This document shows positions 1 through 64,000 of a stretch of DNA of 64,000 bases, piece by piece. The DNA lies in assembly GCA_018822105.1 (NCBI GenBank), contig JAHJLB010000020.1, forward strand, positions 1-64,000, given 5' to 3'. Both the position numbers and the translations under genes were made by a program. The stretch comes from Pseudomonadota bacterium (GTDB lineage: Bacteria; Desulfobacterota; Desulfovibrionia; Desulfovibrionales; Desulfovibrionaceae). Positions within the stretch are counted from its first letter, which is position 1. Each line of letters starts with the position of its first letter. The notes beneath the pieces are model-generated. The model searched no databases and was not told where the DNA came from. It saw only the letters and a program-made list of their open reading frames with translations.

Positions 1-1
1 C

Positions 2-277
2 GAATCCTCCCGGCGCGCGCCGGCCCTGGCCCCGGAGGGACTGACCCTGCGCGCGGAGAGCGAGCCGGAGCAGGCCGCCCCGGCGGGGCTGACGCTGCTG
101 CCCGCGCAGGACCAGGGGCCGGCCGTGCGCAGCCCCATCACCGAGCGCACCCCGCCGCGCCTGCATGTGGAGGGGGCCGCGCCCTTCGGCCAGCTCAAGG
201 CCCGCGCGGCCCTTCTGGACGGGGAGGCCGGCCAGGGGCAGGCCCGCACCGTGGCCTTCAACGTGGCGCGCCAATGA
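2..277 (+). CDS. C-terminal part of an unidentified protein, cut by the window edge
   Basis: An open frame runs from the left edge to a TGA at 275-277, giving about 91 residues of a longer protein. The visible part is rich in Ala, Pro, Glu and Arg and shows no transmembrane segment, Cys or recognisable catalytic motif. It ends about 40 bases before a PilB-type ATPase and in the same direction, so it is probably the upstream member of the pilus operon. A pilus or secretion accessory protein is a guess from position only; I do not recognise the family. Confidence 0.55.
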   Translation, partial: ESSRRAPALAPEGLTLRAESEPEQAAPAGLTLLPAQDQGPAVRSPITERTPPRLHVEGAAPFGQLKARAALLDGEAGQGQARTVAFNVARQ

Positions 278-316
278 TCTTCAGGACAACCGGATGACCG
301 AGCCAGGACACGCAAC

Positions 317-2032
317 GTGAAACGAGACCGCAAGCGACTGGGCGAACTGCTCATAGAGGCTGGCGCCTTGACCGACGCCCAGCTGCAGACCGCGCTTGCC
401 GGACAGAAGAAGTCCGGCCTCAAGCTTGGGCAATACCTCGTGCAGTCGGGCACGCTCAAGGAGTCCGTCATCATCGACTCCGTGAGCCAGCAGCTGCGCA
501 TCGAGCGCTACACCCCGGACAAGCATTCCTACGACGAGCGCATCGACTCCTTCCTCTCCGAAGACCTGGCCCAGAAGCACCACCTGGTGCCCTTGAGCAA
601 GCGCGGGCACCTGCTGCTCATCGCCATGACCGACCCCATGGACATCGGCGCCCTGGACGCCGTGGAGGTGGCCACCAACCTCGAGGTCGAGCCGGTCATG
701 TGCGCGGAGAACGACTTCGAGATGCTCTTCAGCGCCATCTACGGGCGAGAGAACGCCCAGAAGGGCCTTTTCGAGGGCATGGTCGACGACGACGCCGACA
801 TCACCACCCAGCTCGGCGGCGACGAGAAGGAAGACATCGCCATCGACGCCCTGCAGGACCAGGCCTCCCAGGCCCCGGTCATCCGCATGGTCAACTCCAT
901 CCTGGGCCAGGCCGTGCGCGAGCACGCAAGCGACGTGCACCTGAGCCCGGAAAAGGAGAGCATCCAGCTGCGCTTCCGCGTGGACGGCAAGCTGCGCATG
1001 ATCCCGGCCCCGCCCAAGGCCAGCTTCCTGCCCCTGGTCTCGCGCCTCAAGATCATGGGCAACATGGACATCGCCGTGTCCAAGATCCCCCAGGACGGCC
1101 GCTTCACCTTCGTCACCCAGCGCCGGGAATTCAACGTGCGCGTGTCCAGCCTGCCCACGGTCCACGGCGAGAACCTCGTCCTGCGCCTCCTGGAGCGCTC
1201 GGCCCACGGCCTGAACCTGAACGAGGTGGGCCTGAGCCAGAACGACCGGCTCAAGGTGGAGGCCTCGGTGCTCAAGCCCTTCGGGCTCATCGTGGCCGCC
1301 GGGCCCACGGGCTCGGGCAAGAGCACCTCGCTGTACGCCGTGCTCAAGCACATCAACACGCCGGACATCAACATCATCACCCTGGAAGACCCGGTGGAGT
1401 ACCGCATGCCCACGGTGCGCCAGGTGCAGCTGAACCGCAGGGCCGGCATGACCTTCGCCTCGGGCCTGCGCAGCATCCTGCGCCAGGACCCGGACGTCAT
1501 CCTCGTGGGCGAGGTGCGCGACGCCGAGACCGCGGAGATCGCCGTGCAGGCGGCCCTCACCGGCCACCGCGTGCTGACCACCCTGCACACCAACGACGCG
1601 GCCCAGGCCATCACGCGCCTCATCGAGATGGGCATCCAGCCCTACCTCGTGTCCTCGGTGCTTTTGGCCTCCATCAGCCAGCGCCTGGTGCGCAAGAACT
1701 GCCCCCATTGCACGGAGAGCTACATGCCGCGCAAGGAGCTGCTCCTGGCCTTCGGCATCGGCGAGCAGCATCTCTCCAAGTTTTCCTTCCGCCGGGGCGC
1801 GGGCTGCCGCACCTGCCACCAGAGCGGCTATGCCGGGCGCATGGCCATCTACGAAGTGCTCCAGGTCGATGAGATGGTCCAGGACATGATCATGAGCAAC
1901 GCCACAGCCAAGGACATCACCAAGGCCTGCGTGCAGGCCAAAACCCTGCGCACCTTGAAGTCCGACGCGCTGACCAAGGTGGCCCAGGGCCTGACCACCC
2001 TGGAAGAGGCCGCCGGGGCCGTGATGCTCTAG
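317..2032 (+). CDS. pilB: Type IV pilus assembly / type II secretion ATPase, PilB/GspE family
   Basis: Cytoplasmic hexameric ATPase that powers extension of type IV pili, or of the related type II secretion pseudopilus. The 571 residues match the family length. An N-terminal MshEN-like domain (about 1-150) precedes the core. The Walker A motif GPTGSGKST is near residue 329, the Walker B region (DPDVILVGEVRD) near 391, and the His box (TLHTND) near 420. A zinc-binding CPHC...CRTC pair typical of PilB/GspE lies near 460-500. The start is GTG. The pilC gene follows after 10 bases. The pilT genes downstream favour a retractable pilus over pure secretion. Confidence 0.9.
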   Translation: MKRDRKRLGELLIEAGALTDAQLQTALAGQKKSGLKLGQYLVQSGTLKESVIIDSVSQQLRIERYTPDKHSYDERIDSFLSEDLAQKHHLVPLSKRGHLLLIAMTDPMDIGALDAVEVATNLEVEPVMCAENDFEMLFSAIYGRENAQKGLFEGMVDDDADITTQLGGDEKEDIAIDALQDQASQAPVIRMVNSILGQAVREHASDVHLSPEKESIQLRFRVDGKLRMIPAPPKASFLPLVSRLKIMGNMDIAVSKIPQDGRFTFVTQRREFNVRVSSLPTVHGENLVLRLLERSAHGLNLNEVGLSQNDRLKVEASVLKPFGLIVAAGPTGSGKSTSLYAVLKHINTPDINIITLEDPVEYRMPTVRQVQLNRRAGMTFASGLRSILRQDPDVILVGEVRDAETAEIAVQAALTGHRVLTTLHTNDAAQAITRLIEMGIQPYLVSSVLLASISQRLVRKNCPHCTESYMPRKELLLAFGIGEQHLSKFSFRRGAGCRTCHQSGYAGRMAIYEVLQVDEMVQDMIMSNATAKDITKACVQAKTLRTLKSDALTKVAQGLTTLEEAAGAVML

Positions 2033-2042
2033 GAGAAACGCC

Positions 2043-3287
2043 GTGCCCTACTACAGATACAAGGCCATCACCGGCAGCGGCGGGAACACCACGGGCGTGG
2101 TGGAGGCCCAAAGCCTGGAGTCCGCCCAGGACTCCCTGGCCGCGCGCGGCCTCATCCCCACGGACGTCGCGGAGACCAGCGCGCCCGACGGCACAAGCGG
2201 CGGCGGCGGGCTCTTCGACAGGCTGAACAAGAGCATGCAGGTGGTGAAGCCCCAGGACCTGATCCTCTTCACCAAGCAGTTCAAGACCATGCTCAACGCC
2301 GGCATCCCGGTGCTGCAGTCCCTGGACGTGCTGGAGGCCCAGACCGAGAGCCTGAAGCTCAAAGGGGCCATCGTCAGCATCGCCGCGGACATCAAGAGCG
2401 GCACCACCCTGTCCCGGGCCTTCGCCAAGCACCCCGGCATCTTCTCCGAGCTGTACTGCAACATGATCCGCGCGGGCGAGATCAGCGGCACCCTCACTGA
2501 GGTGCTGGAGCGCCTCATCTACATCGTGGACCACGAGTTCAAGACCAAGAAGGACATCAAGAGCGCCATGACCTACCCGGCGGTGGTGGTCACGGCCCTG
2601 GTCATCGCCTTTTTCGTGCTCATCCTCTTCGTCTTGCCGCAGTTCGTGACCATGTTCCAGAAGGCCGGGGCCACCCTGCCCCTGCCCACCCGCATCTGCC
2701 TGGGCATCTATGCCGTCCTGGTCAACTACTGGCACGTGGGCCTGGTCGTCCTGGGCGGCGGCCTGTTCCTGCTCTCGGCCTATCTGCGCACCGAGGCCGG
2801 GAAGATCATGCGCGACGGCCTGCTGATGCGGGTGCCCATCCTGGGGCCGGTGTTCAAGAAGGCGGCCATGGCCCGCTTCGCCAGCATCTTCGCCATCCTC
2901 CAGGCCAGCGGCATCACCGTGCTGGAGGCCATGGACATCCTCTCCGGCACCATCGGCAACCACTACATCGCCCGGGACTTCCGCAACCTGCGCGCCAAGC
3001 TGGAGCAGGGCCGGGGGCTCTCCGGCCCGCTCAAGTCCTGCCCCTCCTTCACGCCCATGATGGTCTCCATGATCTCCATCGGCGAGGAGACGGGCAACAT
3101 GGAGGAGATGCTCAAGGAGGCCGCCCACCACTACGACTATGAGGTGGAGTACGCGGTGAGCAAGATGAGCGAGCTTCTGGGGCCGGTGCTGGTGGCCGGG
3201 CTCACCGGCGTGGTGGGTTTCTTTGCCCTGGCCATTTTCCTGCCATTGGTGGAGCTCATGGAGAACGCCATGAAGGGCAAGATGTGA
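2043..3287 (+). CDS. pilC: Type IV pilus inner-membrane platform protein, PilC/GspF family
   Basis: Polytopic inner-membrane platform on which the PilB ATPase acts to insert or remove pilins. The 414 residues show the duplicated GspF domain: a cytoplasmic helical half (about 70-190), membrane segments around 180-240, a second GspF half (about 270-390) and a terminal membrane helix. The start is GTG, preceded by AGGAG seven bases upstream. It follows pilB with a 10-base gap and is clearly co-transcribed with it. The gene closes the first part of the pilus operon; the prepilin genes begin about 300 bases later behind their own promoter-like signal. Confidence 0.9.
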   Translation: MPYYRYKAITGSGGNTTGVVEAQSLESAQDSLAARGLIPTDVAETSAPDGTSGGGGLFDRLNKSMQVVKPQDLILFTKQFKTMLNAGIPVLQSLDVLEAQTESLKLKGAIVSIAADIKSGTTLSRAFAKHPGIFSELYCNMIRAGEISGTLTEVLERLIYIVDHEFKTKKDIKSAMTYPAVVVTALVIAFFVLILFVLPQFVTMFQKAGATLPLPTRICLGIYAVLVNYWHVGLVVLGGGLFLLSAYLRTEAGKIMRDGLLMRVPILGPVFKKAAMARFASIFAILQASGITVLEAMDILSGTIGNHYIARDFRNLRAKLEQGRGLSGPLKSCPSFTPMMVSMISIGEETGNMEEMLKEAAHHYDYEVEYAVSKMSELLGPVLVAGLTGVVGFFALAIFLPLVELMENAMKGKM

Positions 3288-3585
3288 CAGGCCCGCCCCA
3301 GGGCCGGCACGGGCCGCAAAGGGCTGTTGACATCGGGTCCGCAGATGATAGCATTGCGCCGACCCCCTGAGCCCCGCTGCGGCAGATACGTTTGACGGCA
3401 CGGATGTTGCTACTCGCAACGCCTGACCGGAACAGGAAAATTTGGCGCGCGGACGGGGCCTGTCCCCGGTGCGGCCGGGCCCGGCGGAAACGCCAGGCCA
3501 AGAGGACGAGGAACCGCCGCAGCATAGGCGGGGCAACGCCAGAAACACAACATCGGCCTCAAGGCCGGCAAACACGGAGGCAGGA
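3288..3585 (+). other. Leader region between pilC and the first prepilin
   Basis: About 300 bases without a convincing gene. The first prepilin frame stays open back to an ATG at 3442, but the encoded residues are Arg/Pro-rich and unlike a prepilin leader, so the region is read as a 5' leader. A promoter-like sequence lies near its start. Separate transcription of pilins from the assembly genes is common. Confidence 0.5.
3327..3354 (+). promoter_or_regulatory. Candidate sigma-70 promoter for the prepilin genes
   Basis: A perfect TTGACA (3327-3332) is followed after 16 bases by TAGCAT (3349-3354; four of six consensus positions). It lies about 230 bases upstream of the first prepilin start, so a long leader would result. 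No sigma-54 GG-N10-GC element was seen. Confidence 0.45.
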
Positions 3586-4047
3586 ATGGAGACGACTCTC
3601 ACGCTGAGAAATGCACAGGCCAGGCGCCGTCAGGGCGGCTTCACGCTCATCGAACTCATTGCGGTCATCATCATCCTGGGCATCCTGGCCGCGGTCATCG
3701 TGCCCCGCTACTTCAACATGACCGCCGGAGCCCAGGACGCCGCCCTGCAGGCGGCCACCAGCGAGGCCGCGGCCCGCCTGAACATGGCCTTTGCAGCGCA
3801 TACCATGGCCAACAACGGAACGCCCCCGGCCAACCTGGCCGCCCTGGGCACCGCCGCGGGTCTGGGCGCGAACCTGGCCCAGGTGGTCATCGGCGACTAC
3901 CGGGCCGCCTACACCGGCGGCACAGGCACTTCCCCCAACGTCACGGCCGTGGTGATCACCCTGTCGGCGTGGGATGGAACCACCGCCACAGCCATCACCA
4001 ATGCGGGCAACAACCACATCAGAACCGTGCCCTGGCCGGGCAACTAG
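3586..4047 (+). CDS. Type IV prepilin (PilA/GspG-like pseudopilin)
   Basis: Pilin-like structural subunit with a class III signal peptide. The leader of 18 residues ends in RRRQGG, and cleavage before Phe19 would leave FTLIEL with the essential Glu at position +5 (residue 23). A hydrophobic helix of about 25 residues follows. The mature globular part is small (about 135 residues) and has no Cys pair, as in delta-proteobacterial short pilins. The ATG at 3586 is chosen because GGAGG lies just upstream and it gives a normal short leader; an in-frame ATG at 3442 would add 48 implausible residues. The gene is paralogous to the next one. Confidence 0.85.
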   Translation: METTLTLRNAQARRRQGGFTLIELIAVIIILGILAAVIVPRYFNMTAGAQDAALQAATSEAAARLNMAFAAHTMANNGTPPANLAALGTAAGLGANLAQVVIGDYRAAYTGGTGTSPNVTAVVITLSAWDGTTATAITNAGNNHIRTVPWPGN

Positions 4048-4067
4048 CCGGGCCGGACGCCGATCCG

Positions 4068-4095
4068 GGCGGGGGGGGCGCGTTCCCCCCCCGCC
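4068..4095 (+). terminator. G8/C8 hairpin between the two prepilin genes
   Basis: An 11-bp perfect stem (4068-4078 with 4085-4095) contains eight G paired to eight C around a six-base loop. No U-run follows, so it is more likely a partial terminator, RNA stabiliser or processing barrier setting the ratio of the two pilins than a full terminator. Confidence 0.45.
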
Positions 4096-4137
4096 GTTCA
4101 TCCGCTGGCCCGGCCGCCCTGCGCCCGCCGGGAGGCA

Positions 4138-4599
4138 ATGGAGCATGCCGTGAACACGCGCCCTGCGCCCGCTGCAGCACGCCTCCGGCCGTCCCCGGCC
4201 CCCGGCGCATCCCGTTGGGCCGGGCAGGGCGGGTTCACGCTCATCGAACTCATCGCGGTCATCATCCTTCTGGGCATCCTGGCGGCCTATCTCGCCCCCC
4301 GCTATGCGGGCGTCACGGACGAGGCCTCCCGCGCCGCCTCCCAGGCCGCGGCCTCCGAAGCCTACGCGCGCCTGAAGGGGGCCAGCCAGCTCTACCTGCT
4401 GGACACCACCACCCCGTCCCAGCAGCTGAGCGATCTGGCCGCGGCCCGCTACCTGCCCCTGGGCGCTGGCAGTGCGCTGAACATCGGCGGATACGTGGTC
4501 AAGTACACCCAGGGCTCGCCAGGGGGGGACGTGACCATCCAGGTCTACGGCACGGACGGCGTCACCCTGCTGTACACCAAGAATTATGGCTGGCCCTGA
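4138..4599 (+). CDS. Second type IV prepilin (pseudopilin)
   Basis: Another small prepilin, 153 residues, with cleavage after WAGQGG and before FTLIELIAVI. The Glu at mature position +5 is kept, and the first 30 mature residues are nearly identical to the preceding prepilin while the globular half diverges. The N-terminal leader is long (about 32 residues). An in-frame GTG at 4150, with GGAG six bases before it, would shorten it by four residues and is an equally good start. It could be a minor pilin or an alternative major subunit. The gene lies about 90 bases after its paralogue. Confidence 0.8.
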   Translation: MEHAVNTRPAPAAARLRPSPAPGASRWAGQGGFTLIELIAVIILLGILAAYLAPRYAGVTDEASRAASQAAASEAYARLKGASQLYLLDTTTPSQQLSDLAAARYLPLGAGSALNIGGYVVKYTQGSPGGDVTIQVYGTDGVTLLYTKNYGWP

Positions 4600-4703
4600 G
4601 CGCCGGCCGCGATTTTCGCTGTTGACGTTCGTGCTCCACCGGGCGCGGCAGATGCCGCGCAAGCGCCCGCGCGCCCGAAACCGCCCCCAGGAGGCCCCGG
4701 CCC

Positions 4704-5768
4704 ATGGCCCAGATCAACGCCTTTTTCGAGATGCTGCACCAGTACGGCGGCAGCGACCTGCACCTGACCAGCGGCTCCCAGCCCCTCCTGCGCCTGCGCG
4801 GCCAGCTCCAGCGCATCAAGTACAAGGCCATGGAGCACGATGAGCTCAAGGCCCTGCTCTACGAGATCACCCCCGAGGCCAAGATCAAGGAGTTCGAGGA
4901 GACCGGCGACGTGGACTTCGCCCACGAGGTGCCGGGCCTGGCGCGCTACCGCGTCAATTTCTTCATGCAGCACCGGGGCATAGCCGCCGTGTTCCGCGAG
5001 ATACCGCAGGAGATCCAGACCGTGGAGCAGCTGGGCCTGCCCGACCGCCTGCGCGACCTGGCCATGCTCAACAAGGGCCTGGTCCTCGTCACCGGGCCCA
5101 CGGGCAGCGGAAAGTCCACCACCCTGGCCGCCATCATCGACCACGCCAACAAGAACCGCCGCGACCACATCCTCACCGTGGAGGACCCCATCGAGTTCGT
5201 GCACAAGCCCCAGGGCTGCCTGGTGAACCAGCGCGAGGTGGGCCGCCACACCCAGAGCTTCAAGGCCGCCCTGCGCGGCGCCCTGCGCGAGGACCCGGAC
5301 ATCATCCTGGTGGGCGAGATGCGCGACCTGGAGACCATCACCCTGGCCCTGGAGGCGGCGGAGACCGGCCACCTCGTCTTTTCCACCCTGCACACCCAGA
5401 GCGCGGTCAAGACCGTGGACCGCATCATCGAGGTTTTTCCCGAGGACGGCCAGGCCCAGGTGCGCACCAGCCTGGCCGAGTCCCTGCGCGCCGTGGTCTC
5501 CCAGACCCTGTTCAAGCGCATCGACAAGCCCGGCCGCGTGGCCGCGCAGGAGATCCTCATGGCCATCCCCAGCGTGCGCAACCTGATCCGCGAGGGCAAG
5601 ACGCACCAGCTGGCCAGCGTGCTGCAGACCGGGCGCGAGCACGGCATGCAGACCCTGGACGAGGAGATCATGCGCCTGATCAAGGCCGGGATCATCAGCC
5701 CCGAGGACGGGCTGACCCAGGCCCAGAACAAGGAGAAGATCAACGGCCTGGTACGGGAGGACGGCTGA
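4704..5768 (+). CDS. pilT: Type IV pilus retraction ATPase PilT
   Basis: Hexameric ATPase that depolymerises the pilus and drives twitching. The 354 residues match the family. Walker A GPTGSGKSTT lies near residue 131, followed by the Asp box, Walker B (DPDIILVGEMRD) and His box (TLHTQS). The PilT-specific C-terminal signature is present as IPSVRNLIREGKTHQL, close to the AIRNLIRE motif. The start is ATG behind an AGGAGG. It overlaps the next gene (TGATG), so the two motors are translationally coupled. Confidence 0.93.
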   Translation: MAQINAFFEMLHQYGGSDLHLTSGSQPLLRLRGQLQRIKYKAMEHDELKALLYEITPEAKIKEFEETGDVDFAHEVPGLARYRVNFFMQHRGIAAVFREIPQEIQTVEQLGLPDRLRDLAMLNKGLVLVTGPTGSGKSTTLAAIIDHANKNRRDHILTVEDPIEFVHKPQGCLVNQREVGRHTQSFKAALRGALREDPDIILVGEMRDLETITLALEAAETGHLVFSTLHTQSAVKTVDRIIEVFPEDGQAQVRTSLAESLRAVVSQTLFKRIDKPGRVAAQEILMAIPSVRNLIREGKTHQLASVLQTGREHGMQTLDEEIMRLIKAGIISPEDGLTQAQNKEKINGLVREDG

Positions 5769-6940
5769 TGAACATGACCCGGGCCCAGCTCGACGGTCTG
5801 CTGACCCAGGTGCTGGACCTGCACCCCGAGGTGGCCGACGTCATCCTGACCACGGGCAAGCCCATCCAGGCCGAGGTGCACGGCAGCCTCAAGGACGCCG
5901 TGACCAGCCCGGACCTGGGCCGGCTTTCGCCCCTGGTGACCAAGGCCATGGCCCTGGCCCTCATCGGCGAGAACGCCCGCCTCCAGAAGACCCTGGCCGC
6001 CAGGGGCTCCTGCGACCTGTCCTACGCCATCCCCGGCCGGGGCCGCTTCCGGGTGAACATCTTCAGCCAGCGCGGCTCCCTGGCCCTGGTCCTGCGGCGG
6101 CTGCCCTCGGCCATCCCGACCATGGCCGAGCTGGGCCTGCCAGAGGCCTTTGAGGAAATGGCCAAGGAGAAGCAGGGGCTCATCCTGGTCACCGGGGGCA
6201 CGGGCTCGGGCAAGTCCCATTCCCTGGCCGCCCTCATCGACCGCATCAACAGCACCTCGGCCGGGCACATCGTGACCCTGGAAGACCCCGTGGAGTTCAC
6301 GCACCCGCACAAGCTGGGCACCGTGAACCAGCGCGAGCTGGGCATTGATTTCGACACCTTCGCCTCCGGCCTGCGCGCGGCCTTCCGCCAGGGGCCCAAG
6401 GTCATCCTCCTGGGCGAGGTGCGCGACCCGGAAAGCATGGAGATCGCCCTCCAGGCCGCAGGCACCGGGCATCTGGTCCTCTCCACCCTGCACACGGCCG
6501 ACGCCGGCAGCACCATCGGGCGCATCCTGGGCCTGTTCAGTCCCGGCGAGGAGCGGCTCATCCGCATGCGCCTGGCCGAGAGCCTGCGCTTCGTGGTCTC
6601 CCAGCGCCTGCTCCCGCGCGCGGGCGGCGGGCGCGTGGCGGCCTTCGAGGTGCTGAAAAACACCCTGCGCGTCAAGGAGCTCATCCAGCAGGGAGAAACC
6701 GGCGACAAGACCTTCTACAGCGTGCTGGAGGCCGGGTCCTCCTTCGGCATGCAGACCTTTGACCAGCATGTCCTGGCCCTGTTCCAGGCCGGTGCCGTCA
6801 GCGAGGAGACGGCCCTGCTCTCGGCCAGCGACAGGGCGCGCCTGGGCCTGATGCTCGACCGCGCCAAATCCCTTCGCGGCCAGAAGGTCACCAGCCTGGT
6901 CATCGAGGGCCTGGTGGGCGAGGACCCCTTCGCCAAATAG
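5768..6940 (+). CDS. PilT/PilU-like pilus retraction ATPase paralogue
   Basis: A second retraction-type motor of 390 residues. Walker A is GGTGSGKSHS (near residue 143), with Walker B and His box conserved (VILLGEVRD, TLHTAD). The AIRNLIRE signature of PilT is degenerate here (VLKNTLRVKELIQQGE), as in PilU-type accessory motors, which support retraction but usually cannot replace PilT. The start codon overlaps the pilT stop. PilU is the likeliest role; true function would depend on the partner PilT. Confidence 0.85.
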   Translation: MNMTRAQLDGLLTQVLDLHPEVADVILTTGKPIQAEVHGSLKDAVTSPDLGRLSPLVTKAMALALIGENARLQKTLAARGSCDLSYAIPGRGRFRVNIFSQRGSLALVLRRLPSAIPTMAELGLPEAFEEMAKEKQGLILVTGGTGSGKSHSLAALIDRINSTSAGHIVTLEDPVEFTHPHKLGTVNQRELGIDFDTFASGLRAAFRQGPKVILLGEVRDPESMEIALQAAGTGHLVLSTLHTADAGSTIGRILGLFSPGEERLIRMRLAESLRFVVSQRLLPRAGGGRVAAFEVLKNTLRVKELIQQGETGDKTFYSVLEAGSSFGMQTFDQHVLALFQAGAVSEETALLSASDRARLGLMLDRAKSLRGQKVTSLVIEGLVGEDPFAK

Positions 6941-7077
6941 GCCTCTTCGCCAGATTTTTTTCCGCCCCCGGGGGGTAACCTGTTTCCATGTTGTGAGAAT
7001 TAGGATATGGGGAAGCCAGAGTCAGCACCGGACGGCCCTCTCGGCCGCCTGGAACCCAAGGGCAAGGAGACACGGAC

Positions 7078-7320
7078 ATGGCGGACTACACCCAGAAGGA
7101 CCTCCCCGTGACCATGCATTCGGACGACCTGCTGCGCCTGGATGACGGCACCACCGTCCGCTTCGACGTCAACGGCGAGGGCAAGGACATCATGCTCAAC
7201 GACGATTTCGGCGCCGCCTGCGAGCTCTATCCCGGCAACGAGTTCATCGTCAGCGCCGGCGGACGCGACTTCCGCATCAGCACGGGCTTCGAGGAACACA
7301 TCGTCGTGGAGGCTGTGTAG
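7078..7320 (+). CDS. Small conserved-type hypothetical protein (80 residues)
   Basis: An acidic 80-residue protein with no signal peptide, Cys or membrane helix. Alternating short hydrophobic and charged stretches suggest a compact beta-rich fold. The start is ATG with AAGGAG nine bases upstream. It stands alone between the pilus motors and the universal stress gene, about 140 bases after the former. I do not recognise the family and infer no function. Confidence 0.6.
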   Translation: MADYTQKDLPVTMHSDDLLRLDDGTTVRFDVNGEGKDIMLNDDFGAACELYPGNEFIVSAGGRDFRISTGFEEHIVVEAV

Positions 7321-7414
7321 GGCGGCACGCCCCCTGGCCTGAAAGGCCGGACCCAGACGCCGCAGCGCCCCGGAGGGCGCAGGCCGGCATTGCGCCCCTG
7401 TTCCGCGAGGCTCC

Positions 7415-8287
7415 ATGAACAAGCACCTGCTCGTCACCATAAGCGATGACCCCAAGGCCCACGCAGGCCTGCGCTTCGTCTGCGCCTTCTTCCAGCACAA
7501 GGATGACGTGCGCCTGACGCTGTTCAGCACCTCCCCGCAGCCCCCGGCGGTGTGGGCCGAGGAGGCCAGCTACGAAACCCTGCGCCTGAACGAGGAGGCG
7601 GCCCTGGCCATCACCACCTCGAGCAAGCGCGCCATGGCGGCCGCCCGGCACATCTTCCTGCAGGGCGGGTTCAGCGCCGCGCAGGTGGACGACAAGATCG
7701 TGTCGCGCAACTTCTCGCGCATCCAGGACATCATCAAGGAGGGCGAGAGCGGGCTTTACGACGCCGTGGTCTTCGGCCGCCGGGGCATGCTCAAGCTGGA
7801 AGACCTCATGGACAAGAGCGCCAGCGAGGAGATGCTCCAGGAGCGGTTCGCCTTTCCGCTGTGGCTGTGCCGGGACGTGGAGTACGACCGCAAGGGCGTG
7901 CTGCTCTGCGTGGACGGCTCCGAGCCGGCGCGGCGCATGGCCGACCATGTGGGCTTCATCCTCCAGGGCGAGACCCAGCATCCCGTGACCATCCTGCGCG
8001 TGCTGCGCAACAGCGACCAGCCGCAGAACCTGGAGGGCCTGTTCACCGAGGCCATCGGCGCCCTGGAGGACAACGGCTTTCCCTCCCGGCTCATCAGAAC
8101 CAAGTTGGACCGGTCCGACAACGTGGCCCAGGCTTTGCTCCACGAGGCCGGCCAGGGCCGCTACGCCGCCGTGGCCGTGGGGCGCTCGGACCGGCACAAG
8201 GGCGTGCTCTCGCAGCTGTTCCGGGGCTCCGTGACCATGGCCATGTTCCGCAGGCTCACCGGCGCGGCCCTCTGGGTCAGCAGGTAG
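7415..8287 (+). CDS. Tandem universal stress protein (UspA superfamily)
   Basis: Cytoplasmic protein of 290 residues with two UspA-like alpha/beta halves. The first (about 1-155) starts KHLLVTISDD and has a divergent nucleotide loop. The second (about 160-290) starts GVLLCVDGSEPA and ends with a degenerate phosphate-binding segment (VGRSDRHKG...LFRGSVT), where Usp proteins usually have G-X2-G-X9-G-(S/T). Nucleotide binding is therefore more likely in the second half. Such proteins modulate survival under stress or energy limitation. The gene is followed by a strong hairpin terminator. Confidence 0.75.
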   Translation: MNKHLLVTISDDPKAHAGLRFVCAFFQHKDDVRLTLFSTSPQPPAVWAEEASYETLRLNEEAALAITTSSKRAMAAARHIFLQGGFSAAQVDDKIVSRNFSRIQDIIKEGESGLYDAVVFGRRGMLKLEDLMDKSASEEMLQERFAFPLWLCRDVEYDRKGVLLCVDGSEPARRMADHVGFILQGETQHPVTILRVLRNSDQPQNLEGLFTEAIGALEDNGFPSRLIRTKLDRSDNVAQALLHEAGQGRYAAVAVGRSDRHKGVLSQLFRGSVTMAMFRRLTGAALWVSR

Positions 8288-8340
8288 GACGAGGCCGCCA
8301 CCGGCGGCCGGGGGCAGCGGCCCCCGAACCCTCATTTTAC

Positions 8341-8387
8341 GCCGAAAGGGCTGGTCCAGGAAGCCTGAGCCAGCCCTTTCGGCTTTT
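8341..8387 (+). terminator. Bidirectional hairpin terminator (repeat family member 1)
   Basis: A 14-bp perfect stem (8341-8354 with 8370-8383) with an inner hairpin is followed by TTTT on the plus strand. It lies between two convergent genes. The arm core GCCGAAAGGGCTG recurs at four other places in the window. Confidence 0.85.
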
Positions 8388-8457
8388 GGTCGAGTCGTGG
8401 GCAGGCCAGGGGGGACTCATTTCCCCCGGGCCGCGGAGCCTGTTTCCGCCTCGGCCT

Positions 8458-8940
8458 CTACCCGCAGCACTTCTTGAATTTCTTGCCCGAGCCGCAGGGG
8501 CAGGGGTCGTTGCGGCCGGTCTTGGGCCCGCGCACGATGGGGTCATGGGAGCGCATCTTGCCGTCGGTGTAGTGCCACACGCCGTCCAGGCGCTTGAACT
8601 GGGCCACCTCGCGGTGGTCCTGGCGCGCGCCCTGGTATTCGTACGAAGCGGTGAAGTCCACCTGCCCGGTCTGGTCGTCCGCGCCGCCGTCCTTGACGGC
8701 GTTGATGGTCAGGCCGAGCCATGTGGAGGTCTCGGACCACTGCCTGGCCTGTTCGGGGTCGAAGTCGTGGCGCTCTTCCGGGGCCAGGCTCTTCTCCAGG
8801 AAGGGCACGTCGCCCTTCACATAGGCGCTGTAGCGCGAGCGCATGAGGGCCTCGGCCGTGGGCGCGGGCATGGTTCCGCTGATGATGGGTCCGCAGCAGG
8901 CGTCGTAGGGCTGGGCGGAGCCGCAGGGGCAATCGGTCAT
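8458..8940 (-). CDS. YchJ-family protein with two SEC-C zinc motifs
   Basis: A 160-residue protein of the YchJ (UPF0225) type. Both ends carry SEC-C-like zinc clusters: CPCGS...CC near residues 4-16 and [15 protein letters not shown] at the C-terminus. Between them lies an NTF2-like fold beginning near [18 protein letters not shown] motifs resemble the SecA C-terminal zinc finger that binds SecB and ribosomes, but the role of YchJ is not established. The start is ATG at 8940. It stands alone and is convergent with the Usp gene. Confidence 0.85.
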
Positions 8941-9132
8941 GGGGTACCTCGGGGATGGTTTGTCTTGGGCGCGCACACTACGAGCTTCGGGCCGGGCGGT
9001 CAACTCGTGCGGCGGGAGCGTCAAGGGTCGGTCCGCGCGCGCGGCCGCCGGTGGTCCCGGCCCTGGGCCGTTGCCGGGATTCCTCCTTGCCCGGGACTGC
9101 GACAGGTTGGTCTTGGCGTGCCGGCAACGGCG

Positions 9133-9162
9133 TTGACAGAAACTGGGCGTTTTCGGCATATG
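9133..9162 (+). promoter_or_regulatory. Candidate promoter for the BON-domain gene
   Basis: TTGACA at 9133-9138 is followed by an AT-richer CATATG (9157-9162) after an 18-base spacer. It is about 40 bases upstream of the start codon. The -35 is perfect, the -10 weak. Confidence 0.4.
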
Positions 9163-9201
9163 TCCTGTATCAATGGATGCACAACCCATCATGGAGGAGC
9201 C

Positions 9202-9774
9202 ATGCACAGCAAAGGCATTGCCCTGCTCATCCTGGCCGCGCTTCTTGCGCTGCCCGCCCTGGCCAGCGCCTACACCCCCTGGGGCGCCATCTACGACGCC
9301 GCGCGCGACGAGCGCAGCGTGAGCGACATCGCGGCGGACAAGAAGATCAGCACGGACATCAAGGCCACGCTGGTGAACCGCGACGGCAAGCTCGGCCTGG
9401 CCGTGAAGGTCTATTGCTACCTGGGCAAGGTCACGCTCCTGGGCCAGTTGGGCGACGACAAGTTCAAGGCCTTTGCCGAGGCCACGGCCAAAAAGGCCAA
9501 GGGCGCCAGAAGCGTGTCCACGCATTGGGTGGCCCCGGGCAAGGAGGACACCACCAAGGCGGACCTGGAGATCGCGGCCAAGCTGCGCGCGGCCCTTGTG
9601 GGCGACAAGGACATCAGCGCCACGCAGGTCGAGACCGAGGTCTTCGGCGGCAAGGTCTACCTCATCGGCATGGTGCGCAGCCAGAAGGACGCGGACAAGG
9701 CCGTGGCCCACGCCAGGGCCGTGAAGGGCGTCACGGGCGTGACCTCGCTGCTGGTGCCCCCGAAGAAGAAGTAG
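9202..9774 (+). CDS. Secreted protein with two BON domains
   Basis: A 190-residue exported protein. The signal peptide spans about residues 1-23 (hydrophobic core [17 protein letters not shown]). Two BON-type modules follow, roughly 45-110 and 115-185; the second ends with the typical [23 protein letters not shown] segment. BON domains are found in OsmY-like periplasmic proteins and are thought to bind phospholipid surfaces. The Lys-rich C-terminus (PPKKK) is odd. The ATG at 9202 is chosen for its GGAGGAG ribosome site. It probably helps envelope stress tolerance, by family inference only. Confidence 0.8.
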
Positions 9775-10139
9775 CCCCCCTAGGGCAGGCGGGCGCGTGG
9801 CGGCCGGCCCCGGCCCGGGCGCTTCGGCCGGTGGGGCGGGGGGTGCGGCTTTCGCCTGCGGGCTCCCTTTCGGCGGGCGGCCGCGCGGCGGCGGATGGAG
9901 GAAATCCTGTTTACAGCCGCAGGCAAGTACGATACGGATACGCTCTTTCAAGGAGTGATCCCCGTGGGGAGCCCCTGAATTTACTTTGGCGTCATGGCAT
10001 CTGGAGCCGGCCCCCCTGCGGGCCGACCGCCGCGGACACCGACCCGCTCGCCTCGGAATCGGGCCGGGGCCGTGCGCGGCCGGATGCCTTAAATACAGCG
10101 CAAATACATTTGTCCGAGGGAGTGTCGTTGGAGGCAATC
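9775..10139 (+). other. Long leader upstream of rpsA
   Basis: About 365 bases with no gene I can support. The first half is extremely GC-rich, the last 60 bases AT-richer with a short direct repeat (AAATAC, twice). A 27-codon ATG frame at 9895 has no good ribosome site. A long leader is compatible with S1 autoregulation, but no known structural element was recognised. Confidence 0.4.
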
Positions 10140-11870
10140 ATGGAAAAAACCAAGAAAGACGCGGATCAGGAAATGGACCTCAATTTCGAGGATGCCCTTG
10201 AGGATTACCTCAAGTCCGATTTTGGAGACTTGGACGAAGGCACCATCGTGCCCGGCACCGTGGTCAAGATCGGCAAGGATCACGTGCTCATCGACGTGAA
10301 CTTCAAGTCCGAAGGGCAGATCGCCGTCTCGGAATTCCTCGACGCAGAGGGCCAGCTCACCATCAAGGTGGGCGATACGGTGGACGTGTTCGTGTCCAAC
10401 AAGGACGAGAACGAAGGCACCATTCACCTTTCGCGCGACAAAGCCAAGCGCATGCAGCTGTTCGACCGCCTCGAGGATTCCGAGGAGAAGAACGGCACAG
10501 TGACCGGACGCATCGTCCGCCGCATCAAGGGCGGCTACACCGTCGACCTCGGCGGAGTCGAGGCCTTCCTGCCCGGCTCCCACGTGGACCTGCGGCCCGT
10601 GCCCGACATGGACGCCCTGGTCGGACAGGACTTCGAATTCAAGATCCTCAAGATCAACCGCCGCCGCAGCAATGTCATCGTTTCCCGCCGCGTGCTCCTG
10701 GAGGAGCAGCGCAGCGAGCAGCGCGGCACCCTGCTGGAGACCCTCATCGAGGGCCAGGTGGTCAAGGGCAAGGTCAAGAACATCACCGAATACGGCGTGT
10801 TCATCGACCTGGGCGGGCTGGACGGCCTGCTGCACATCACCGACATGAGCTGGAAGCGCATCCGCCATCCGAAAGAGATGGTCGCCCTGGGCGACGAGCT
10901 GGACCTCAAGGTCCTGCACTTCGACCGCGAGGGCCAGAAGGTCTCCCTGGGCCTGAAGCAGCTGGTGAGCGACCCCTGGGAGAACATCGCCGGCAAGTAC
11001 CCCCAGGGTGCGCGCCTCAAGGGCAAGGTCACCAACCTGGCCGACTACGGCTCCTTTGTGGAGCTTGAGGCCGGCGTCGAGGGCTTGGTGCACATCTCCG
11101 AGATGAGCTGGACCCGCAAGCTGCGCCACCCCTCGCAGATGGTGCGCGCCGGGGACGAGGTCGATGTCATCGTGCTGGGAGTCGATCCCGACAAGAAGCG
11201 CATCAGCCTCGGCATGAAGCAGATCAAGCCCAACCCCTGGGACGTGGTGGCCGAGAAGTACCCGGAAGGCACCATCCTTGAGGGCGCCATCAAGAACATC
11301 ACCGAGTTCGGCGTGTTCATCGGCATCGAGGAGGGCATCGACGGCCTGATCCACGTGTCCGACATCAGCTGGACCAAGAAGATCCGCCACCCGAGCGAGG
11401 TCTTCAAGATCGGCGACATCGTCCAGGCCAAGGTCCTCACCGTGGACAAGGAGAACGAGAAGTTCACCCTGGGCATCAAGCAGCTCTCCGAGGATCCGTG
11501 GCTCAAGGTGCCGGGCAAGTACCCCGTGGGCACCATCATCACCGGCTTGGTGACCAACATCACCGACTTCGGCCTCTTCGTCGAGGTCGAGGAGGGCATC
11601 GAGGGCCTGGTCCACGTGTCCGAGATCAGCCGCAAGAAGATCAAGAGCCCGTCCGAACTCTTCAAGGAGGGCGTGAACATCGAGGCCAAGGTCATCCACG
11701 TGAGCGCGGATGAGCGCCGCCTCGGCCTGTCCATCAAGCAGATCAAGGAAGAGGAGGACCGCAAGAAGCCCAAGGAGTTCCGCTCCTCCGGTCCCGAGAC
11801 CGGCAGCAACCTGGGCGACCTGCTCCGTGCCAAGATCGAGGACGCCTCCAGTGAGGAATCCGGAAACTAA
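10140..11870 (+). CDS. rpsA: 30S ribosomal protein S1
   Basis: RNA-binding ribosomal protein that brings mRNA to the 30S subunit. The 576 residues contain six S1 (OB-fold) repeats, beginning near residues 38, 120, 205, 290, 375 and 462. The last four keep the full pattern GxVxNITxxGxFVxxxxGxxGLxHxSxxSW. The acidic N-terminus (about 1-35) is typical of delta-proteobacterial S1. ATG 10140 is chosen because GGAGG lies six bases upstream, although the frame is open further back. sppA overlaps the 3' end. Confidence 0.95.
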   Translation: MEKTKKDADQEMDLNFEDALEDYLKSDFGDLDEGTIVPGTVVKIGKDHVLIDVNFKSEGQIAVSEFLDAEGQLTIKVGDTVDVFVSNKDENEGTIHLSRDKAKRMQLFDRLEDSEEKNGTVTGRIVRRIKGGYTVDLGGVEAFLPGSHVDLRPVPDMDALVGQDFEFKILKINRRRSNVIVSRRVLLEEQRSEQRGTLLETLIEGQVVKGKVKNITEYGVFIDLGGLDGLLHITDMSWKRIRHPKEMVALGDELDLKVLHFDREGQKVSLGLKQLVSDPWENIAGKYPQGARLKGKVTNLADYGSFVELEAGVEGLVHISEMSWTRKLRHPSQMVRAGDEVDVIVLGVDPDKKRISLGMKQIKPNPWDVVAEKYPEGTILEGAIKNITEFGVFIGIEEGIDGLIHVSDISWTKKIRHPSEVFKIGDIVQAKVLTVDKENEKFTLGIKQLSEDPWLKVPGKYPVGTIITGLVTNITDFGLFVEVEEGIEGLVHVSEISRKKIKSPSELFKEGVNIEAKVIHVSADERRLGLSIKQIKEEEDRKKPKEFRSSGPETGSNLGDLLRAKIEDASSEESGN

Positions 11871-12777
11871 GCCCGGTTTCTCCGAACAGCACCCGCTGCT
11901 GTTCGGTATTGCGCTTATCATATTGGCCGTGGCCCTCTTTACGGGGGCCATGGCCTTTTTCCGTTCCCTGGGCGGCAAGGGCACCCGGTCCCTTTCCGGC
12001 GACAAGATGGGCCTGTGCAAGATCGAAGGCGTCATCACCGACGCCCGCGAGGTGGTGGACTTCCTGCGCGAGCTGAAGGACGACGACTCGGTGAAGGGCG
12101 TGGTGCTGCGCATCGACAGCCCGGGCGGGGCCGTGGCCCCGTCCCAGGAGCTGTTCCAGGCCGTGCAGTCCCTGGCCAAGGTCAAGCCCGTGGTGGTCAG
12201 CATGGGCACGGCCGCGGCCTCCGGCGGCTACTATGCCGCCGCCCCGGCCACCCTCATCATGGCCAATTCCGGCTCCATCACCGGCTCCATCGGCGTGCGC
12301 GCCGAATATGTGAACATCCTCGGCCTCATGGAGAAGCTGGGCCTGAAAAGCGACCTTCTGGCCAGCGGCAGGCTGAAGGCCGCGGGCTCGCCCACCCAGC
12401 CCCTGACCCCGGAGCAGCGCGCCTACCTCATGGCCCTCGTCATGGACCTGCACCAGCAGTTCGTGGCCGACGTGTCCGAGGCCCGCAAGATGCCCCTGGA
12501 GCAGGTGGAGAAGATCGCCGACGGCCGCGCCCTCACGGGCCGGCAGGCCCTGGAGGCCGGGCTGGTGGACAAGCTGGGCGGCCTGGAGGCGGCCAGCGAC
12601 ACCCTGCGCAAGATGGTCAAGCTTTCGGACAAGGCCTCGGTGCTGGAAGGCCCGGAAAAGAAGCTGCCGCTTCTGCCGCGCCTCTTCGGCGCGACCCTCT
12701 CGGCCCTGGCCGAGGCCCTGGGCGGGGTTCCGGCCAAGGCCACCCAGGACGGACTGCTCCTGCAATACCGGCAGTAG
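11851..12777 (+). CDS. sppA: Signal peptide peptidase SppA (short form)
   Basis: Membrane-anchored serine protease that degrades signal peptides left in the membrane. The 308-residue product has one N-terminal membrane anchor (about 17-38). The catalytic Ser is Ser124 in GTAAASGGYY and the general base is Lys176 in SGRLKAAGSP; the 52-residue spacing equals that of Bacillus SppA. The GTG start at 11851 overlaps the end of rpsA by 20 bases; an upstream in-frame ATG at 11710 would prepend out-of-frame S1 sequence and is rejected. Coupling to rpsA is likely. Confidence 0.9.
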   Translation: MRNPETKPGFSEQHPLLFGIALIILAVALFTGAMAFFRSLGGKGTRSLSGDKMGLCKIEGVITDAREVVDFLRELKDDDSVKGVVLRIDSPGGAVAPSQELFQAVQSLAKVKPVVVSMGTAAASGGYYAAAPATLIMANSGSITGSIGVRAEYVNILGLMEKLGLKSDLLASGRLKAAGSPTQPLTPEQRAYLMALVMDLHQQFVADVSEARKMPLEQVEKIADGRALTGRQALEAGLVDKLGGLEAASDTLRKMVKLSDKASVLEGPEKKLPLLPRLFGATLSALAEALGGVPAKATQDGLLLQYRQ

Positions 12778-12803
12778 GCCCGAGCCGCCTCCGGGAGCCG
12801 CCC

Positions 12804-13655
12804 ATGCGACCCGCCCAGCACGATCCCTGCCCCCCTCCCTTCCGCGAACAGGCCCGCTTCTTCCGCTCCCCGGCCCTGCCCGAGGCGGAGCTGCTCACGG
12901 CCCGCTATTACTCCCACACCTTCGCCCCGCACTGGCACGAGGGCTACGTGGTGGGGGTCATCACCGCCGGGGCCGAGGGCTACCGCTACCGGGGCGCGCA
13001 GCACGTGGCCGGGGCCGGGGCCCTGGCCTGCATCAACCCGGACGAGATCCACACAGGGCAGCGCGCCGACGATTCCGGCTGGGCCTACCGCGTCTTCTAC
13101 CCCTCGGCAGGGACCATGCAGGGCCTTGCGCGCTGCCTGCGCGGCAGGCCCTGCGCCGGGCTGCCCCGCCTGCCGCACGCCGTGATCCATGACCGCCTGC
13201 TGGCCACGACACTGGCCCGTGCGCATCAGCTTCTGGAGGCCGGCCTGGACGTCCTGGAGGCCCAGACCGCCGCCCTTGCCGCCCTGACCGCCCTGCTCAC
13301 GCGACATGCCCAGGAGCCCGAGGCCGCGCCGCCCCCGCGCGGGGAGAGCGCCCGGGCGGAAGCCATGCGCCAGCGCCTGGCCGCAGACCTGGCCGAGCCC
13401 CTGACCCTGGACGAGCTGGCCGCCTCGGTCGGCCTCTCGGCCTTCCACGCCGCCCGCCTCTTCGCTCGCGAGACCGGCCTGCCGCCCCACGCCTGGCGCA
13501 ACCAGCTGCGCCTGAACCGCTCCCTGCCGCTGCTGCGCGCGGGCGCGAGCGCAGGCGAGGCCGCGGCGGCCTGCGGCTTCGCGGACCAGAGCCATTTCAC
13601 CCGGCATTTCCGGCGCACCTTCGGCGTCACGCCGGGCCGCTGGCGCGCGGCATAA
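12804..13655 (+). CDS. AraC-family transcriptional regulator
   Basis: A 283-residue regulator. An N-terminal AraC-type cupin ligand domain (about 20-150; HTFAPHWHEGYVVGVI is a classic metal-free cupin strand) is joined to a C-terminal double helix-turn-helix (about 185-283) ending with CGFADQSHFTRHFRRTFGVTPG. It lies 60 bases upstream of azlCD in the same direction, an arrangement seen for AraC-type regulators of AzlCD exporters, so control of the exporter in response to an amino acid or analogue is inferred. Very high GC in third positions, like its neighbours. Confidence 0.88.
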   Translation: MRPAQHDPCPPPFREQARFFRSPALPEAELLTARYYSHTFAPHWHEGYVVGVITAGAEGYRYRGAQHVAGAGALACINPDEIHTGQRADDSGWAYRVFYPSAGTMQGLARCLRGRPCAGLPRLPHAVIHDRLLATTLARAHQLLEAGLDVLEAQTAALAALTALLTRHAQEPEAAPPPRGESARAEAMRQRLAADLAEPLTLDELAASVGLSAFHAARLFARETGLPPHAWRNQLRLNRSLPLLRAGASAGEAAAACGFADQSHFTRHFRRTFGVTPGRWRAA

Positions 13656-13715
13656 GCCCGGCAAAAGCGCAAGAATGTTCTAGTCCGCGCCCGCCCGCCC
13701 GGCTATGCTCCAGCC

Positions 13716-14471
13716 GTGAACGCCCCCGACCCCGCCCAGGCCGACGGCCTGCGCTTCTCCTTCCCCGGCCTGGTGGCCGGCTTCCGCGCCTGCCTGCCCG
13801 TGGCCCTGGGCGTGGCCGTGTACGGGGTGCTCTTCGGCCTCCTGGCCCGGCAGAAGGGCCTGAGCCTGGCCGAGGCCCAGGCCATGAGCCTCCTGGTCTT
13901 CGCCGGGGCCAGCCAGCTCATCGCCCTGGACCTGTGGGGGCCGAACCTTGCTGTGGCTTCCCTCATCCTGACCACCTTCATCGTCAACCTGCGCCACGTG
14001 CTCATGGGCGCGGCGCTCTCGCCCTGGCTCACGCGGCTGGCCCCCGGGCAGGCCTTCGGCTCGCTGTTCTTCATGACCGACGAGTCCTGGGCCTTGACCC
14101 TGGGCCGCATGGCCGAGGACACCCGCCAGCGGCGCGAGCCCGACGGCGCGTTCCTCCTGGGCGCCGGGCTCGCCGTGTACGTCTTCTGGAACCTCTCCAC
14201 CGCCCTGGGGCACACCCTGGTGCGCGGGCTGGACGATCCCGCCCGGTACGGACTGGACTTCGCCTTCACCGCGGTCTTCACCGCCCTGCTGGTGGGGCTG
14301 CGGCCCCGCAGAGGCGACATCCTGCCGCTTCTGGCCGCCACGGCCACGGCGCTGCTCTGCGCGCGCCTGCTGCCCGGCAAATGGTACATCCTGGCAGGGG
14401 CCGCTGCCGGGGGCCTGGCCGCGGCCTTCGGCCCGACACCCGTTGCCGGCCCTGCGGGCAAGCGTCCATGA
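13716..14471 (+). CDS. azlC: Branched-chain amino-acid exporter large subunit AzlC
   Basis: Polytopic inner-membrane permease of the LIV-E (AzlC/YgaZ) family, 251 residues with about six to seven helices. Family features are the N-terminal FRACLPVALGVAVYGVLFG helix, the FAGASQLIALDL segment and NLRHVLMGAALSPW. It exports branched-chain amino acids or toxic analogues with AzlD. The start is GTG at 13716 with little Shine-Dalgarno sequence, so translation may be weak. It overlaps azlD by an ATGA. Confidence 0.88.
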   Translation: MNAPDPAQADGLRFSFPGLVAGFRACLPVALGVAVYGVLFGLLARQKGLSLAEAQAMSLLVFAGASQLIALDLWGPNLAVASLILTTFIVNLRHVLMGAALSPWLTRLAPGQAFGSLFFMTDESWALTLGRMAEDTRQRREPDGAFLLGAGLAVYVFWNLSTALGHTLVRGLDDPARYGLDFAFTAVFTALLVGLRPRRGDILPLLAATATALLCARLLPGKWYILAGAAAGGLAAAFGPTPVAGPAGKRP

Positions 14472-14773
14472 GCCCGCTGGCCACCTCCCTGCTGACCATT
14501 TGCGGCATGGCCCTGGTGACCTACCTCACCCGCGCCGCGGGACTGGCCGTCATGAGCCGCCTCAGCGTCACCGGCCGCCTGGAGCGTTTCATGAAGGCCA
14601 TCCCCGCCGCCATCCTGGCCTCCATCATCGCGCCCACGGCCCTGGCCGCCGGGCCGGCCGAGGCCGCCGCCACCCTGGCCACCGCCGCCGTGGCCTGGAA
14701 GACCGGCAACCTGCCCCTGGCCATGGGCGCGGGCGTGGCCGTGGTCCTGGCGCTGCGCCTGGCCCTGGGCTAG
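14468..14773 (+). CDS. azlD: Branched-chain amino-acid exporter small subunit AzlD
   Basis: A 101-residue membrane protein with three to four helices and the AzlD-type start (MALVTYLTRAAGLAVMSR). It partners AzlC, as YgaH partners YgaZ. The ATG lies inside the azlC stop (ATGA), which shows translational coupling. The downstream hairpin ends the transcript. Confidence 0.85.
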   Translation: MSPLATSLLTICGMALVTYLTRAAGLAVMSRLSVTGRLERFMKAIPAAILASIIAPTALAAGPAEAAATLATAAVAWKTGNLPLAMGAGVAVVLALRLALG

Positions 14774-14794
14774 GGCGCAGGGATGCGGCCGCCA

Positions 14795-14830
14795 GGGGGC
14801 CTTGAGGCCCCTTGGAACCCCCATTGGCCT
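14795..14830. repeat. Intergenic repeat with AGGCCCCTTGGAACCCCC core
   Basis: A short palindrome (GGGGCC...GGCCCC) followed by TTGGAACCCCC and GGCCTGG. The same arrangement occurs at 52296-52332, also beside a long hairpin terminator. Related GGGGCxxxGCCCC pieces lie near 15010-15030, 26975-26995 and 58860-58885. Confidence 0.6.
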
Positions 14831-14915
14831 GGCCAGCAACGATGCGCGCGGTTGGCCCGGTTTTTGAGGCCGAGGCGAAGCATTGAGGGCAAGACGCTCT
14901 CGAGATTCGCCCAAA

Positions 14916-14961
14916 GCGAAAGGGTTGTTCCGGCGGCTTTGCGCCGGAACAACCCTTTCGC
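14916..14961. terminator. Perfect 20-bp hairpin terminator between convergent genes (repeat family member 2)
   Basis: Perfect 20-bp arms (14916-14935 and 14942-14961) around a six-base loop, placed between azlD and the cupin gene, which converge. On the minus strand a short TTT follows. The arm shares the GAAAGGG core of the family. Confidence 0.85.
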
Positions 14962-15034
14962 GTGATGGGGAGCCCAGAGGGCCTTGGGGACCCTCTGGCG
15001 GGGGGGCGGGGGCAAAGGCCCCCGGGGGTTCTGC

Positions 15035-15349
15035 CTAGATGGGCGGGGCGATGGTCACGAGCACGCGCATGTCGCTGGCGGCGCTGACGCCGTGGGGCAC
15101 GTCGATGGGGCAGACCAGGGTGTCCCCGGCCTTGCAGGGGATCTGCGCGTCGGCGGAGAGGAAGAAGCCTTCACCCTCCAGGACGCAGATGACGAGTTCG
15201 CCTTCCAGGTTGTGGGAGTGCACGGGCAGTCCCTGGCCGGCCTTGAAGTTGAAGTTGATGACCTTCATGAACTCGCTCTCGTGCACGAGGAGCTTGCTCG
15301 GGCCGAAGGGCTTGAAGTCGTTCTGGGCGTGCAGGTCGGTGATCTTCAT
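15035..15349 (-). CDS. Small cupin-domain protein
   Basis: A 104-residue single-domain cupin. The first motif is VHSHNLEGELVICVLEGEG, with two His and a Glu that could bind a metal. The second is CPIDVPHGVSA, with the later His. Function within the superfamily cannot be told from this; it may sense or bind a small ligand. It is the last gene of a minus-strand cluster headed by hcp and starts 21 bases after the ferredoxin gene, so a link to nitrosative stress is inferred from context only. Confidence 0.8.
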   Translation of the reverse strand: MKITDLHAQNDFKPFGPSKLLVHESEFMKVINFNFKAGQGLPVHSHNLEGELVICVLEGEGFFLSADAQIPCKAGDTLVCPIDVPHGVSAASDMRVLVTIAPPI

Positions 15350-15370
15350 GGCTGTTCTCCTTGGCCGGGA

Positions 15371-16207
15371 TTATCCGGCGAAGCGCGGCAGGCCGCCGGG
15401 GCCTGCGGGCCCATCGGCTTGGACATATCCGTCGCGGGTGATGACTATGGTCTCGATGGGCACGCCGACGCCGGCCGCCTGGGCCGCTCGCAGGGCGATG
15501 GCGGTCATGCCGTTGCAGCAGGGCACCTCCATCTGCACCACGGTGACGTCCCGGATGGCGTTTTCGCGCAGGATGTCGGCCAGCTTGTCGATGTAGGAGG
15601 CCGCGTCGTCGAACTTGGGGCAGCCGAGGAGCAGCACGCGGCCGGGCAGCAGCTTGGCGTTGAAGTCCGGGTAGGACGGCGGCACGCAGTCGGCGGCCAG
15701 GAGCAGGCGCGCGTTCTTGAGGAAGGGCGCTGCGGGCGGCACCAGGCGCAGCTGGATGGGCCAGTGCGAGAGGTTCGAGGCGCCGCCGGACTGGCTGGCG
15801 GGAACATTAGCCTGCTGGCAGGGCGTTTGGGGCTTGAGGCTCATGACCTGGCGCGAGGGGCAGCCGCCAGCCGGTCCGGACGATTGGGCCTGTCCGCCGA
15901 CACCCTTTGGGTGCAGCCTCAGGCTGCCGGGGTCGGGCATGTGGTCGGGCACCTGGCGGCCCTGGCTCTTCAGCAGCTGGGCCACGGCCGCGGGGTCGAA
16001 ATCCTCGGCCTCAACCTCCACGATCTTGAGCGCGCCGGTGGGGCATTGGCCCAGGCAGGCGCCCAGGCCGTCGCAGAAGATCTCGTTCACGAGCCTGGCC
16101 TTGCCGTCGATGATGGCCAGGGCTCCCTCGGCGCAGCCGGTGACGCAGTTGCCGCAGCCGTTGCACAGGTCTTCGTCGACGGTGATCAGTTTGCGTGTGG
16201 CTCTCAT
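15371..16207 (-). CDS. Ferredoxin-like iron-sulfur protein paired with Hcp
   Basis: A 278-residue cytoplasmic protein. The N-terminus carries two 4Fe-4S motifs (CNGCGNCVTGC near residues 15-25 and CDGLGACLGQCPTG near 45-58). Between about residues 95 and 150 is a low-complexity linker with extra Cys. The C-terminal half (about 155-255) resembles the domain of Desulfovibrio iron-sulfur proteins encoded beside Hcp and has further Cys (GCPKFDD, PCCNG). It is the likely electron donor to Hcp, which lies 131 bases upstream in transcription. The exact redox partner is inferred. Confidence 0.82.
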   Translation of the reverse strand: MRATRKLITVDEDLCNGCGNCVTGCAEGALAIIDGKARLVNEIFCDGLGACLGQCPTGALKIVEVEAEDFDPAAVAQLLKSQGRQVPDHMPDPGSLRLHPKGVGGQAQSSGPAGGCPSRQVMSLKPQTPCQQANVPASQSGGASNLSHWPIQLRLVPPAAPFLKNARLLLAADCVPPSYPDFNAKLLPGRVLLLGCPKFDDAASYIDKLADILRENAIRDVTVVQMEVPCCNGMTAIALRAAQAAGVGVPIETIVITRDGYVQADGPAGPGGLPRFAG

Positions 16208-16338
16208 GGTGTTCCTCTTCTCCCCAGTCTCCTGGGGAGGTGGGCGCGGGGGTGGGTGTTCGTCTCGCCCCCGCGCCCGTGGAGTGTGAAGGTGTCGAAG
16301 CTGTCAGTTAAGCATGCATTGGGTCGAGGGCAAGGCGC

Positions 16339-17961
16339 CTAGCCCAGGATGGCCTTCAGGTCCTCGTCCGGGGTGGTGATGGCCTTGATGCCGAAGTTCT
16401 CCACCAGGAAGCCCAAAACGTTGGGCGTGATGAACGCCGGCAGGCTGGGCCCGAGGCGGATGTTCTTGATGCCCAGGGAGAGCAGGGTGAGCAGGATGGC
16501 CACGGCCTTCTGCTCGTACCAGGACAGGATGAGCGACAGCGGCAGCTCGTTGACGCCGCAGTTGAAGGCCCCGGCCAGGGCCACGGCGATCTGGATGGCC
16601 GAGTAGGCGTCGTTGCACTGGCCGATGTCGAGCAGGCGCGGGATGCCGCCGATGTCGCCCAGGTCCTTGTCGAAGAAGCGGAACTTGCCGCAGGCCAGGG
16701 TCAGGATGACGGTGTCCTTGGGGGCCTTTTCCACGAACTCGGTGTAGTAGTTGCGGCCGGGCTTGGCGCCGTCGCAGCCGCCCACCAGGAAGAAGTGGCG
16801 GATCTTGCCGGCCTTCACGGCCTCGATGACCGCCGGGGCCACGCTCATGACGGTGTTGCGGCCGAAGCCCACGTTGACGTTCACGCCCTGCACCTCGTCG
16901 GTGAAGCCGGGCAGCTCAAGCGCGCGCTTGATGACCGCCGAGAAGTCCCCGCCCGCCACATGCACTGCGCCGGGCCAGCCCACCAGGCCGGTGGTGAAGA
17001 TGTTCGGCAGGTAGCTCGCCGTGGGTTTCTGGATGCAGTTGGTGGTCATCAAGATGGCGCCGGGGAAGGCCGCGAATTCCTTGATCTGGTTCTGCCAGGC
17101 CGTGCCGTAGTGGCCGAAGAAGTGCTTAAAGGCCTTGAGCTTCGGGTAGCCGTGGGTGGGCAGCATCTCGCCGTGGGTGTAGATGTCGATGCCCTTGCCC
17201 TCGGTCTGCTTGAGCAGCGTCTCCAGGTCCTTCAGGTCGTGGCCGGAGACCAGGATGCACTTGCCCTTGCGGTGGCCCAGGGGCACGCTGGTGGGCACCG
17301 GGTGGCCGAAGGTCTCGGTGTTGCCGGCGTCGAGGATCTGCATGGCCGTCAGGTTGGCGGTGCCGCATTTCATGGCCAGGGCCACCCAGGCGCCGAGGTC
17401 GAGGTCCGTGCGCAGGGACGAGGCCAGGCCCTCGTAGATGTAGGCGGCAACGGTGGCGTCGTACTGGCCCAGCAGGGCGGCGTGGTCGGCGTAGGCGGCC
17501 ACGCCCTTGATGCCGTAAAGCACGGTCTGCTTGAGGGAGGCGATGTCGGCGTCGGGGTCCATGGAGGCCAGGGCGTGGGCCTCGCCCTGGGCCACAAGCC
17601 CGGCCAGGTCCGCGGCGGGGGTGAAGCTCGCGGCGTCGCCAGCGGGCACGGCCACGCCCAGGGGGGCCAGGCGCGCCTTCATGCACTCGCGCAGCTCCTC
17701 GGCCTGGCGGATCAGGGGCACGAAGCGCTCGGCGTCGAAGTTGACGTTGGTCAGCGTGCTGAACACGGCCTTGTAGAGGAAGAGGTCGGTGGCCTTGTCC
17801 TGGACGCCCTTCTGGGCGGCCTCGTGGGCGACAACGGACAGGCCCTGGCAGGCGTAGATGAGCAGGTCCTGCAGGGCGGAGACGTCGGGCTGCTTGCCGC
17901 ACACGCCGATCTGGGTGCAGGCGGTGCCTTTGGCGGTCTGTTCACATTGGTTGCAAAACAT
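16339..17961 (-). CDS. hcp: Hydroxylamine reductase / hybrid cluster protein Hcp
   Basis: Hybrid-cluster protein of 540 residues that reduces hydroxylamine in vitro and protects against nitric oxide. The N-terminal cluster ligands are Cys3, Cys6, Cys15 and Cys21 (CNQC...ACTQIGVC). Ligands of the hybrid cluster follow: HGEMLP, the TTNCIQ Cys, CDGAKPG, and ILTLACGKFRF. The ATG at 17961 is chosen because it places CNQC immediately after the start, as in known Hcp. A palindrome of the FNR/HcpR type lies 115 bases upstream. Confidence 0.95.
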   Translation of the reverse strand: MFCNQCEQTAKGTACTQIGVCGKQPDVSALQDLLIYACQGLSVVAHEAAQKGVQDKATDLFLYKAVFSTLTNVNFDAERFVPLIRQAEELRECMKARLAPLGVAVPAGDAASFTPAADLAGLVAQGEAHALASMDPDADIASLKQTVLYGIKGVAAYADHAALLGQYDATVAAYIYEGLASSLRTDLDLGAWVALAMKCGTANLTAMQILDAGNTETFGHPVPTSVPLGHRKGKCILVSGHDLKDLETLLKQTEGKGIDIYTHGEMLPTHGYPKLKAFKHFFGHYGTAWQNQIKEFAAFPGAILMTTNCIQKPTASYLPNIFTTGLVGWPGAVHVAGGDFSAVIKRALELPGFTDEVQGVNVNVGFGRNTVMSVAPAVIEAVKAGKIRHFFLVGGCDGAKPGRNYYTEFVEKAPKDTVILTLACGKFRFFDKDLGDIGGIPRLLDIGQCNDAYSAIQIAVALAGAFNCGVNELPLSLILSWYEQKAVAILLTLLSLGIKNIRLGPSLPAFITPNVLGFLVENFGIKAITTPDEDLKAILG

Positions 17962-18047
17962 GGGTGTGTCCTCCGGTGGAAGTTGTTGTCTGGCCCCGTC
18001 CCTCAAATCCTGTGGGGGGGGCGGCGGTTTCCCGCTCAGGCAACTCC

Positions 18048-18089
18048 GGTTTAGGACAAGTCTTGCACCCAGGCCTTGACTTGTGTCAA
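18048..18089 (-). promoter_or_regulatory. FNR/HcpR-type operator and promoter of hcp
   Basis: TTGAC-N4-GTCAA (18076-18089) has the layout of CRP/FNR-superfamily sites (FNR: TTGAT-N4-ATCAA). On the minus strand a weak -10 (TAAACC, complement of 18048-18053) lies about 30 bases downstream of the centre, which would place the site near -41.5 as in class II activation. HcpR, the usual regulator of hcp in Desulfovibrio, is the inferred ligand. Confidence 0.6.
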
Positions 18090-18110
18090 CGGGGGAAAGG
18101 TTTGTTGAGA

Positions 18111-18151
18111 AAAAAGGCCCCGCCCCCCGCATCAAGGGGGGCAGGGCTTTT
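18111..18151 (-). terminator. Terminator of the small acidic-protein gene
   Basis: GC-rich stem with six C (18123-18128) paired to six G (18136-18141), extended outward with one mismatch. On the minus strand a run of T follows, so it ends the transcript of 18189-18392; four T also follow on the plus strand. Confidence 0.75.
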
Positions 18152-18188
18152 CGTTCAATCAGGCTCGCGCCGGGGCGCGGAGGCGGGG

Positions 18189-18392
18189 CTATTCCACCTC
18201 GAAGCCGTCTTCCTCGTCGTCCTTGAGCCGCGTCTCGTCCTCGGCCAGGATGTCGTCGATCTCGCCCGCCAGGTCTTCCAGGCGCGGGCCGAAGGAATCG
18301 AAGTCCTCGCTGCCCTCGGTCTCCAGGTCGTCAAAGACCTCGCGCAGGAAATTGGAGGCTTTCTCAAGCTTTTTGCGGTAGCTGCTTTTCAT
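18189..18392 (-). CDS. Small acidic hypothetical protein (67 residues)
   Basis: A 67-residue protein that is basic over its first 15 residues and strongly acidic afterwards (Asp/Glu about 40 percent). It is predicted to be mostly helical. No Cys and no membrane segment. The start at 18392 has GGTGAACC ahead of it, a weak ribosome site. A terminator follows. I do not recognise the family. Confidence 0.6.
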   Translation of the reverse strand: MKSSYRKKLEKASNFLREVFDDLETEGSEDFDSFGPRLEDLAGEIDDILAEDETRLKDDEEDGFEVE

Positions 18393-18467
18393 GGGTTCAC
18401 CTCGGGATTCCCCATAGGCTGTAGGCGGGCGGAGGTCAAGGGCACGGTTTCGGCCCTGCGCGGCGCT

Positions 18468-18848
18468 TCAGCCCCTGCGGTTCGGGCGCGGGAAGATCTT
18501 GGCCTGGTCGCGCTCCGGGCGCCTGTCCAGGTGCGTGATCTTGTTGGCGGCGTGCTGGCCCTGGCGGCGCAGGATGTCCAGCAGGTCGGACATCTTCAGG
18601 AACCGTTCGTAGTCGGGATTCCGGGCGATGCCCGGCCCGAGCACGAAGCCGTCCTCCACCCCGGGATCGACGCGCACGTCGCCCTCGTCGAGCACCACCT
18701 CGGCCCCGGAGATGCGCGACAGCATGTCCTTGACGAATTCGGCGTAGATCTGCTGCACGTCGGCCGCGCCCTCGGCGCCCTTGATGCGGTTGCGGAAGCT
18801 GGCCGCCAGCTCGTTCTCGTGCTTGGTGAAGGAAGCAACAGCGCTCAT
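18468..18848 (-). CDS. Hypothetical protein (126 residues)
   Basis: A soluble, mainly helical protein of 126 residues with a hydrophilic, basic C-terminus (DRRPERDQAKIFPRPNRRG). The segment EVVLDEGDVRVDPGVEDGFVLGPG looks like a short beta region. ATG 18848 is preferred to the more upstream ATG (18977) because GAGGAG sits just before it and the extra segment would run into the enolase terminator. No family recognised; it lies downstream of enolase but behind its terminator. Confidence 0.6.
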   Translation of the reverse strand: MSAVASFTKHENELAASFRNRIKGAEGAADVQQIYAEFVKDMLSRISGAEVVLDEGDVRVDPGVEDGFVLGPGIARNPDYERFLKMSDLLDILRRQGQHAANKITHLDRRPERDQAKIFPRPNRRG

Positions 18849-18941
18849 GGTCTCCTCCTCAGTTGAACGGTGCGGGCCTTGGCCCATTCTGGAATATTCC
18901 GCCATCCCGGGGTGAATGTAAAGGGGGGCGGCGGGCGCAAA

Positions 18942-18969
18942 AAAGCCCCCGCCTTGCGGCGGGGGCTTT
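18942..18969 (-). terminator. Terminator of eno
   Basis: A 12-bp stem (18942-18953 with 18958-18969) with a TTGC tetraloop, followed on the minus strand by six T. It lies 27 bases past the enolase stop. Confidence 0.9.
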
Positions 18970-18995
18970 CGTTTCAACCAATTGGAATCTTTCGG

Positions 18996-20375
<1,380 letters not shown>

Positions 20376-20384
20376 CTATTGGTG

Positions 20385-20413
20385 ATGCTACAATATTTTT
20401 TTGCCGGGTTCAA
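20385..20413 (-). promoter_or_regulatory. Sigma-70-type promoter of eno
   Basis: On the minus strand TTGAAC (complement of 20408-20413) and TAGCAT (complement of 20385-20390) are separated by exactly 17 bases, the spacer containing an A-tract. The leader to the ATG is about 80 bases. Confidence 0.65.
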
Positions 20414-20438
20414 ATGCATTCCGGCAACTATTCGCGGT

Positions 20439-21257
20439 TCAGGAGGCAGATTTCCAGGCCAGGAACAGGCCCTCCATGAGCAGGTCCTCGCGCACCTCGT
20501 CGATGGCCGGGCAGACCTGGGCCATGAGCGGGGCGAAGCCGCCGGTGGCGATGAGGTGCAGGTCGCCCGGGGCGACGCCCAGGGACGCGGCCAGGCGCTG
20601 GCCCAGGCCCTCGACCAGGGCCGCGAAGCCGAAGATGAGCCCCTGGTTCAGGCTCTCCGCCGTGCTGCGCCCGATGTGCAGGCTCCCGCCGAGGCAGTCG
20701 GGGGCGAGCTCGAGGGTGATGTGCGGCAGCTTGGCCGTGCCCGTGGCCAGGGCCCGGGCCGAGGAGAGCACCCCGGGGCAGATGAGCCCGCCTAGATAGA
20801 CGTTTCCCTGCACGCAGTCAAAGGTGGTGGCCGTGCCGAAATCCACCACCACGATGCTGTGGGCGTGGGTGGCGGCGCGCGCGGCGAAGGCCGTCACCAG
20901 CCGGTCCGCCCCGACCTCCTGGGGCCTGGCGTAGCGGTTCTCGATGCCGAGGGGGATGTCCTCGGGCACGAAGCGGATGCTCTGCCCGGGCTGGCCGAAG
21001 AAGCGCCGGGCCGCGCGGCGCAGCAAGGGGTTCATGGGCGGCACCACGCTGGAGACCACGATGTCCGTCACTTCGCCGGGGTCCAGGCCCTCCACGCGGC
21101 AGATGTCCAGGAGGGCCAGGCCCCAGGCGTCGGCGGTGCCCACCACTCCGGCGGGGGCCGTGGGCAGGGCGTAGGACCTCTTGATCCCCTGGCCCGGCTG
21201 GGCCAGGCCGATCTTCACGTTGGTGTTGCCCACGTCGAGCAGGAGCACGGTGTCCAT
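20439..21257 (-). CDS. coaX: Type III pantothenate kinase
   Basis: Phosphorylates pantothenate in the first step of coenzyme A synthesis. The 272-residue protein belongs to the ASKHA fold: the phosphate loop DVGNTNVKIG is at residues 8-17, the GADR motif near 105, the catalytic DFGTATTFD near 125 and the conserved LGGxICPG near 145. Type III enzymes resist CoA feedback and need a monovalent cation. The ATG at 21257 is chosen because it places the P-loop at the usual distance; 20 residues could be added from 21317. It is upstream of eno but separated by a promoter. Confidence 0.92.
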   Translation of the reverse strand: MDTVLLLDVGNTNVKIGLAQPGQGIKRSYALPTAPAGVVGTADAWGLALLDICRVEGLDPGEVTDIVVSSVVPPMNPLLRRAARRFFGQPGQSIRFVPEDIPLGIENRYARPQEVGADRLVTAFAARAATHAHSIVVVDFGTATTFDCVQGNVYLGGLICPGVLSSARALATGTAKLPHITLELAPDCLGGSLHIGRSTAESLNQGLIFGFAALVEGLGQRLAASLGVAPGDLHLIATGGFAPLMAQVCPAIDEVREDLLMEGLFLAWKSAS

Positions 21258-21377
21258 AGGGTGTCCTCGTCTGGGTTTCGGTGCGCGGTGCCAGTGCGCG
21301 GCCATGTGCGTATCCATTGCCAGCGCGCGTCCCTGAGTGTATTGCCACGGATGAGAAATCCGTCAAGGAGAATACGC

Positions 21378-22436
21378 ATGGACCTGGCCCGGCTCATCCC
21401 GGCGGCCGAGGCCATCCCTTCCCCCTGGGGCTGGCTTGAGGCGCTGCTGCTCGTCACCTTCATCCTGCACGCGCTGTTCATGAACCTCACCGTGGGCTCG
21501 GCGCTCATCGCCCTCGCCGCGCGGTTCACCGGCCGCCAGCGCGAGCTTGCGCGCGAGCTTGCGCACAGGCTGCCCACCACCCTGGCCCTGCAGATCAACC
21601 TGGGCGTGGCCCCGCTGCTCTTCGTGCAGGTGCTCTACGGCCAGTTCCTGTACACCAGCTCGGTGCTCATGGCCGGATGGTGGCTCTCGGCCATCCTGGC
21701 GGTGATTCTCGGCTATTACGGCCTGTATGTCCATGACGCCGGGTTCGAGTCCGGGCGCGGGCTCTCGCGCCCGGCCCTGGTCCTCTCCCTGGGCTGCCTG
21801 CTCTACACCGGCTTTCTCCTCTCCAACAACATGACCCTCATGCTGCGGCCCGAGGCCTGGGCCGCCTACGCCACAACCCCTGGCGGCAGCTTCCTGAACC
21901 TTTCCGATCCGACCCTGTGGCCGCGCTACGCGCACATGATCCTGGCCGCCCCGGCCGTGGCCGGACTGTACGCGGCCCTGCTCGGCGGCGCCAGGCGCCG
22001 CCTGGACTGGGTGGAGCATGGGCTCAAATGGTTCACCCGGCTGACCATGGTCCAGATCCCGGTGGGCCTGTGGCTGCTTCTGGCCCTGCCGCGCCCGGTG
22101 CTGCTGGCCTTCATGGGCCGCGACGCGTTGGCCACGGCGCTTTTGGCGGCCGGGACCCTCCTCGGCCTGGCCGCCCTGTGGGCCGGTCTGCGGAAGAACG
22201 CCGGCGCGGCCGCCTGGCTTTTGGTGCCCACCGTGACGCTCATGGCCGCCACCCGCGCCCAGGTGCGCGGCCTCACCCTGGCCCCGCATTTCAGCCCGGC
22301 GTCCCTGCCGCAGACGGGCGATCATTCGCCCCTGGCGATGTTCGCGCTGTCGCTGCTGGTGGGCCTGGCCGCCATCGCCTTCATGCTCAAGACCTACGCC
22401 AAGAGCGCGGGCGCCAAGGCCGCGGGAAGGGGCTAG
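21378..22436 (+). CDS. CydA-like polytopic membrane protein, partner of the octaheme CydA fusion
   Basis: A 352-residue inner-membrane protein with about nine helices. Its first helix (WLEALLLVTFILHALFMNLT) places a His in the same setting as the heme-ligand helix of cytochrome bd subunit I, and it shares this layout with the next protein, so the pair look like CydA paralogues rather than CydA plus CydB. No CXXCH motif is present. The start is ATG at 21378 with AAGGAG upstream. The next gene begins 5 bases after the stop. It is likely a membrane subunit of a quinol-linked electron transfer complex; substrate unknown. Confidence 0.65.
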   Translation: MDLARLIPAAEAIPSPWGWLEALLLVTFILHALFMNLTVGSALIALAARFTGRQRELARELAHRLPTTLALQINLGVAPLLFVQVLYGQFLYTSSVLMAGWWLSAILAVILGYYGLYVHDAGFESGRGLSRPALVLSLGCLLYTGFLLSNNMTLMLRPEAWAAYATTPGGSFLNLSDPTLWPRYAHMILAAPAVAGLYAALLGGARRRLDWVEHGLKWFTRLTMVQIPVGLWLLLALPRPVLLAFMGRDALATALLAAGTLLGLAALWAGLRKNAGAAAWLLVPTVTLMAATRAQVRGLTLAPHFSPASLPQTGDHSPLAMFALSLLVGLAAIAFMLKTYAKSAGAKAAGRG

Positions 22437-22441
22437 CCGTC

Positions 22442-25012
22442 ATGGAATACCCCATTTGGCACCTGACCACCCTGGCCGGCGGCTTCTGGATTGCGCTCAT
22501 CGGCACCTTCCATGTGTTCCTGGCGCATTTCGCCGTGGGCGGCGGCCTGTACCTGACCCTCTCGGAGATCTACGCCCGCAGGAGCGGCAGCCCCGCGCTG
22601 CTGGCCCATGTGAAGAAGCATACGCGCTTTTTCCTGCTCGTCACCATGGTGGCTGGCGGCGTCACGGGCGTGGGCATCTGGTTCACCATCGGGCTCTTGT
22701 CGCCCCAGGGGACGAGCACCTTGGTCAAGACCTTCGTCTACGGCTTCGCCACGGAATGGGTCTTCTTCCTGGGCGAGATCGTGGCCCTGCTGGTGTACTA
22801 CTACGGCTTCGAGCGCATGGACCCCAGGGACCACATCCGCATGGGCCTTTTGTACTTCCTCTTCGCCTGGCTCTCGCTGTTCATGATCAACGGCATCGTG
22901 GGCTTCATGCTCACCCCGGGCAGGTGGCTCGTCACGCACAATTTCTGGGACGGGTTCTTCAACCCCACCTTCTGGCCGCAGTGCGCGCTGCGCACGGCCA
23001 TCGCCCTGACCCTGGCCGGGCTGTTCGGCTTTGTCACGGCCACGCGCATCCCGGACGAGAACGGCAGCGACCAGGCCCGCGAGGGCATGATGCGCCTGAC
23101 CGCGGCCTGGACCCTTGTGCCCCTTCTGGCCTGCTTCGCCGCCGGGTGGTGGTATGTCCAGGCCCTGCCCGAGGCCCAGCGCGAGATGGTCCTGCTGCGT
23201 TCGGAGCGCATCGGCGGCTTCCTGCGCCTGTTCCAGTACTTCGGCGCGGCGGCGGCCCTGGGCGCCCTGGTGCTGGCCGTGAAGATGCCCAGGAGCGTGC
23301 GCTTCCCCCTGGCCCTGTGCGTGCTGCTCACGGGCTGGGGCATCATCGGCAGCTTCGAGTTCGTGCGCGAGGCCGCGCGCAAGCCCTACCTCATCTACGG
23401 GCACACCTACTCCAACGGCATGCGCGTGGATGCCGCCCTGGCCGCCGGCGAGGCGGGCTACCTGGCCACGGCCAAGTGGGCGCGCATCCGCGAAGTGACC
23501 CCGGCAAACCGCCTGGCCGCGGGCGCGGAGCTCTACCAGCACCAGTGCGCCAGCTGCCACTCCATCGGCGGCCCCATGAACGACATCAAGCCCTGGGCCG
23601 CCACGCTCACCGCCGAGGGCCTGGCCGGGCTCCTGGAATCGCTCAACCTGGCCAATCCGGCCATGCCGCCCTTTGTGGGCAACCGGCTGGAGCGCGAGGC
23701 CCTGGCCGCCTTCCTGGCCGAAGGGCTCCTGGGCGGCCAGCCCCTGGCCGAGGCCCCGGTGGCCCTGGCCGAGCTGCCCACGGACATCCCGGCCTTTGAC
23801 CCGGCCAGGGACGAGTATGTGCTGCTGGCCTGGTCCGGCCTGGGCATGCACATGGCCGTGGAGGCCCAGGGCGTCTTCAGCCTGCGCCCGGCCACGGCGG
23901 AGCTTTCGGCCCAGCTGCTCAAGCGCGGCGACCCGCCGGCCAGGATCACCGACGGGGTGGATCTCACCTGTGCCGTGGAGGGGGCCAAGGAGGGCGGCGG
24001 CCAGCCCGTGGAGATGAAGATCCTGGAAGGCCGCGACTGGTTCCAGGCCCCGGCCGTGCCCATCAGCCCGCGCGGCGCGAGCGGCGGCTTCAACCCCTAT
24101 CCGCTGGTGACGGTGGAGGCCCGCGATGCGGCCACCAAGACCGTGCTGGCGCGCACCAGGGCCGTGCTCCCGGTGTCCGACGAGGTGGGCTGCGCCTCCT
24201 GCCACGGCGGCTCGCGGGCCGTGAACGCCACGGGTTCGGGCATCAGCCCGGAGACGGGCCAGAACATCCTGCGCATCCATGACCGCCTGAACCGCACCAG
24301 GCTCGCGGCCCAGGTCAGGGCCGGGCAGGTGGTGGCCTGCACCTCCTGCCACGCCGACCCCCTGAGCGGGGCCGAGGGCAAGGACAGGCTCCTGGGCATC
24401 TCCAGCGCGCTGCACGGCTTCCACGCCAGCACCCTCAAGGGGCGCGGCGCCGAGGCCTGCGCCCGCTGCCACCCCAGCCGGCCGGAGGGGGCCACGCGGT
24501 TCCTGCGCGGGCTGCACGCCCAGGCCGGGCTGGACTGCACCACCTGCCACGGGGCCCTGGAGGACCACGCCGTGGGCCTGCTCAAGCGCGAGCAGGAAGC
24601 CGGCCGGCGCGGGGCCAGAAGGCTCCTGACGCAGATCACCCCGCAATCCGGCCCGCAGGCGGGCATCCCGCCGCGCACGGCCTGGATCCAGACACCGGAC
24701 TGCCTGGCCTGCCATCAGGGCTTCGGCGCGCCGGACCCCAGCCGGGCCTTCGGCAACTGGACCAGGACCGCGGCGGAGCGCTTCAAGAGCCGCCAGGACG
24801 AGATGGGCGCGCTGTCCTGCCCGGCCTGCCACGGCGCGCAGCACGCGCTGTATCCGGCGAAAAACCCCTACGGGCGCGACCGCGACGACATCCAGCCCCT
24901 GCAGTACCAGAAGCTGGCCAGGCCCCTGGGCGCGGGCGGCAACTGCCCGATGTGCCACAAGGTCAGGAAGACCGACTCGCTGCACCACCCGAACATGATC
25001 CGCAAACCCTGA
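22442..25012 (+). CDS. Cytochrome bd-like (CydA-type) membrane domain fused to eight-heme cytochrome c
   Basis: An 856-residue protein. Residues 1 to about 335 are a CydA-like domain with about eight helices: a His-containing first helix (IGTFHVFLAHFAVGGG), an acidic helix (FATEWVFFLGEIVALLVY) and a terminal helix (GWGIIGSFEFVREA). A monoheme cytochrome c module follows (CASCH at 369, candidate axial Met in NPAMPPF). After a region without hemes (about 440-580) come seven more CXXCH motifs near residues 584, 633, 673, 699, 754, 793 and 835. The cytochrome part should face the periplasm. It probably passes electrons between quinol and periplasmic carriers; oxygen reduction cannot be claimed. 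Confidence 0.8.
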   Translation: MEYPIWHLTTLAGGFWIALIGTFHVFLAHFAVGGGLYLTLSEIYARRSGSPALLAHVKKHTRFFLLVTMVAGGVTGVGIWFTIGLLSPQGTSTLVKTFVYGFATEWVFFLGEIVALLVYYYGFERMDPRDHIRMGLLYFLFAWLSLFMINGIVGFMLTPGRWLVTHNFWDGFFNPTFWPQCALRTAIALTLAGLFGFVTATRIPDENGSDQAREGMMRLTAAWTLVPLLACFAAGWWYVQALPEAQREMVLLRSERIGGFLRLFQYFGAAAALGALVLAVKMPRSVRFPLALCVLLTGWGIIGSFEFVREAARKPYLIYGHTYSNGMRVDAALAAGEAGYLATAKWARIREVTPANRLAAGAELYQHQCASCHSIGGPMNDIKPWAATLTAEGLAGLLESLNLANPAMPPFVGNRLEREALAAFLAEGLLGGQPLAEAPVALAELPTDIPAFDPARDEYVLLAWSGLGMHMAVEAQGVFSLRPATAELSAQLLKRGDPPARITDGVDLTCAVEGAKEGGGQPVEMKILEGRDWFQAPAVPISPRGASGGFNPYPLVTVEARDAATKTVLARTRAVLPVSDEVGCASCHGGSRAVNATGSGISPETGQNILRIHDRLNRTRLAAQVRAGQVVACTSCHADPLSGAEGKDRLLGISSALHGFHASTLKGRGAEACARCHPSRPEGATRFLRGLHAQAGLDCTTCHGALEDHAVGLLKREQEAGRRGARRLLTQITPQSGPQAGIPPRTAWIQTPDCLACHQGFGAPDPSRAFGNWTRTAAERFKSRQDEMGALSCPACHGAQHALYPAKNPYGRDRDDIQPLQYQKLARPLGAGGNCPMCHKVRKTDSLHHPNMIRKP

Positions 25013-25020
25013 GGAGAGAC

Positions 25021-25353
25021 ATGATCGCGCGCGAGTGGAGATGCCTGTGCCCCAGGCGGCACCGGGAAGGGTTTTTGAAGCACCTGGAGCGGACCGGCGT
25101 GCGCGAGGCCCTGGCCACGCCGGGCTGCCGGGGATACCAGATCCTGGAGCGCTACTGCACGGCCTGCCCCACGGGGCTGTCGGGCAGCATCGAACTCGGG
25201 CTGGTGACGTACTGGGAGTCGTGGGAGGCGGTGCGCGCCTTTGCCGGGCCGGACCCGGAGCACGCGGTGCTGTATCCCGGCGACGAGCGCTTCGAGATCG
25301 TGCCGGACAGGCACGTGCGGCACGACGAGGTGCTGGAGCTGGAGATGAAGTAG
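25021..25353 (+). CDS. Small ABM-like (dimeric alpha/beta barrel) protein
   Basis: A 110-residue soluble protein with the pattern of antibiotic-biosynthesis-monooxygenase-like ferredoxin folds: an N-terminal strand (EWRCLCPRRHREGFLKHLERT), a helix, then GCRGYQILERY and LGLVTYWESWEAVRAFAGPD. The terminal His/Glu strand is typical of such dimers. Four Cys are present. It begins 8 bases after the multiheme gene with GAGGAG as ribosome site and is therefore the third member of that operon. Role unknown; heme or quinone handling would be speculation. Confidence 0.65.
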   Translation: MIAREWRCLCPRRHREGFLKHLERTGVREALATPGCRGYQILERYCTACPTGLSGSIELGLVTYWESWEAVRAFAGPDPEHAVLYPGDERFEIVPDRHVRHDEVLELEMK

Positions 25354-25438
25354 CGCCAGGGCGGGGAGCGGCTTTTTATGGTTGCCGACGCCAGCCCCAG
25401 GCTTGCGGGATGATGTGCCGACTCGGCTGGGAGGCCCC

Positions 25439-25786
25439 ATGCAAAAGACCGTGCTTTTCGCATTCCGCGATGATCCCATGTGCTTCATCCATGTGCTGCT
25501 CACCGCCTTGGACATGCAGGCGAAGGGCTTTGAGGCGGGCATCGTGCTGGAGGGGGCGGCCACGAAGCTCGTGGCCGCGCTGGCCGCGCCTGGCCATGCC
25601 CTCAATCCGCTTTATGCCAAGGCCAAGGCTCAGGGCCTGGTCTTCGGCGCGTGCAAGGCTTGTTCGGCCAAGCTGGGCGCGCTGGCCGCGGTCCAGGCCG
25701 AGGGCCTGCCGCTGCTGGACGACATGGCCGGGCACCCCGGCATGGCGGGGTACCTGGAGCGCGGGTTTACGGTGCTGACCTTCTAG
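25439..25786 (+). CDS. DsrE-like small protein
   Basis: A 115-residue alpha/beta protein of the DsrE/DsrF-like type, beginning KTVLFAFRDDPMCFIHVLLTAL. It has a Cys pair in FGACKACSAKLGAL, where sulfur-relay DsrE proteins carry reactive Cys. The start at 25439 is chosen because GGGAGG lies just ahead; 19 residues could be added from 25382. It follows the cytochrome operon in the same direction. A sulfur-related role is possible but not shown. Confidence 0.65.
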   Translation: MQKTVLFAFRDDPMCFIHVLLTALDMQAKGFEAGIVLEGAATKLVAALAAPGHALNPLYAKAKAQGLVFGACKACSAKLGALAAVQAEGLPLLDDMAGHPGMAGYLERGFTVLTF

Positions 25787-25809
25787 GCTCCGGCGCAGGT
25801 CCCGCATAA

Positions 25810-25854
25810 GCCGAAAGGGCTGTTTCAGGTGGTGCCTGAAGCAGCCCTTTCGGC
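25810..25854. terminator. Long hairpin terminator between convergent genes (repeat family member 3)
   Basis: A stem of 20 pairs with one G-T wobble (25810-25829 with 25835-25854) and a five-base loop. Outer arm GCCGAAAGGGCTG, inner arm TTCAGG, the family pattern. It separates the DsrE-like and DUF4405 genes. Confidence 0.85.
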
Positions 25855-25873
25855 GTTGAAGCGGTCGAGGGGG

Positions 25874-26716
25874 CTACCTGCCCTTGGCAGCGCTGGCCCG
25901 CAGAATGTCATAGACGTCTGTCGGCGCGCGCCCGGCAGCCTGGGCGATCTTCTTCAGGGTCATGTCACCCTTGGCCGGGATTCCCCCGGCGGCCAGGGCC
26001 CTGATGCTCGTAGCGAGATCCAGCCCGTGCCTGGCAGAGAAGTCGGCCAGGGTCAGTTGCCCGGTGCCGGAGGGCGCCATGAGGGGCAGCTCGGCGGAAG
26101 CGCCGCCCGCGTCCTTTGCGGCAACGCCACCCTGCATGACCTGGTAAAGCCGCTGGGGCGAAACCTTGTTGCGCTCGGCGATGCTGCCCACGGATTCCTG
26201 ATCGTTCTTGGGCGCCATGCCCGCTGCGCGCAGGTTCTCCATGGCCCTTGGCAGGTCCATGCCGACCTTGGCTGCAAAGGAGGCCAGGGGCGAGAGTTCC
26301 GCGTGGCCGTAGGGCGGCTCGCCGTACATGCGCACGGCCTCGTCCTTGAACCAGGCGTTCAGCTGGAGAAAGTTGGAGAAGGGGGGGAGCGCGGCCAGGG
26401 TGCCGATGCTGAAGACGGTCACCAGCAGGGCGGACCAGAGCAGCTCGGGCGAGAGCCGGAACGATTCGCGCGCTCTGGCCTGCAGATAGTTGGTGATGGC
26501 CTTCCAGTTGAACCAGGCGTGCAGCAACAGGGCGAGCAGGAACAGGGTGCCGAGGTTGATGTGCAGCGCGCCCCACTGTTCCTTGGTCAGGCCCCAGAGC
26601 CGCCAGTCGGCCCAGTAGGCCACCCGTCCGGCGGGCACGATGTAGAGGACAACACTGGTGACAAGCACCAGCGCAAAGGACAAGAGCGCGGTGAGCGAGG
26701 TCAGGCGGCGGAACAT
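25874..26716 (-). CDS. DUF4405-type membrane protein with duplicated C-terminal helical repeat
   Basis: A 280-residue protein with three N-terminal membrane helices (about 8-30, 50-72, 90-112). His residues in ALHINLGTLFLLALLLHAWFN fit a b-heme-binding four-helix-type DUF4405 domain. After a periplasmic segment (about 113-150) come two tandem repeats of about 56 residues, the first starting LSPLASFAAKVGMDLPRAM and the second LTLADFSARHGLDLATSIR. These look like small helical, possibly ligand-sensing, modules. It is transcribed alone from an operator-bearing promoter. A redox role is inferred. Confidence 0.72.
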   Translation of the reverse strand: MFRRLTSLTALLSFALVLVTSVVLYIVPAGRVAYWADWRLWGLTKEQWGALHINLGTLFLLALLLHAWFNWKAITNYLQARARESFRLSPELLWSALLVTVFSIGTLAALPPFSNFLQLNAWFKDEAVRMYGEPPYGHAELSPLASFAAKVGMDLPRAMENLRAAGMAPKNDQESVGSIAERNKVSPQRLYQVMQGGVAAKDAGGASAELPLMAPSGTGQLTLADFSARHGLDLATSIRALAAGGIPAKGDMTLKKIAQAAGRAPTDVYDILRASAAKGR

Positions 26717-26789
26717 GCGGCCTCCTAGTGGGGACGTGTCGGGATGGAGCGGCCGCTACAGCGACAGGAGGTGCGGCCCACTGGTGTGA

Positions 26790-26818
26790 AATATACCCAT
26801 GGGGGGTATATGTGTCAA
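26790..26818 (-). promoter_or_regulatory. Strong sigma-70 promoter of the DUF4405 gene
   Basis: On the minus strand a perfect TTGACA (complement of 26813-26818) and TATATT (complement of 26790-26795) are separated by 17 bases. This is the best promoter match in the window. The spacer holds most of a palindrome, so repression is expected. The start codon is about 75 bases downstream. Confidence 0.75.
26793..26809. promoter_or_regulatory. Palindromic operator ATACC-N7-GGTAT (copy 1)
   Basis: ATATACCC-N5-GGGTATAT around 26791-26811, with core ATACC-N7-GGTAT. It overlaps the -10 and spacer of the DUF4405 promoter. The same core and spacing recur at 61595-61611 upstream of the YeeE pair. GC-tract pseudo-palindromes of this sort are typical of CsoR/CstR-family repressors. 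Confidence 0.6.
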
Positions 26819-26896
26819 GGGGGCGGGAGTGTGTTCTCTCCCCGAAACAAGATTTTCAACGTGCCGGCCCTTGCCGCCTGAAGACTATGCAAAACG

Positions 26897-26937
26897 CGAA
26901 CGGGCTGCTTCAGGTTCCTCCTGAAACAGCCCGTTCG
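26897..26937 (-). terminator. Terminator of rnr (repeat family member 4)
   Basis: 18-pair stem with one mismatch (26897-26914 with 26920-26937), loop TTCCT, followed on the minus strand by TTTT. Arms match the family pattern with GAACGGGCTG in place of GAAAGGGCTG. Confidence 0.8.
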
Positions 26938-27023
26938 GTGCAATATGGGGGTCTGGGGGCCGCTGCCTCCAGCGGGGTCAAGGGGCGGAGCCCCTGGCTT
27001 TTCTCCTGGCCTGGCGCCTCGCC

Positions 27024-29441
<2,418 letters not shown>

Positions 29442-29528
29442 CGTCTTCTCGGTGGGTTGGGAAATGAATTTGCGGGGGGCTGGCGCGCGGGGGCGCCGCA
29501 GACAGGGCTTGGGCTCGGGGCGGCGGCG

Positions 29529-30632
29529 CTAGGCCAGTTCCTTGCGCATGGCCTCGCCATAGGCCTGGCGGTGGGCCTGGGCCAGCTGGTCGAAGCGCGC
29601 GCCGAACCACTGGTCAAAGCCCGTGTCGGAGAAAAAGGGCTGGCCGAAGTGGACCTCAGTGCGCAGGACCCAGAAGCCTCCGGTCTGCTCCAGCCGCCGC
29701 AGCTTCACCGCGTCCTTGGGCGTCACCAGGACGTGCGCGCCTGCGGCGGCCTCGCGGATGCGCGCCACGTCGGCCTGCCGGAAGCGGTGGTGGTCGGCGA
29801 AGGCCAAAATCTGCCGGGGCTCGCGGCCCAGGAGCCTGGCCGCGGTCACGGCCGCCTGGGCCGGGTCGGCGATGCCGGTGGCCAGCACATAGTCCTCTCC
29901 GTCCAGGTGGCTGGCGCGCAGGGCGCCGTCCAGCCGGGCCAGGCCCTTGGGCTTGAGCCCGAAGGTGAACACGGGCAGGCCGAAGCCCTCCAGGCGTCTG
30001 GCGATGTCCAGGTCCAGGCCCGGCTGCGGGCCTGCGGCCCGCTTCACGCAGAAGGCCGAGGCGCGGGACAGGGCCCCGGGGCCCTCGCGCCAGGTCCCCA
30101 GCGGGCAGACCCGGCCCCAGCCCTGGGCCAGGTCCTGCGGGGTCAAAAGGACCAGGTTGATGTCCCGGGCCACGGCCAGGTGCTGGAAGCCGTCGTCCAG
30201 AAGCACGAAGTCCGGGTCAAAGCGCGCGCAGGCCCAGGGGCCGGAGCGGCTTCGCTTGGGGTCCACCACGATGCGCGCCAGGCGGTGCGCCTTGGCCAGG
30301 AGCAGGGGCTCGTCGCCCGCCTGGGCCGGGTCCGCGTCGGGGGTGACCAGCAGCGGCAGGCGCCTGGGCCTGGCCCCGTAGCCGCGGGTGAGCACCACGC
30401 CGTGCTCCTCGCGCCGGCCGGCCCAGCGCAGGATGTGCCCGCACAGGGGCGTCTTGCCGCTTCCGCCCCAGCCGATGTTGCCCACGCTGATGCTCGGGCA
30501 GGGCGGGCGCCAGGAGGCGAGGCTGCCGCGCTCGTAGAGCCAGCGGCGCAGGCGCATGGCCTGCGCGTACAGCGCGCCGGCGGGGAGCAGGAGGGGCCTG
30601 AGGGCGTGCTGCAGGTCGGGGATGTTTGGCAT
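29529..30632 (-). CDS. lpxK: Tetraacyldisaccharide 4'-kinase LpxK
   Basis: Inner-membrane enzyme that phosphorylates the 4' position of the lipid A disaccharide precursor. The 367 residues contain the P-loop GNIGWGGSGKTP near residue 55, the RGYGA motif, ILLDDGFQH-type sequence (VLLDDGFQHLAVARD near 145) and the VTPKDAVKLR segment near the end. An N-terminal membrane-associated helix precedes the P-loop. It proves a Gram-negative envelope. It lies between rnr and the Bax-inhibitor-1 gene on the same strand with short gaps. Confidence 0.93.
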   Translation of the reverse strand: MPNIPDLQHALRPLLLPAGALYAQAMRLRRWLYERGSLASWRPPCPSISVGNIGWGGSGKTPLCGHILRWAGRREEHGVVLTRGYGARPRRLPLLVTPDADPAQAGDEPLLLAKAHRLARIVVDPKRSRSGPWACARFDPDFVLLDDGFQHLAVARDINLVLLTPQDLAQGWGRVCPLGTWREGPGALSRASAFCVKRAAGPQPGLDLDIARRLEGFGLPVFTFGLKPKGLARLDGALRASHLDGEDYVLATGIADPAQAAVTAARLLGREPRQILAFADHHRFRQADVARIREAAAGAHVLVTPKDAVKLRRLEQTGGFWVLRTEVHFGQPFFSDTGFDQWFGARFDQLAQAHRQAYGEAMRKELA

Positions 30633-30690
30633 GGGGGATGGCGCCGGGGGCCGCTGCGGTGCTGGCAGCGGCCCCCGCGCGGGATTGCGG

Positions 30691-31404
30691 TTAGTCGCGG
30701 CTGCTGCCGAAGAGGCGCAGCATCATGAGGAACAGGTTGATGAAGTCCAGGTACAGGGTGAGGGCTCCCAGGATGGTGCCGCGGCGGATGGCCGTGCCGT
30801 CGCCCAGGGGCATGGCCTCGCCCATGTACTTGAGCTTCTGGGTGTCGTAGGCGGTGAGGCCCGTGAAGACCAGGACGCCGATGACGGAGATGACGAAGCC
30901 CATGGCCGAGCTCTTGAGGAACATGTTCACCAGGGAGGCCAGGACGATGCCGATCAAGCCCATGAACAGGAAGCTGCCCATGCTCGTCAGGTCGCGCTTG
31001 GTGACCATGCCGTAGATGCTCATGGCCCCGAAGGTGCCCGCCGTGACCACGAAGGCCTGGAAGATGCTCGTCATGCTGTAGACGAAGAAGATGGAGGACA
31101 GGGTCAGGCCCGTGAGCGCGCTGTAGGCCAGGAACATCAGGGTCGCCGCGCCGCCGGACAGGCGGTTGATGGCGGCGGACAGGGCGATGACCAGGCCGAA
31201 CTGGACCACCACCAGGCCGATGAGCAGGCCGGGGGACTGGAGCAGGGTCTGCCCCAGGGGGCTTGCGGCGGTGTACCAGGCGGCGGCGGCGGTGAGCATG
31301 AGCCCGAGGCTCATCCAGCCGTAGATGCCGCGCATGAAGGCGTTGATGGTCTCGGCCTTGGAGATCGAGGCCTGGGCGCCGGGGTAGGAAGGATATCCTG
31401 CCAT
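30691..31404 (-). CDS. Bax inhibitor-1/YccA-family membrane protein
   Basis: A 237-residue inner-membrane protein with seven helices starting near residue 32. Family features include the NAFMRGIYGWMSLGLMLTA start, the central GATMFG-like FGAMSIYGMVTKRDLTSMG and the terminal LYLDFINLFLMMLRLFG. Bacterial members include YbhL and YccA (an FtsH modulator); some conduct calcium. No nearby gene specifies which role applies. It is upstream of lpxK on the minus strand with a 58-base gap. Confidence 0.88.
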   Translation of the reverse strand: MAGYPSYPGAQASISKAETINAFMRGIYGWMSLGLMLTAAAAWYTAASPLGQTLLQSPGLLIGLVVVQFGLVIALSAAINRLSGGAATLMFLAYSALTGLTLSSIFFVYSMTSIFQAFVVTAGTFGAMSIYGMVTKRDLTSMGSFLFMGLIGIVLASLVNMFLKSSAMGFVISVIGVLVFTGLTAYDTQKLKYMGEAMPLGDGTAIRRGTILGALTLYLDFINLFLMMLRLFGSSRD

Positions 31405-31554
31405 GTTTCGTTCCTCCTGAAAGGAATGGTGTTCGTCTGTGGGTGCGGGGAAGTCCGCCGCAATTTTTGAAGGATAAGCCCTGCCCGGGGCTTTGGCAAG
31501 TGGGGGGGGCGGGCGGCTTCCGCCGGCCGGAAGCGGAGTTCCGGGCCGGGCCGC

Positions 31555-32703
31555 CTAGGAGCGCTTCTTCCAGGCCGCCAGGGCCGCGGGCTTGGGCTCG
31601 GTCCAGGCCAGCTGCGTCTGGCGGGCCGGAACCACGCACAGCTCCGTGGCCGTGTCGCCCTGGCGCAGGAGCACGGGCACGCAGGCCGCGCCAGGCCCGC
31701 CCAGGGCCCTGGCCTTGGGCGAGTAGGAGGCGGCGAAGGCCGCCGCATCGGCCAGCACGTCCTCGGGCCAGGCCTGCGGGTTTTGGCCGGCCAGGCCGCG
31801 GCTGAAGGCGTCCTCCGCCGGGGCGTATTGCCGGCCCAGGGCCATGGGGCCGGGCAGGTCGCGCAGGCGGAAGAGCAGGTCCGTGGGCCGGCGCGCGGCC
31901 TCCAGGGCCTCGTTGTCGCGCTGGTTGCGGCCGATGGACAGCCAGTAGCCCCCGGCCCAGTACTGCCGCCCCAGGTGCGACAGGGCGAAGTCGCGCGGGT
32001 GGGGGTCGGCCAGGTTCTTCAGGATGGGCAGGTAGCGCGCGGAGGCCTCGGCCTCGGCCAGGTTGCAGCCCCCGGCGGGGGTGGGGATGAGGGTGATGCC
32101 GAAATGCGCGGCCAGGGCCAGCTGGTCCTTGCGGCCCCGGCCCCAGATGCCGGGCAGAAGCGCGCGGTCCACCAGGCCGGACTCCTCCATGGGCGTGGGG
32201 TCGAGCTTCTGGGCCGAAAGGGGCCGGAGCAGCAGCTCCTTCACGCCCGCGCTCTTGCGGATGAGGTTCAGGGCGTCGGCCCGCTGGGACATGGGCCGCT
32301 GGCCCAGCACCTCGCCGGAGACCAGGAAGGTCGCGCCGTATTTGGGCAGAAGGGTGCGCGCGTGGGCCAGCATGAGGATCTTGCAGTCCACGCAGGGGTT
32401 CAGGTGCTTGCCAAAGCCGTGGGCCGGGCGGACGAGCATGTCCAGGTAGGCCCGGCGGATGTCCACGTTCACGGCCTCGATGCCGTAGGTGTCGCGCCAG
32501 TGCTTGCGCAGATGCGGCTTGCCGAAAAAGGGGCTGACGAAGTGCAGGCCCAGGACGCGCAGGCCCTGCTCCTGCAGCACCTTGATGGCCAGGATGCTGT
32601 CCAGGCCGCCGGAGAACAGGGCCAGGGCGTGGTACTGCGCAGCGGCTTCGGCAGCGGCTTCGGCGGGGGTGTCGGCGGAGAGGTCGGCGGTGGTGTGGTG
32701 CAT
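31555..32703 (-). CDS. PP-loop thiouridylase-like protein (MnmA/ThiI-type ATP pyrophosphatase)
   Basis: A 382-residue protein with an ATP-pyrophosphatase PP-loop (ALFSGGLDSILAIKVL near residue 33) and a conserved NPCVDCK Cys pair near 107, like the catalytic Cys region of tRNA thiolases. A second Cys lies in PAGGCNLAE near 215. The C-terminal 120 residues form a separate domain of unclear function. It likely activates a tRNA uridine for thiolation; the exact position is unknown. The ATG at 32703 is chosen because the Ala-rich 28 residues before the PP-loop already exceed the usual length; no strong ribosome site is seen. Confidence 0.75.
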   Translation of the reverse strand: MHHTTADLSADTPAEAAAEAAAQYHALALFSGGLDSILAIKVLQEQGLRVLGLHFVSPFFGKPHLRKHWRDTYGIEAVNVDIRRAYLDMLVRPAHGFGKHLNPCVDCKILMLAHARTLLPKYGATFLVSGEVLGQRPMSQRADALNLIRKSAGVKELLLRPLSAQKLDPTPMEESGLVDRALLPGIWGRGRKDQLALAAHFGITLIPTPAGGCNLAEAEASARYLPILKNLADPHPRDFALSHLGRQYWAGGYWLSIGRNQRDNEALEAARRPTDLLFRLRDLPGPMALGRQYAPAEDAFSRGLAGQNPQAWPEDVLADAAAFAASYSPKARALGGPGAACVPVLLRQGDTATELCVVPARQTQLAWTEPKPAALAAWKKRS

Positions 32704-32833
32704 GGGCGCGCTCTTACGCCAGGCCGGCGTCAAGGGCAAGTGGTGCGCTTTGGGAGGAAATGGCGCGCGCCGAGGCCCGGCCTCCGGCCCCTTGCGGGGC
32801 CCGAAGCCGGGGTGCTGTTCAGCGGCGCAAGGG

Positions 32834-33244
32834 CTAGCGGACGACCAGCACGGAGCAGGGGGCCAGGGCCACCACCTTGCTGGCCACGCTGCCCAGGGCC
32901 TTGGTCTTGCCCTTCTTGCTGCGGGTGCCCATGACCACCAGGTCGAAGCCGCCCTTCTCGGCGGTATCCGTGATGATGTCCTCGGGCGAGACACCGGTCT
33001 TGAGCACCAGCTTGGGCTTGACCCCGGCGGCAACGGCGATGGCCTTGGCCGCCTCCAGGGCGGCGGTGGCGCGCACGCGCAGACGCTCCGTGGCCTCGTT
33101 GCCGAACAGGCTCTCTATGTCCTGGAAGGTCTCGGCAATGGCCAGAAGGGACAGGGTGGAACCCTCCCGCTTGGCCAGTTCAGCGGCCTTGGTCACGGCA
33201 ATGTGCGTGGAAGCGGACGGATCGACAGCGACGAGAATCTTCAT
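32834..33244 (-). CDS. Universal stress protein, UspA family
   Basis: A single-domain Usp of 136 residues: N-terminal strand MKILVAVDPSASTHIAVTKA, C-terminal VVMGTRSKKGKTKALGSVASKVVALAPCSVLVV. The ATP-binding pattern G-X2-G-X9-G-(S/T) is partly kept (GTRSKKGKTKALGSVA). It is transcribed alone from a clear promoter with a CRP/FNR-type palindrome in its spacer. Start ATG 33244 has AAGGGGG upstream. A role in survival during growth arrest or redox change is inferred from family. Confidence 0.88.
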   Translation of the reverse strand: MKILVAVDPSASTHIAVTKAAELAKREGSTLSLLAIAETFQDIESLFGNEATERLRVRATAALEAAKAIAVAAGVKPKLVLKTGVSPEDIITDTAEKGGFDLVVMGTRSKKGKTKALGSVASKVVALAPCSVLVVR

Positions 33245-33382
33245 GAGCAACCCCCTTGTGATGGCGTTGTGACCTATGCTCACCCCCGGACATCGGGGGA
33301 TGGGCCGCAGCGGATCAGGACAGGGCAGGTGCCGCCGGCGGGATGTTCGGCGGAACGAGTTGCAGCTATGTATCCCATGCAC

Positions 33383-33411
33383 AATATATTGTGAATTTCG
33401 TCACAAGTCAA
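33383..33411 (-). promoter_or_regulatory. uspA promoter with CRP/FNR-type site in the spacer
   Basis: Minus strand: TTGACT (complement of 33406-33411), 17-base spacer, TATATT (complement of 33383-33388). The spacer and flanks contain a perfect TTGTGA-N6-TCACAA (33389-33406), and a second perfect palindrome, CACAATATATTGTG, covers 33380-33393. A regulator bound here would block polymerase. Confidence 0.7.
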
Positions 33412-33523
33412 GGGCGAGGACGAAAATCCTTCCGGGCGGACACAGGCGTGTCGCAGTATTGATGGCGGCTGCGCCGCCCGCGGCCTGGGCCAGGGCGAAA
33501 CCAGACGGCCGCCGCCCTGGCCC

Positions 33524-34729
33524 TCAGGCCGCGGGCCCTGCCGGCTCCGGCGCCCCCTCGGCGCCCAGGCGGCGCATCTCGCGGCCCACGGGCAGCATGC
33601 ACAGCCCGGCGGCCAGCATGAAGCCGCCGCCCACGCAGAACAGCCCGGCGTGGGACCAGCCCGCGGCCAGGAGCATGCCGCCCAGAAACGGTCCGGCGAA
33701 GAAGCCCGCGTCCACGGCCACCATGAGCAGGTTGGCGTTGAAGGCCCTCAGCTTCGGCGGAGACACGTAGAGCATGCTGGCGTTGAGCAGCGGCATGGTC
33801 AGCGCCATGCCCGAGCCGTAGAGCGCGGCCAGGCCGAAGAGCGCCAGCGGCCTTCCGGCCTGGCCGAAGAGCGGCAGCAGCACGGCCAGCCCGGCAAAGG
33901 CCCAGACCAGCACGCGGCCCTTGTCCACGCGGTCCAGCAGGTGGCCGCCCAGGACGCGCAGGGTGATGGTGGCGGCGTTGGCGTAGGTGAAGAACATGCC
34001 GGGGTTGCCAGCGCCCAGCAGCACGGCGAAGTCGCGCATGAAGAAGAAGACGATGGAGTGCGCGGCCACCAGGCACAGGTTGCCCGCGATGAGCAGGGAC
34101 ACGGAGGGGTTGCGCAGTCCCTGGCGCACCTCGGCCCAGCTGGGCTTGTGCAGGTGCTCGGGGTGCAGGGCCTGGGCCAGGGCGCGGGTGCGCCGGCCCA
34201 GGGGCCGCAGCAGCAGGAAGGCCGGGAGCATGAGCGGCGCGGCCAGGGCGTAGGCCGCCCCGTGGCCCGGCAGGTGGGGCAGCACCAGCTCCACAAAGGG
34301 CGGCATGAGGGCGTAGGGCAACAGGATGGTCACGGAGAACAGGCCAAAGCCCTGGGCGCTCTTCCGGCGCGGAAGAAAGGCCGTGAGGGTGCCGAGCAGG
34401 CCGCCCACCACGGTGACGAAGCCCAGGCCGTGCAGCATGCGCACCAGGGCGATGGCCGGGATGGTCTTGGCGAAGGGATAGCACAACAGCGAGAGCGTGG
34501 CCAGGGCCATGCCCGCGCGCATGAAGCGCACCCCGTTGCCCAGGCTCAGGAAGCGGCCCAGGAAGGGCCGCACCAGCAGCGCGGTCAAGGGCTCCAGGGC
34601 CAAAAGCGGCCCGCGCCAGGCCGGGGGGATGCCCAGTTCCGTCAGGTAGGCGTAGAATCCGTAGAAAATGGCGATGTTGCAGAAGGCCAGCACGCTGATG
34701 GCGCACAGGGACAAAAACTCCACGCTCAT
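33524..34729 (-). CDS. Major facilitator superfamily transporter
   Basis: A 12-helix MFS permease of about 401 residues. The helix 2-3 loop motif is present as RPFLGRFLSLGNGVRFM, and the helix 8-9 loop as GGHLLDRVDKGRVL. The two six-helix halves are separated by a hydrophilic loop near residues 175-205. Substrate cannot be told. The ATG at 34729 starts just before helix 1 as in most MFS proteins; a GTG at 34795 would add 22 Pro-rich residues. It stands alone; no terminator was identified. Confidence 0.82.
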   Translation of the reverse strand: MSVEFLSLCAISVLAFCNIAIFYGFYAYLTELGIPPAWRGPLLALEPLTALLVRPFLGRFLSLGNGVRFMRAGMALATLSLLCYPFAKTIPAIALVRMLHGLGFVTVVGGLLGTLTAFLPRRKSAQGFGLFSVTILLPYALMPPFVELVLPHLPGHGAAYALAAPLMLPAFLLLRPLGRRTRALAQALHPEHLHKPSWAEVRQGLRNPSVSLLIAGNLCLVAAHSIVFFFMRDFAVLLGAGNPGMFFTYANAATITLRVLGGHLLDRVDKGRVLVWAFAGLAVLLPLFGQAGRPLALFGLAALYGSGMALTMPLLNASMLYVSPPKLRAFNANLLMVAVDAGFFAGPFLGGMLLAAGWSHAGLFCVGGGFMLAAGLCMLPVGREMRRLGAEGAPEPAGPAA

Positions 34730-35171
34730 GAGGTCCGAAAGGCCGTCCGGTGCGCTGTGGACAGGGCCGGGCTGGGGCGGTTGGGGTGCTGGCACGGTGC
34801 TCTCGCTTGGGGGTGTGCGGGCCGGCAGGGCTGGCCCGTTGTCCGGCAGGGTAGCAGAGCCTTGGGCGGCGGGCAACCGGCAGCCTGGGCCAGGCCCGGA
34901 TCGGTGCCGAAATTGGCAAGACTTGATCGTGGGCGTGCGGCTTGTTTGCGCATTGCTGTCATTTTCAAGAAATATTTTGGCTGTTATTTCCGTAGATATG
35001 TACAAGCAATACAAAATTGTCATATCAGCCACAACTTTTGTCTTTGCATGGACGGAAAATGTGGCTAAGAAGAGCCCGTCGCCAGGCGGGGCAGGCGGCC
35101 ATGCTCCAAAATCCCGGCAGGCGCGCCTGCGCCGGGAGCCGTTCAACGTGCCCCAAGACAAGGGAGACCCC
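34730..35171. other. Divergent intergenic region between MFS and ammonium channel genes
   Basis: About 440 bases. The half near the MFS gene is GC-rich. The stretch 34940-35060 is strikingly AT-rich for this genome and must hold the ammonium-channel promoter, but no single -35/-10 pair stands out and no sigma-54 GG-N10-GC element was seen. Confidence 0.4.
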
Positions 35172-36434
35172 ATGATCCAGGCGGCCACGATCCAGGCGGG
35201 TGACACCGCGTTCGTCCTCGTCAGCGCGGCCATGGTGCTGCTCATGACCCCGGGCCTGGCCCTGTTCTACGGCGGCATGGTGCGCGGCAAGAACGTGCTC
35301 GGCACCATCATGCAGAGCTTCTTCCTCATCGCCCTCATCAGCATGGAGTGGGTGGCCCTGGGCTATTCCATGAGCTTCGGCCCCGACGTCTCGGGCCTCA
35401 CCGGCAGCCTGGCCTGGGCCTGGCTCGCGGGCGTGGGCGCGGCCCCCAACGCCGACTACGCCGCCACCATCCCGCACTCGGTGTTCATGATCTACCAGTG
35501 CATGTTCGCGGTGATCACCCCGGCGCTCATCACCGGCGCCTTTGCCGAGCGCGTGCGCTTCGCGCCCTTTCTGGTCTTCAGCCTGCTCTGGGCCGTCCTG
35601 GTCTACAACCCCGTGTGCCACTGGGTCTGGGGCGCGGGCGGCTGGCTCAAGCTCCTGGGCGTGGTGGACTTCGCGGGGGGGCTGGTGGTGCACCTGACCT
35701 GCGGCGCGGCGGCCCTGGCCGCGGTGGTGGTGGTCGGCCCGCGGCGGGACTACGGCAAGCGCCAGTTCTTCCCGCACAACCTGCCCATGACGCTCCTCGG
35801 CACGGGCCTGTTGTGGTTCGGCTGGTTCGGCTTCAACGGCGGCAGCGCCCTGGCGGCCGACGGCGTGGCGGCCACGGCCTTCGTGGCCACGCACATGGGC
35901 GGCATGGCCGGCATGGCCATGTGGATCCTCGTGGAATGGTGGCACCGGGGCAAGCCCACGACCCTGGGCGCGGCCTCCGGCGCCGTGGCCGGCCTGGCCA
36001 CCATCACCCCGGCGGCCGGGTTCGTCACCGCGCCCTCGGCCATGGCCATCGGGCTCCTGGCGGGCGCGGCCTGCTACCTGGGCGTGATGCTCAAGGCGCG
36101 CCTGGGCTACGACGACTCCCTCGACGTGGTGGGCATCCACGGCCTGGGCGGGCTTCTGGGCACGCTCCTGGCGGGCCTTTTGGCCACCAAGGCCGTCAAC
36201 CCGGGCGGCGTGGACGGCCTGTTCTACGGCAACGCCGCCCAGTTCGGCATCCAGGCCCTGGGCGTGCTGGCCGTGGGGGCCTATGCCCTGGCGGTGAGCT
36301 GGGCGCTGCTGAAGGCCGTGGACCTGGCCATGGGCCTGCGCCTGACCCCGGAGGCCGAGTCCACGGGCCTGGACCAGGCCGAGCACACCGAGACGGCCTA
36401 CTCCGACAGCCTGAACGCCGGCGCGCGCATGTAG
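35172..36434 (+). CDS. amt: Ammonium channel AmtB
   Basis: Trimeric ammonium channel, 420 residues with eleven helices. The pore His pair lies in GGLVVHLTCGAAAL (near 175) and VVGIHGLGGLLG (near 320); the signature DFAGGLVVHLTCG is present. There is no N-terminal signal sequence. The C-terminal tail (about 385-420) is acidic and longer than usual. The GlnK gene that commonly accompanies amt is absent from the window. Start ATG at 35172 with AGGGAGA upstream; 36 codons upstream are open but unlike an Amt. Confidence 0.93.
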   Translation: MIQAATIQAGDTAFVLVSAAMVLLMTPGLALFYGGMVRGKNVLGTIMQSFFLIALISMEWVALGYSMSFGPDVSGLTGSLAWAWLAGVGAAPNADYAATIPHSVFMIYQCMFAVITPALITGAFAERVRFAPFLVFSLLWAVLVYNPVCHWVWGAGGWLKLLGVVDFAGGLVVHLTCGAAALAAVVVVGPRRDYGKRQFFPHNLPMTLLGTGLLWFGWFGFNGGSALAADGVAATAFVATHMGGMAGMAMWILVEWWHRGKPTTLGAASGAVAGLATITPAAGFVTAPSAMAIGLLAGAACYLGVMLKARLGYDDSLDVVGIHGLGGLLGTLLAGLLATKAVNPGGVDGLFYGNAAQFGIQALGVLAVGAYALAVSWALLKAVDLAMGLRLTPEAESTGLDQAEHTETAYSDSLNAGARM

Positions 36435-36457
36435 CCCCGGCTCGAGCGAAACACCCG

Positions 36458-36494
36458 GCCCCCGGCGTGGACGCCAGTCCGTGCCGGGGGCTTT
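36458..36494 (+). terminator. Terminator of amt
   Basis: 9-bp perfect GC stem (36458-36466 with 36483-36491) extended inward by weaker pairs, followed by TTT. It lies 24 bases after the stop. Confidence 0.75.
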
Positions 36495-36613
36495 CTGCGT
36501 TGTCGTCCATACGGACAGCGGTGTGCGTTGACGCGGCAGGTAACCAGCGGCATGGTCGGACCGGAAGCCCACGGCGCATCACTCCCACCCCGACCCGCAA
36601 AAGGAGGTCCAGC

Positions 36614-37288
36614 ATGGACGCACCGGTATTGAGGCAGCGCGAGAAGCTCGCCGGCCACATCATCAAGAATCTGGCCAAGCGCAAGATGGCCGGCAGCTTC
36701 GTGCCCACGGCCCAGGAGGCCAGGGCCGAGGTGCTGCGGCTCATCGGCCTGGCCGGCAGCGGCGCGGGCCCGGCCAGGGTCATCCGCTGCGGCTCGGAGT
36801 CCGTGGGCGGCCTGGGGCTCTGGGCGGACATCGCGGCCCTGCCCGGCGTGACGCTCATGGACCCCTACGCCCCGGGCCTGACCAGGGAGCAGGGCGCGGA
36901 GCTGCGCCGCCAGGGCCTCCTGGCCGACATCCTGGTGGCCAGCTCCAACGCCATCACCCTGGACGGGCGGCTGGTGAACCTGGACGGCACGGGCAACCGC
37001 GTGGCGGGCATGACCTTCGGGCCGAGGAAGGTCATCCTGCTGGTGGGCATGAACAAGGTGGCGGCCGACGTGGAAGGCGCCATGGGCCGCGTGCGCGCAA
37101 TCGCCGCCCCGGCCAACAACATGCGCCTGGCCGAGGCCTACGGCCTGAAGAACCCCTGCCTGGAGGACGGACGCTGCCACCAGTGCGCCAGCGAGACCAG
37201 GATCTGCAACGTCTGGTCGATCATCGAGGGCTCGGCCGTGCGCGACCGCATCCACGTGGTCCTGGTGGGCGAGGACCTGGGCTACTAG
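36614..37288 (+). CDS. LUD-domain protein (lactate-utilisation LutC-like)
   Basis: A 224-residue protein of the LUD (DUF162) family. Family features are GSESVGGLGLW-type sequence near residue 57, the ASSNAITLDGRLVNLDGTGNRVAG core near 115-140 and GPRKVILLVGMNKV. The C-terminus has a Cys/His cluster (NPCLEDGRCHQCASETRICN), absent from plain LutC, which suggests metal or cluster binding. ATG 36614 follows AAGGAGG by six bases. It is transcribed after its own leader and is not adjacent to LutA/LutB-like genes, so lactate oxidation is not established. Confidence 0.8.
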   Translation: MDAPVLRQREKLAGHIIKNLAKRKMAGSFVPTAQEARAEVLRLIGLAGSGAGPARVIRCGSESVGGLGLWADIAALPGVTLMDPYAPGLTREQGAELRRQGLLADILVASSNAITLDGRLVNLDGTGNRVAGMTFGPRKVILLVGMNKVAADVEGAMGRVRAIAAPANNMRLAEAYGLKNPCLEDGRCHQCASETRICNVWSIIEGSAVRDRIHVVLVGEDLGY

Positions 37289-37439
37289 CCGGCCCTGCCC
37301 CGGCAGGGCCGGAGCCCGGGCGGCTCCGGACAGTTCGCGCTGCCTTTAACTGTTTTGCGCTTGCCACGGCCGGCGCCCGGATGTACCTAGTCTACAAGTG
37401 GGAGTCTTTGCTTCCGCACTTGCGGCAGGAGCGCCCGGC

Positions 37440-39035
37440 ATGGCTGACGAAATCCGCACCGCCCCCCCAATGACCGAAACAGCCCCTGCGCACCGGGACC
37501 TCGTGTGCCGGGCGGGGCTGGTCAGCGCCGGGGCCGTGGTCATCCTCGCCTCCCTGGGCCTCTCCGGCGGGCTGATCGGGCTGCGGCTGGTGGACGCCGC
37601 GCGGCCGGAGCTGGTGCCCATGGCCCCGAGCACGGCCATCGTCTTTCTGGTCTTGGGCGGCATGGTGCTGCTGCGCTCCGCCGCCGGGCCCATGGTCCCC
37701 GGCCCGCGCGCAAGCAGCGCCGTGCTCCTCCTCCTCGGCGCGGTGGTGCTGCTCAATCTGGTCGGACGGCTGCTCGGCCTGGATGCGGGGCTCCTGGACC
37801 TGTTCTTCCGGCAGGTAAGCGCCTGGGCGGGCGTGTCCCATACGCGGATGTCCCCGGCCGCGGCCCTGCTTCTTCTCCTCTCCGTGGCCGCGTCCTGGCC
37901 CCTGTCCTGGCGGCGGGGCGGGCGCCCCGCGCCGCTGCCCGGCCTGCTGCGCTTCGCGGGCCTGCTGGGCGCCGCGGTGGCCCTGCTGGGCAGCGTCTTC
38001 CTCCTGGGCTACGTCTTCGGCATGCCCCTGCTCTACCATGCGTCCGTGGTGCCCATGGCCCGGTCCACGGCCCTGGCCTTTCTGTGCCTCGGCGCTGCCC
38101 TGGTCAGCGAGGCCGGCCAGGAGCTCCTGCCCCTGCGCATGTTCTCCGGGCCGGCGACCCAGGCCAATCTGCTGCGGGCCTTCGTGCCCCTGGTGGTGCT
38201 GCTGTCCCTGGCGCATTCTTTGGTGCTGGGGCTGGCCGGGCCGCGGTTCGGCGAGGGCAACGCCCTGCTGGTGGCGGGCATCGCCGTGACCTACGCCGTG
38301 TCCGTGGGCCTGATGGTCCTGGCGGTGGCCAGCCGGGTGGGCCGGTCCCTGGAGCTGGCCGAGGCCAGGCGCTCCGAGGTGGAGGCGCGGGTCCGGGCCG
38401 CCCTGAGGGAAAAGACCGTGCTGCTGAAGGAGATCCACCACCGGGTCAAGAACAACATGCAGCTCGTCAGCAGCCTGTTCAGCCTGCAGGCGGAATACGT
38501 TGTGGACGCCAGGGACCGGACCCTCTTCGAGGAGAGCCGGGAGCGCATCCAGAGCATGGCCCTGGTGCATGAGCAGCTTTACGCCTCCGCGGACCTGGCC
38601 TCGGTGGACATGCGCGACTACGTGCGCCGGCTGGCGGAGCAGCTGACGCGCGGCCTGGTCCCCGCCGCGCGCCTCGCCTATGCGCTGGAGGAGGTGTGCC
38701 TGCCCGTCACCCAGTGCGTGCCCTTCGGCATGGCGCTCAATGAGCTGCTGTTGAACATCCTGAAGCACGCCGTTGTCCCGGCGAGGGGGCTTGAGCTGCG
38801 CCTGGCCCTGCGCGTCGAGGGCCGCGAGAACGTGCTGGAGGTGGAGGACAACGGCCCAGGGCTGCCGCCGGGCTTCAGCCTGGAGGGGCCCTCGACCTTC
38901 GGCCTGGTCCTGCTGGCCAGCCTGGCGCAGCAGCTGCGCGGGAGCCTGGCGGCGGAGGACACGGGACGCGGCTCGCGCTTCACCCTGCGCTTCGCGGTGG
39001 AAAGGGTGGAGTGCCCGGACCCCGGCGCGCCGTAG
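37440..39035 (+). CDS. Membrane sensor histidine kinase (HisKA_2 / LytS-like, HWE-related)
   Basis: A 531-residue sensor kinase. Eight helices fill residues 20-300, leaving little extracellular sensory domain, so it may sense within the membrane. A short linker leads to the HisKA_2 phosphoacceptor helix LLKEIHHRVKNNMQLVSSLF with His333 as candidate site. The ATPase domain has the N box NELLLNILKHA and the G1 box DNGPGLPPGF, with a final GRGSRFTLRF. No response regulator adjoins. ATG 37440 is chosen for AGGAG nine bases upstream; GTG 37398 would also be in frame. Confidence 0.87.
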   Translation: MADEIRTAPPMTETAPAHRDLVCRAGLVSAGAVVILASLGLSGGLIGLRLVDAARPELVPMAPSTAIVFLVLGGMVLLRSAAGPMVPGPRASSAVLLLLGAVVLLNLVGRLLGLDAGLLDLFFRQVSAWAGVSHTRMSPAAALLLLLSVAASWPLSWRRGGRPAPLPGLLRFAGLLGAAVALLGSVFLLGYVFGMPLLYHASVVPMARSTALAFLCLGAALVSEAGQELLPLRMFSGPATQANLLRAFVPLVVLLSLAHSLVLGLAGPRFGEGNALLVAGIAVTYAVSVGLMVLAVASRVGRSLELAEARRSEVEARVRAALREKTVLLKEIHHRVKNNMQLVSSLFSLQAEYVVDARDRTLFEESRERIQSMALVHEQLYASADLASVDMRDYVRRLAEQLTRGLVPAARLAYALEEVCLPVTQCVPFGMALNELLLNILKHAVVPARGLELRLALRVEGRENVLEVEDNGPGLPPGFSLEGPSTFGLVLLASLAQQLRGSLAAEDTGRGSRFTLRFAVERVECPDPGAP

Positions 39036-39086
39036 CAGGGCCCCTTGGGGGGCAAGGCCCGGCGCAAAGGCCCAGGGCCGCAAAAA

Positions 39087-39108
39087 AAGCCCCGGCGGAC
39101 CGGGGCTT
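39087..39108. terminator. Bidirectional terminator between kinase gene and purM
   Basis: 9-bp stem (39087-39095 with 39100-39108) with tetraloop CGGA. The minus strand is followed by seven T, ending purM; the plus strand has a weaker ATTCTTT. Confidence 0.88.
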
Positions 39109-39132
39109 ATTCTTTGCTGGGGGCGCCTGGGC

Positions 39133-40188
39133 CTAGTCTTCCGGGAAATGCACCTGGACCTGCTCCTCTTCGCCCGCGCGCGGCTTGATCTCGCCGATGA
39201 CGTAGCCGGGCATGTCCATGGCCGAGAGCCGGTCCATGATGTCGTTCACGGCGTCCCTCTTGACCACGAGCACAAAGCCGATGCCGGTGTTGAAGATCTG
39301 CAGCATGGACGGCCAGGACAGGTCGCCCTGGGCCTTCAGCCACTGGAACACCGGGGCCACCGGCCAGGAGCCGAAGCGGATGTGCGCCGTGACGCTTCCC
39401 GGCAGCACGCGGGGCAGGTTGTCGTAGAAGCCGCCGCCGGTGATGTGGGCCATGCTGCGCACGGGCAGGTCGCGCAGGATGTTCAGCACCGGCTGCACGT
39501 AGATGCGCGTCGGCGCGAGCAGGGCCTGGGCCACGGTCTGGTCGCCGCCGGGCAGGATGTCGCCGCCCTTGAGCCCGGAGGCGTCGAAGATCTTGCGGAT
39601 GAGGGAGTAGCCGTTGGCGTGCGGGCCCGTGGAGGGCAGCCCGATGATGACGTCGTCGTGGCCCACCTGGGAGCCGTCCACGATGCGGTCGTAGTCCACC
39701 ATGCCCACGCAGAAGCCGGAGAGGTCGTATTCGCCGCTGGGGTAGAATCCGGGCATCTCGGCGGTTTCGCCGCCCAGAAGCGAGCACTTGGCCTGCTTGC
39801 AGCCATCCACGATGCCGGCGATGACCCGCACGGCGACCTCGGAGTCAAGCCTGCCGGTGGCGAAGTAGTCGAGAAAGAACAGGGGCCGGGCGCCCTGCAC
39901 CAGCACGTCGTTGACGCTCATGCCCACGAGGTCGATGCCGATGGTGTCGTGCCCGTCAAAGGCGAAGGCCAGCTTGAGCTTGGTGCCCACGCCGTCCGTT
40001 CCGGCAACCAGCACCGGGGCCTGGATGTTGCCCAGGTCCGGCTTGTACAGGCCGCCAAAGCCGCCGATGCCCGAAAGCACGCCCTTGCCGTGGGTGCTGA
40101 CGGCAAGCGCCTTGATGCGCTCGACAAACTCGTTGGCTTCGTCGATGTTGACTCCGGCGGCCTTGTAGGCGTCGGCGCGGTTGGACAT
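39133..40188 (-). CDS. purM: Phosphoribosylformylglycinamidine cyclo-ligase
   Basis: Fifth step of purine synthesis: ATP-dependent closure of the imidazole ring to form AIR. The 351 residues fit the family. Visible are the N-terminal YKAAGVNIDEAN, the GIGGFGGLY loop near 44, LVAGTDGVGTKLK near 63, DLVGMSVNDVLVQGARPLFFLDY and the GGETAEMPG motif near 140. Start ATG 40188 has GGAGGATCACGG ahead. It has a terminator directly downstream and a promoter 65 bases upstream, so it is a single-gene unit, away from purB. Confidence 0.95.
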   Translation of the reverse strand: MSNRADAYKAAGVNIDEANEFVERIKALAVSTHGKGVLSGIGGFGGLYKPDLGNIQAPVLVAGTDGVGTKLKLAFAFDGHDTIGIDLVGMSVNDVLVQGARPLFFLDYFATGRLDSEVAVRVIAGIVDGCKQAKCSLLGGETAEMPGFYPSGEYDLSGFCVGMVDYDRIVDGSQVGHDDVIIGLPSTGPHANGYSLIRKIFDASGLKGGDILPGGDQTVAQALLAPTRIYVQPVLNILRDLPVRSMAHITGGGFYDNLPRVLPGSVTAHIRFGSWPVAPVFQWLKAQGDLSWPSMLQIFNTGIGFVLVVKRDAVNDIMDRLSAMDMPGYVIGEIKPRAGEEEQVQVHFPED

Positions 40189-40233
40189 GCTCCGTGATCC
40201 TCCGTTTGGTGCGCGGGCGTAGGGTCTGTGCCG

Positions 40234-40263
40234 TTGCGTGTCATGGATGTTGCAGGATATACG
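40234..40263 (+). promoter_or_regulatory. Candidate promoter of the secreted Ala/Pro protein gene
   Basis: TTGCGT (40234-40239) and TATACG (40258-40263) with an 18-base spacer, 65 bases before the start. It overlaps the opposite purM promoter. Confidence 0.35.
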
Positions 40264-40282
40264 CAATCGGGGCACAATTCAA
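40254..40282 (-). promoter_or_regulatory. Candidate promoter of purM
   Basis: Minus strand TTGAAT (complement of 40277-40282) and TATCCT (complement of 40254-40259) with a 17-base spacer, giving a leader of about 60 bases. Confidence 0.55.
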
Positions 40283-40327
40283 ACCCTAAATCCCGGCCCG
40301 GGCGGCCCGGACAGCCCAGGAGGCACC

Positions 40328-40741
40328 ATGCGTCAGAGATTCCGCACACCTGCGGCAGCGGCGGCGGCCATTCTTCTGGTTTTTCCGGCCCTGGCCCTGG
40401 GCCAGGGCAACGCCGTGCGCGGCCCGGTGCAGGCCCCGGTGCGGCTGGAGATGAAGGAGGCGGCCCCGGCTCAGGCTCCGGCCCCGGCCAAGGCTCCGGC
40501 TCCGGCCAAGGCTCCGGCCAAGGGCGTGGCCGCGACGTCCAAGTTCCCGAACATCGACACGGCCAAGAACCGTCAGGATTACGACATGTCCACGCCCAAG
40601 GCCGACGGCATCCGCCTGGGCCGCGACGAGGACACGGGCGACACGGTGCTCTCCAGCACGCCGCCCAAAAAGGCCCGCCAGGCCGACCCCTTTGCGGCCC
40701 AGCCCATCCAGGTCAAGCCCATCGTGCCCGTGCTGCCCTAG
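40328..40741 (+). CDS. Secreted Ala/Pro/Lys-rich protein of unknown function
   Basis: A 137-residue protein with a cleavable signal peptide (about 1-28, hydrophobic core AAAAAILLVFPALALG). Residues 45-70 carry a short APAPAK repeat, which looks like an extended linker across the periplasm. The remainder is polar with the motif KADGIRLGRDEDTGDTVLSS and a Pro/Val-rich end. No Cys or known domain. Start ATG 40328 has AGGAGG nearby. It converges with the PilZ gene only 4 bases apart. Confidence 0.6.
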   Translation: MRQRFRTPAAAAAAILLVFPALALGQGNAVRGPVQAPVRLEMKEAAPAQAPAPAKAPAPAKAPAKGVAATSKFPNIDTAKNRQDYDMSTPKADGIRLGRDEDTGDTVLSSTPPKKARQADPFAAQPIQVKPIVPVLP

Positions 40742-40745
40742 GCGG

Positions 40746-41624
40746 CTAGCCCTGGCCGAGGCCCTTTTCGCGGTAGAGGTCGAGGTTCCACTTGAAGACG
40801 AACTTGCCCAGTCCGCCCACCTCGTCGAAGCGCAGCGGCCGCCAGACAAGGCGCCTGCTCTCGTCGACCTGGCCCTCGGAGATGAACTCGAAGCCCAGGG
40901 CGGTCTCGCTTTTCTGCGGGTCGCGGAAGACGTTGCGCAGCACGCTGTTGACCCAGAAGGATGAGGCCGGGGTGCCCGGCTCGACGGCGGCCTTGAAGTA
41001 GAAGGAGAAATGCTCTCCCTTGTCCTGGTCCGGCAGGACCTCGCGCATGAGGGCGTTGTCGAGGAGCAGGCGCAGGCCGTTGGCCGAGAAGTTGTCCACC
41101 TTGAGGCCGCGCTTGGTGTCGGTCTCGCTGTTCAGAAGCGGGGGCGTGTCGGCGATGATGACGCCGGAGGGCAGCTCGCGCCAGAGCAGGAGCGCCGGGA
41201 CCTTGCGCTGGTCCACCTTGACGCGCACGCTGCGGCGCATCTGGGCGCTCTTGATGGCCTCGGGCAGCTCCAGGACGAAATGCACCATGCCGCTGGGCCG
41301 CTGCTGCACGGCGTTGATGCGGCTGGCGAAGGTCAGGTACTGCTCGCGGCTGCGCACCTCCCGGTCATGGATGCGGAAGAAGCACGAGACCCCTGCCCCG
41401 ATCCAGGTGCCGGAAGCGCCCTTGAGGGCGGAGACCTCCAGGGTGACCGTGGCGGCGTCGTAGTCGATGAGGCTGGCCGTGATGTTCTTGATGCTCGTGA
41501 CGTCCTCGGCGAACTCCAGCTTGAGCTTGGCGCGCTGGTCCCGGATGTCTTCCAGCATGTCCAGCACCAGCGTGCGCCTGCGTGCGGCGTCGTCATTTTC
41601 ACCCTTGGCCCAGAGAGCACTCAC
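40746..41624 (-). CDS. PilZ-domain protein (putative c-di-GMP effector)
   Basis: A 292-residue soluble protein. An N-terminal region (about 1-125) resembles the YcgR-N/PilZN module, with beta strands such as VTLEVSALKG and CFFRIHDREV. The PilZ domain (about 130-270) has the RxxxR-type arginines in MRRSVRVKVD and the (D/N)xSxxG motif DNFSANG near residue 180; both contact c-di-GMP in known PilZ proteins. A long insert lies between the two motifs. The start is GTG at 41624. Target (pili, flagella or other) is unknown. Confidence 0.8.
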   Translation of the reverse strand: MSALWAKGENDDAARRRTLVLDMLEDIRDQRAKLKLEFAEDVTSIKNITASLIDYDAATVTLEVSALKGASGTWIGAGVSCFFRIHDREVRSREQYLTFASRINAVQQRPSGMVHFVLELPEAIKSAQMRRSVRVKVDQRKVPALLLWRELPSGVIIADTPPLLNSETDTKRGLKVDNFSANGLRLLLDNALMREVLPDQDKGEHFSFYFKAAVEPGTPASSFWVNSVLRNVFRDPQKSETALGFEFISEGQVDESRRLVWRPLRFDEVGGLGKFVFKWNLDLYREKGLGQG

Positions 41625-41735
41625 AGCGGGAACCTCGCGACGGTTGCAGGGTCAGAAAGCCGGCCTCAAGGCCTGTGGAGGCGCATTAAACATCCTCCAA
41701 ACGAGGGGCTGCAAGATGCGGTCCATGCAGGAAGC

Positions 41736-42236
41736 CTAGTGCACGCTGGAGCTGGGGGGCGCGTTGGGGTCGCCGCCGCCGGCCTCCAGCTTGCGCCGGT
41801 ATTCCTTGACCTGGTCCAGGGATTTCCAGCCGTCGTACATCTCCAGCCAATCGGCGAAGGGCAGCCGCTCGGCGTCCAGGTACGACTCGTGGCCCTTGAG
41901 CCAGACGCCGAAGACGTACATCTCGATCTTGAAGGCCTTGCTGTCCAGGGTGCGCGCGATGACCTCCGGGCCGTACTTGGAGCCGTCGAAGCGGGCGCCC
42001 ACAAAGGTGCAGACCGTGTCCTGGCATTTCTCGTAGGAAATCTCCTCGCGGTTCAGCATGTCGGCCAGGCCGCCCAGCCCCTCGTGCCTGCCGTGGATCT
42101 CCGCCAGGTCGGCCTCGGGGATCTCGACGAACAGCTTGCCGTCCTTCTCGACGAGGTAATTGTGCCGCAGCCACTGCTCGAACATGAACACCTGGGCGAT
42201 GTCGGCCATCGCCGAGGCGTATTGGTCGCCTGCCAT
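41736..42236 (-). CDS. Hypothetical soluble protein (166 residues)
   Basis: A 166-residue acidic protein without signal or membrane segment. It is helix-rich, with aromatic-rich stretches (FMFEQWLRHNYLV and YVFGVWLKGHESYL) and a disordered Pro/Ser C-terminus. Two Cys occur near residue 70 (EKCQDTVC). ATG 42236 follows AAGGAGAAAGCTC, a good ribosome site. It lies upstream of the PilZ gene on the same strand (111 bases) and may be co-transcribed. I do not recognise the family. Confidence 0.65.
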   Translation of the reverse strand: MAGDQYASAMADIAQVFMFEQWLRHNYLVEKDGKLFVEIPEADLAEIHGRHEGLGGLADMLNREEISYEKCQDTVCTFVGARFDGSKYGPEVIARTLDSKAFKIEMYVFGVWLKGHESYLDAERLPFADWLEMYDGWKSLDQVKEYRRKLEAGGGDPNAPPSSSVH

Positions 42237-42356
42237 GAGCTTTCTCCTTGAAGGATAAGGGTAGTGCGCGCGGGCCAGGCCGCGCTGGGCCAATAATGGG
42301 CATCATCCGGCCTGGCGTCAAGGGGAAGCGGGCCCGCCGGAGGCGCTCCAAGGCGC

Positions 42357-42385
42357 TTTACACGGGCCAGGATGTGGAGTAGGGA
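42357..42385 (+). promoter_or_regulatory. Candidate promoter for the small basic protein and fmdB genes
   Basis: TTTACA (42357-42362), 17 bases, TAGGGA (42380-42385), 45 bases before the start codon. The -10 is weak. Confidence 0.3.
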
Positions 42386-42429
42386 CTGCCTATCCACGAC
42401 GCCGAGCGCGTCTTTTCCCAGGAGGAACC

Positions 42430-42546
42430 ATGGGCAAGCACAAGAAAGTTGAACGCATGAAGGAAATCGGCCGTCGCCGCAAGCGCCGCGAAGAGCGCCT
42501 CAAGGAACGCATCCGCGAGGCCAAGGCCGCGGCCAAGGGCAAATAG
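42430..42546 (+). CDS. Very small, highly basic protein (38 residues)
   Basis: A 38-residue protein in which Lys, Arg and His make up about half the residues (GKHKKVERMKEIGRRRKRR, then a Lys/Glu helix). A GGAGGAACC ribosome site directly precedes the ATG, and the frame ends with TAG. The composition and near-continuous helix suggest a nucleic-acid or ribosome-associated peptide, but that is inference. It precedes the FmdB zinc-ribbon gene by 83 bases in the same direction. It is short enough to be missed by length-filtered gene callers. Confidence 0.65.
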   Translation: MGKHKKVERMKEIGRRRKRREERLKERIREAKAAAKGK

Positions 42547-42629
42547 GCGAAAGCAGCGGGCGGCTCTCGGGCCGCCCCGTCCTTTCCGGGCCCGCGCCAG
42601 CGGGCCGACCAGTCTGGAGGAAGTGAGAG

Positions 42630-42953
42630 ATGCCCATCTACGAGTACAACTGCCAGGATTGCAAGCAGCTCTTCGAGGACTGGCAGAAAGACTACGAGGA
42701 GCGGGACATACCCTGTCCCGTGTGCGGCGGCCAAGCCAGCCGCCTGATTTCCAGCACCTCCTTTGTGCTCAAGGGGGGCGGCTGGTATGCCAGCGGCTAT
42801 TCGGAGCGCCCGGCCCCGCCGGAGACCGCCTCGGCCGCGGGCGCGAGCAGCCCGGCCCCGAAGGCCGAGTGCGCCTGCCCCGGCAAGGCGGCGGCTGCGG
42901 AGGCCAAGCCTGCGGAAGTCAAGCCGGCGGCCCCACCGGTGGCGGCGACCTAG
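42630..42953 (+). CDS. FmdB-family zinc-ribbon protein
   Basis: A 107-residue protein. The N-terminus is a FmdB/CxxC_CxxC_SSSS-type zinc ribbon: MPIYEYNCQDCKQLFE with CPVCGG (Cys8, Cys11, Cys29, Cys32) followed by the Ser-rich SRLISSTSF. The C-terminal 50 residues are Ala/Pro/Lys-rich and disordered, with an odd isolated CAC motif. Family members are regulators or sulfur/formamide-linked proteins of uncertain role. A terminator follows 12 bases after the stop. Confidence 0.85.
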   Translation: MPIYEYNCQDCKQLFEDWQKDYEERDIPCPVCGGQASRLISSTSFVLKGGGWYASGYSERPAPPETASAAGASSPAPKAECACPGKAAAAEAKPAEVKPAAPPVAAT

Positions 42954-42964
42954 ACGAGACGATG

Positions 42965-42988
42965 AAGGCAGCCCCGGGCTGCCTTTTT
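42965..42988 (+). terminator. Terminator of the fmdB-type gene
   Basis: 9-bp stem (42965-42973 with 42977-42985) with a three-base loop, ending in a run of five T (42984-42988). Confidence 0.8.
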
Positions 42989-43089
42989 CATGTGCATGGC
43001 CCGTATTTCCGTGCTATGCAGGCCACGCCAGGCGGCGCTTCCCCGGCGCCCGCGCCGCCCGAACCCCAGCTAACCGACGGAAGACACGC

Positions 43090-44382
<1,293 letters not shown>

Positions 44383-44397
44383 GGGCGGGAGTGCAAG

Positions 44398-44958
44398 GTG
44401 GATGGTTTGAAGGCGAAATTGGCGCGGCACCTGATGAATCTGTCCTACGTCCAGGGGGAGGTCACCCTCACCTCGGGCCGGAAGAGCGATTATTATTTCG
44501 ACTGCAAGCAGACGGCCCTGCACCCCGAGGGCGGCTACCTCATCGGCGCCTTGTTCCTCTCCATGCTCCAGGGCTCGGACGCCCACGGCGTGGCCGGCAT
44601 GACCCTGGGGGCCGACCCGCTGGTGGCCGCGGTCAGCGTGCTTTCGCACCTGGGGGGCTGCCCGCTGCCGGCCATGATCATCCGCAAGCAGTCCAAGGGC
44701 CACGGCACGGACCAGTACCTCGAGGGCCTGAAGAATTTCCAGCCGGGCGCCACCGTGGCCCTGCTGGAGGATGTGGTCACCACCGGGGGCACGCTGGTCA
44801 CCTCGGCCGAGCGGCTGCGCGCGGCGGGGTTCAAGGTCGGGGACGTGCTCTGCGTGCTGGACCGCGAGGAGGGCGGGCGCGAGCGCCTGGCCGAGGTGGG
44901 CCTGACGCTCTCCTCCATATTCACGCGCAACGAGCTTTTGGCAGCGGCCAGGGGCTAG
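44398..44958 (+). CDS. pyrE: Orotate phosphoribosyltransferase
   Basis: Makes orotidine 5'-phosphate from orotate and PRPP in pyrimidine synthesis. The 186 residues carry the PRPP-binding motif VALLEDVVTTGGTL near 120, the GVAGMTLGADPL segment near 64 and the Lys-rich loop RKQSKGHGTD near 100. Start is GTG. It is 15 bases after purB. The cell-shape operon starts 69 bases later in the same direction with no terminator between, so read-through is likely. Confidence 0.93.
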   Translation: MDGLKAKLARHLMNLSYVQGEVTLTSGRKSDYYFDCKQTALHPEGGYLIGALFLSMLQGSDAHGVAGMTLGADPLVAAVSVLSHLGGCPLPAMIIRKQSKGHGTDQYLEGLKNFQPGATVALLEDVVTTGGTLVTSAERLRAAGFKVGDVLCVLDREEGGRERLAEVGLTLSSIFTRNELLAAARG

Positions 44959-45027
44959 GCTTCCGGTAACGGGCGCTCCGGCGGGCCGAAAGGCCTGGCC
45001 CGACGCCGAAACAGACATGGAAGAGCC

Positions 45028-46347
45028 TTGAACATCGAACGCATCGCCAGTGTCTTCAAAATTTTCGCGCTCCTGACCGGCCTCGGCCTGGTCGCCGGCG
45101 CTGGCGCTTTTGCGGCTTCCGGCTCCGGGGGGGCGGCTGCCGGCGTTCCCGGCTGGACGGCCCAGGTCTCCTCGCACACCGGGGTGCCGGACCTCCTGAT
45201 CGGCATCGACAAGGAATCCCAGACCTTCTTCATGTTCACCAGGAAGAGCCCGCTGGAGGTCTCGCGCAAGCTGGCCTGCACTACGGGCTCCGCCCCGGGC
45301 GACAAGATGCGCGAGGGCGACATGCGCACCCCCGAGGGCGTGTACTTCGTGGAGGAGAAGGTCCCCGGAAAGCTGGACTACGGCCTCTACGGCGACCACG
45401 CCTTCAGCCTGAACTACCCGAACCCGGTGGACCGCCTGAAGGGCAAGACCGGGCACGGCATCTGGATCCACGGCCGCGGCAAGCAGTTCGTCTCCAACGA
45501 CACCCGCGGCTGCGTGGCCCTGACCGCCCAGGACATTTCGGCCCTGAACGGGCACATCCCCTTCGGCACCCCCGTGGTCATCGCCAAGAAGCTCTCCTGG
45601 ACCAAGGAGGCCGGCAGCGAGGACAAGACCGCCCAGCTCCTGGCCGAGCGGGTGCGCCACTGGGCTGCGGACTGGCAGAAGAAGAGCGACCATTTCTTCG
45701 ACTATTTCCAGCCGGAGAAGTTCGCCCAGAGCGAGGGCACGTCCTTCGCCGCCTTCAAGAGCAACAAGCTGAGCATCTTCAGCCGCCAGCCCTGGATCCA
45801 CGTCATGGTGGACAACGTGCGCGTCATCCAGGGCCCCGACTACTGGGTCACGGTCTTCGAGCAGTACTACCGCACCCAGGACCTCATCTCCACCGTGGGC
45901 AAGCGCTTCTACTGGCAGAAGGACAAGGACGGCGCCTGGCGCATCGTGGGCGGCGAATACACCGAGGCTTCGCCCACCCTGGAGGCGCGCTACCTCTCCT
46001 CCAAGCGCGCCGAGATGGACCGCCTGCTCAAGGGCTGGCTGGAGGCCTGGCTGGCTGCGGACGTGGAGAAATACATGGCCTATTACGCCGAGGACGCCAG
46101 CAACGGCAAGCAGAACAGCGCCAAGGCCATGCGCGAGTACAAGACCGCCCTCTGGGCCAGCAAGACGCCCACGCGCATTGCCGCGGACAAGGTCGAGGTG
46201 GCCATGCACCAGAAGGGCTTCAAGGTCAGCTTCATCCAGACCTACGAAGACTCCACGGGTCAGTCGGACCGGGGCGCCAAGACCCTGGTGCTCATGCCCA
46301 GGGGTGACTCCTGGGTTATCCTGAGTGAAACCTGGAGCAAGATGTGA
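45028..46347 (+). CDS. YkuD-fold L,D-carboxypeptidase/transpeptidase with NTF2-like domain (Csd6/Pgp2-like)
   Basis: An exported peptidoglycan enzyme of 439 residues. A signal peptide spans about 1-30. The YkuD catalytic domain (about 50-200) has the His motif GHGIWIHGRGK and the nucleophile Cys162 in SNDTRGCVAL. The C-terminal part (about 310-435) looks like an NTF2-like fold. YkuD plus NTF2 is the architecture of Helicobacter Csd6 and Campylobacter Pgp2, which trim tetrapeptides to tripeptides and shape the cell. TTG at 45028 is chosen since it gives the signal peptide; no ATG or GTG fits. The next gene overlaps. Confidence 0.8.
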   Translation: MNIERIASVFKIFALLTGLGLVAGAGAFAASGSGGAAAGVPGWTAQVSSHTGVPDLLIGIDKESQTFFMFTRKSPLEVSRKLACTTGSAPGDKMREGDMRTPEGVYFVEEKVPGKLDYGLYGDHAFSLNYPNPVDRLKGKTGHGIWIHGRGKQFVSNDTRGCVALTAQDISALNGHIPFGTPVVIAKKLSWTKEAGSEDKTAQLLAERVRHWAADWQKKSDHFFDYFQPEKFAQSEGTSFAAFKSNKLSIFSRQPWIHVMVDNVRVIQGPDYWVTVFEQYYRTQDLISTVGKRFYWQKDKDGAWRIVGGEYTEASPTLEARYLSSKRAEMDRLLKGWLEAWLAADVEKYMAYYAEDASNGKQNSAKAMREYKTALWASKTPTRIAADKVEVAMHQKGFKVSFIQTYEDSTGQSDRGAKTLVLMPRGDSWVILSETWSKM

Positions 46348-47030
46348 TGAAGGATACCAACTTCAGCGTCCTGTTCATGCGCGACAACTCGGATGTGAAG
46401 AGTTTCCGTGTCAGCCCCAGGCGGCTCAAGGCCCTGCTCTGGGGGCTTGGGATCCTGGCCCTGGCCGTGGTCGCCGGGCTGGCTGTGGGGCTGCACTCCT
46501 TCGTGGGCTACCGCGCGCTGCTGAGCGAGCGCCGCAGCCTGGAGTCCAGCCTGGCCGAGGCCCAGGTGGCCCTGGAGCGTCTGGGCAACATCAACAAGAT
46601 CCAGCAGGCCCAGGGCAAGGAGCCCGGCGGCGCCAAGACCAAGGCCGAGGACAAGGCCGAGGACAAGGCCCTGGGCGCAAAGGCGCAGCGCGCCTTCGCC
46701 AAGGTCAACACCGGCGCCATCACCGTGGAGAACCTCCGGGGCCAGCTCTCCTCCTCGGGCCTCACCGCCTCCTTTGACCTGAACAACCGCGGCAGCGCGG
46801 CCCTTTCCGGGGTCATCCAGCTTTTCGTGCTGCGCAGCGACGGCAGCCTGGTCGAGGTGGAGGCCCCCTCCCAGGACCTGACCTACCAGATCCAGCGCTT
46901 CAAGCGCATCAGCACCAGCGCCCCCCTCCCCTCCGGCCTGAACCGCCGGGAGGCCCTCGGCCTGCGCATCGAGATCAAAAACTCAGATGGGGAAACGATC
47001 CTTGGCGAGACATACGCTCTGGGCAATTAG
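46347..47030 (+). CDS. Single-pass membrane protein with coiled coil, cell-shape operon
   Basis: A 227-residue bitopic protein. Residues 1-28 are cytoplasmic and basic, 29-52 form a membrane helix, 55-80 a coiled coil, and 85-105 a Lys/Ala/Asp/Glu stretch with a KAED repeat. The rest (about 115-227) is a periplasmic beta-rich domain (FDLNNRGSAALSGVIQLFVL). ATG 46347 overlaps the preceding stop (TGATG), with GGAG upstream; the end overlaps the next gene by 44 bases. Such tight coupling to two peptidoglycan peptidases suggests a scaffold or anchor for them. Family not recognised. Confidence 0.7.
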   Translation: MKDTNFSVLFMRDNSDVKSFRVSPRRLKALLWGLGILALAVVAGLAVGLHSFVGYRALLSERRSLESSLAEAQVALERLGNINKIQQAQGKEPGGAKTKAEDKAEDKALGAKAQRAFAKVNTGAITVENLRGQLSSSGLTASFDLNNRGSAALSGVIQLFVLRSDGSLVEVEAPSQDLTYQIQRFKRISTSAPLPSGLNRREALGLRIEIKNSDGETILGETYALGN

Positions 47031-48876
47031 CCTCCTCGCCCTCGTGGCGGCGGGCCTAGCCTGTGCAGGGCCGTGCCGGGCCTCCACGAAGAGCGGGTTC
47101 GTCTTTTTCGAGGGCACCCAGTATCCCCTGGGCGTGGTCTTCATCCACGGCGAGGCCCCCGGCCCCACGGTGATGATCCAGGGCGGCATCCAGGGCGACG
47201 AGCCCACGGGGTTCCTGGCCGCCCAGATCCTGGCCGAAAGCCGGGTGCTCAAGGGCAACCTCATCGTGGTGCCCAGGGCCAACGTGCCCTCCATCCACGT
47301 GCACCAGCGTTCGGTGAACGTGGACATGAACCGCCGCTTCGACCGCGACTACAACCAGTTCTATGAGGACCGCCTGGCCCGGGCCGTGCGCTTCCTGCTC
47401 TCGCAGTCCAGCGCCTTCATCCACCTGCACGAGGGCTCCGGCTTTTATGACCCCGAGTATGTGAGCCCGCTGAGAAACCCCTCGCGCTGGGGCCAGTCCA
47501 TCATCATCGACGCCAACACCCACGAGCGCCTGGATCTGGCCCGCCTGGTCAACGCCGCCCTGGCCGAGATCAACGCCAGCGTGAAGGAGCCGGACTTCCA
47601 GTTCAAGATCCTGAACACCCGCACCTTCGAGGCCGACAGCCGCTACGCCGTGGAGATGCGCAAGTCGCTGACCTTCTACGCCCTGGCGAACCTGAACATC
47701 CCGGCCATGGCCGTGGAGGTGAGCAAGAACATCGGCGCCCTGGGCTGGAAGGTCAAGCATCAGGTCTATGCCACCAGCGTGCTGCTGAAGCACTGCGGGG
47801 TGGACATCGTTCCGCCGCGCCTGGACGAGGCCGAGATCCAGCGCCTGTCCGAGCGCGATCCCCGCGTCAAGGTCAACGGCAAGTCCCTGGACGGCCAGGG
47901 CCTGGCTGTCCAGTCCGGCGGCTCCCTCAAGGTGGACCCGGGCAAGGGCGAGGCCCACGGCCAGGTGGTGGCCGTGTTCGCCTCGGACCGCCAGGGCGTC
48001 AACCTGGTGGACTCCCCGCGCATGGCCCTGGAGCGCTTCCAGGAACTGGAGACCCGCGTGGACGGCCGCAAGGTCTCCACCACCACCGTGCGCTTCGCCG
48101 GCGCCATGCCGCCGCCCCTGCCCGCCGGCCCGCCGGTGTTCGTCTGCTGGCTCAACGGGAAATCCGTGCAGGTGAAGCATGGCGAGGCCCTGCGCGCCGT
48201 TGTGGGCGACCAGCTGCTCATCGACGGGGTGCTTGGCAGCAAGTGGAAGGAGATCCTGAATTTCAAGGGCTTTGCCGCGCGGCCCTGGTCCAATGACGGC
48301 CAGGACATGGGCTGGGAGATCATCCTGGACCCGGAGAGCTTCATCGAGAAATACCGCCTGCCCGCCTCCTCGCCCGAGGTGGCGCGCTACCAGGTGCAGC
48401 GCGAGACCGTGGGCGCTCGGCCCGCGCATTTCTTCGTGGACATCGAGCCGCGCAAGGTCCAGTCGCTGAAGCTCGCCGACGCCAAGGGGCAGCCCATCTC
48501 CGTGCACTGGAGCGCGGGCGGGGAGATCTGCCTTGCGCCGGGCGAATACTCCATGACCGACGCCTCGGGCAATGGGCCGGCCAGCCGCCTGCTGCCCGTG
48601 CTGGGCAACCGGCCCCTGAAGGCCGGGGAGAAGTTCCGCGTGGAGACCGGCAAGTCCATGCTTTTGACCCTGCGCCAGGCCACCACCTTCGCCGGGCTCG
48701 GGGCCATGACCGTGGTGCCCAAGGCCGCGGCCGGCCCGCCGGAAAAGACCCACGACAAGGCGGCCGAGGCGGTGGTCGCCAAGCCGGCCGAGAAGGCCGC
48801 GGTCAAGGCGCCGGGCAAGCCCGCGCAGGTGGCCAAGCGGCTTTCGGCCAACCGCGACCGTCCCGAACAGTATTAG
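46987..48876 (+). CDS. M99-family D,L-carboxypeptidase-like protein (Csd4/Pgp1-like)
   Basis: An exported zinc peptidase of 629 residues. A signal peptide spans about 1-32. The catalytic domain (about 40-280) has IQGGIQGDEPTG, where Gln69 and Glu72 match the unusual Gln-x-x-Glu zinc site of Helicobacter Csd4 (Gln46, Glu49), and FIHLHEGSGFY with His146 or His148 as third ligand. Beta-rich domains and a Lys/Ala/Pro-rich tail follow. Csd4 and Pgp1 trim tripeptides to dipeptides and give helical or curved shape. It acts after the Csd6-like product of the same operon. Confidence 0.8.
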   Translation: MGKRSLARHTLWAISLLALVAAGLACAGPCRASTKSGFVFFEGTQYPLGVVFIHGEAPGPTVMIQGGIQGDEPTGFLAAQILAESRVLKGNLIVVPRANVPSIHVHQRSVNVDMNRRFDRDYNQFYEDRLARAVRFLLSQSSAFIHLHEGSGFYDPEYVSPLRNPSRWGQSIIIDANTHERLDLARLVNAALAEINASVKEPDFQFKILNTRTFEADSRYAVEMRKSLTFYALANLNIPAMAVEVSKNIGALGWKVKHQVYATSVLLKHCGVDIVPPRLDEAEIQRLSERDPRVKVNGKSLDGQGLAVQSGGSLKVDPGKGEAHGQVVAVFASDRQGVNLVDSPRMALERFQELETRVDGRKVSTTTVRFAGAMPPPLPAGPPVFVCWLNGKSVQVKHGEALRAVVGDQLLIDGVLGSKWKEILNFKGFAARPWSNDGQDMGWEIILDPESFIEKYRLPASSPEVARYQVQRETVGARPAHFFVDIEPRKVQSLKLADAKGQPISVHWSAGGEICLAPGEYSMTDASGNGPASRLLPVLGNRPLKAGEKFRVETGKSMLLTLRQATTFAGLGAMTVVPKAAAGPPEKTHDKAAEAVVAKPAEKAAVKAPGKPAQVAKRLSANRDRPEQY

Positions 48877-48927
48877 GCCCGCCCCGGCCCTTGCCCGGCA
48901 CGGCCTGCGGGTGTATCACCCCTGGCC

Positions 48928-50145
48928 ATGAAACCGCGCGCCCGCACCCCCCTGCTTGCCCTGGCCCTGGCCCTGCTGTCCCTGCTCTCCGGCTGCGCCG
49001 ACAAGGCCGTGCCGCCGCCTTCGGCCGCCGCCGCGCCGCCGCCGCAGCCCCCGCAGCCCGCCGACCCCCAGAACTGGCTCAGGCCCAGCCTGTTCTTCGC
49101 CACCAGCCGCAACGTCCTCGACCCGGGCTCGGAGACCAGGAGCGCCCGCTTCGGCGGCCTGCGCTCGCGCGAGACCTCCTACGGCGAGTGCCGCCTGGGC
49201 ATCTCCGGCGCCGGCGCCGGCGCGGCGGACCGCATGGACGTGAAGGTGACCCTGGAGCGCACCGGCCGCCTCACCCGGGCCCGCTTCCTCGCCGACCTGC
49301 AGCGCGCCGCGGCGCGCACCCCCCGGCGCGAGGTGCTCCTGTTCATCCACGGCTTTGACAACAGCTTCGAGGACGCGGCCAAGACCGCCACGCGCATCGC
49401 CCACGGCGTGGGCTTTGCGGGCGCGGCCGCACTCTACAGCTGGCCTTCGGCCGGCAGCGCGGCGAGCTACCTGCAGGACCGCAACAACGCCTACTGGTCC
49501 GTGCACTATTTGAAGGAGTTCCTGGCCGACGTCCTGGCCGCGCAGTGGATCGACCGCGTGAGCGTGGTGGTGCACAGCATGGGCAACGAGGTCTTCATCC
49601 GCGCCTGCGCGGAACTGGCCGACGAATACGCGCGCACCGGCAACGGCGACCTGAGGAAGCTCAAGAACATCGTCCTGGCCGCGCCGGACATGGACCGGGA
49701 GATATTCCTCGACCAGTACGCGGCCAAGCTCATGGGCAACGGAGCGCGCATCGTGCTCTACGCCTCGCGCTCCGACATGGCCCTGGCCGCCTCCGCCCAG
49801 GTCCAGGGCGGCGACTACGAGCGCCTGGGCAAGAACGTGGTCTGCATCCCCGGCCTGAACGTCACCGACGTCTCGGACGTCAAGACCGACCTGCTCGGGC
49901 ATTCCTGGATCGCCGACAGCCGCTCCGTGCTCACGGACCTGCGCTGCGTGCTCACCGAGGGCTGCAACCGCTACGCCGGCAAGCTTCTGCAGGAATACGT
50001 CTGCCCGAGGGAAGCCCGCTACCACCTGCCCCTTCCCGGCAGCCAGGACCGCGCCACCAGCGGCGAGACCTTCTGGCGGCTCAACGTCACCGATGGCCCC
50101 ACGGGGCCGGCCCTGGGCGGCTACAAGCTCAGCCTGCCCTGGTAG
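48928..50145 (+). CDS. Lipoprotein alpha/beta-hydrolase (DUF900-type)
   Basis: A 405-residue predicted lipoprotein: signal peptide with lipobox LLSGC, Cys at residue 24 or so. A Pro/Ala-rich linker follows. The alpha/beta hydrolase domain (about 60-320) starts FFATSRN, has the oxyanion strand VLLFIHGFDNSFEDA and the nucleophile elbow VVHSMGNEVF. Late Asp and His residues complete a plausible Ser-His-Asp triad. DUF900 proteins have no fixed substrate. It sits 51 bases after the Csd4-like gene in the same direction and may be part of that operon. Confidence 0.8.
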   Translation: MKPRARTPLLALALALLSLLSGCADKAVPPPSAAAAPPPQPPQPADPQNWLRPSLFFATSRNVLDPGSETRSARFGGLRSRETSYGECRLGISGAGAGAADRMDVKVTLERTGRLTRARFLADLQRAAARTPRREVLLFIHGFDNSFEDAAKTATRIAHGVGFAGAAALYSWPSAGSAASYLQDRNNAYWSVHYLKEFLADVLAAQWIDRVSVVVHSMGNEVFIRACAELADEYARTGNGDLRKLKNIVLAAPDMDREIFLDQYAAKLMGNGARIVLYASRSDMALAASAQVQGGDYERLGKNVVCIPGLNVTDVSDVKTDLLGHSWIADSRSVLTDLRCVLTEGCNRYAGKLLQEYVCPREARYHLPLPGSQDRATSGETFWRLNVTDGPTGPALGGYKLSLPW

Positions 50146-50188
50146 CCGGCGCTTCTGCGCGCTGCGCAGGGCGGTGAATGCGTATTTC

Positions 50189-50218
50189 TTGACTGCCGCG
50201 GCGGATCAGGGATACGCT
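50189..50218 (+). promoter_or_regulatory. Candidate promoter of the histidine kinase gene
   Basis: TTGACT (50189-50194), 18 bases, TACGCT (50213-50218). It lies about 60 bases before the start codon. The -10 is weak. Confidence 0.4.
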
Positions 50219-50277
50219 GTATCCGCATTCCGGTACAAGACCTTCCGGGCACTGTGGCAACCGTGGCGGGGAACCAG

Positions 50278-52305
50278 ATGACCGTGTCCATCCGCACCCG
50301 TTTGATCGCCCTCATGCTTGCCGCGGCCCTGCCGGCAGTGGTGCTCATGGGCCTCACCGGCCGCGAACTTGAGGAGAACGTGGTCAGCGCCGCGGAGACC
50401 TATGCCCTGCACCAGGTGCAGAGCATGGCCGCGCACCACGAGCGCATCGTGGAGAATGCGCGCCTGCTGCTGGCCACCCTGGCCGGGACCTCCGAGGCCC
50501 GCGGCCTGGACCGCGCCGCCTGCCAGGAGCTCCTGGAGGGCATCCAGCGGGGCAACCCCGTCTACGTCTCCCTCGCCCTGGCCGACGCCGGGGGGGCCAT
50601 CCTGTCCAGCGCGCCCGTCCGGCCCCCAGCCGCCCGGGCCTCCGACGCCCGGCCCGGAAAGCTGGGCGAGGCCCCGTACTTCAGGGCCGCCCTGGCCAGG
50701 GGCGGCTTCGTCACCGGCGACTATGTCTACCTGAAGGACGCTAGGCGGGTGGTCCTCAATTTCGCCCAGCCCATCGCCGGCGGCAGGGGCGTACTGCTGG
50801 CCGCCTTCGACCTGAACCATTTCGGCAGCCTGTTTGAAGACGCGGCGCTGCCGCCGGGCTCGGTGTTCACCCTCACCGACGCCAAGGGCATGCGCCTGAC
50901 CCGCTTCCCGGAAACGGAGAAATACACCTGGCTGCCCGACCTGCCGCGCATGCTGGAAAAGATGACCGGATCCAGGGACGAGGGCACCTTCCGGGAAGTC
51001 GGCGTGGATGGGGTGCTGCGCCTGTACGCCTTCAAGCGCCTGCACTTTGCCGGCGCGCCCTTCCCCTACCTCATGATCCGCCTGGGCATTCCCGTGGACA
51101 AGGCCCTGGCGCAGGCGCGCAGCGTGGTCCGGCGCAACCTGCTGCTGCTCTTCGCCGCCGCCGCCCTGTCCATGGGCTCGGCCTGGGTCCTGGGCGAGGT
51201 GGCCGTGGTGCGCAAGCTGAAGGGGCTTTTGGCCGCGGCCGTGCGCGTGGGCGAGGGCCAGCTGGAGGCGCGCACCGGCCTGGCCGGCGGCAACGACGAG
51301 ATAAGCCGCCTGGGCCAGGCCTTCGACTCCATGGCCCAGGCCCTGCAGGAGCGCGAGCGGGAGCGCCAGGGCTTTGAGAACGAGGTCTGCCACCTGAACG
51401 AGTTCCTGGAGGAGCGCGTGGAGACGCGCACCAAGGAGCTGGCCGCGGCCAACAAGGAGCTCACGGAGACCTTGGAGCGGCTGTCCCAGGCCCAGGAGCA
51501 CCTGGTCCAGTCCGAGAAGATGGCCTCCCTGGGCGCCCTGGTGGCGGGCGTGGCGCACGAGATCAACACCCCCGTGGGCATCGGGGTCACCGCCGCCTCG
51601 CACCTGGAAGACAAGACCAAGGCCCTGCTGGAAGAGGTCCGCGCCGGGGCGCTCAAGCGCGCCAGCCTGGACGAGTTCCTCAACACCTGCGACGAATCCA
51701 CGCGCATGATCCTGAGCAATCTGCGCCGCGCCTCGGACCTCATCCGCAGCTTCAAGCAGGTGGCCGTGGACCGCTCCACCGAGGAGCGCCGGGTGTTCCG
51801 CCTGCGCGAATACCTGGAGCAGGTGCTCCTGTCGCTCAGGCCGCACCTCAAGAAGACCGCCCTGGCGGTGGACCTGGACTGCGACCCGGAGCTGGCCATC
51901 AACTCCTACCCCGGCGTCTTTTCGCAGATCCTGACCAACCTGGTCATGAACGCCCTGCAGCACGCCTTCGAGCCTGGCCAGGCCGGGCGCATCGGCATCC
52001 GCCTGACCCTGGAGCAGGGTCGCCTGCGCTTCGTCTTCACCGACGACGGCCGGGGCATCGCGCCCGAGCACCTGGGCAAGATCTTCGAGCCCTTCTACAC
52101 CACCTACCGCCAGCACGGGGGCAGCGGGCTCGGGCTGTCCATCGTCTACAACCTCGTCTCCAGCACCCTCGGGGGCACCATCCACGCCGCCAGCGCGCCG
52201 GGACAGGGCACCACCTTCAACATCCTCGTGCCCTTGGATAAGACCGGCGGCGCGGAGCCTGCCTCCGGCGGCACGATGCCTGCCTCCGGCGGCCAAGGGG
52301 CCTAG
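50278..52305 (+). CDS. Transmembrane sensor histidine kinase (dCache-HAMP-HisKA)
   Basis: A 675-residue membrane sensor. Helix 1 is at about 8-25, the periplasmic dCache-like ligand domain at 26-275, helix 2 at about 285-303, then HAMP (about 305-355) and a coiled coil (365-415). The phosphoacceptor is His427 in VAGVAHEINTPVG. ATPase boxes are NLVMNALQHA (N), DDGRGIAPEHLGKIFEPF (G1/F) and GGSGLGLSIVYNL (G2). The C-terminal tail holds a tandem PASGG duplication. ATG 50278 is chosen for GGGGA upstream; GTG 50254 also fits. No response regulator adjoins. Confidence 0.88.
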   Translation: MTVSIRTRLIALMLAAALPAVVLMGLTGRELEENVVSAAETYALHQVQSMAAHHERIVENARLLLATLAGTSEARGLDRAACQELLEGIQRGNPVYVSLALADAGGAILSSAPVRPPAARASDARPGKLGEAPYFRAALARGGFVTGDYVYLKDARRVVLNFAQPIAGGRGVLLAAFDLNHFGSLFEDAALPPGSVFTLTDAKGMRLTRFPETEKYTWLPDLPRMLEKMTGSRDEGTFREVGVDGVLRLYAFKRLHFAGAPFPYLMIRLGIPVDKALAQARSVVRRNLLLLFAAAALSMGSAWVLGEVAVVRKLKGLLAAAVRVGEGQLEARTGLAGGNDEISRLGQAFDSMAQALQERERERQGFENEVCHLNEFLEERVETRTKELAAANKELTETLERLSQAQEHLVQSEKMASLGALVAGVAHEINTPVGIGVTAASHLEDKTKALLEEVRAGALKRASLDEFLNTCDESTRMILSNLRRASDLIRSFKQVAVDRSTEERRVFRLREYLEQVLLSLRPHLKKTALAVDLDCDPELAINSYPGVFSQILTNLVMNALQHAFEPGQAGRIGIRLTLEQGRLRFVFTDDGRGIAPEHLGKIFEPFYTTYRQHGGSGLGLSIVYNLVSSTLGGTIHAASAPGQGTTFNILVPLDKTGGAEPASGGTMPASGGQGA

Positions 52306-52332
52306 AGGCCCCTTGGAACCCCCGGCGGCCTG
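52296..52332. repeat. Intergenic repeat with AGGCCCCTTGGAACCCCC core (second copy)
   Basis: AAGGGGCCTAGAGGCCCCTT palindrome followed by GGAACCCCC and GGCCTGG, matching 14795-14830. The stop codon of the kinase gene (52303-52305) lies inside it. Confidence 0.6.
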
Positions 52333-52398
52333 GCGCGCGAGCGGCCCAGGCAGAAGCCTCGGCAGGGCTGGCCCGCGGTCTCCCCATGCCCGGGACAA

Positions 52399-52441
52399 GC
52401 CGAAAGGGCCGGTTCAGGAAGACTGAACCGGCCCTTTTGGC
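52399..52441. terminator. Long hairpin terminator between convergent genes (repeat family member 5)
   Basis: 19-pair stem with one G-T wobble (52399-52417 with 52423-52441), five-base loop. Arm GCCGAAAGGGCCGGTTCAG matches the family. It lies between the kinase and aminotransferase genes, which converge. Confidence 0.85.
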
Positions 52442-52466
52442 GGGGAGCGGGAGCGGAGCCCTTGGC

Positions 52467-53660
52467 TTACTTTCCCGCCTTCTCCAGGGCCCGCTTGAAG
52501 CCGCCCTCGGCGCGGCGGATGACGTTTTCGCCCACGCAGAAGGCCAGGCGGAAGTGCCCGGGGCAGCCGAAGCCCTTGCCGGGCACGGCCAGGATGCGTT
52601 CCTCCAGCAGCAGCTGGACAAAGGCCACGTCGTCGCCCCCGGGGGCCTGGGGGAAGAAGTAGAAGGCCCCGCGCGGCAGGGGGTAGGCGTAGCCCGCGGC
52701 GTCGAGCACCTGGCGCATGGCGTCGCGGCGTCCGGCGTAGATCTGCGCATCGACCTGGGAGCCCAGGGTCTTGGCCAGGAGCTTCTGGGCCAGGGCCGGG
52801 GCGTTGACGAAGCCCAGGATGCGGTTGGCCAGGATGATGCCGCCCACGAGCTCCTCCTTGCCGGGCAGGGCCGGGTTGACCAGGGCGTAGCCCACGCGGG
52901 CTCCGGCCAGGGAGAGGTTCTTGGAGAAGGAGCTGACCACCACGGTGTGCGGGTACAGGGGCAGGAGCGAAGGCACCTCGATGCCGTCGAAGGCCAGGAA
53001 GCGGTAGGGTTCGTCGGCCAGGAGGAAGATGGGGCGGCCCAGGTCCGCGCTCTTTTTCGTGAGCATTCCGGCCAGGGCAACGAGGGACGCGCGCGGGTAG
53101 ACCACGCCGGTGGGGTTGTTGGGCGAATTGATGAGCACCACGCGGGTCTTGGGGGTGATGGCGGCCTCCAGGGCGGCCACGTCGAGGTCGAAGGTGCCGG
53201 GGTGTGCGGGCGCGGTCTTGAGCACGCCGCCGTGGTTCTCCACGTAGAAGCCGTATTCCACGAAATAGGGCGCGGGGCAGAGCACCTCGTCGCCGGGCTC
53301 AAGCACGGCGCGGTAGAAGGCGTTGATGGCCCCGGCCGCGCCGCAGGTGATGACCAGGTCGGCGGGCGCCACGCTGAGGCCCTGCTCCCTCGACACCTCG
53401 CGGGCCAGGGCCTCGCGCACGTGGGGGTAGCCGAAATTGGGCATGTAGCCGAAGGCGAAGGGCTGGTCGGCCTCGTCGGCGATCTCGTGCAGGGCCGTGC
53501 AGACGCAGGCCGGGGGCGGCAGGTCGGGGTTGCCCAGGCTGAAGTCGCAGACCTGGTCCTCGCCGAACTGCTTCTTCAGCTCGATGCCGGCCTCGAACAT
53601 GCGGCGTATCCAGGACGAGCGCTCCATGTAGCTTTGGACCTGTGCGGAGAGCAGGGACAT
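52467..53660 (-). CDS. Class I/II pyridoxal-phosphate aminotransferase
   Basis: A cytoplasmic aminotransferase of fold type I, 397 residues. Visible are the N-terminal SLGNPDLPPP, AFGYMPNFGYPHVREALA, the NSPNNPTGVVY motif near 173, the DEPYRFLAF Asp and the PLP Lys in SSFSKNLSLAGARVGY near 240. The C-terminal Arg for the carboxylate is in HFRLAFCV. Substrate (aspartate, alanine or aromatic) cannot be fixed. ATG 53660 follows AAGGAGTCACCCT. It is a single gene; a hairpin terminator follows. Confidence 0.9.
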   Translation of the reverse strand: MSLLSAQVQSYMERSSWIRRMFEAGIELKKQFGEDQVCDFSLGNPDLPPPACVCTALHEIADEADQPFAFGYMPNFGYPHVREALAREVSREQGLSVAPADLVITCGAAGAINAFYRAVLEPGDEVLCPAPYFVEYGFYVENHGGVLKTAPAHPGTFDLDVAALEAAITPKTRVVLINSPNNPTGVVYPRASLVALAGMLTKKSADLGRPIFLLADEPYRFLAFDGIEVPSLLPLYPHTVVVSSFSKNLSLAGARVGYALVNPALPGKEELVGGIILANRILGFVNAPALAQKLLAKTLGSQVDAQIYAGRRDAMRQVLDAAGYAYPLPRGAFYFFPQAPGGDDVAFVQLLLEERILAVPGKGFGCPGHFRLAFCVGENVIRRAEGGFKRALEKAGK

Positions 53661-53774
53661 AGGGTGACTCCTTGGCTTGGCCCTCGGGCCGGTGTGTGGG
53701 CGCGAGAGTAGCCAAAGCGCGCGGGAAAGCCAAGGGGGGGGAGCCCACAGCGCGGGCGGAATCAATCCGCGGCC

Positions 53775-54143
53775 CTATTTCCGGGACACGCAGACGTGCG
53801 AGGAGCGCAGGCTCCGGCCCTTTGCCTTGGCGCGGTACATGGCCTTGTCCGCGCTGCGCACCAGTGTTTCGGCGTCCCGTCCATCCTCTGGAAACAGGGC
53901 GATGCCCAGGCTGAAGGAGACAGGCACAAGGTGGCCCTCCAGCTCAAAGGGCGCGGCCAGCCGGTCCAGCACCTTGCCGGCGGTGGCCTTGGCATCCTCT
54001 ACGCTGCCGATATCAGGCAGCAGGAACATGAATTCGTCTCCGCCCACGCGGGCAAGGGTGTCCGCCTTGCGCAGCAGTCCGCGCAGGCGGTCGGCCACGG
54101 TCTGGAGCAGGGCGAGCGCCAAGAGGGTGGACTTGAGGCGCAT
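53775..54143 (-). pseudogene. N-terminally truncated GGDEF (diguanylate cyclase) domain
   Basis: A 122-residue frame that matches only the second half of a GGDEF domain: LLQTVADRLRGLLRKADTLARVGGDEFMFLLP with an intact GGDEF motif, then SFSLGIALFPEDG and SADKAMYRAKAKGR. The first half, including the conserved DxDxFKxxND Mg/GTP segment, is absent, and upstream there are only about 70 bases before the ATPase stop. It could not bind metal and GTP normally, so it is probably a remnant. Yet AAGGAG precedes the ATG, so translation is possible. Context: ends the minus-strand run after the P-type ATPase. Confidence 0.65.
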
Positions 54144-54214
54144 GATCTCCTTCGTGTTGTGGTTGTTCGCGCAGGATGCCCGGGGGCGTATCTCCCTCCG
54201 GCATCCTGCGCGGC

Positions 54215-56959
54215 CTATGGGCTGCGGTGCGCCTTCTGCGCCGGCAAAAGCTTCTTCTCGGCCTCAACGGCGAAAAACACCAGCAACGCCGCGCCGAGGA
54301 TCCTGGCCCACTGCGCCGGGCCGATGGGAGCGCTTGAGAACAGCGCATTCATGGGCGGGGCATAGGTGTAGGCCAGCTGCAGCAGGAGCATGAGGCCTGC
54401 GCCGACGTTGACCCAGGGGTTGGAGAAGAAGCCCAGGGCCAGGGGCGAGCGCGTGGCCGAGCGGGAGTTGAAGAGGTACGCCGTCTCCACCAGCACGAAG
54501 ACGTTGACGGCCACTGTGCGCGCCTGGGCCACGCCGGCCCCGCTCAAGAGCTCCCACTCGAAGAGCCCGAAGGCGCAGACCAGCAGCAGCAGGCCCACGG
54601 AGACGATGCGCCGGGAAAGCGTCCGGTCGAGGATGGGCCGGGCCGGGTCTCTGGGCGGGCGGTCCATGAGCCCGGCCTCGGGCGGCTCGAAGGAGAGCAT
54701 GAGCCCCAGGCAGGCGGCGGTGGTCATGTTGATCCAGAGGATCTGCACCGGGAGGATGGGCAGGGTGACGCCGAAGAGGGAGGCCGTGAGGATGGTCATG
54801 CCCTCGCCGATGTTGGTGGGCAGAGTCCAGGCGATGAACTTGACGAGGTTGTCGAACACGCCGCGGCCCTCCTCCACGGCGGCGGCGATGCTGGCGAAGT
54901 TGTCGTCGGTGAGGACCATGTCCGCGGCCTCCTTGGCCGCGTCGGTGCCGGCTCGGCCCATGGCCACGCCGATGTCGGCCTGCTTCAGGGCCGGCGCGTC
55001 GTTGACCCCGTCGCCGGTCATGGCCGCCACCTCGCCCCCGGCCTGGAGCGCGCGCACCAGGCGCAGCTTCTGCTCCGGGGAGACCCGGGCGAACACCGAG
55101 ACCTCCCTGGCGCGGGCCGTCAGCCCGGCGTCGGGAATGCGCTCCAGCTCCGCTCCGGTCAGGGCCTCGCAGCCGCCGCCGGGCGTGCAGGACGGCCCGG
55201 AAAGGCCCAGCATGCGGCCCACGGCCACGGCGGTGCCTGCGTGGTCGCCGGTGATCATCTTGACCATGATGCCGGCGCGGCGACACCGGGCCACGGCGGC
55301 CACGGCCTCGGCCCTGGGCGGGTCGATCATGCCCTGGAGGCCCAGGAAGACCAGGCCCCCGGCCACGTCCGCGTGTTCCAGGTCGCCCTGTCCCTCCCTG
55401 CCGGCCGGCCGCTCCCCGCGGGCGAAGGCCAGCACCCGCAGGCCCTGGGCGGCCATGTCCTCGGCCTCGCGGTGCGCCGTGGCGGCGTCCAGGGGAACCG
55501 GGACCCCGTCCGGGGCCAGGGCGCTGCCGCAGCGGTCCAGAACGCGCTCGGCCGAGCCCTTGAGCCAGATGGCCGCGCCGCCGCCCTGGCGGTTCAGGGT
55601 GGCCATGTACTGGTGCTCGGACTCGAAGGGCAGCTCGTTCAGCCGGGGCGCCTCGGCCTGCGCGGTCTCGCGGTCCAGGCCGGCCTTGGCCGCGCTGACC
55701 AGGAGGGCGGCCTCGGAGGGGTCTCCTTCCACCCGCCAGGGCTGGCCGTCCGCGTCCGGGGCGCGCAGCACGGCGTCGTTGCACAACAGCCCGGCCAGCA
55801 AACACTGGCGCATGGCCTCGGTGGCGGGCCCGCCGCCGTCGGGCCGCAGCTCGCCCTCCGGCGCGTAGCCGCCGCCCGTGACCGCCGCGCCCTGGCCCCC
55901 GGCCCACAGGCGGCGCACGGTCATCTGGTTCTCGGTCAGGGTGCCGGTCTTGTCCGTGCAGATCACCGTGACGCTGCCCAGGGTTTCCACCGCGGGCAGG
56001 CGGCGGATGACGGCCCGGCGCGCGGCCATGCGCGAGACGCCGATGGCCAGGATGATGGTCACTGCCGCGGGCAGGCCCTCGGGGATGGCTCCCACGGCCA
56101 GGGCCACCGAGGCCATGAACATGTCCGCCGCGGCCTCCCCGCGCCAGAGCCCAAGGCCGAAGTTCACGGCCGCCAGGGCCAGGATGCCCAGCAGCAGCAG
56201 GTGGCTGAAGCGGCTGATCTTGCGCGTCAGCGGGGTCTCCAGGTCGCCCGCGGCCTCCATGAGCGTGGAGATGCGCCCCAGCTCGGTGCCGCGGCCCGTG
56301 GCCGCCACCACGGCCCTGGCCTGGCCGTAGACCACCAGGGTCCCGGCGTAGGCCATGCCCCGGCGATCGGCCAGCACGGCGTCACCTGCCACAGGTGCGG
56401 CATCCTTCGCCGCGGGCAGGGACTCGCCCGTGAGCATGGACTCGTCCACGCGCAGCTCCCGGGCGCTGAGGAGGCGCACGTCGGCCGGGACCTTGTCGCC
56501 GGAGCGCAACAGGACCACGTCGCCGGGGGCCAGCAGGGCGGCGTCCAGGCGCACGTTCCGCCCGCCGCGCAGGGCCGAGGCCTCGGTGGTCATGGTCTCC
56601 GCCAGGGCCGTGAGGGCGCGCACGGCCTTGGCCTCCTGGATGTAGCTGATGACGGCGTTGGCCAGGACCACGCCGAGGATGACGCCGGAGTCCACGAACT
56701 CGCCCAGCAGGGCGGTGACGGCCCCGGAGGCTATGAGGATGTATACCAGGGGCTGGTGGAACTGGAGCAGGAAGCGCAGCAGGGCCGACTTCTGGGGCCG
56801 CGTCGGCAGGGTGTTTCGGCCGTGGCGGAGCAGGCGCTCCTCGGCCTCGGCGGGGGAGAGGCCGCGCCCCGGGTCCACACCCAGGATGCGGGCCGCATCT
56901 TCTGCCGACAGGCTGTGCCAGGGGGCCGGGGGAGTCGTCGAGGCGGTGTCGAGGTGCAT
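54215..56959 (-). CDS. P-type cation-transporting ATPase (type IIA, Ca-like)
   Basis: A 914-residue P-type pump. The cation-ATPase N-domain (about 10-75) precedes ten helices. Visible are the actuator TGES loop (LTGESLPA near 180), the helix-4 ion motif AVGAIPEGLPAA near 290, phosphorylated Asp336 in DKTGTLTEN, the nucleotide-domain KGSAERV Lys, MITGDH and TGDGVNDAPALKQADIG. The PEGL motif and length point to Ca (SERCA/PMR1-like) transport; Mn is possible. ATG 56959 follows AAGGAGACGCC; an upstream ATG at 57028 is less likely. Confidence 0.9.
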   Translation of the reverse strand: MHLDTASTTPPAPWHSLSAEDAARILGVDPGRGLSPAEAEERLLRHGRNTLPTRPQKSALLRFLLQFHQPLVYILIASGAVTALLGEFVDSGVILGVVLANAVISYIQEAKAVRALTALAETMTTEASALRGGRNVRLDAALLAPGDVVLLRSGDKVPADVRLLSARELRVDESMLTGESLPAAKDAAPVAGDAVLADRRGMAYAGTLVVYGQARAVVAATGRGTELGRISTLMEAAGDLETPLTRKISRFSHLLLLGILALAAVNFGLGLWRGEAAADMFMASVALAVGAIPEGLPAAVTIILAIGVSRMAARRAVIRRLPAVETLGSVTVICTDKTGTLTENQMTVRRLWAGGQGAAVTGGGYAPEGELRPDGGGPATEAMRQCLLAGLLCNDAVLRAPDADGQPWRVEGDPSEAALLVSAAKAGLDRETAQAEAPRLNELPFESEHQYMATLNRQGGGAAIWLKGSAERVLDRCGSALAPDGVPVPLDAATAHREAEDMAAQGLRVLAFARGERPAGREGQGDLEHADVAGGLVFLGLQGMIDPPRAEAVAAVARCRRAGIMVKMITGDHAGTAVAVGRMLGLSGPSCTPGGGCEALTGAELERIPDAGLTARAREVSVFARVSPEQKLRLVRALQAGGEVAAMTGDGVNDAPALKQADIGVAMGRAGTDAAKEAADMVLTDDNFASIAAAVEEGRGVFDNLVKFIAWTLPTNIGEGMTILTASLFGVTLPILPVQILWINMTTAACLGLMLSFEPPEAGLMDRPPRDPARPILDRTLSRRIVSVGLLLLVCAFGLFEWELLSGAGVAQARTVAVNVFVLVETAYLFNSRSATRSPLALGFFSNPWVNVGAGLMLLLQLAYTYAPPMNALFSSAPIGPAQWARILGAALLVFFAVEAEKKLLPAQKAHRSP

Positions 56960-57080
56960 GGCGTCTCCTTCTCTAAGGGCGGCAGGGCCAGGATGCGCCG
57001 ACGGCGCGCCCTGGGCGGCGTGGATCAAGCTCCCTCCTTGCCACGGGGGGCGGCGGGCGGACCGGCCGCACCCGCTCCAG

Positions 57081-57431
57081 CTAGCTGTCCACGCTGGTTG
57101 CGGGCCAGGTGAGCATGAACACGCCCTTCTGGCCGCAATTCTTCTTGAGGTCGCCGATGATCTCCCGGGCCACGTTCTTCGGGGCCGAGACGGTGTAGCT
57201 GATGTTCTCCGGGCGGTAGTCGCGGCCCAGGTCGCCCATGTCGCCGCCGGTGCTGCGCGAGGCCGTGAAGCCGCCCGCGGTGGTGATCAGGAAGTCGTTG
57301 AGCTTCGCCAACTGCTCGGCCGGGATGGCGGCCGGGATGACGAAGAAGTGCACGGTGGCCTTGGCAGCCAGGGCGGCCGGGGCCAGCGTGAGGACCAGGG
57401 CAAAGGCCAGGGCGAGCGATCTCAGGCGCAT
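57081..57431 (-). CDS. Small secreted hypothetical protein
   Basis: A 116-residue exported protein: signal peptide about 1-22 (hydrophobic core LALAFALVLTLAPAALA). The mature part begins KATVHFFVIPAAIPAEQLAKLNDFLITTAGGFT, alternating strands and helices, with one Cys (KKNCGQKG). ATG 57431 is chosen because GGAGGG is at proper distance; ATG 57437 is too close. It lies upstream of the ATPase in transcription (121 bases). Family not recognised. Confidence 0.65.
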   Translation of the reverse strand: MRLRSLALAFALVLTLAPAALAAKATVHFFVIPAAIPAEQLAKLNDFLITTAGGFTASRSTGGDMGDLGRDYRPENISYTVSAPKNVAREIIGDLKKNCGQKGVFMLTWPATSVDS

Positions 57432-57607
57432 GGGCATACCCTCCGGGTGGTTTTGCCGCAGAGGGTAGCCAAAGGGCGCGGGAATGCCAAGGGGGGGGAG
57501 GGCGGATAGGTCACGGGCCGCCTGCGGCCTGCGGCTTCAGAAGTCCCCAAGGAAAATGGGGCGGAAGGGGTCGCCCCCCTCCCCTGTCGGCCCAAAGAAG
57601 GCTCGAG

Positions 57608-58567
57608 CTAGTAGCTGTAGGTGATATTGAGCAGGCCGCCGACCTTGGTCATGTCCTCGCGGAGGCCGAAGGTGCCGGTCAGGCCCAGGCTCAGGGCGTC
57701 GGCCAGGCTGTGGTTGAGGCCCAGGTCCAGGTCCGCGCCCCACATGCCGTTGGTCGTGCCGCCCGACCTGCTGAAGTCCTGCATGTAGGTCAGGCCGAGG
57801 AAGGGCTTGCAGGCCCCCAGGTCGTAGGTGGCGCGCCCGCCCAGACTGCCCTGCCAGGTGTAGATGCCGGCCGTGGTGTAGGAGCGCGCGTTCAGCCGGT
57901 AGCTGCCCTGGTGCTCGTTCAGGTACAGGGTCCCGACGCGGCCGCTCAACAGGAGCTTGTCCAGGGTCAGGTACCTGGTCAGGCCGAGGGTGGTCACCTG
58001 GCGGTCGGCGGACATGGTGTCGCGGTAGCCCACGCCGGCCTGGGTGTCCTTCATGGTGTAGTCCAGCAGGGTATAGCTGAACGAGACATCGACCAGGAGC
58101 TCCTGGGTGATGGCGTAGTTCAGGTACGGAATGACGGAGTAGCCGTCATAGCGCATCCTGCCGCCGTTGTACTTGGTGCTCAGGTCCAGCTTCTCATGGC
58201 CAAGTGCCACGCCCACGAGCAGGGAGCCGTAGACCTTGTCCATGCCGACGATGGCCAACATCAGGCCGCCGTCGTAGTTGTGGCCGGCTTTGGAGTTGGT
58301 GAGGTATTGCCCGCCGCCGTTGGCCCAGGCGCCGATGCCCAGGGGCTCGTCGCCGGAGGATTGGCCCAGGGGGCCCGTCAGGGCGGCGCCCCGGGAGGAG
58401 ATGAGGCTGGTGGTCACCGAGGAGGAGGAGGTGCCGGCATCCGCGGTGGCGCCCGGGGCCGAATCGTTCGTCGTGTCGTCGTAGTCCATCATGTCCGCAT
58501 GAACCTGCACTGGCAAAACCAGGAAGGTCATGCAGGCGGCCAAGAGGAGGATGTGGCTGTTCTTCAT
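57608..58567 (-). CDS. Autotransporter-type outer-membrane beta-barrel protein
   Basis: A 319-residue protein with a signal peptide (about 1-24) and an acidic, Ser/Thr-rich segment (25-75). From about residue 80 to the end, alternating amphipathic strands (GLMLAIVGMDKVYGSLLVGVAL, YSVIPYLNYAITQELLVDVSFSY) resemble the autotransporter beta domain, ending in an aromatic Tyr as outer-membrane barrels do. There is no long passenger, so it may be a free-standing barrel. A promoter precedes it at 58618-58646. Role unknown. Confidence 0.75.
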   Translation of the reverse strand: MKNSHILLLAACMTFLVLPVQVHADMMDYDDTTNDSAPGATADAGTSSSSVTTSLISSRGAALTGPLGQSSGDEPLGIGAWANGGGQYLTNSKAGHNYDGGLMLAIVGMDKVYGSLLVGVALGHEKLDLSTKYNGGRMRYDGYSVIPYLNYAITQELLVDVSFSYTLLDYTMKDTQAGVGYRDTMSADRQVTTLGLTRYLTLDKLLLSGRVGTLYLNEHQGSYRLNARSYTTAGIYTWQGSLGGRATYDLGACKPFLGLTYMQDFSRSGGTTNGMWGADLDLGLNHSLADALSLGLTGTFGLREDMTKVGGLLNITYSY

Positions 58568-58617
58568 GGAGCTCCTGCCAGCGTAGGAAGTGCGCATGTT
58601 CGGTGGCAATTCGAAAA

Positions 58618-58646
58618 GGAGTATTTGATTTTAGGGAGGCTGTCCA
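58618..58646 (-). promoter_or_regulatory. Candidate promoter of the barrel gene
   Basis: Minus strand TGGACA (complement of 58641-58646) and TACTCC (complement of 58618-58623) with a 17-base, AT-rich spacer. Confidence 0.4.
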
Positions 58647-58811
58647 GCCCTTGGGCGCAGGACGGCGCTTCTCCTTTTCGCCTGGAATGCCTGCTGGTTG
58701 ACCCCGGCCCGCCTGGCCGCCGGGCGGCAGGCCCAGGGCAGCACAGCGGGGACTGGCCAGGCCTTGCGCAAGGGGGTTTCCGCGAGAGTCTCGACCCGGC
58801 CCGAGGCCAAC

Positions 58812-58845
58812 GGCCGTCCCCGGTTCCCCGGGGACGGCCTTCTTT
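58812..58845 (+). terminator. Orphan plus-strand terminator hairpin
   Basis: 10-bp perfect stem (58812-58821 with 58830-58839) followed by TTCTTTA. No plus-strand gene lies upstream within 2 kb; both neighbours are on the minus strand. It may end a small untranslated RNA. Confidence 0.6.
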
Positions 58846-58914
58846 ATTTGCAGGATTCCAAAGGGGTTCGCCCCCTTGGAAGGTTCAAGGGCGGCGCCCC
58901 CGGACGGAGATCGC

Positions 58915-61422
<2,508 letters not shown>

Positions 61423-61562
61423 GGCGACCTCTGGGAAACAGTGATAAGGTTTCTCGGATTACAGTTACTCTTTGCCCTTATTCTGAGGAAATGGCAAGGC
61501 ATGCGTCGCATAGCTCGGCACGATGCGCAGGCCTGCCCGGGTGGTTCGTCCGGGCCGCAGGC

Positions 61563-61590
61563 TTGACGGCATCCGCAAAGTACGTATTAT
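61563..61590 (+). promoter_or_regulatory. Promoter of the YeeE/YedE selenoprotein operon
   Basis: TTGACG (61563-61568), 16 bases, TATTAT (61585-61590; five of six matches). Transcription should begin near 61597, inside a palindromic operator. Confidence 0.65.
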
Positions 61591-61594
61591 GGTC

Positions 61595-61611
61595 ATACCC
61601 CCATCCGGTAT
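61595..61611. promoter_or_regulatory. Palindromic operator ATACC-N7-GGTAT (copy 2)
   Basis: Core ATACC-N7-GGTAT, extended to CATACC...GGTATG and flanked by TGGTC (61590-61594) and GACCA (61615-61619). It covers the expected transcription start. Same core and spacing as 26793-26809. Confidence 0.6.
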
Positions 61612-61636
61612 GCAGACCATAACAGGAGGATATGTC

Positions 61637-62164
61637 ATGGGCGAAACAGTTCGCGGAAAACCCTGGAATCCGTACATCGCGGGAGCCCTGGCCGGCCTTT
61701 TGCTGGTGCTCTCGGTGTACGCCACGGGCAAGTACTTCGGCGCCTCAACCACCTTCGTCCGCGCCGCGGGCATGATCGAGCAGACCGTGGCCGCCGAGCG
61801 CGTGGCCGCCATGCCCTATTTCATGAAGGAGGCGCCGAAGATCGACTGGCAGTGGATGTTCGTCGCGGGCATCCTCTTGGGCTCCCTTGCGGCCGCCCTC
61901 GGCAGCGGCACCTTCCGCCTCAAGGCCGTGCCGGATCTCTACGCCTCGCGCTTCGGGCCCTCTCCGGGCAAACGCTTCGGCGTGGCCTTCCTGGGCGGCG
62001 CGGTGGCCATGTTCGGGGCGCGCCTCGCCGATGGCTGACCCAGCGGTCATGGGCTGAGCGGTTCGCTTCAGCTGGCTGCGAGTGGTTTTGTGGCCTTGGC
62101 GTGCTTCTTCATCGGCGGGGTCGTGGTGGCGCGACTGCTGTACGGCAACGGCGGGAGGGGCTAG
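61637..62164 (+). CDS. YeeE/YedE (DUF395) half-protein, probable selenoprotein; TGA at 62036-62038 read as Sec
   Basis: Membrane protein of the YeeE/YedE family, which includes thiosulfate (TsuA) and other sulfur- or selenium-compound carriers. Read to the TAG at 62162-62164 it has 175 residues and four helices (about 12-35, 73-92, 112-131, 145-170). An in-frame TGA at residue 134 falls in GARLADG-U-PSGHGLSG, exactly where the family has GC(T/S)SGHGLSG with a functional Cys. The frame after the TGA keeps the family sequence and the last helix, and a hairpin follows. Stopping at 62038 would remove the conserved motif and a helix. ATG 61637 has AGGAGG upstream. Selenocysteine is inferred. Confidence 0.8.
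62036..62073 (+). promoter_or_regulatory. Candidate bacterial SECIS hairpin after the TGA
   Basis: Immediately 3' of TGA (62036-62038) a stem forms: CTGA (62054-62057) with TCAG (62068-62071), a bulged T (62067), then GCG (62058-62060) with CGC (62064-62066), loop GTT (62061-62063). The loop G lies 23 bases past the TGA, near the position of the SelB-bound GU in Escherichia coli fdhF. Codons here end unusually often in T. Confidence 0.55.
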
Positions 62165-62167
62165 GCC

Positions 62168-62692
62168 ATGCAACTCATCTTCGGACTCATCACGGGCATT
62201 TTGTTCGGCATCCTGCTGCAGCGGGCCGAGGTCATCCGCTACGACCGGCAGCTGGGAGCCCTGCTCCTGAAGGACATGACCATCGTCAAGTTCATGCTCT
62301 CCACCATCCTGGTGGGCATGGTCGGCGTGTATCTGCTGGTGGACCTGGACCTGGCCAAGCTGTCCATCAAGCCGCTGATCCTGGGCGGCAACATCCTGGG
62401 CGGGCTGATCTTCGGCGCGGGCTGGGCGCTTTTGGGCTATTGCCCGGGCACGGCGGCCGCGGCCGTGGGCGAGGGGCGCCTGGACGCCCTGGCCGGCCTG
62501 GCCGGGATGCTCCTGGGCGCGGCGGTGTTCGCCGAGGCCTACCCTGCGCTGAAGGCCACGGTGCTCACCTGGGGCGATTTTGGCAAGGTCACCCTGCCCC
62601 AGCTCATGGACCGGCACCACTGGGTGGTCATCCCCTGGTTCGTCGTGCTCGGCGTGGCGCTGCTGCGCTGGCTCCACAAGCGCGGGCTGTAG
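62168..62692 (+). CDS. YeeE/YedE (DUF395) second half-protein
   Basis: A 174-residue membrane protein with about five helices. It carries the second family motif FGAGWALLGYCPGTAAAAVGEG with Cys92, matching the C-terminal half of one-piece YeeE proteins. It begins 3 bases after the stop of the first half with GGGAGGGG ahead. Two half-genes in tandem parallel the PmpA/PmpB arrangement. Together with the Sec residue of its partner, Cys92 probably lines the substrate path. Thiosulfate, persulfide or selenium compounds are possible substrates. Confidence 0.85.
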   Translation: MQLIFGLITGILFGILLQRAEVIRYDRQLGALLLKDMTIVKFMLSTILVGMVGVYLLVDLDLAKLSIKPLILGGNILGGLIFGAGWALLGYCPGTAAAAVGEGRLDALAGLAGMLLGAAVFAEAYPALKATVLTWGDFGKVTLPQLMDRHHWVVIPWFVVLGVALLRWLHKRGL

Positions 62693-62705
62693 GCCCTCCA
62701 GACGC

Positions 62706-62745
62706 AGGCGCCGCCGGGGCGAGAGCTTCCCCTGGCGGCGCCTTT
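62706..62745. terminator. Terminator of the YeeE/YedE operon
   Basis: 10-bp perfect stem (62706-62715 with 62734-62743) with an inner GGGG/CCCC pairing, ending in TTT on the plus strand. It separates the operon from the convergent PilZ gene. Confidence 0.75.
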
Positions 62746-62763
62746 GCGCGCCCGCCGCACGGG

Positions 62764-63486
62764 CTAGCGATCCATGAACTTGAGCAGGCTGTCGATGTAG
62801 GCCGCCACGGCCTCGGCGGTTTCCCGGGTCAGGTCCACGAACTGCGCGCCCACGAGCAGCAGGCCCTTCTCCGCGGCCACGCGGCGCAGCTCGATGGGCG
62901 TCACGAGGTTCTGGCCCGTGCCGAGCTGGCAGTGCAGCACGAGCCGGTCGCCTACCTGGGCCTCGCGCAGGGGGTTCTTGAGGTCGACCTTGGCCGAGAG
63001 CTTGCAGCCCGAGGGGGTCAAGTCCAGGATCATGGCCTGGTGCTCGCCGTACTTGCCCTGGAGGGAGCCCAGCACGTTGACGGCCACCCGCGTGTTGTGG
63101 CGCAGGGCGATGCGGTCCACGGTCTCCGGAAAGGCCAGGAACAGCAGCGGGGCCGGGGTGGCGATGCGGTTCAGCATCTGCGTGCGGAAGCCGTAGACCC
63201 GGCCGGAGGCCGTGTGCTGGGCCACCAGGCTGGTGTTGGCGGCAAAGCGCGCCAGGACGTCCTGGGGGATGCGCGACTGCACGATGATGTAGGAATAGGG
63301 CTCGAAGCCCACCACCTTGCCCGCGTATTTCTGGCTCGGCGCGGAGAAGTGCAGGACCAGCGGCCCGCCGATCTTGAGATTCAGGTGCACGCCGGGCAGG
63401 CGCTCCACGCGGTGGCCCTCCTCCAGCCCTTCCAGGGCGGGGCGGCCTATGGCCCGGGCCAGGCTGATGGTCGGGGTCTCGTCCAT
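62764..63486 (-). CDS. PilZ-domain protein with YcgR-like N-terminal domain
   Basis: A 240-residue soluble protein in two domains. The N-terminal PilZN/YcgR-like beta barrel covers about 25-120 (GVHLNLKIGGPLVLHF, YIIVQSRIPQDVL). The PilZ domain covers about 125-235 with RHNTRVAVN for the Arg pair and DLTPSGCKL for the DxSxxG-like motif; the Ser is replaced by Thr. It probably acts as a c-di-GMP-dependent brake or adaptor for motility, by family. It is a paralogue in architecture of 40746-41624. Start at 63486. Confidence 0.82.
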   Translation of the reverse strand: MDETPTISLARAIGRPALEGLEEGHRVERLPGVHLNLKIGGPLVLHFSAPSQKYAGKVVGFEPYSYIIVQSRIPQDVLARFAANTSLVAQHTASGRVYGFRTQMLNRIATPAPLLFLAFPETVDRIALRHNTRVAVNVLGSLQGKYGEHQAMILDLTPSGCKLSAKVDLKNPLREAQVGDRLVLHCQLGTGQNLVTPIELRRVAAEKGLLLVGAQFVDLTRETAEAVAAYIDSLLKFMDR

Positions 63487-63568
63487 GTCGTCGCTTCCGG
63501 GGTTGCGCGGCGTCGGGCCCAGGGCCTCCGCGCCGCAGTTACGTCCAGGGGTCGCTCCGGCCCCGGCC

Positions 63569-64000
63569 TCAGCAGGCCCGGCCCAGGGCCCGCTTCATCT
63601 CGTCCAGCAGGCTGCCCGGCACGAAAAGCCCGCCCCGGCCGCGCCCCAGGCGCACCCCGGGCTTCACGTCGCCATGGAAGTCCGAGCCCCCGCTCTTGAG
63701 CAGGCCAAGGCTTTCGGCCAGGCGCGCCACCTGGGCCGTATAGCGGTCGGAATGCTCGGTGTAGTAGACCTCCACCCCGTCCAGGCCCTGGACGCGCAGC
63801 TCCGTGAGCAGGGTCTCCAGGCGGCGGGGCTGCTGGGACAGCAGGTAGGGGTGGGCCAGGATGGCCAGGCCCTTGTCGGCGTGCACGGCGTCGATGGCCT
63901 CCCTGGGGCTGAGCTTCTCCTTGGGGGTGTAGGCCAGCCCGTCGCGGCCCAGAAAGCGCGCGAAGGCCTCCTCGAAGCTCTTGACCACGCCCGCCGCCAG
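63569..64000 (-). CDS. PHP-domain phosphoesterase (TrpH-like), 5' part beyond the window
   Basis: The last 144 or so residues of a PHP-family metal-dependent phosphoesterase. Visible are SPREAIDAVHADKGLAILAHPYLLS, with the metal-binding AHP motif, GVEVYYTEHSDRYTAQ with a His, and the terminal GGSDFHGD with the conserved Asp-His pair. These are the later ligands of the trinuclear site; the first HxHxxxSDG motif must lie past the right edge. Related enzymes (YciV/RnaAM, TrpH) hydrolyse nucleotide phosphates or short RNA. The frame is open to base 64000. Confidence 0.85.
   Translation of the reverse strand: MAAGVVKSFEEAFARFLGRDGLAYTPKEKLSPREAIDAVHADKGLAILAHPYLLSQQPRRLETLLTELRVQGLDGVEVYYTEHSDRYTAQVARLAESLGLLKSGGSDFHGDVKPGVRLGRGRGGLFVPGSLLDEMKRALGRAC

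Follow-up and report, generated by a model that had tools for sequence, protein, structure and literature searches.

We found that a TGA codon at 62036-62038 on the + strand of a 64,000-nucleotide stretch of DNA (hereafter, the window), from a 3.17 Mb draft genome in 63 contigs, is very probably decoded as selenocysteine (Sec) in a subunit of a YeeE/YedE transporter. A first-pass annotation of the window had proposed a Sec residue in a transporter of this family, and the proposal is now supported by an exact alternation of TGA and Cys codons across 180 loci, a covarying hairpin specific to TGA loci, silent-site conservation downstream of the codon, and a complete set of Sec machinery genes. 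The gene concerned (61637-62164, +) follows a ribosome-binding site, AGGAGG, read from the sequence at 61624-61629 (+), and encodes 175 residues with Sec at position 134 (U134) when read through the TGA. As annotated, the codon lies in frame in the context GARLADG-U-PSGHGLSG and is followed by 41 open codons up to a TAG at 62162-62164, 3 bases 5' of the ATG of the next gene. If the ORF from 61637 stopped at the TGA, its product would have the 133 residues stated in the first-pass annotation; ordinary reading to the TGA from an upstream ATG at 61523 gives 171 residues.

We investigated the codon at this position among homologues from 99 relatives, from searches at class level (348 genomes) and at phylum level (395 genomes), and from a named-genome search in which the best 80 of 473 loci were kept. 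Together these gave 228 loci, which reduced to 180 distinct ones. The codon matching 62036-62038 was TGA in 94, TGC in 63, and TGT in 23 of the distinct loci, and no other codon occurred; these proportions reflect uneven sampling, since one search targeted TGA loci and the named-genome search used two seed peptides, one of which contains the Cys. Homologues ending at the same TGA, which would have spoken against Sec, were absent: the frame continued past a Cys or TGA codon in 180 of 180 loci. The first-pass annotation was right that the family has Cys in this column, while the motif it gave, GC(T/S)SGHGLSG, needs correction to GCPSGHGLSG, in which P is replaced by T in 2 of 180 loci. In a 50-row alignment with TGA read as C, C134 was invariant. 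A search of the 99 relatives gave matches in 62, and 50 of the 72 listed matches comprised 15 TGA and 35 Cys forms; of the 92 class-search matches whose E value was below 1e-63, 19 carried one TGA. When the Sec/Cys trait was mapped onto a rapidly built protein tree, for which the trait column had been masked, 22 changes were counted, at least 6 of which were forced by well-supported branches.

The alternation extends to closely related species. In the genus of the window, sister species have TGC, and two other genomes (L010 and L013) have TGA with near-identical downstream sequence. Elsewhere, the genome G131 carries a Sec form (L089) amid close Cys-form sisters of the same genus (L022, L083, L086, L093, and L094), and the hairpin described below is complete only in L089 and not in these sisters, so that this switch is apparently recent. 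In genome G067, a Sec form coexists with a distant Cys paralogue whose motif is GCTSGH (L032 and L061). Cultured carriers of the TGA form include Desulfatitalea alkaliphila and Desulfoprunum benzoelyticum (L165 and L172).

Shortly after the UGA, at 62052-62073 (+), lies a SECIS-like hairpin with a conserved apical GU, in which 62052-62059 pairs with 62065-62073 through 8 base pairs, leaving a bulged T at 62068 and an apical loop GGTTC at 62060-62064. The loop GU falls 23-24 nt past the TGA in a bulged stem-loop, in agreement with the first-pass annotation, which had also noted an excess of T-ending codons after the TGA; we counted 8 in 21, against at most 3 in 21 in any window of the 5' part of the gene or of the partner gene. 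With the T of the TGA numbered 1, the pairs are 17-38, 18-37, 19-36, 20-35, 21-34, 22-32, 23-31, and 24-30, and base 33 is bulged. With each locus scored in whichever register, bulged or unbulged, paired better, all 8 pairs were present in 78 of 94 TGA loci, including that of the window, but in only 4 of 86 Cys loci. Among the 78 complete hairpins, 65 were bulged and 13 formed only without the bulge; in the other 16 TGA loci, the best register fell short of the full 8 by one or two pairs. Pairing was better without the bulge in 20 of 94 TGA loci (L111, L134, L138, L153, L161, L172, L201, L204-L206, L208, L209, L213-L215, and L217-L221); therefore, the family as a whole does not require the bulge. 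Loop U27 was found in 88 of 94 TGA loci vs 11 of 86 Cys loci.

Compensatory variation was evident at individual pairs. Pair 18-37, which joins a third codon base (18) to a first codon base (37), was G-C in 60, A-U in 17, U-A in 5, G-U in 4, and unpaired in 8 TGA loci. Pair 19-36 was C-G in 55, U-A in 30, U-G in 3, and unpaired in 6, with no C-A among TGA loci as against 12 C-A among Cys loci. RNAalifold returned the same hairpin from 42 of the 94 TGA loci, a hand-picked subset in which the bulged type predominates (all 8 bulged pairs form in 38 of the 42). In this subset, three of five measures exceeded the shuffled controls: 98.8% of cells were paired (shuffles, 94.2%) and 22 cells were doubly changed (shuffles, 6.7), both above all 500 shuffles, and the covariation score was 0.200 (shuffles, 0.106), which none of 500 shuffles equaled. 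The other two measures were at the shuffle level: 2 pairs were doubly changed, and 4 further pair types occurred. Synonymous identity at codons +6 to +12 was 0.629 in TGA loci vs 0.364 in Cys loci, whereas it was roughly equal elsewhere (TGA and Cys loci, respectively: upstream, 0.392 and 0.410; +1 to +5, 0.486 and 0.471; +13 to +35, 0.391 and 0.422). This silent-site conservation, confined to TGA loci, distinguishes RNA constraint from protein constraint. The rows compared are related to each other, and an independent-pairs test on the tree, with 6 supported pairs and hence too few for significance, was not significant (median p = 0.5 for the stem and 0.125 for the loop U). An Rfam scan of the region gave no match, and single-sequence folding gave z values from +0.2 to −2.0 over five stretches, at best moderately better than shuffles. 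Folding energy alone is thus weak evidence for the predicted hairpin, whereas the comparative evidence is strong.

The first-pass annotation had held that absence of selB or selC from the genome would contradict a Sec reading; selA (581.5 bits), selB (373.7), selC (tRNA-Sec, 81.9), and selD (323.7) are all present. Other TGA-containing selenoprotein genes in the genome are selD, with one TGA, and two of three full-length FdhA genes, with one TGA each. Among the relatives, a tRNA-Sec match of at least 80 bits was found in 15 of 15 TGA-form genomes and selB above the cut-off in 14 of 15, the fifteenth (G098) having a partial selB match only. Sec machinery alone does not separate the two forms, because it is also widespread in Cys-form relatives: with these included, 92 of the 99 relatives had a tRNA-Sec match and 86 a selB match above the cut-off. 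Conversely, the Cys form occurred in three genomes with no clear Sec machinery, G006, G022, and G036; the first and last of these are incomplete, and G022 gave a single marginal tRNA-Sec match of 47.9 bits.

Ordinary gene calling ends at the TGA, as would be correct if the codon were a true stop and the product either a shortened 133-residue protein or a decaying pseudogene. We consider this very improbable: the 41 codons past the TGA retain the conserved motif of the family, TGA stands at the same codon in 94 distinct loci and TAA or TAG in none, and the complete hairpin is nearly restricted to TGA loci. Still less probable is general readthrough of the UGA or its decoding as tryptophan, given that the alternative residue is only ever Cys and never Trp, that a hairpin accompanies the UGA, and that the genome has a dedicated Sec system. 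The draft state of the genome and the TGC of sister species would suit a sequencing or assembly error for TGC or TGT, but TGA recurs in two other same-genus genomes and 91 further distinct loci, and the downstream silent positions fit the hairpin, which leaves an error the least probable of these explanations. Insertion of Sec at the UGA remains by far our favored reading.

The annotated YeeE/YedE identity was upheld, with one qualification: the gene is only one half of a split transporter, a feature that the first-pass annotation did not note. Against Pfam Sulf_transp (PF04143; cut-off, 27 bits), it scored 83.5 bits when read through and 51.2 when ended at the TGA, and the next gene (62168-62692, +) scored 59.4 bits. 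Because the two genes match profile positions 171-309 and 15-150, respectively, they represent two YeeE/YedE halves in the order C-terminal half (PmpA-type) and then N-terminal half (PmpB-type). This partner was found downstream in all loci having enough sequence (91 of 91 TGA and 86 of 86 Cys loci). In phmmer comparisons with PDB chains, residue 134 aligned with position 293 of Spirochaeta thermophila YeeE, and the cysteine of a GYC motif in the partner aligned with position 91. In the sections of the two reports that treat these residues, C293, C91, and C22 of S. thermophila YeeE are the first, second, and third cysteines (PMC11073785), and Cys91 and Cys293 are indispensable (PMC11582611). 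At the Cys91 column, all 86 partners of Cys loci and 92 of the 93 partners of TGA loci have Cys, the remaining one having a gap; at the Cys22 column, none of these 179 partners does. No YeeD/TusA gene was recognized beside the pair in the ORF list of the window. An AlphaFold2 model of one half alone was of low confidence (pLDDT, 56.8; pTM, 0.33).

Based on these results, we propose that SelB and tRNA-Sec decode the UGA as Sec under the direction of the intragenic hairpin just downstream, and that the resulting C-terminal-half subunit and the product of the next gene would form one pore, presumably as a heterodimer. Sec134, at the Cys293 position, would then be the first residue of a cysteine path, receiving thiosulfate or other sulfane sulfur from outside and handing the sulfur species to Cys91 in the partner; selenium may help both the capture and the release of the sulfur ligand. 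A more specific version is doubtful in our view: the Sec form might capture sulfane sulfur covalently as a selenenylsulfide and exchange it to Cys91 in a redox group-translocation, with Cys forms using the hydrogen-bond relay proposed for thiosulfate. If so, the repeated changes between Sec and Cys in closely related species would be signs of a shifted substrate or redox niche.

The likely substrate is thiosulfate or a different sulfane-sulfur compound. It is not assignable by family membership, because the halves score far under the curated NCBIfam cut-offs both for TsuA (NF052577, 42.3 and 58.2 bits vs 400; NF041049, 37.8 and 32.1 vs 645) and for YedE selenium transporters (TIGR04112, 33.9 vs 200 for the partner; NF033796, 26.0 and 27.5 vs 350). 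Of the 115 loci with long flanks, 11 have a CoA-disulfide-reductase-like ORF near the pair; one representative of this ORF was identified, and its presence may be a hint of sulfane-sulfur chemistry. The transporter could instead move a selenium compound, a reading that leaves Sec decoding intact and competes on substrate only: PMC5322559 connects the YedE (TIGR04112) branch with selenium, and the halves match YedE models weakly. We judge this unlikely, as the highest NCBIfam scores, all far below cut-off, were to a TsuA model, no sel gene was recognized beside the pair in the ORF list of the window, and the Cys form occurs in the three genomes noted above with no clear Sec machinery, two of them incomplete and one with a marginal tRNA-Sec match.

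A sigma-70-like promoter, TTGACG-16-TATTAT, precedes the gene at 61563-61590 (+) with 10 of 12 consensus matches (shuffles, mean 0.2). Just past its −10 box, at 61595-61611 (+), lies an operator-like inverted repeat, ATACCCCCATCCGGTAT, which we take to resemble CsoR/CstR-type repressor sites. Of the 12 loci from the genus, 10, of both Sec and Cys forms, carry its TACC..GGTA pattern upstream of the gene; overall, 11 of 178 loci and 11 of 1862 control windows have it. Across the genome, the pattern gave 5 matches at 4 places (one counted on both strands) vs 3 for a reversed-pattern control, which is not clearly above chance; thus, only the conservation within the genus upstream of the gene counts. 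The single PF02583 repressor match in the genome (L244, contig C36, 20850-21083, − strand) has two cysteines and presumably lacks the copper-site histidine of CsoR, which suggests a CstR-like persulfide sensor. A similar site (L248 position 1501; contig C55, 14700-14716) was seen a few hundred bases 5' of the hand-chosen start of a PhsA-like thiosulfate reductase gene, a placement that may be due to chance. Within the window, another inverted repeat, ATACCCATGGGGGGTAT, occurs at 26793-26809, 77 bases 5' of a DUF4405 gene on the minus strand (25874-26716).

An open-access literature search of titles and abstracts found no further description of a YeeE/YedE or PmpA selenoprotein beyond the family listing discussed below. 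Term searches found neither YeeE nor YedE in the main text of PMC2398784 and PMC5029168, which a review cites for the family, and no mention of selenocysteine in the main texts of PMC13293266 and PMC13047784, which in part treat YeeE/TusA/DsrE ('YTD') gene clusters. According to the abstract of PMC9312934, prokaryotic selenoproteins are mostly believed to act in redox reactions, whereas Sec here would occupy the residue of a membrane transporter that probably receives the substrate. Ordinary gene calling would truncate such genes and conceal their key motif. The natural Sec and Cys forms in close species, in the genus of the window and in G131 and its sisters, offer a test of the role of selenium in transport.

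Bacterial SECIS elements of the Escherichia coli fdhF type are hairpins within the coding region just past the UGA, with an apical GU and a small bulge. The predicted element shares this position, the GU, and the small bulge, but its bulge sits on the 3' side of the stem, and the 20 loci named above pair better without one. S. thermophila YeeE/TsuA (PDB 6LEO and 8J4C) is homologous to the halves and has the C293 and C91 positions in common with them, but it is one fused chain, whereas the pair here is two genes. The S. thermophila protein also has three cysteines including C22 and a YeeD partner, as described in part of PMC11073785, whereas the partner half here lacks Cys22. Closer are the split PmpA/PmpB proteins, in the relevant part of PMC11582611 likewise two short half-proteins, PmpA corresponding to the C-terminal half with Cys293 and PmpB to the N-terminal half with Cys91; the adjacent halves here have the equivalents of both residues, with Sec at the Cys293 position where that account describes cysteine. 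A 'YeeE/YedE thiosulfate transporter, GUxSG' (PF04143, WP_012471001.1) is already listed as a selenoprotein family in PMC13188914 and PMC9312934, of the same Pfam family and with Sec in G-U-x-S-G, here GUPSG; the listings give it with no SECIS, relay-residue mapping, or distribution. Because the family is already in print, the novelty is limited to a well-supported new member of a known predicted selenoprotein family, to which we add a position for the residue in the relay, covariation support for a SECIS, and a count of Sec/Cys switches (at least 6; 22 on the best tree).
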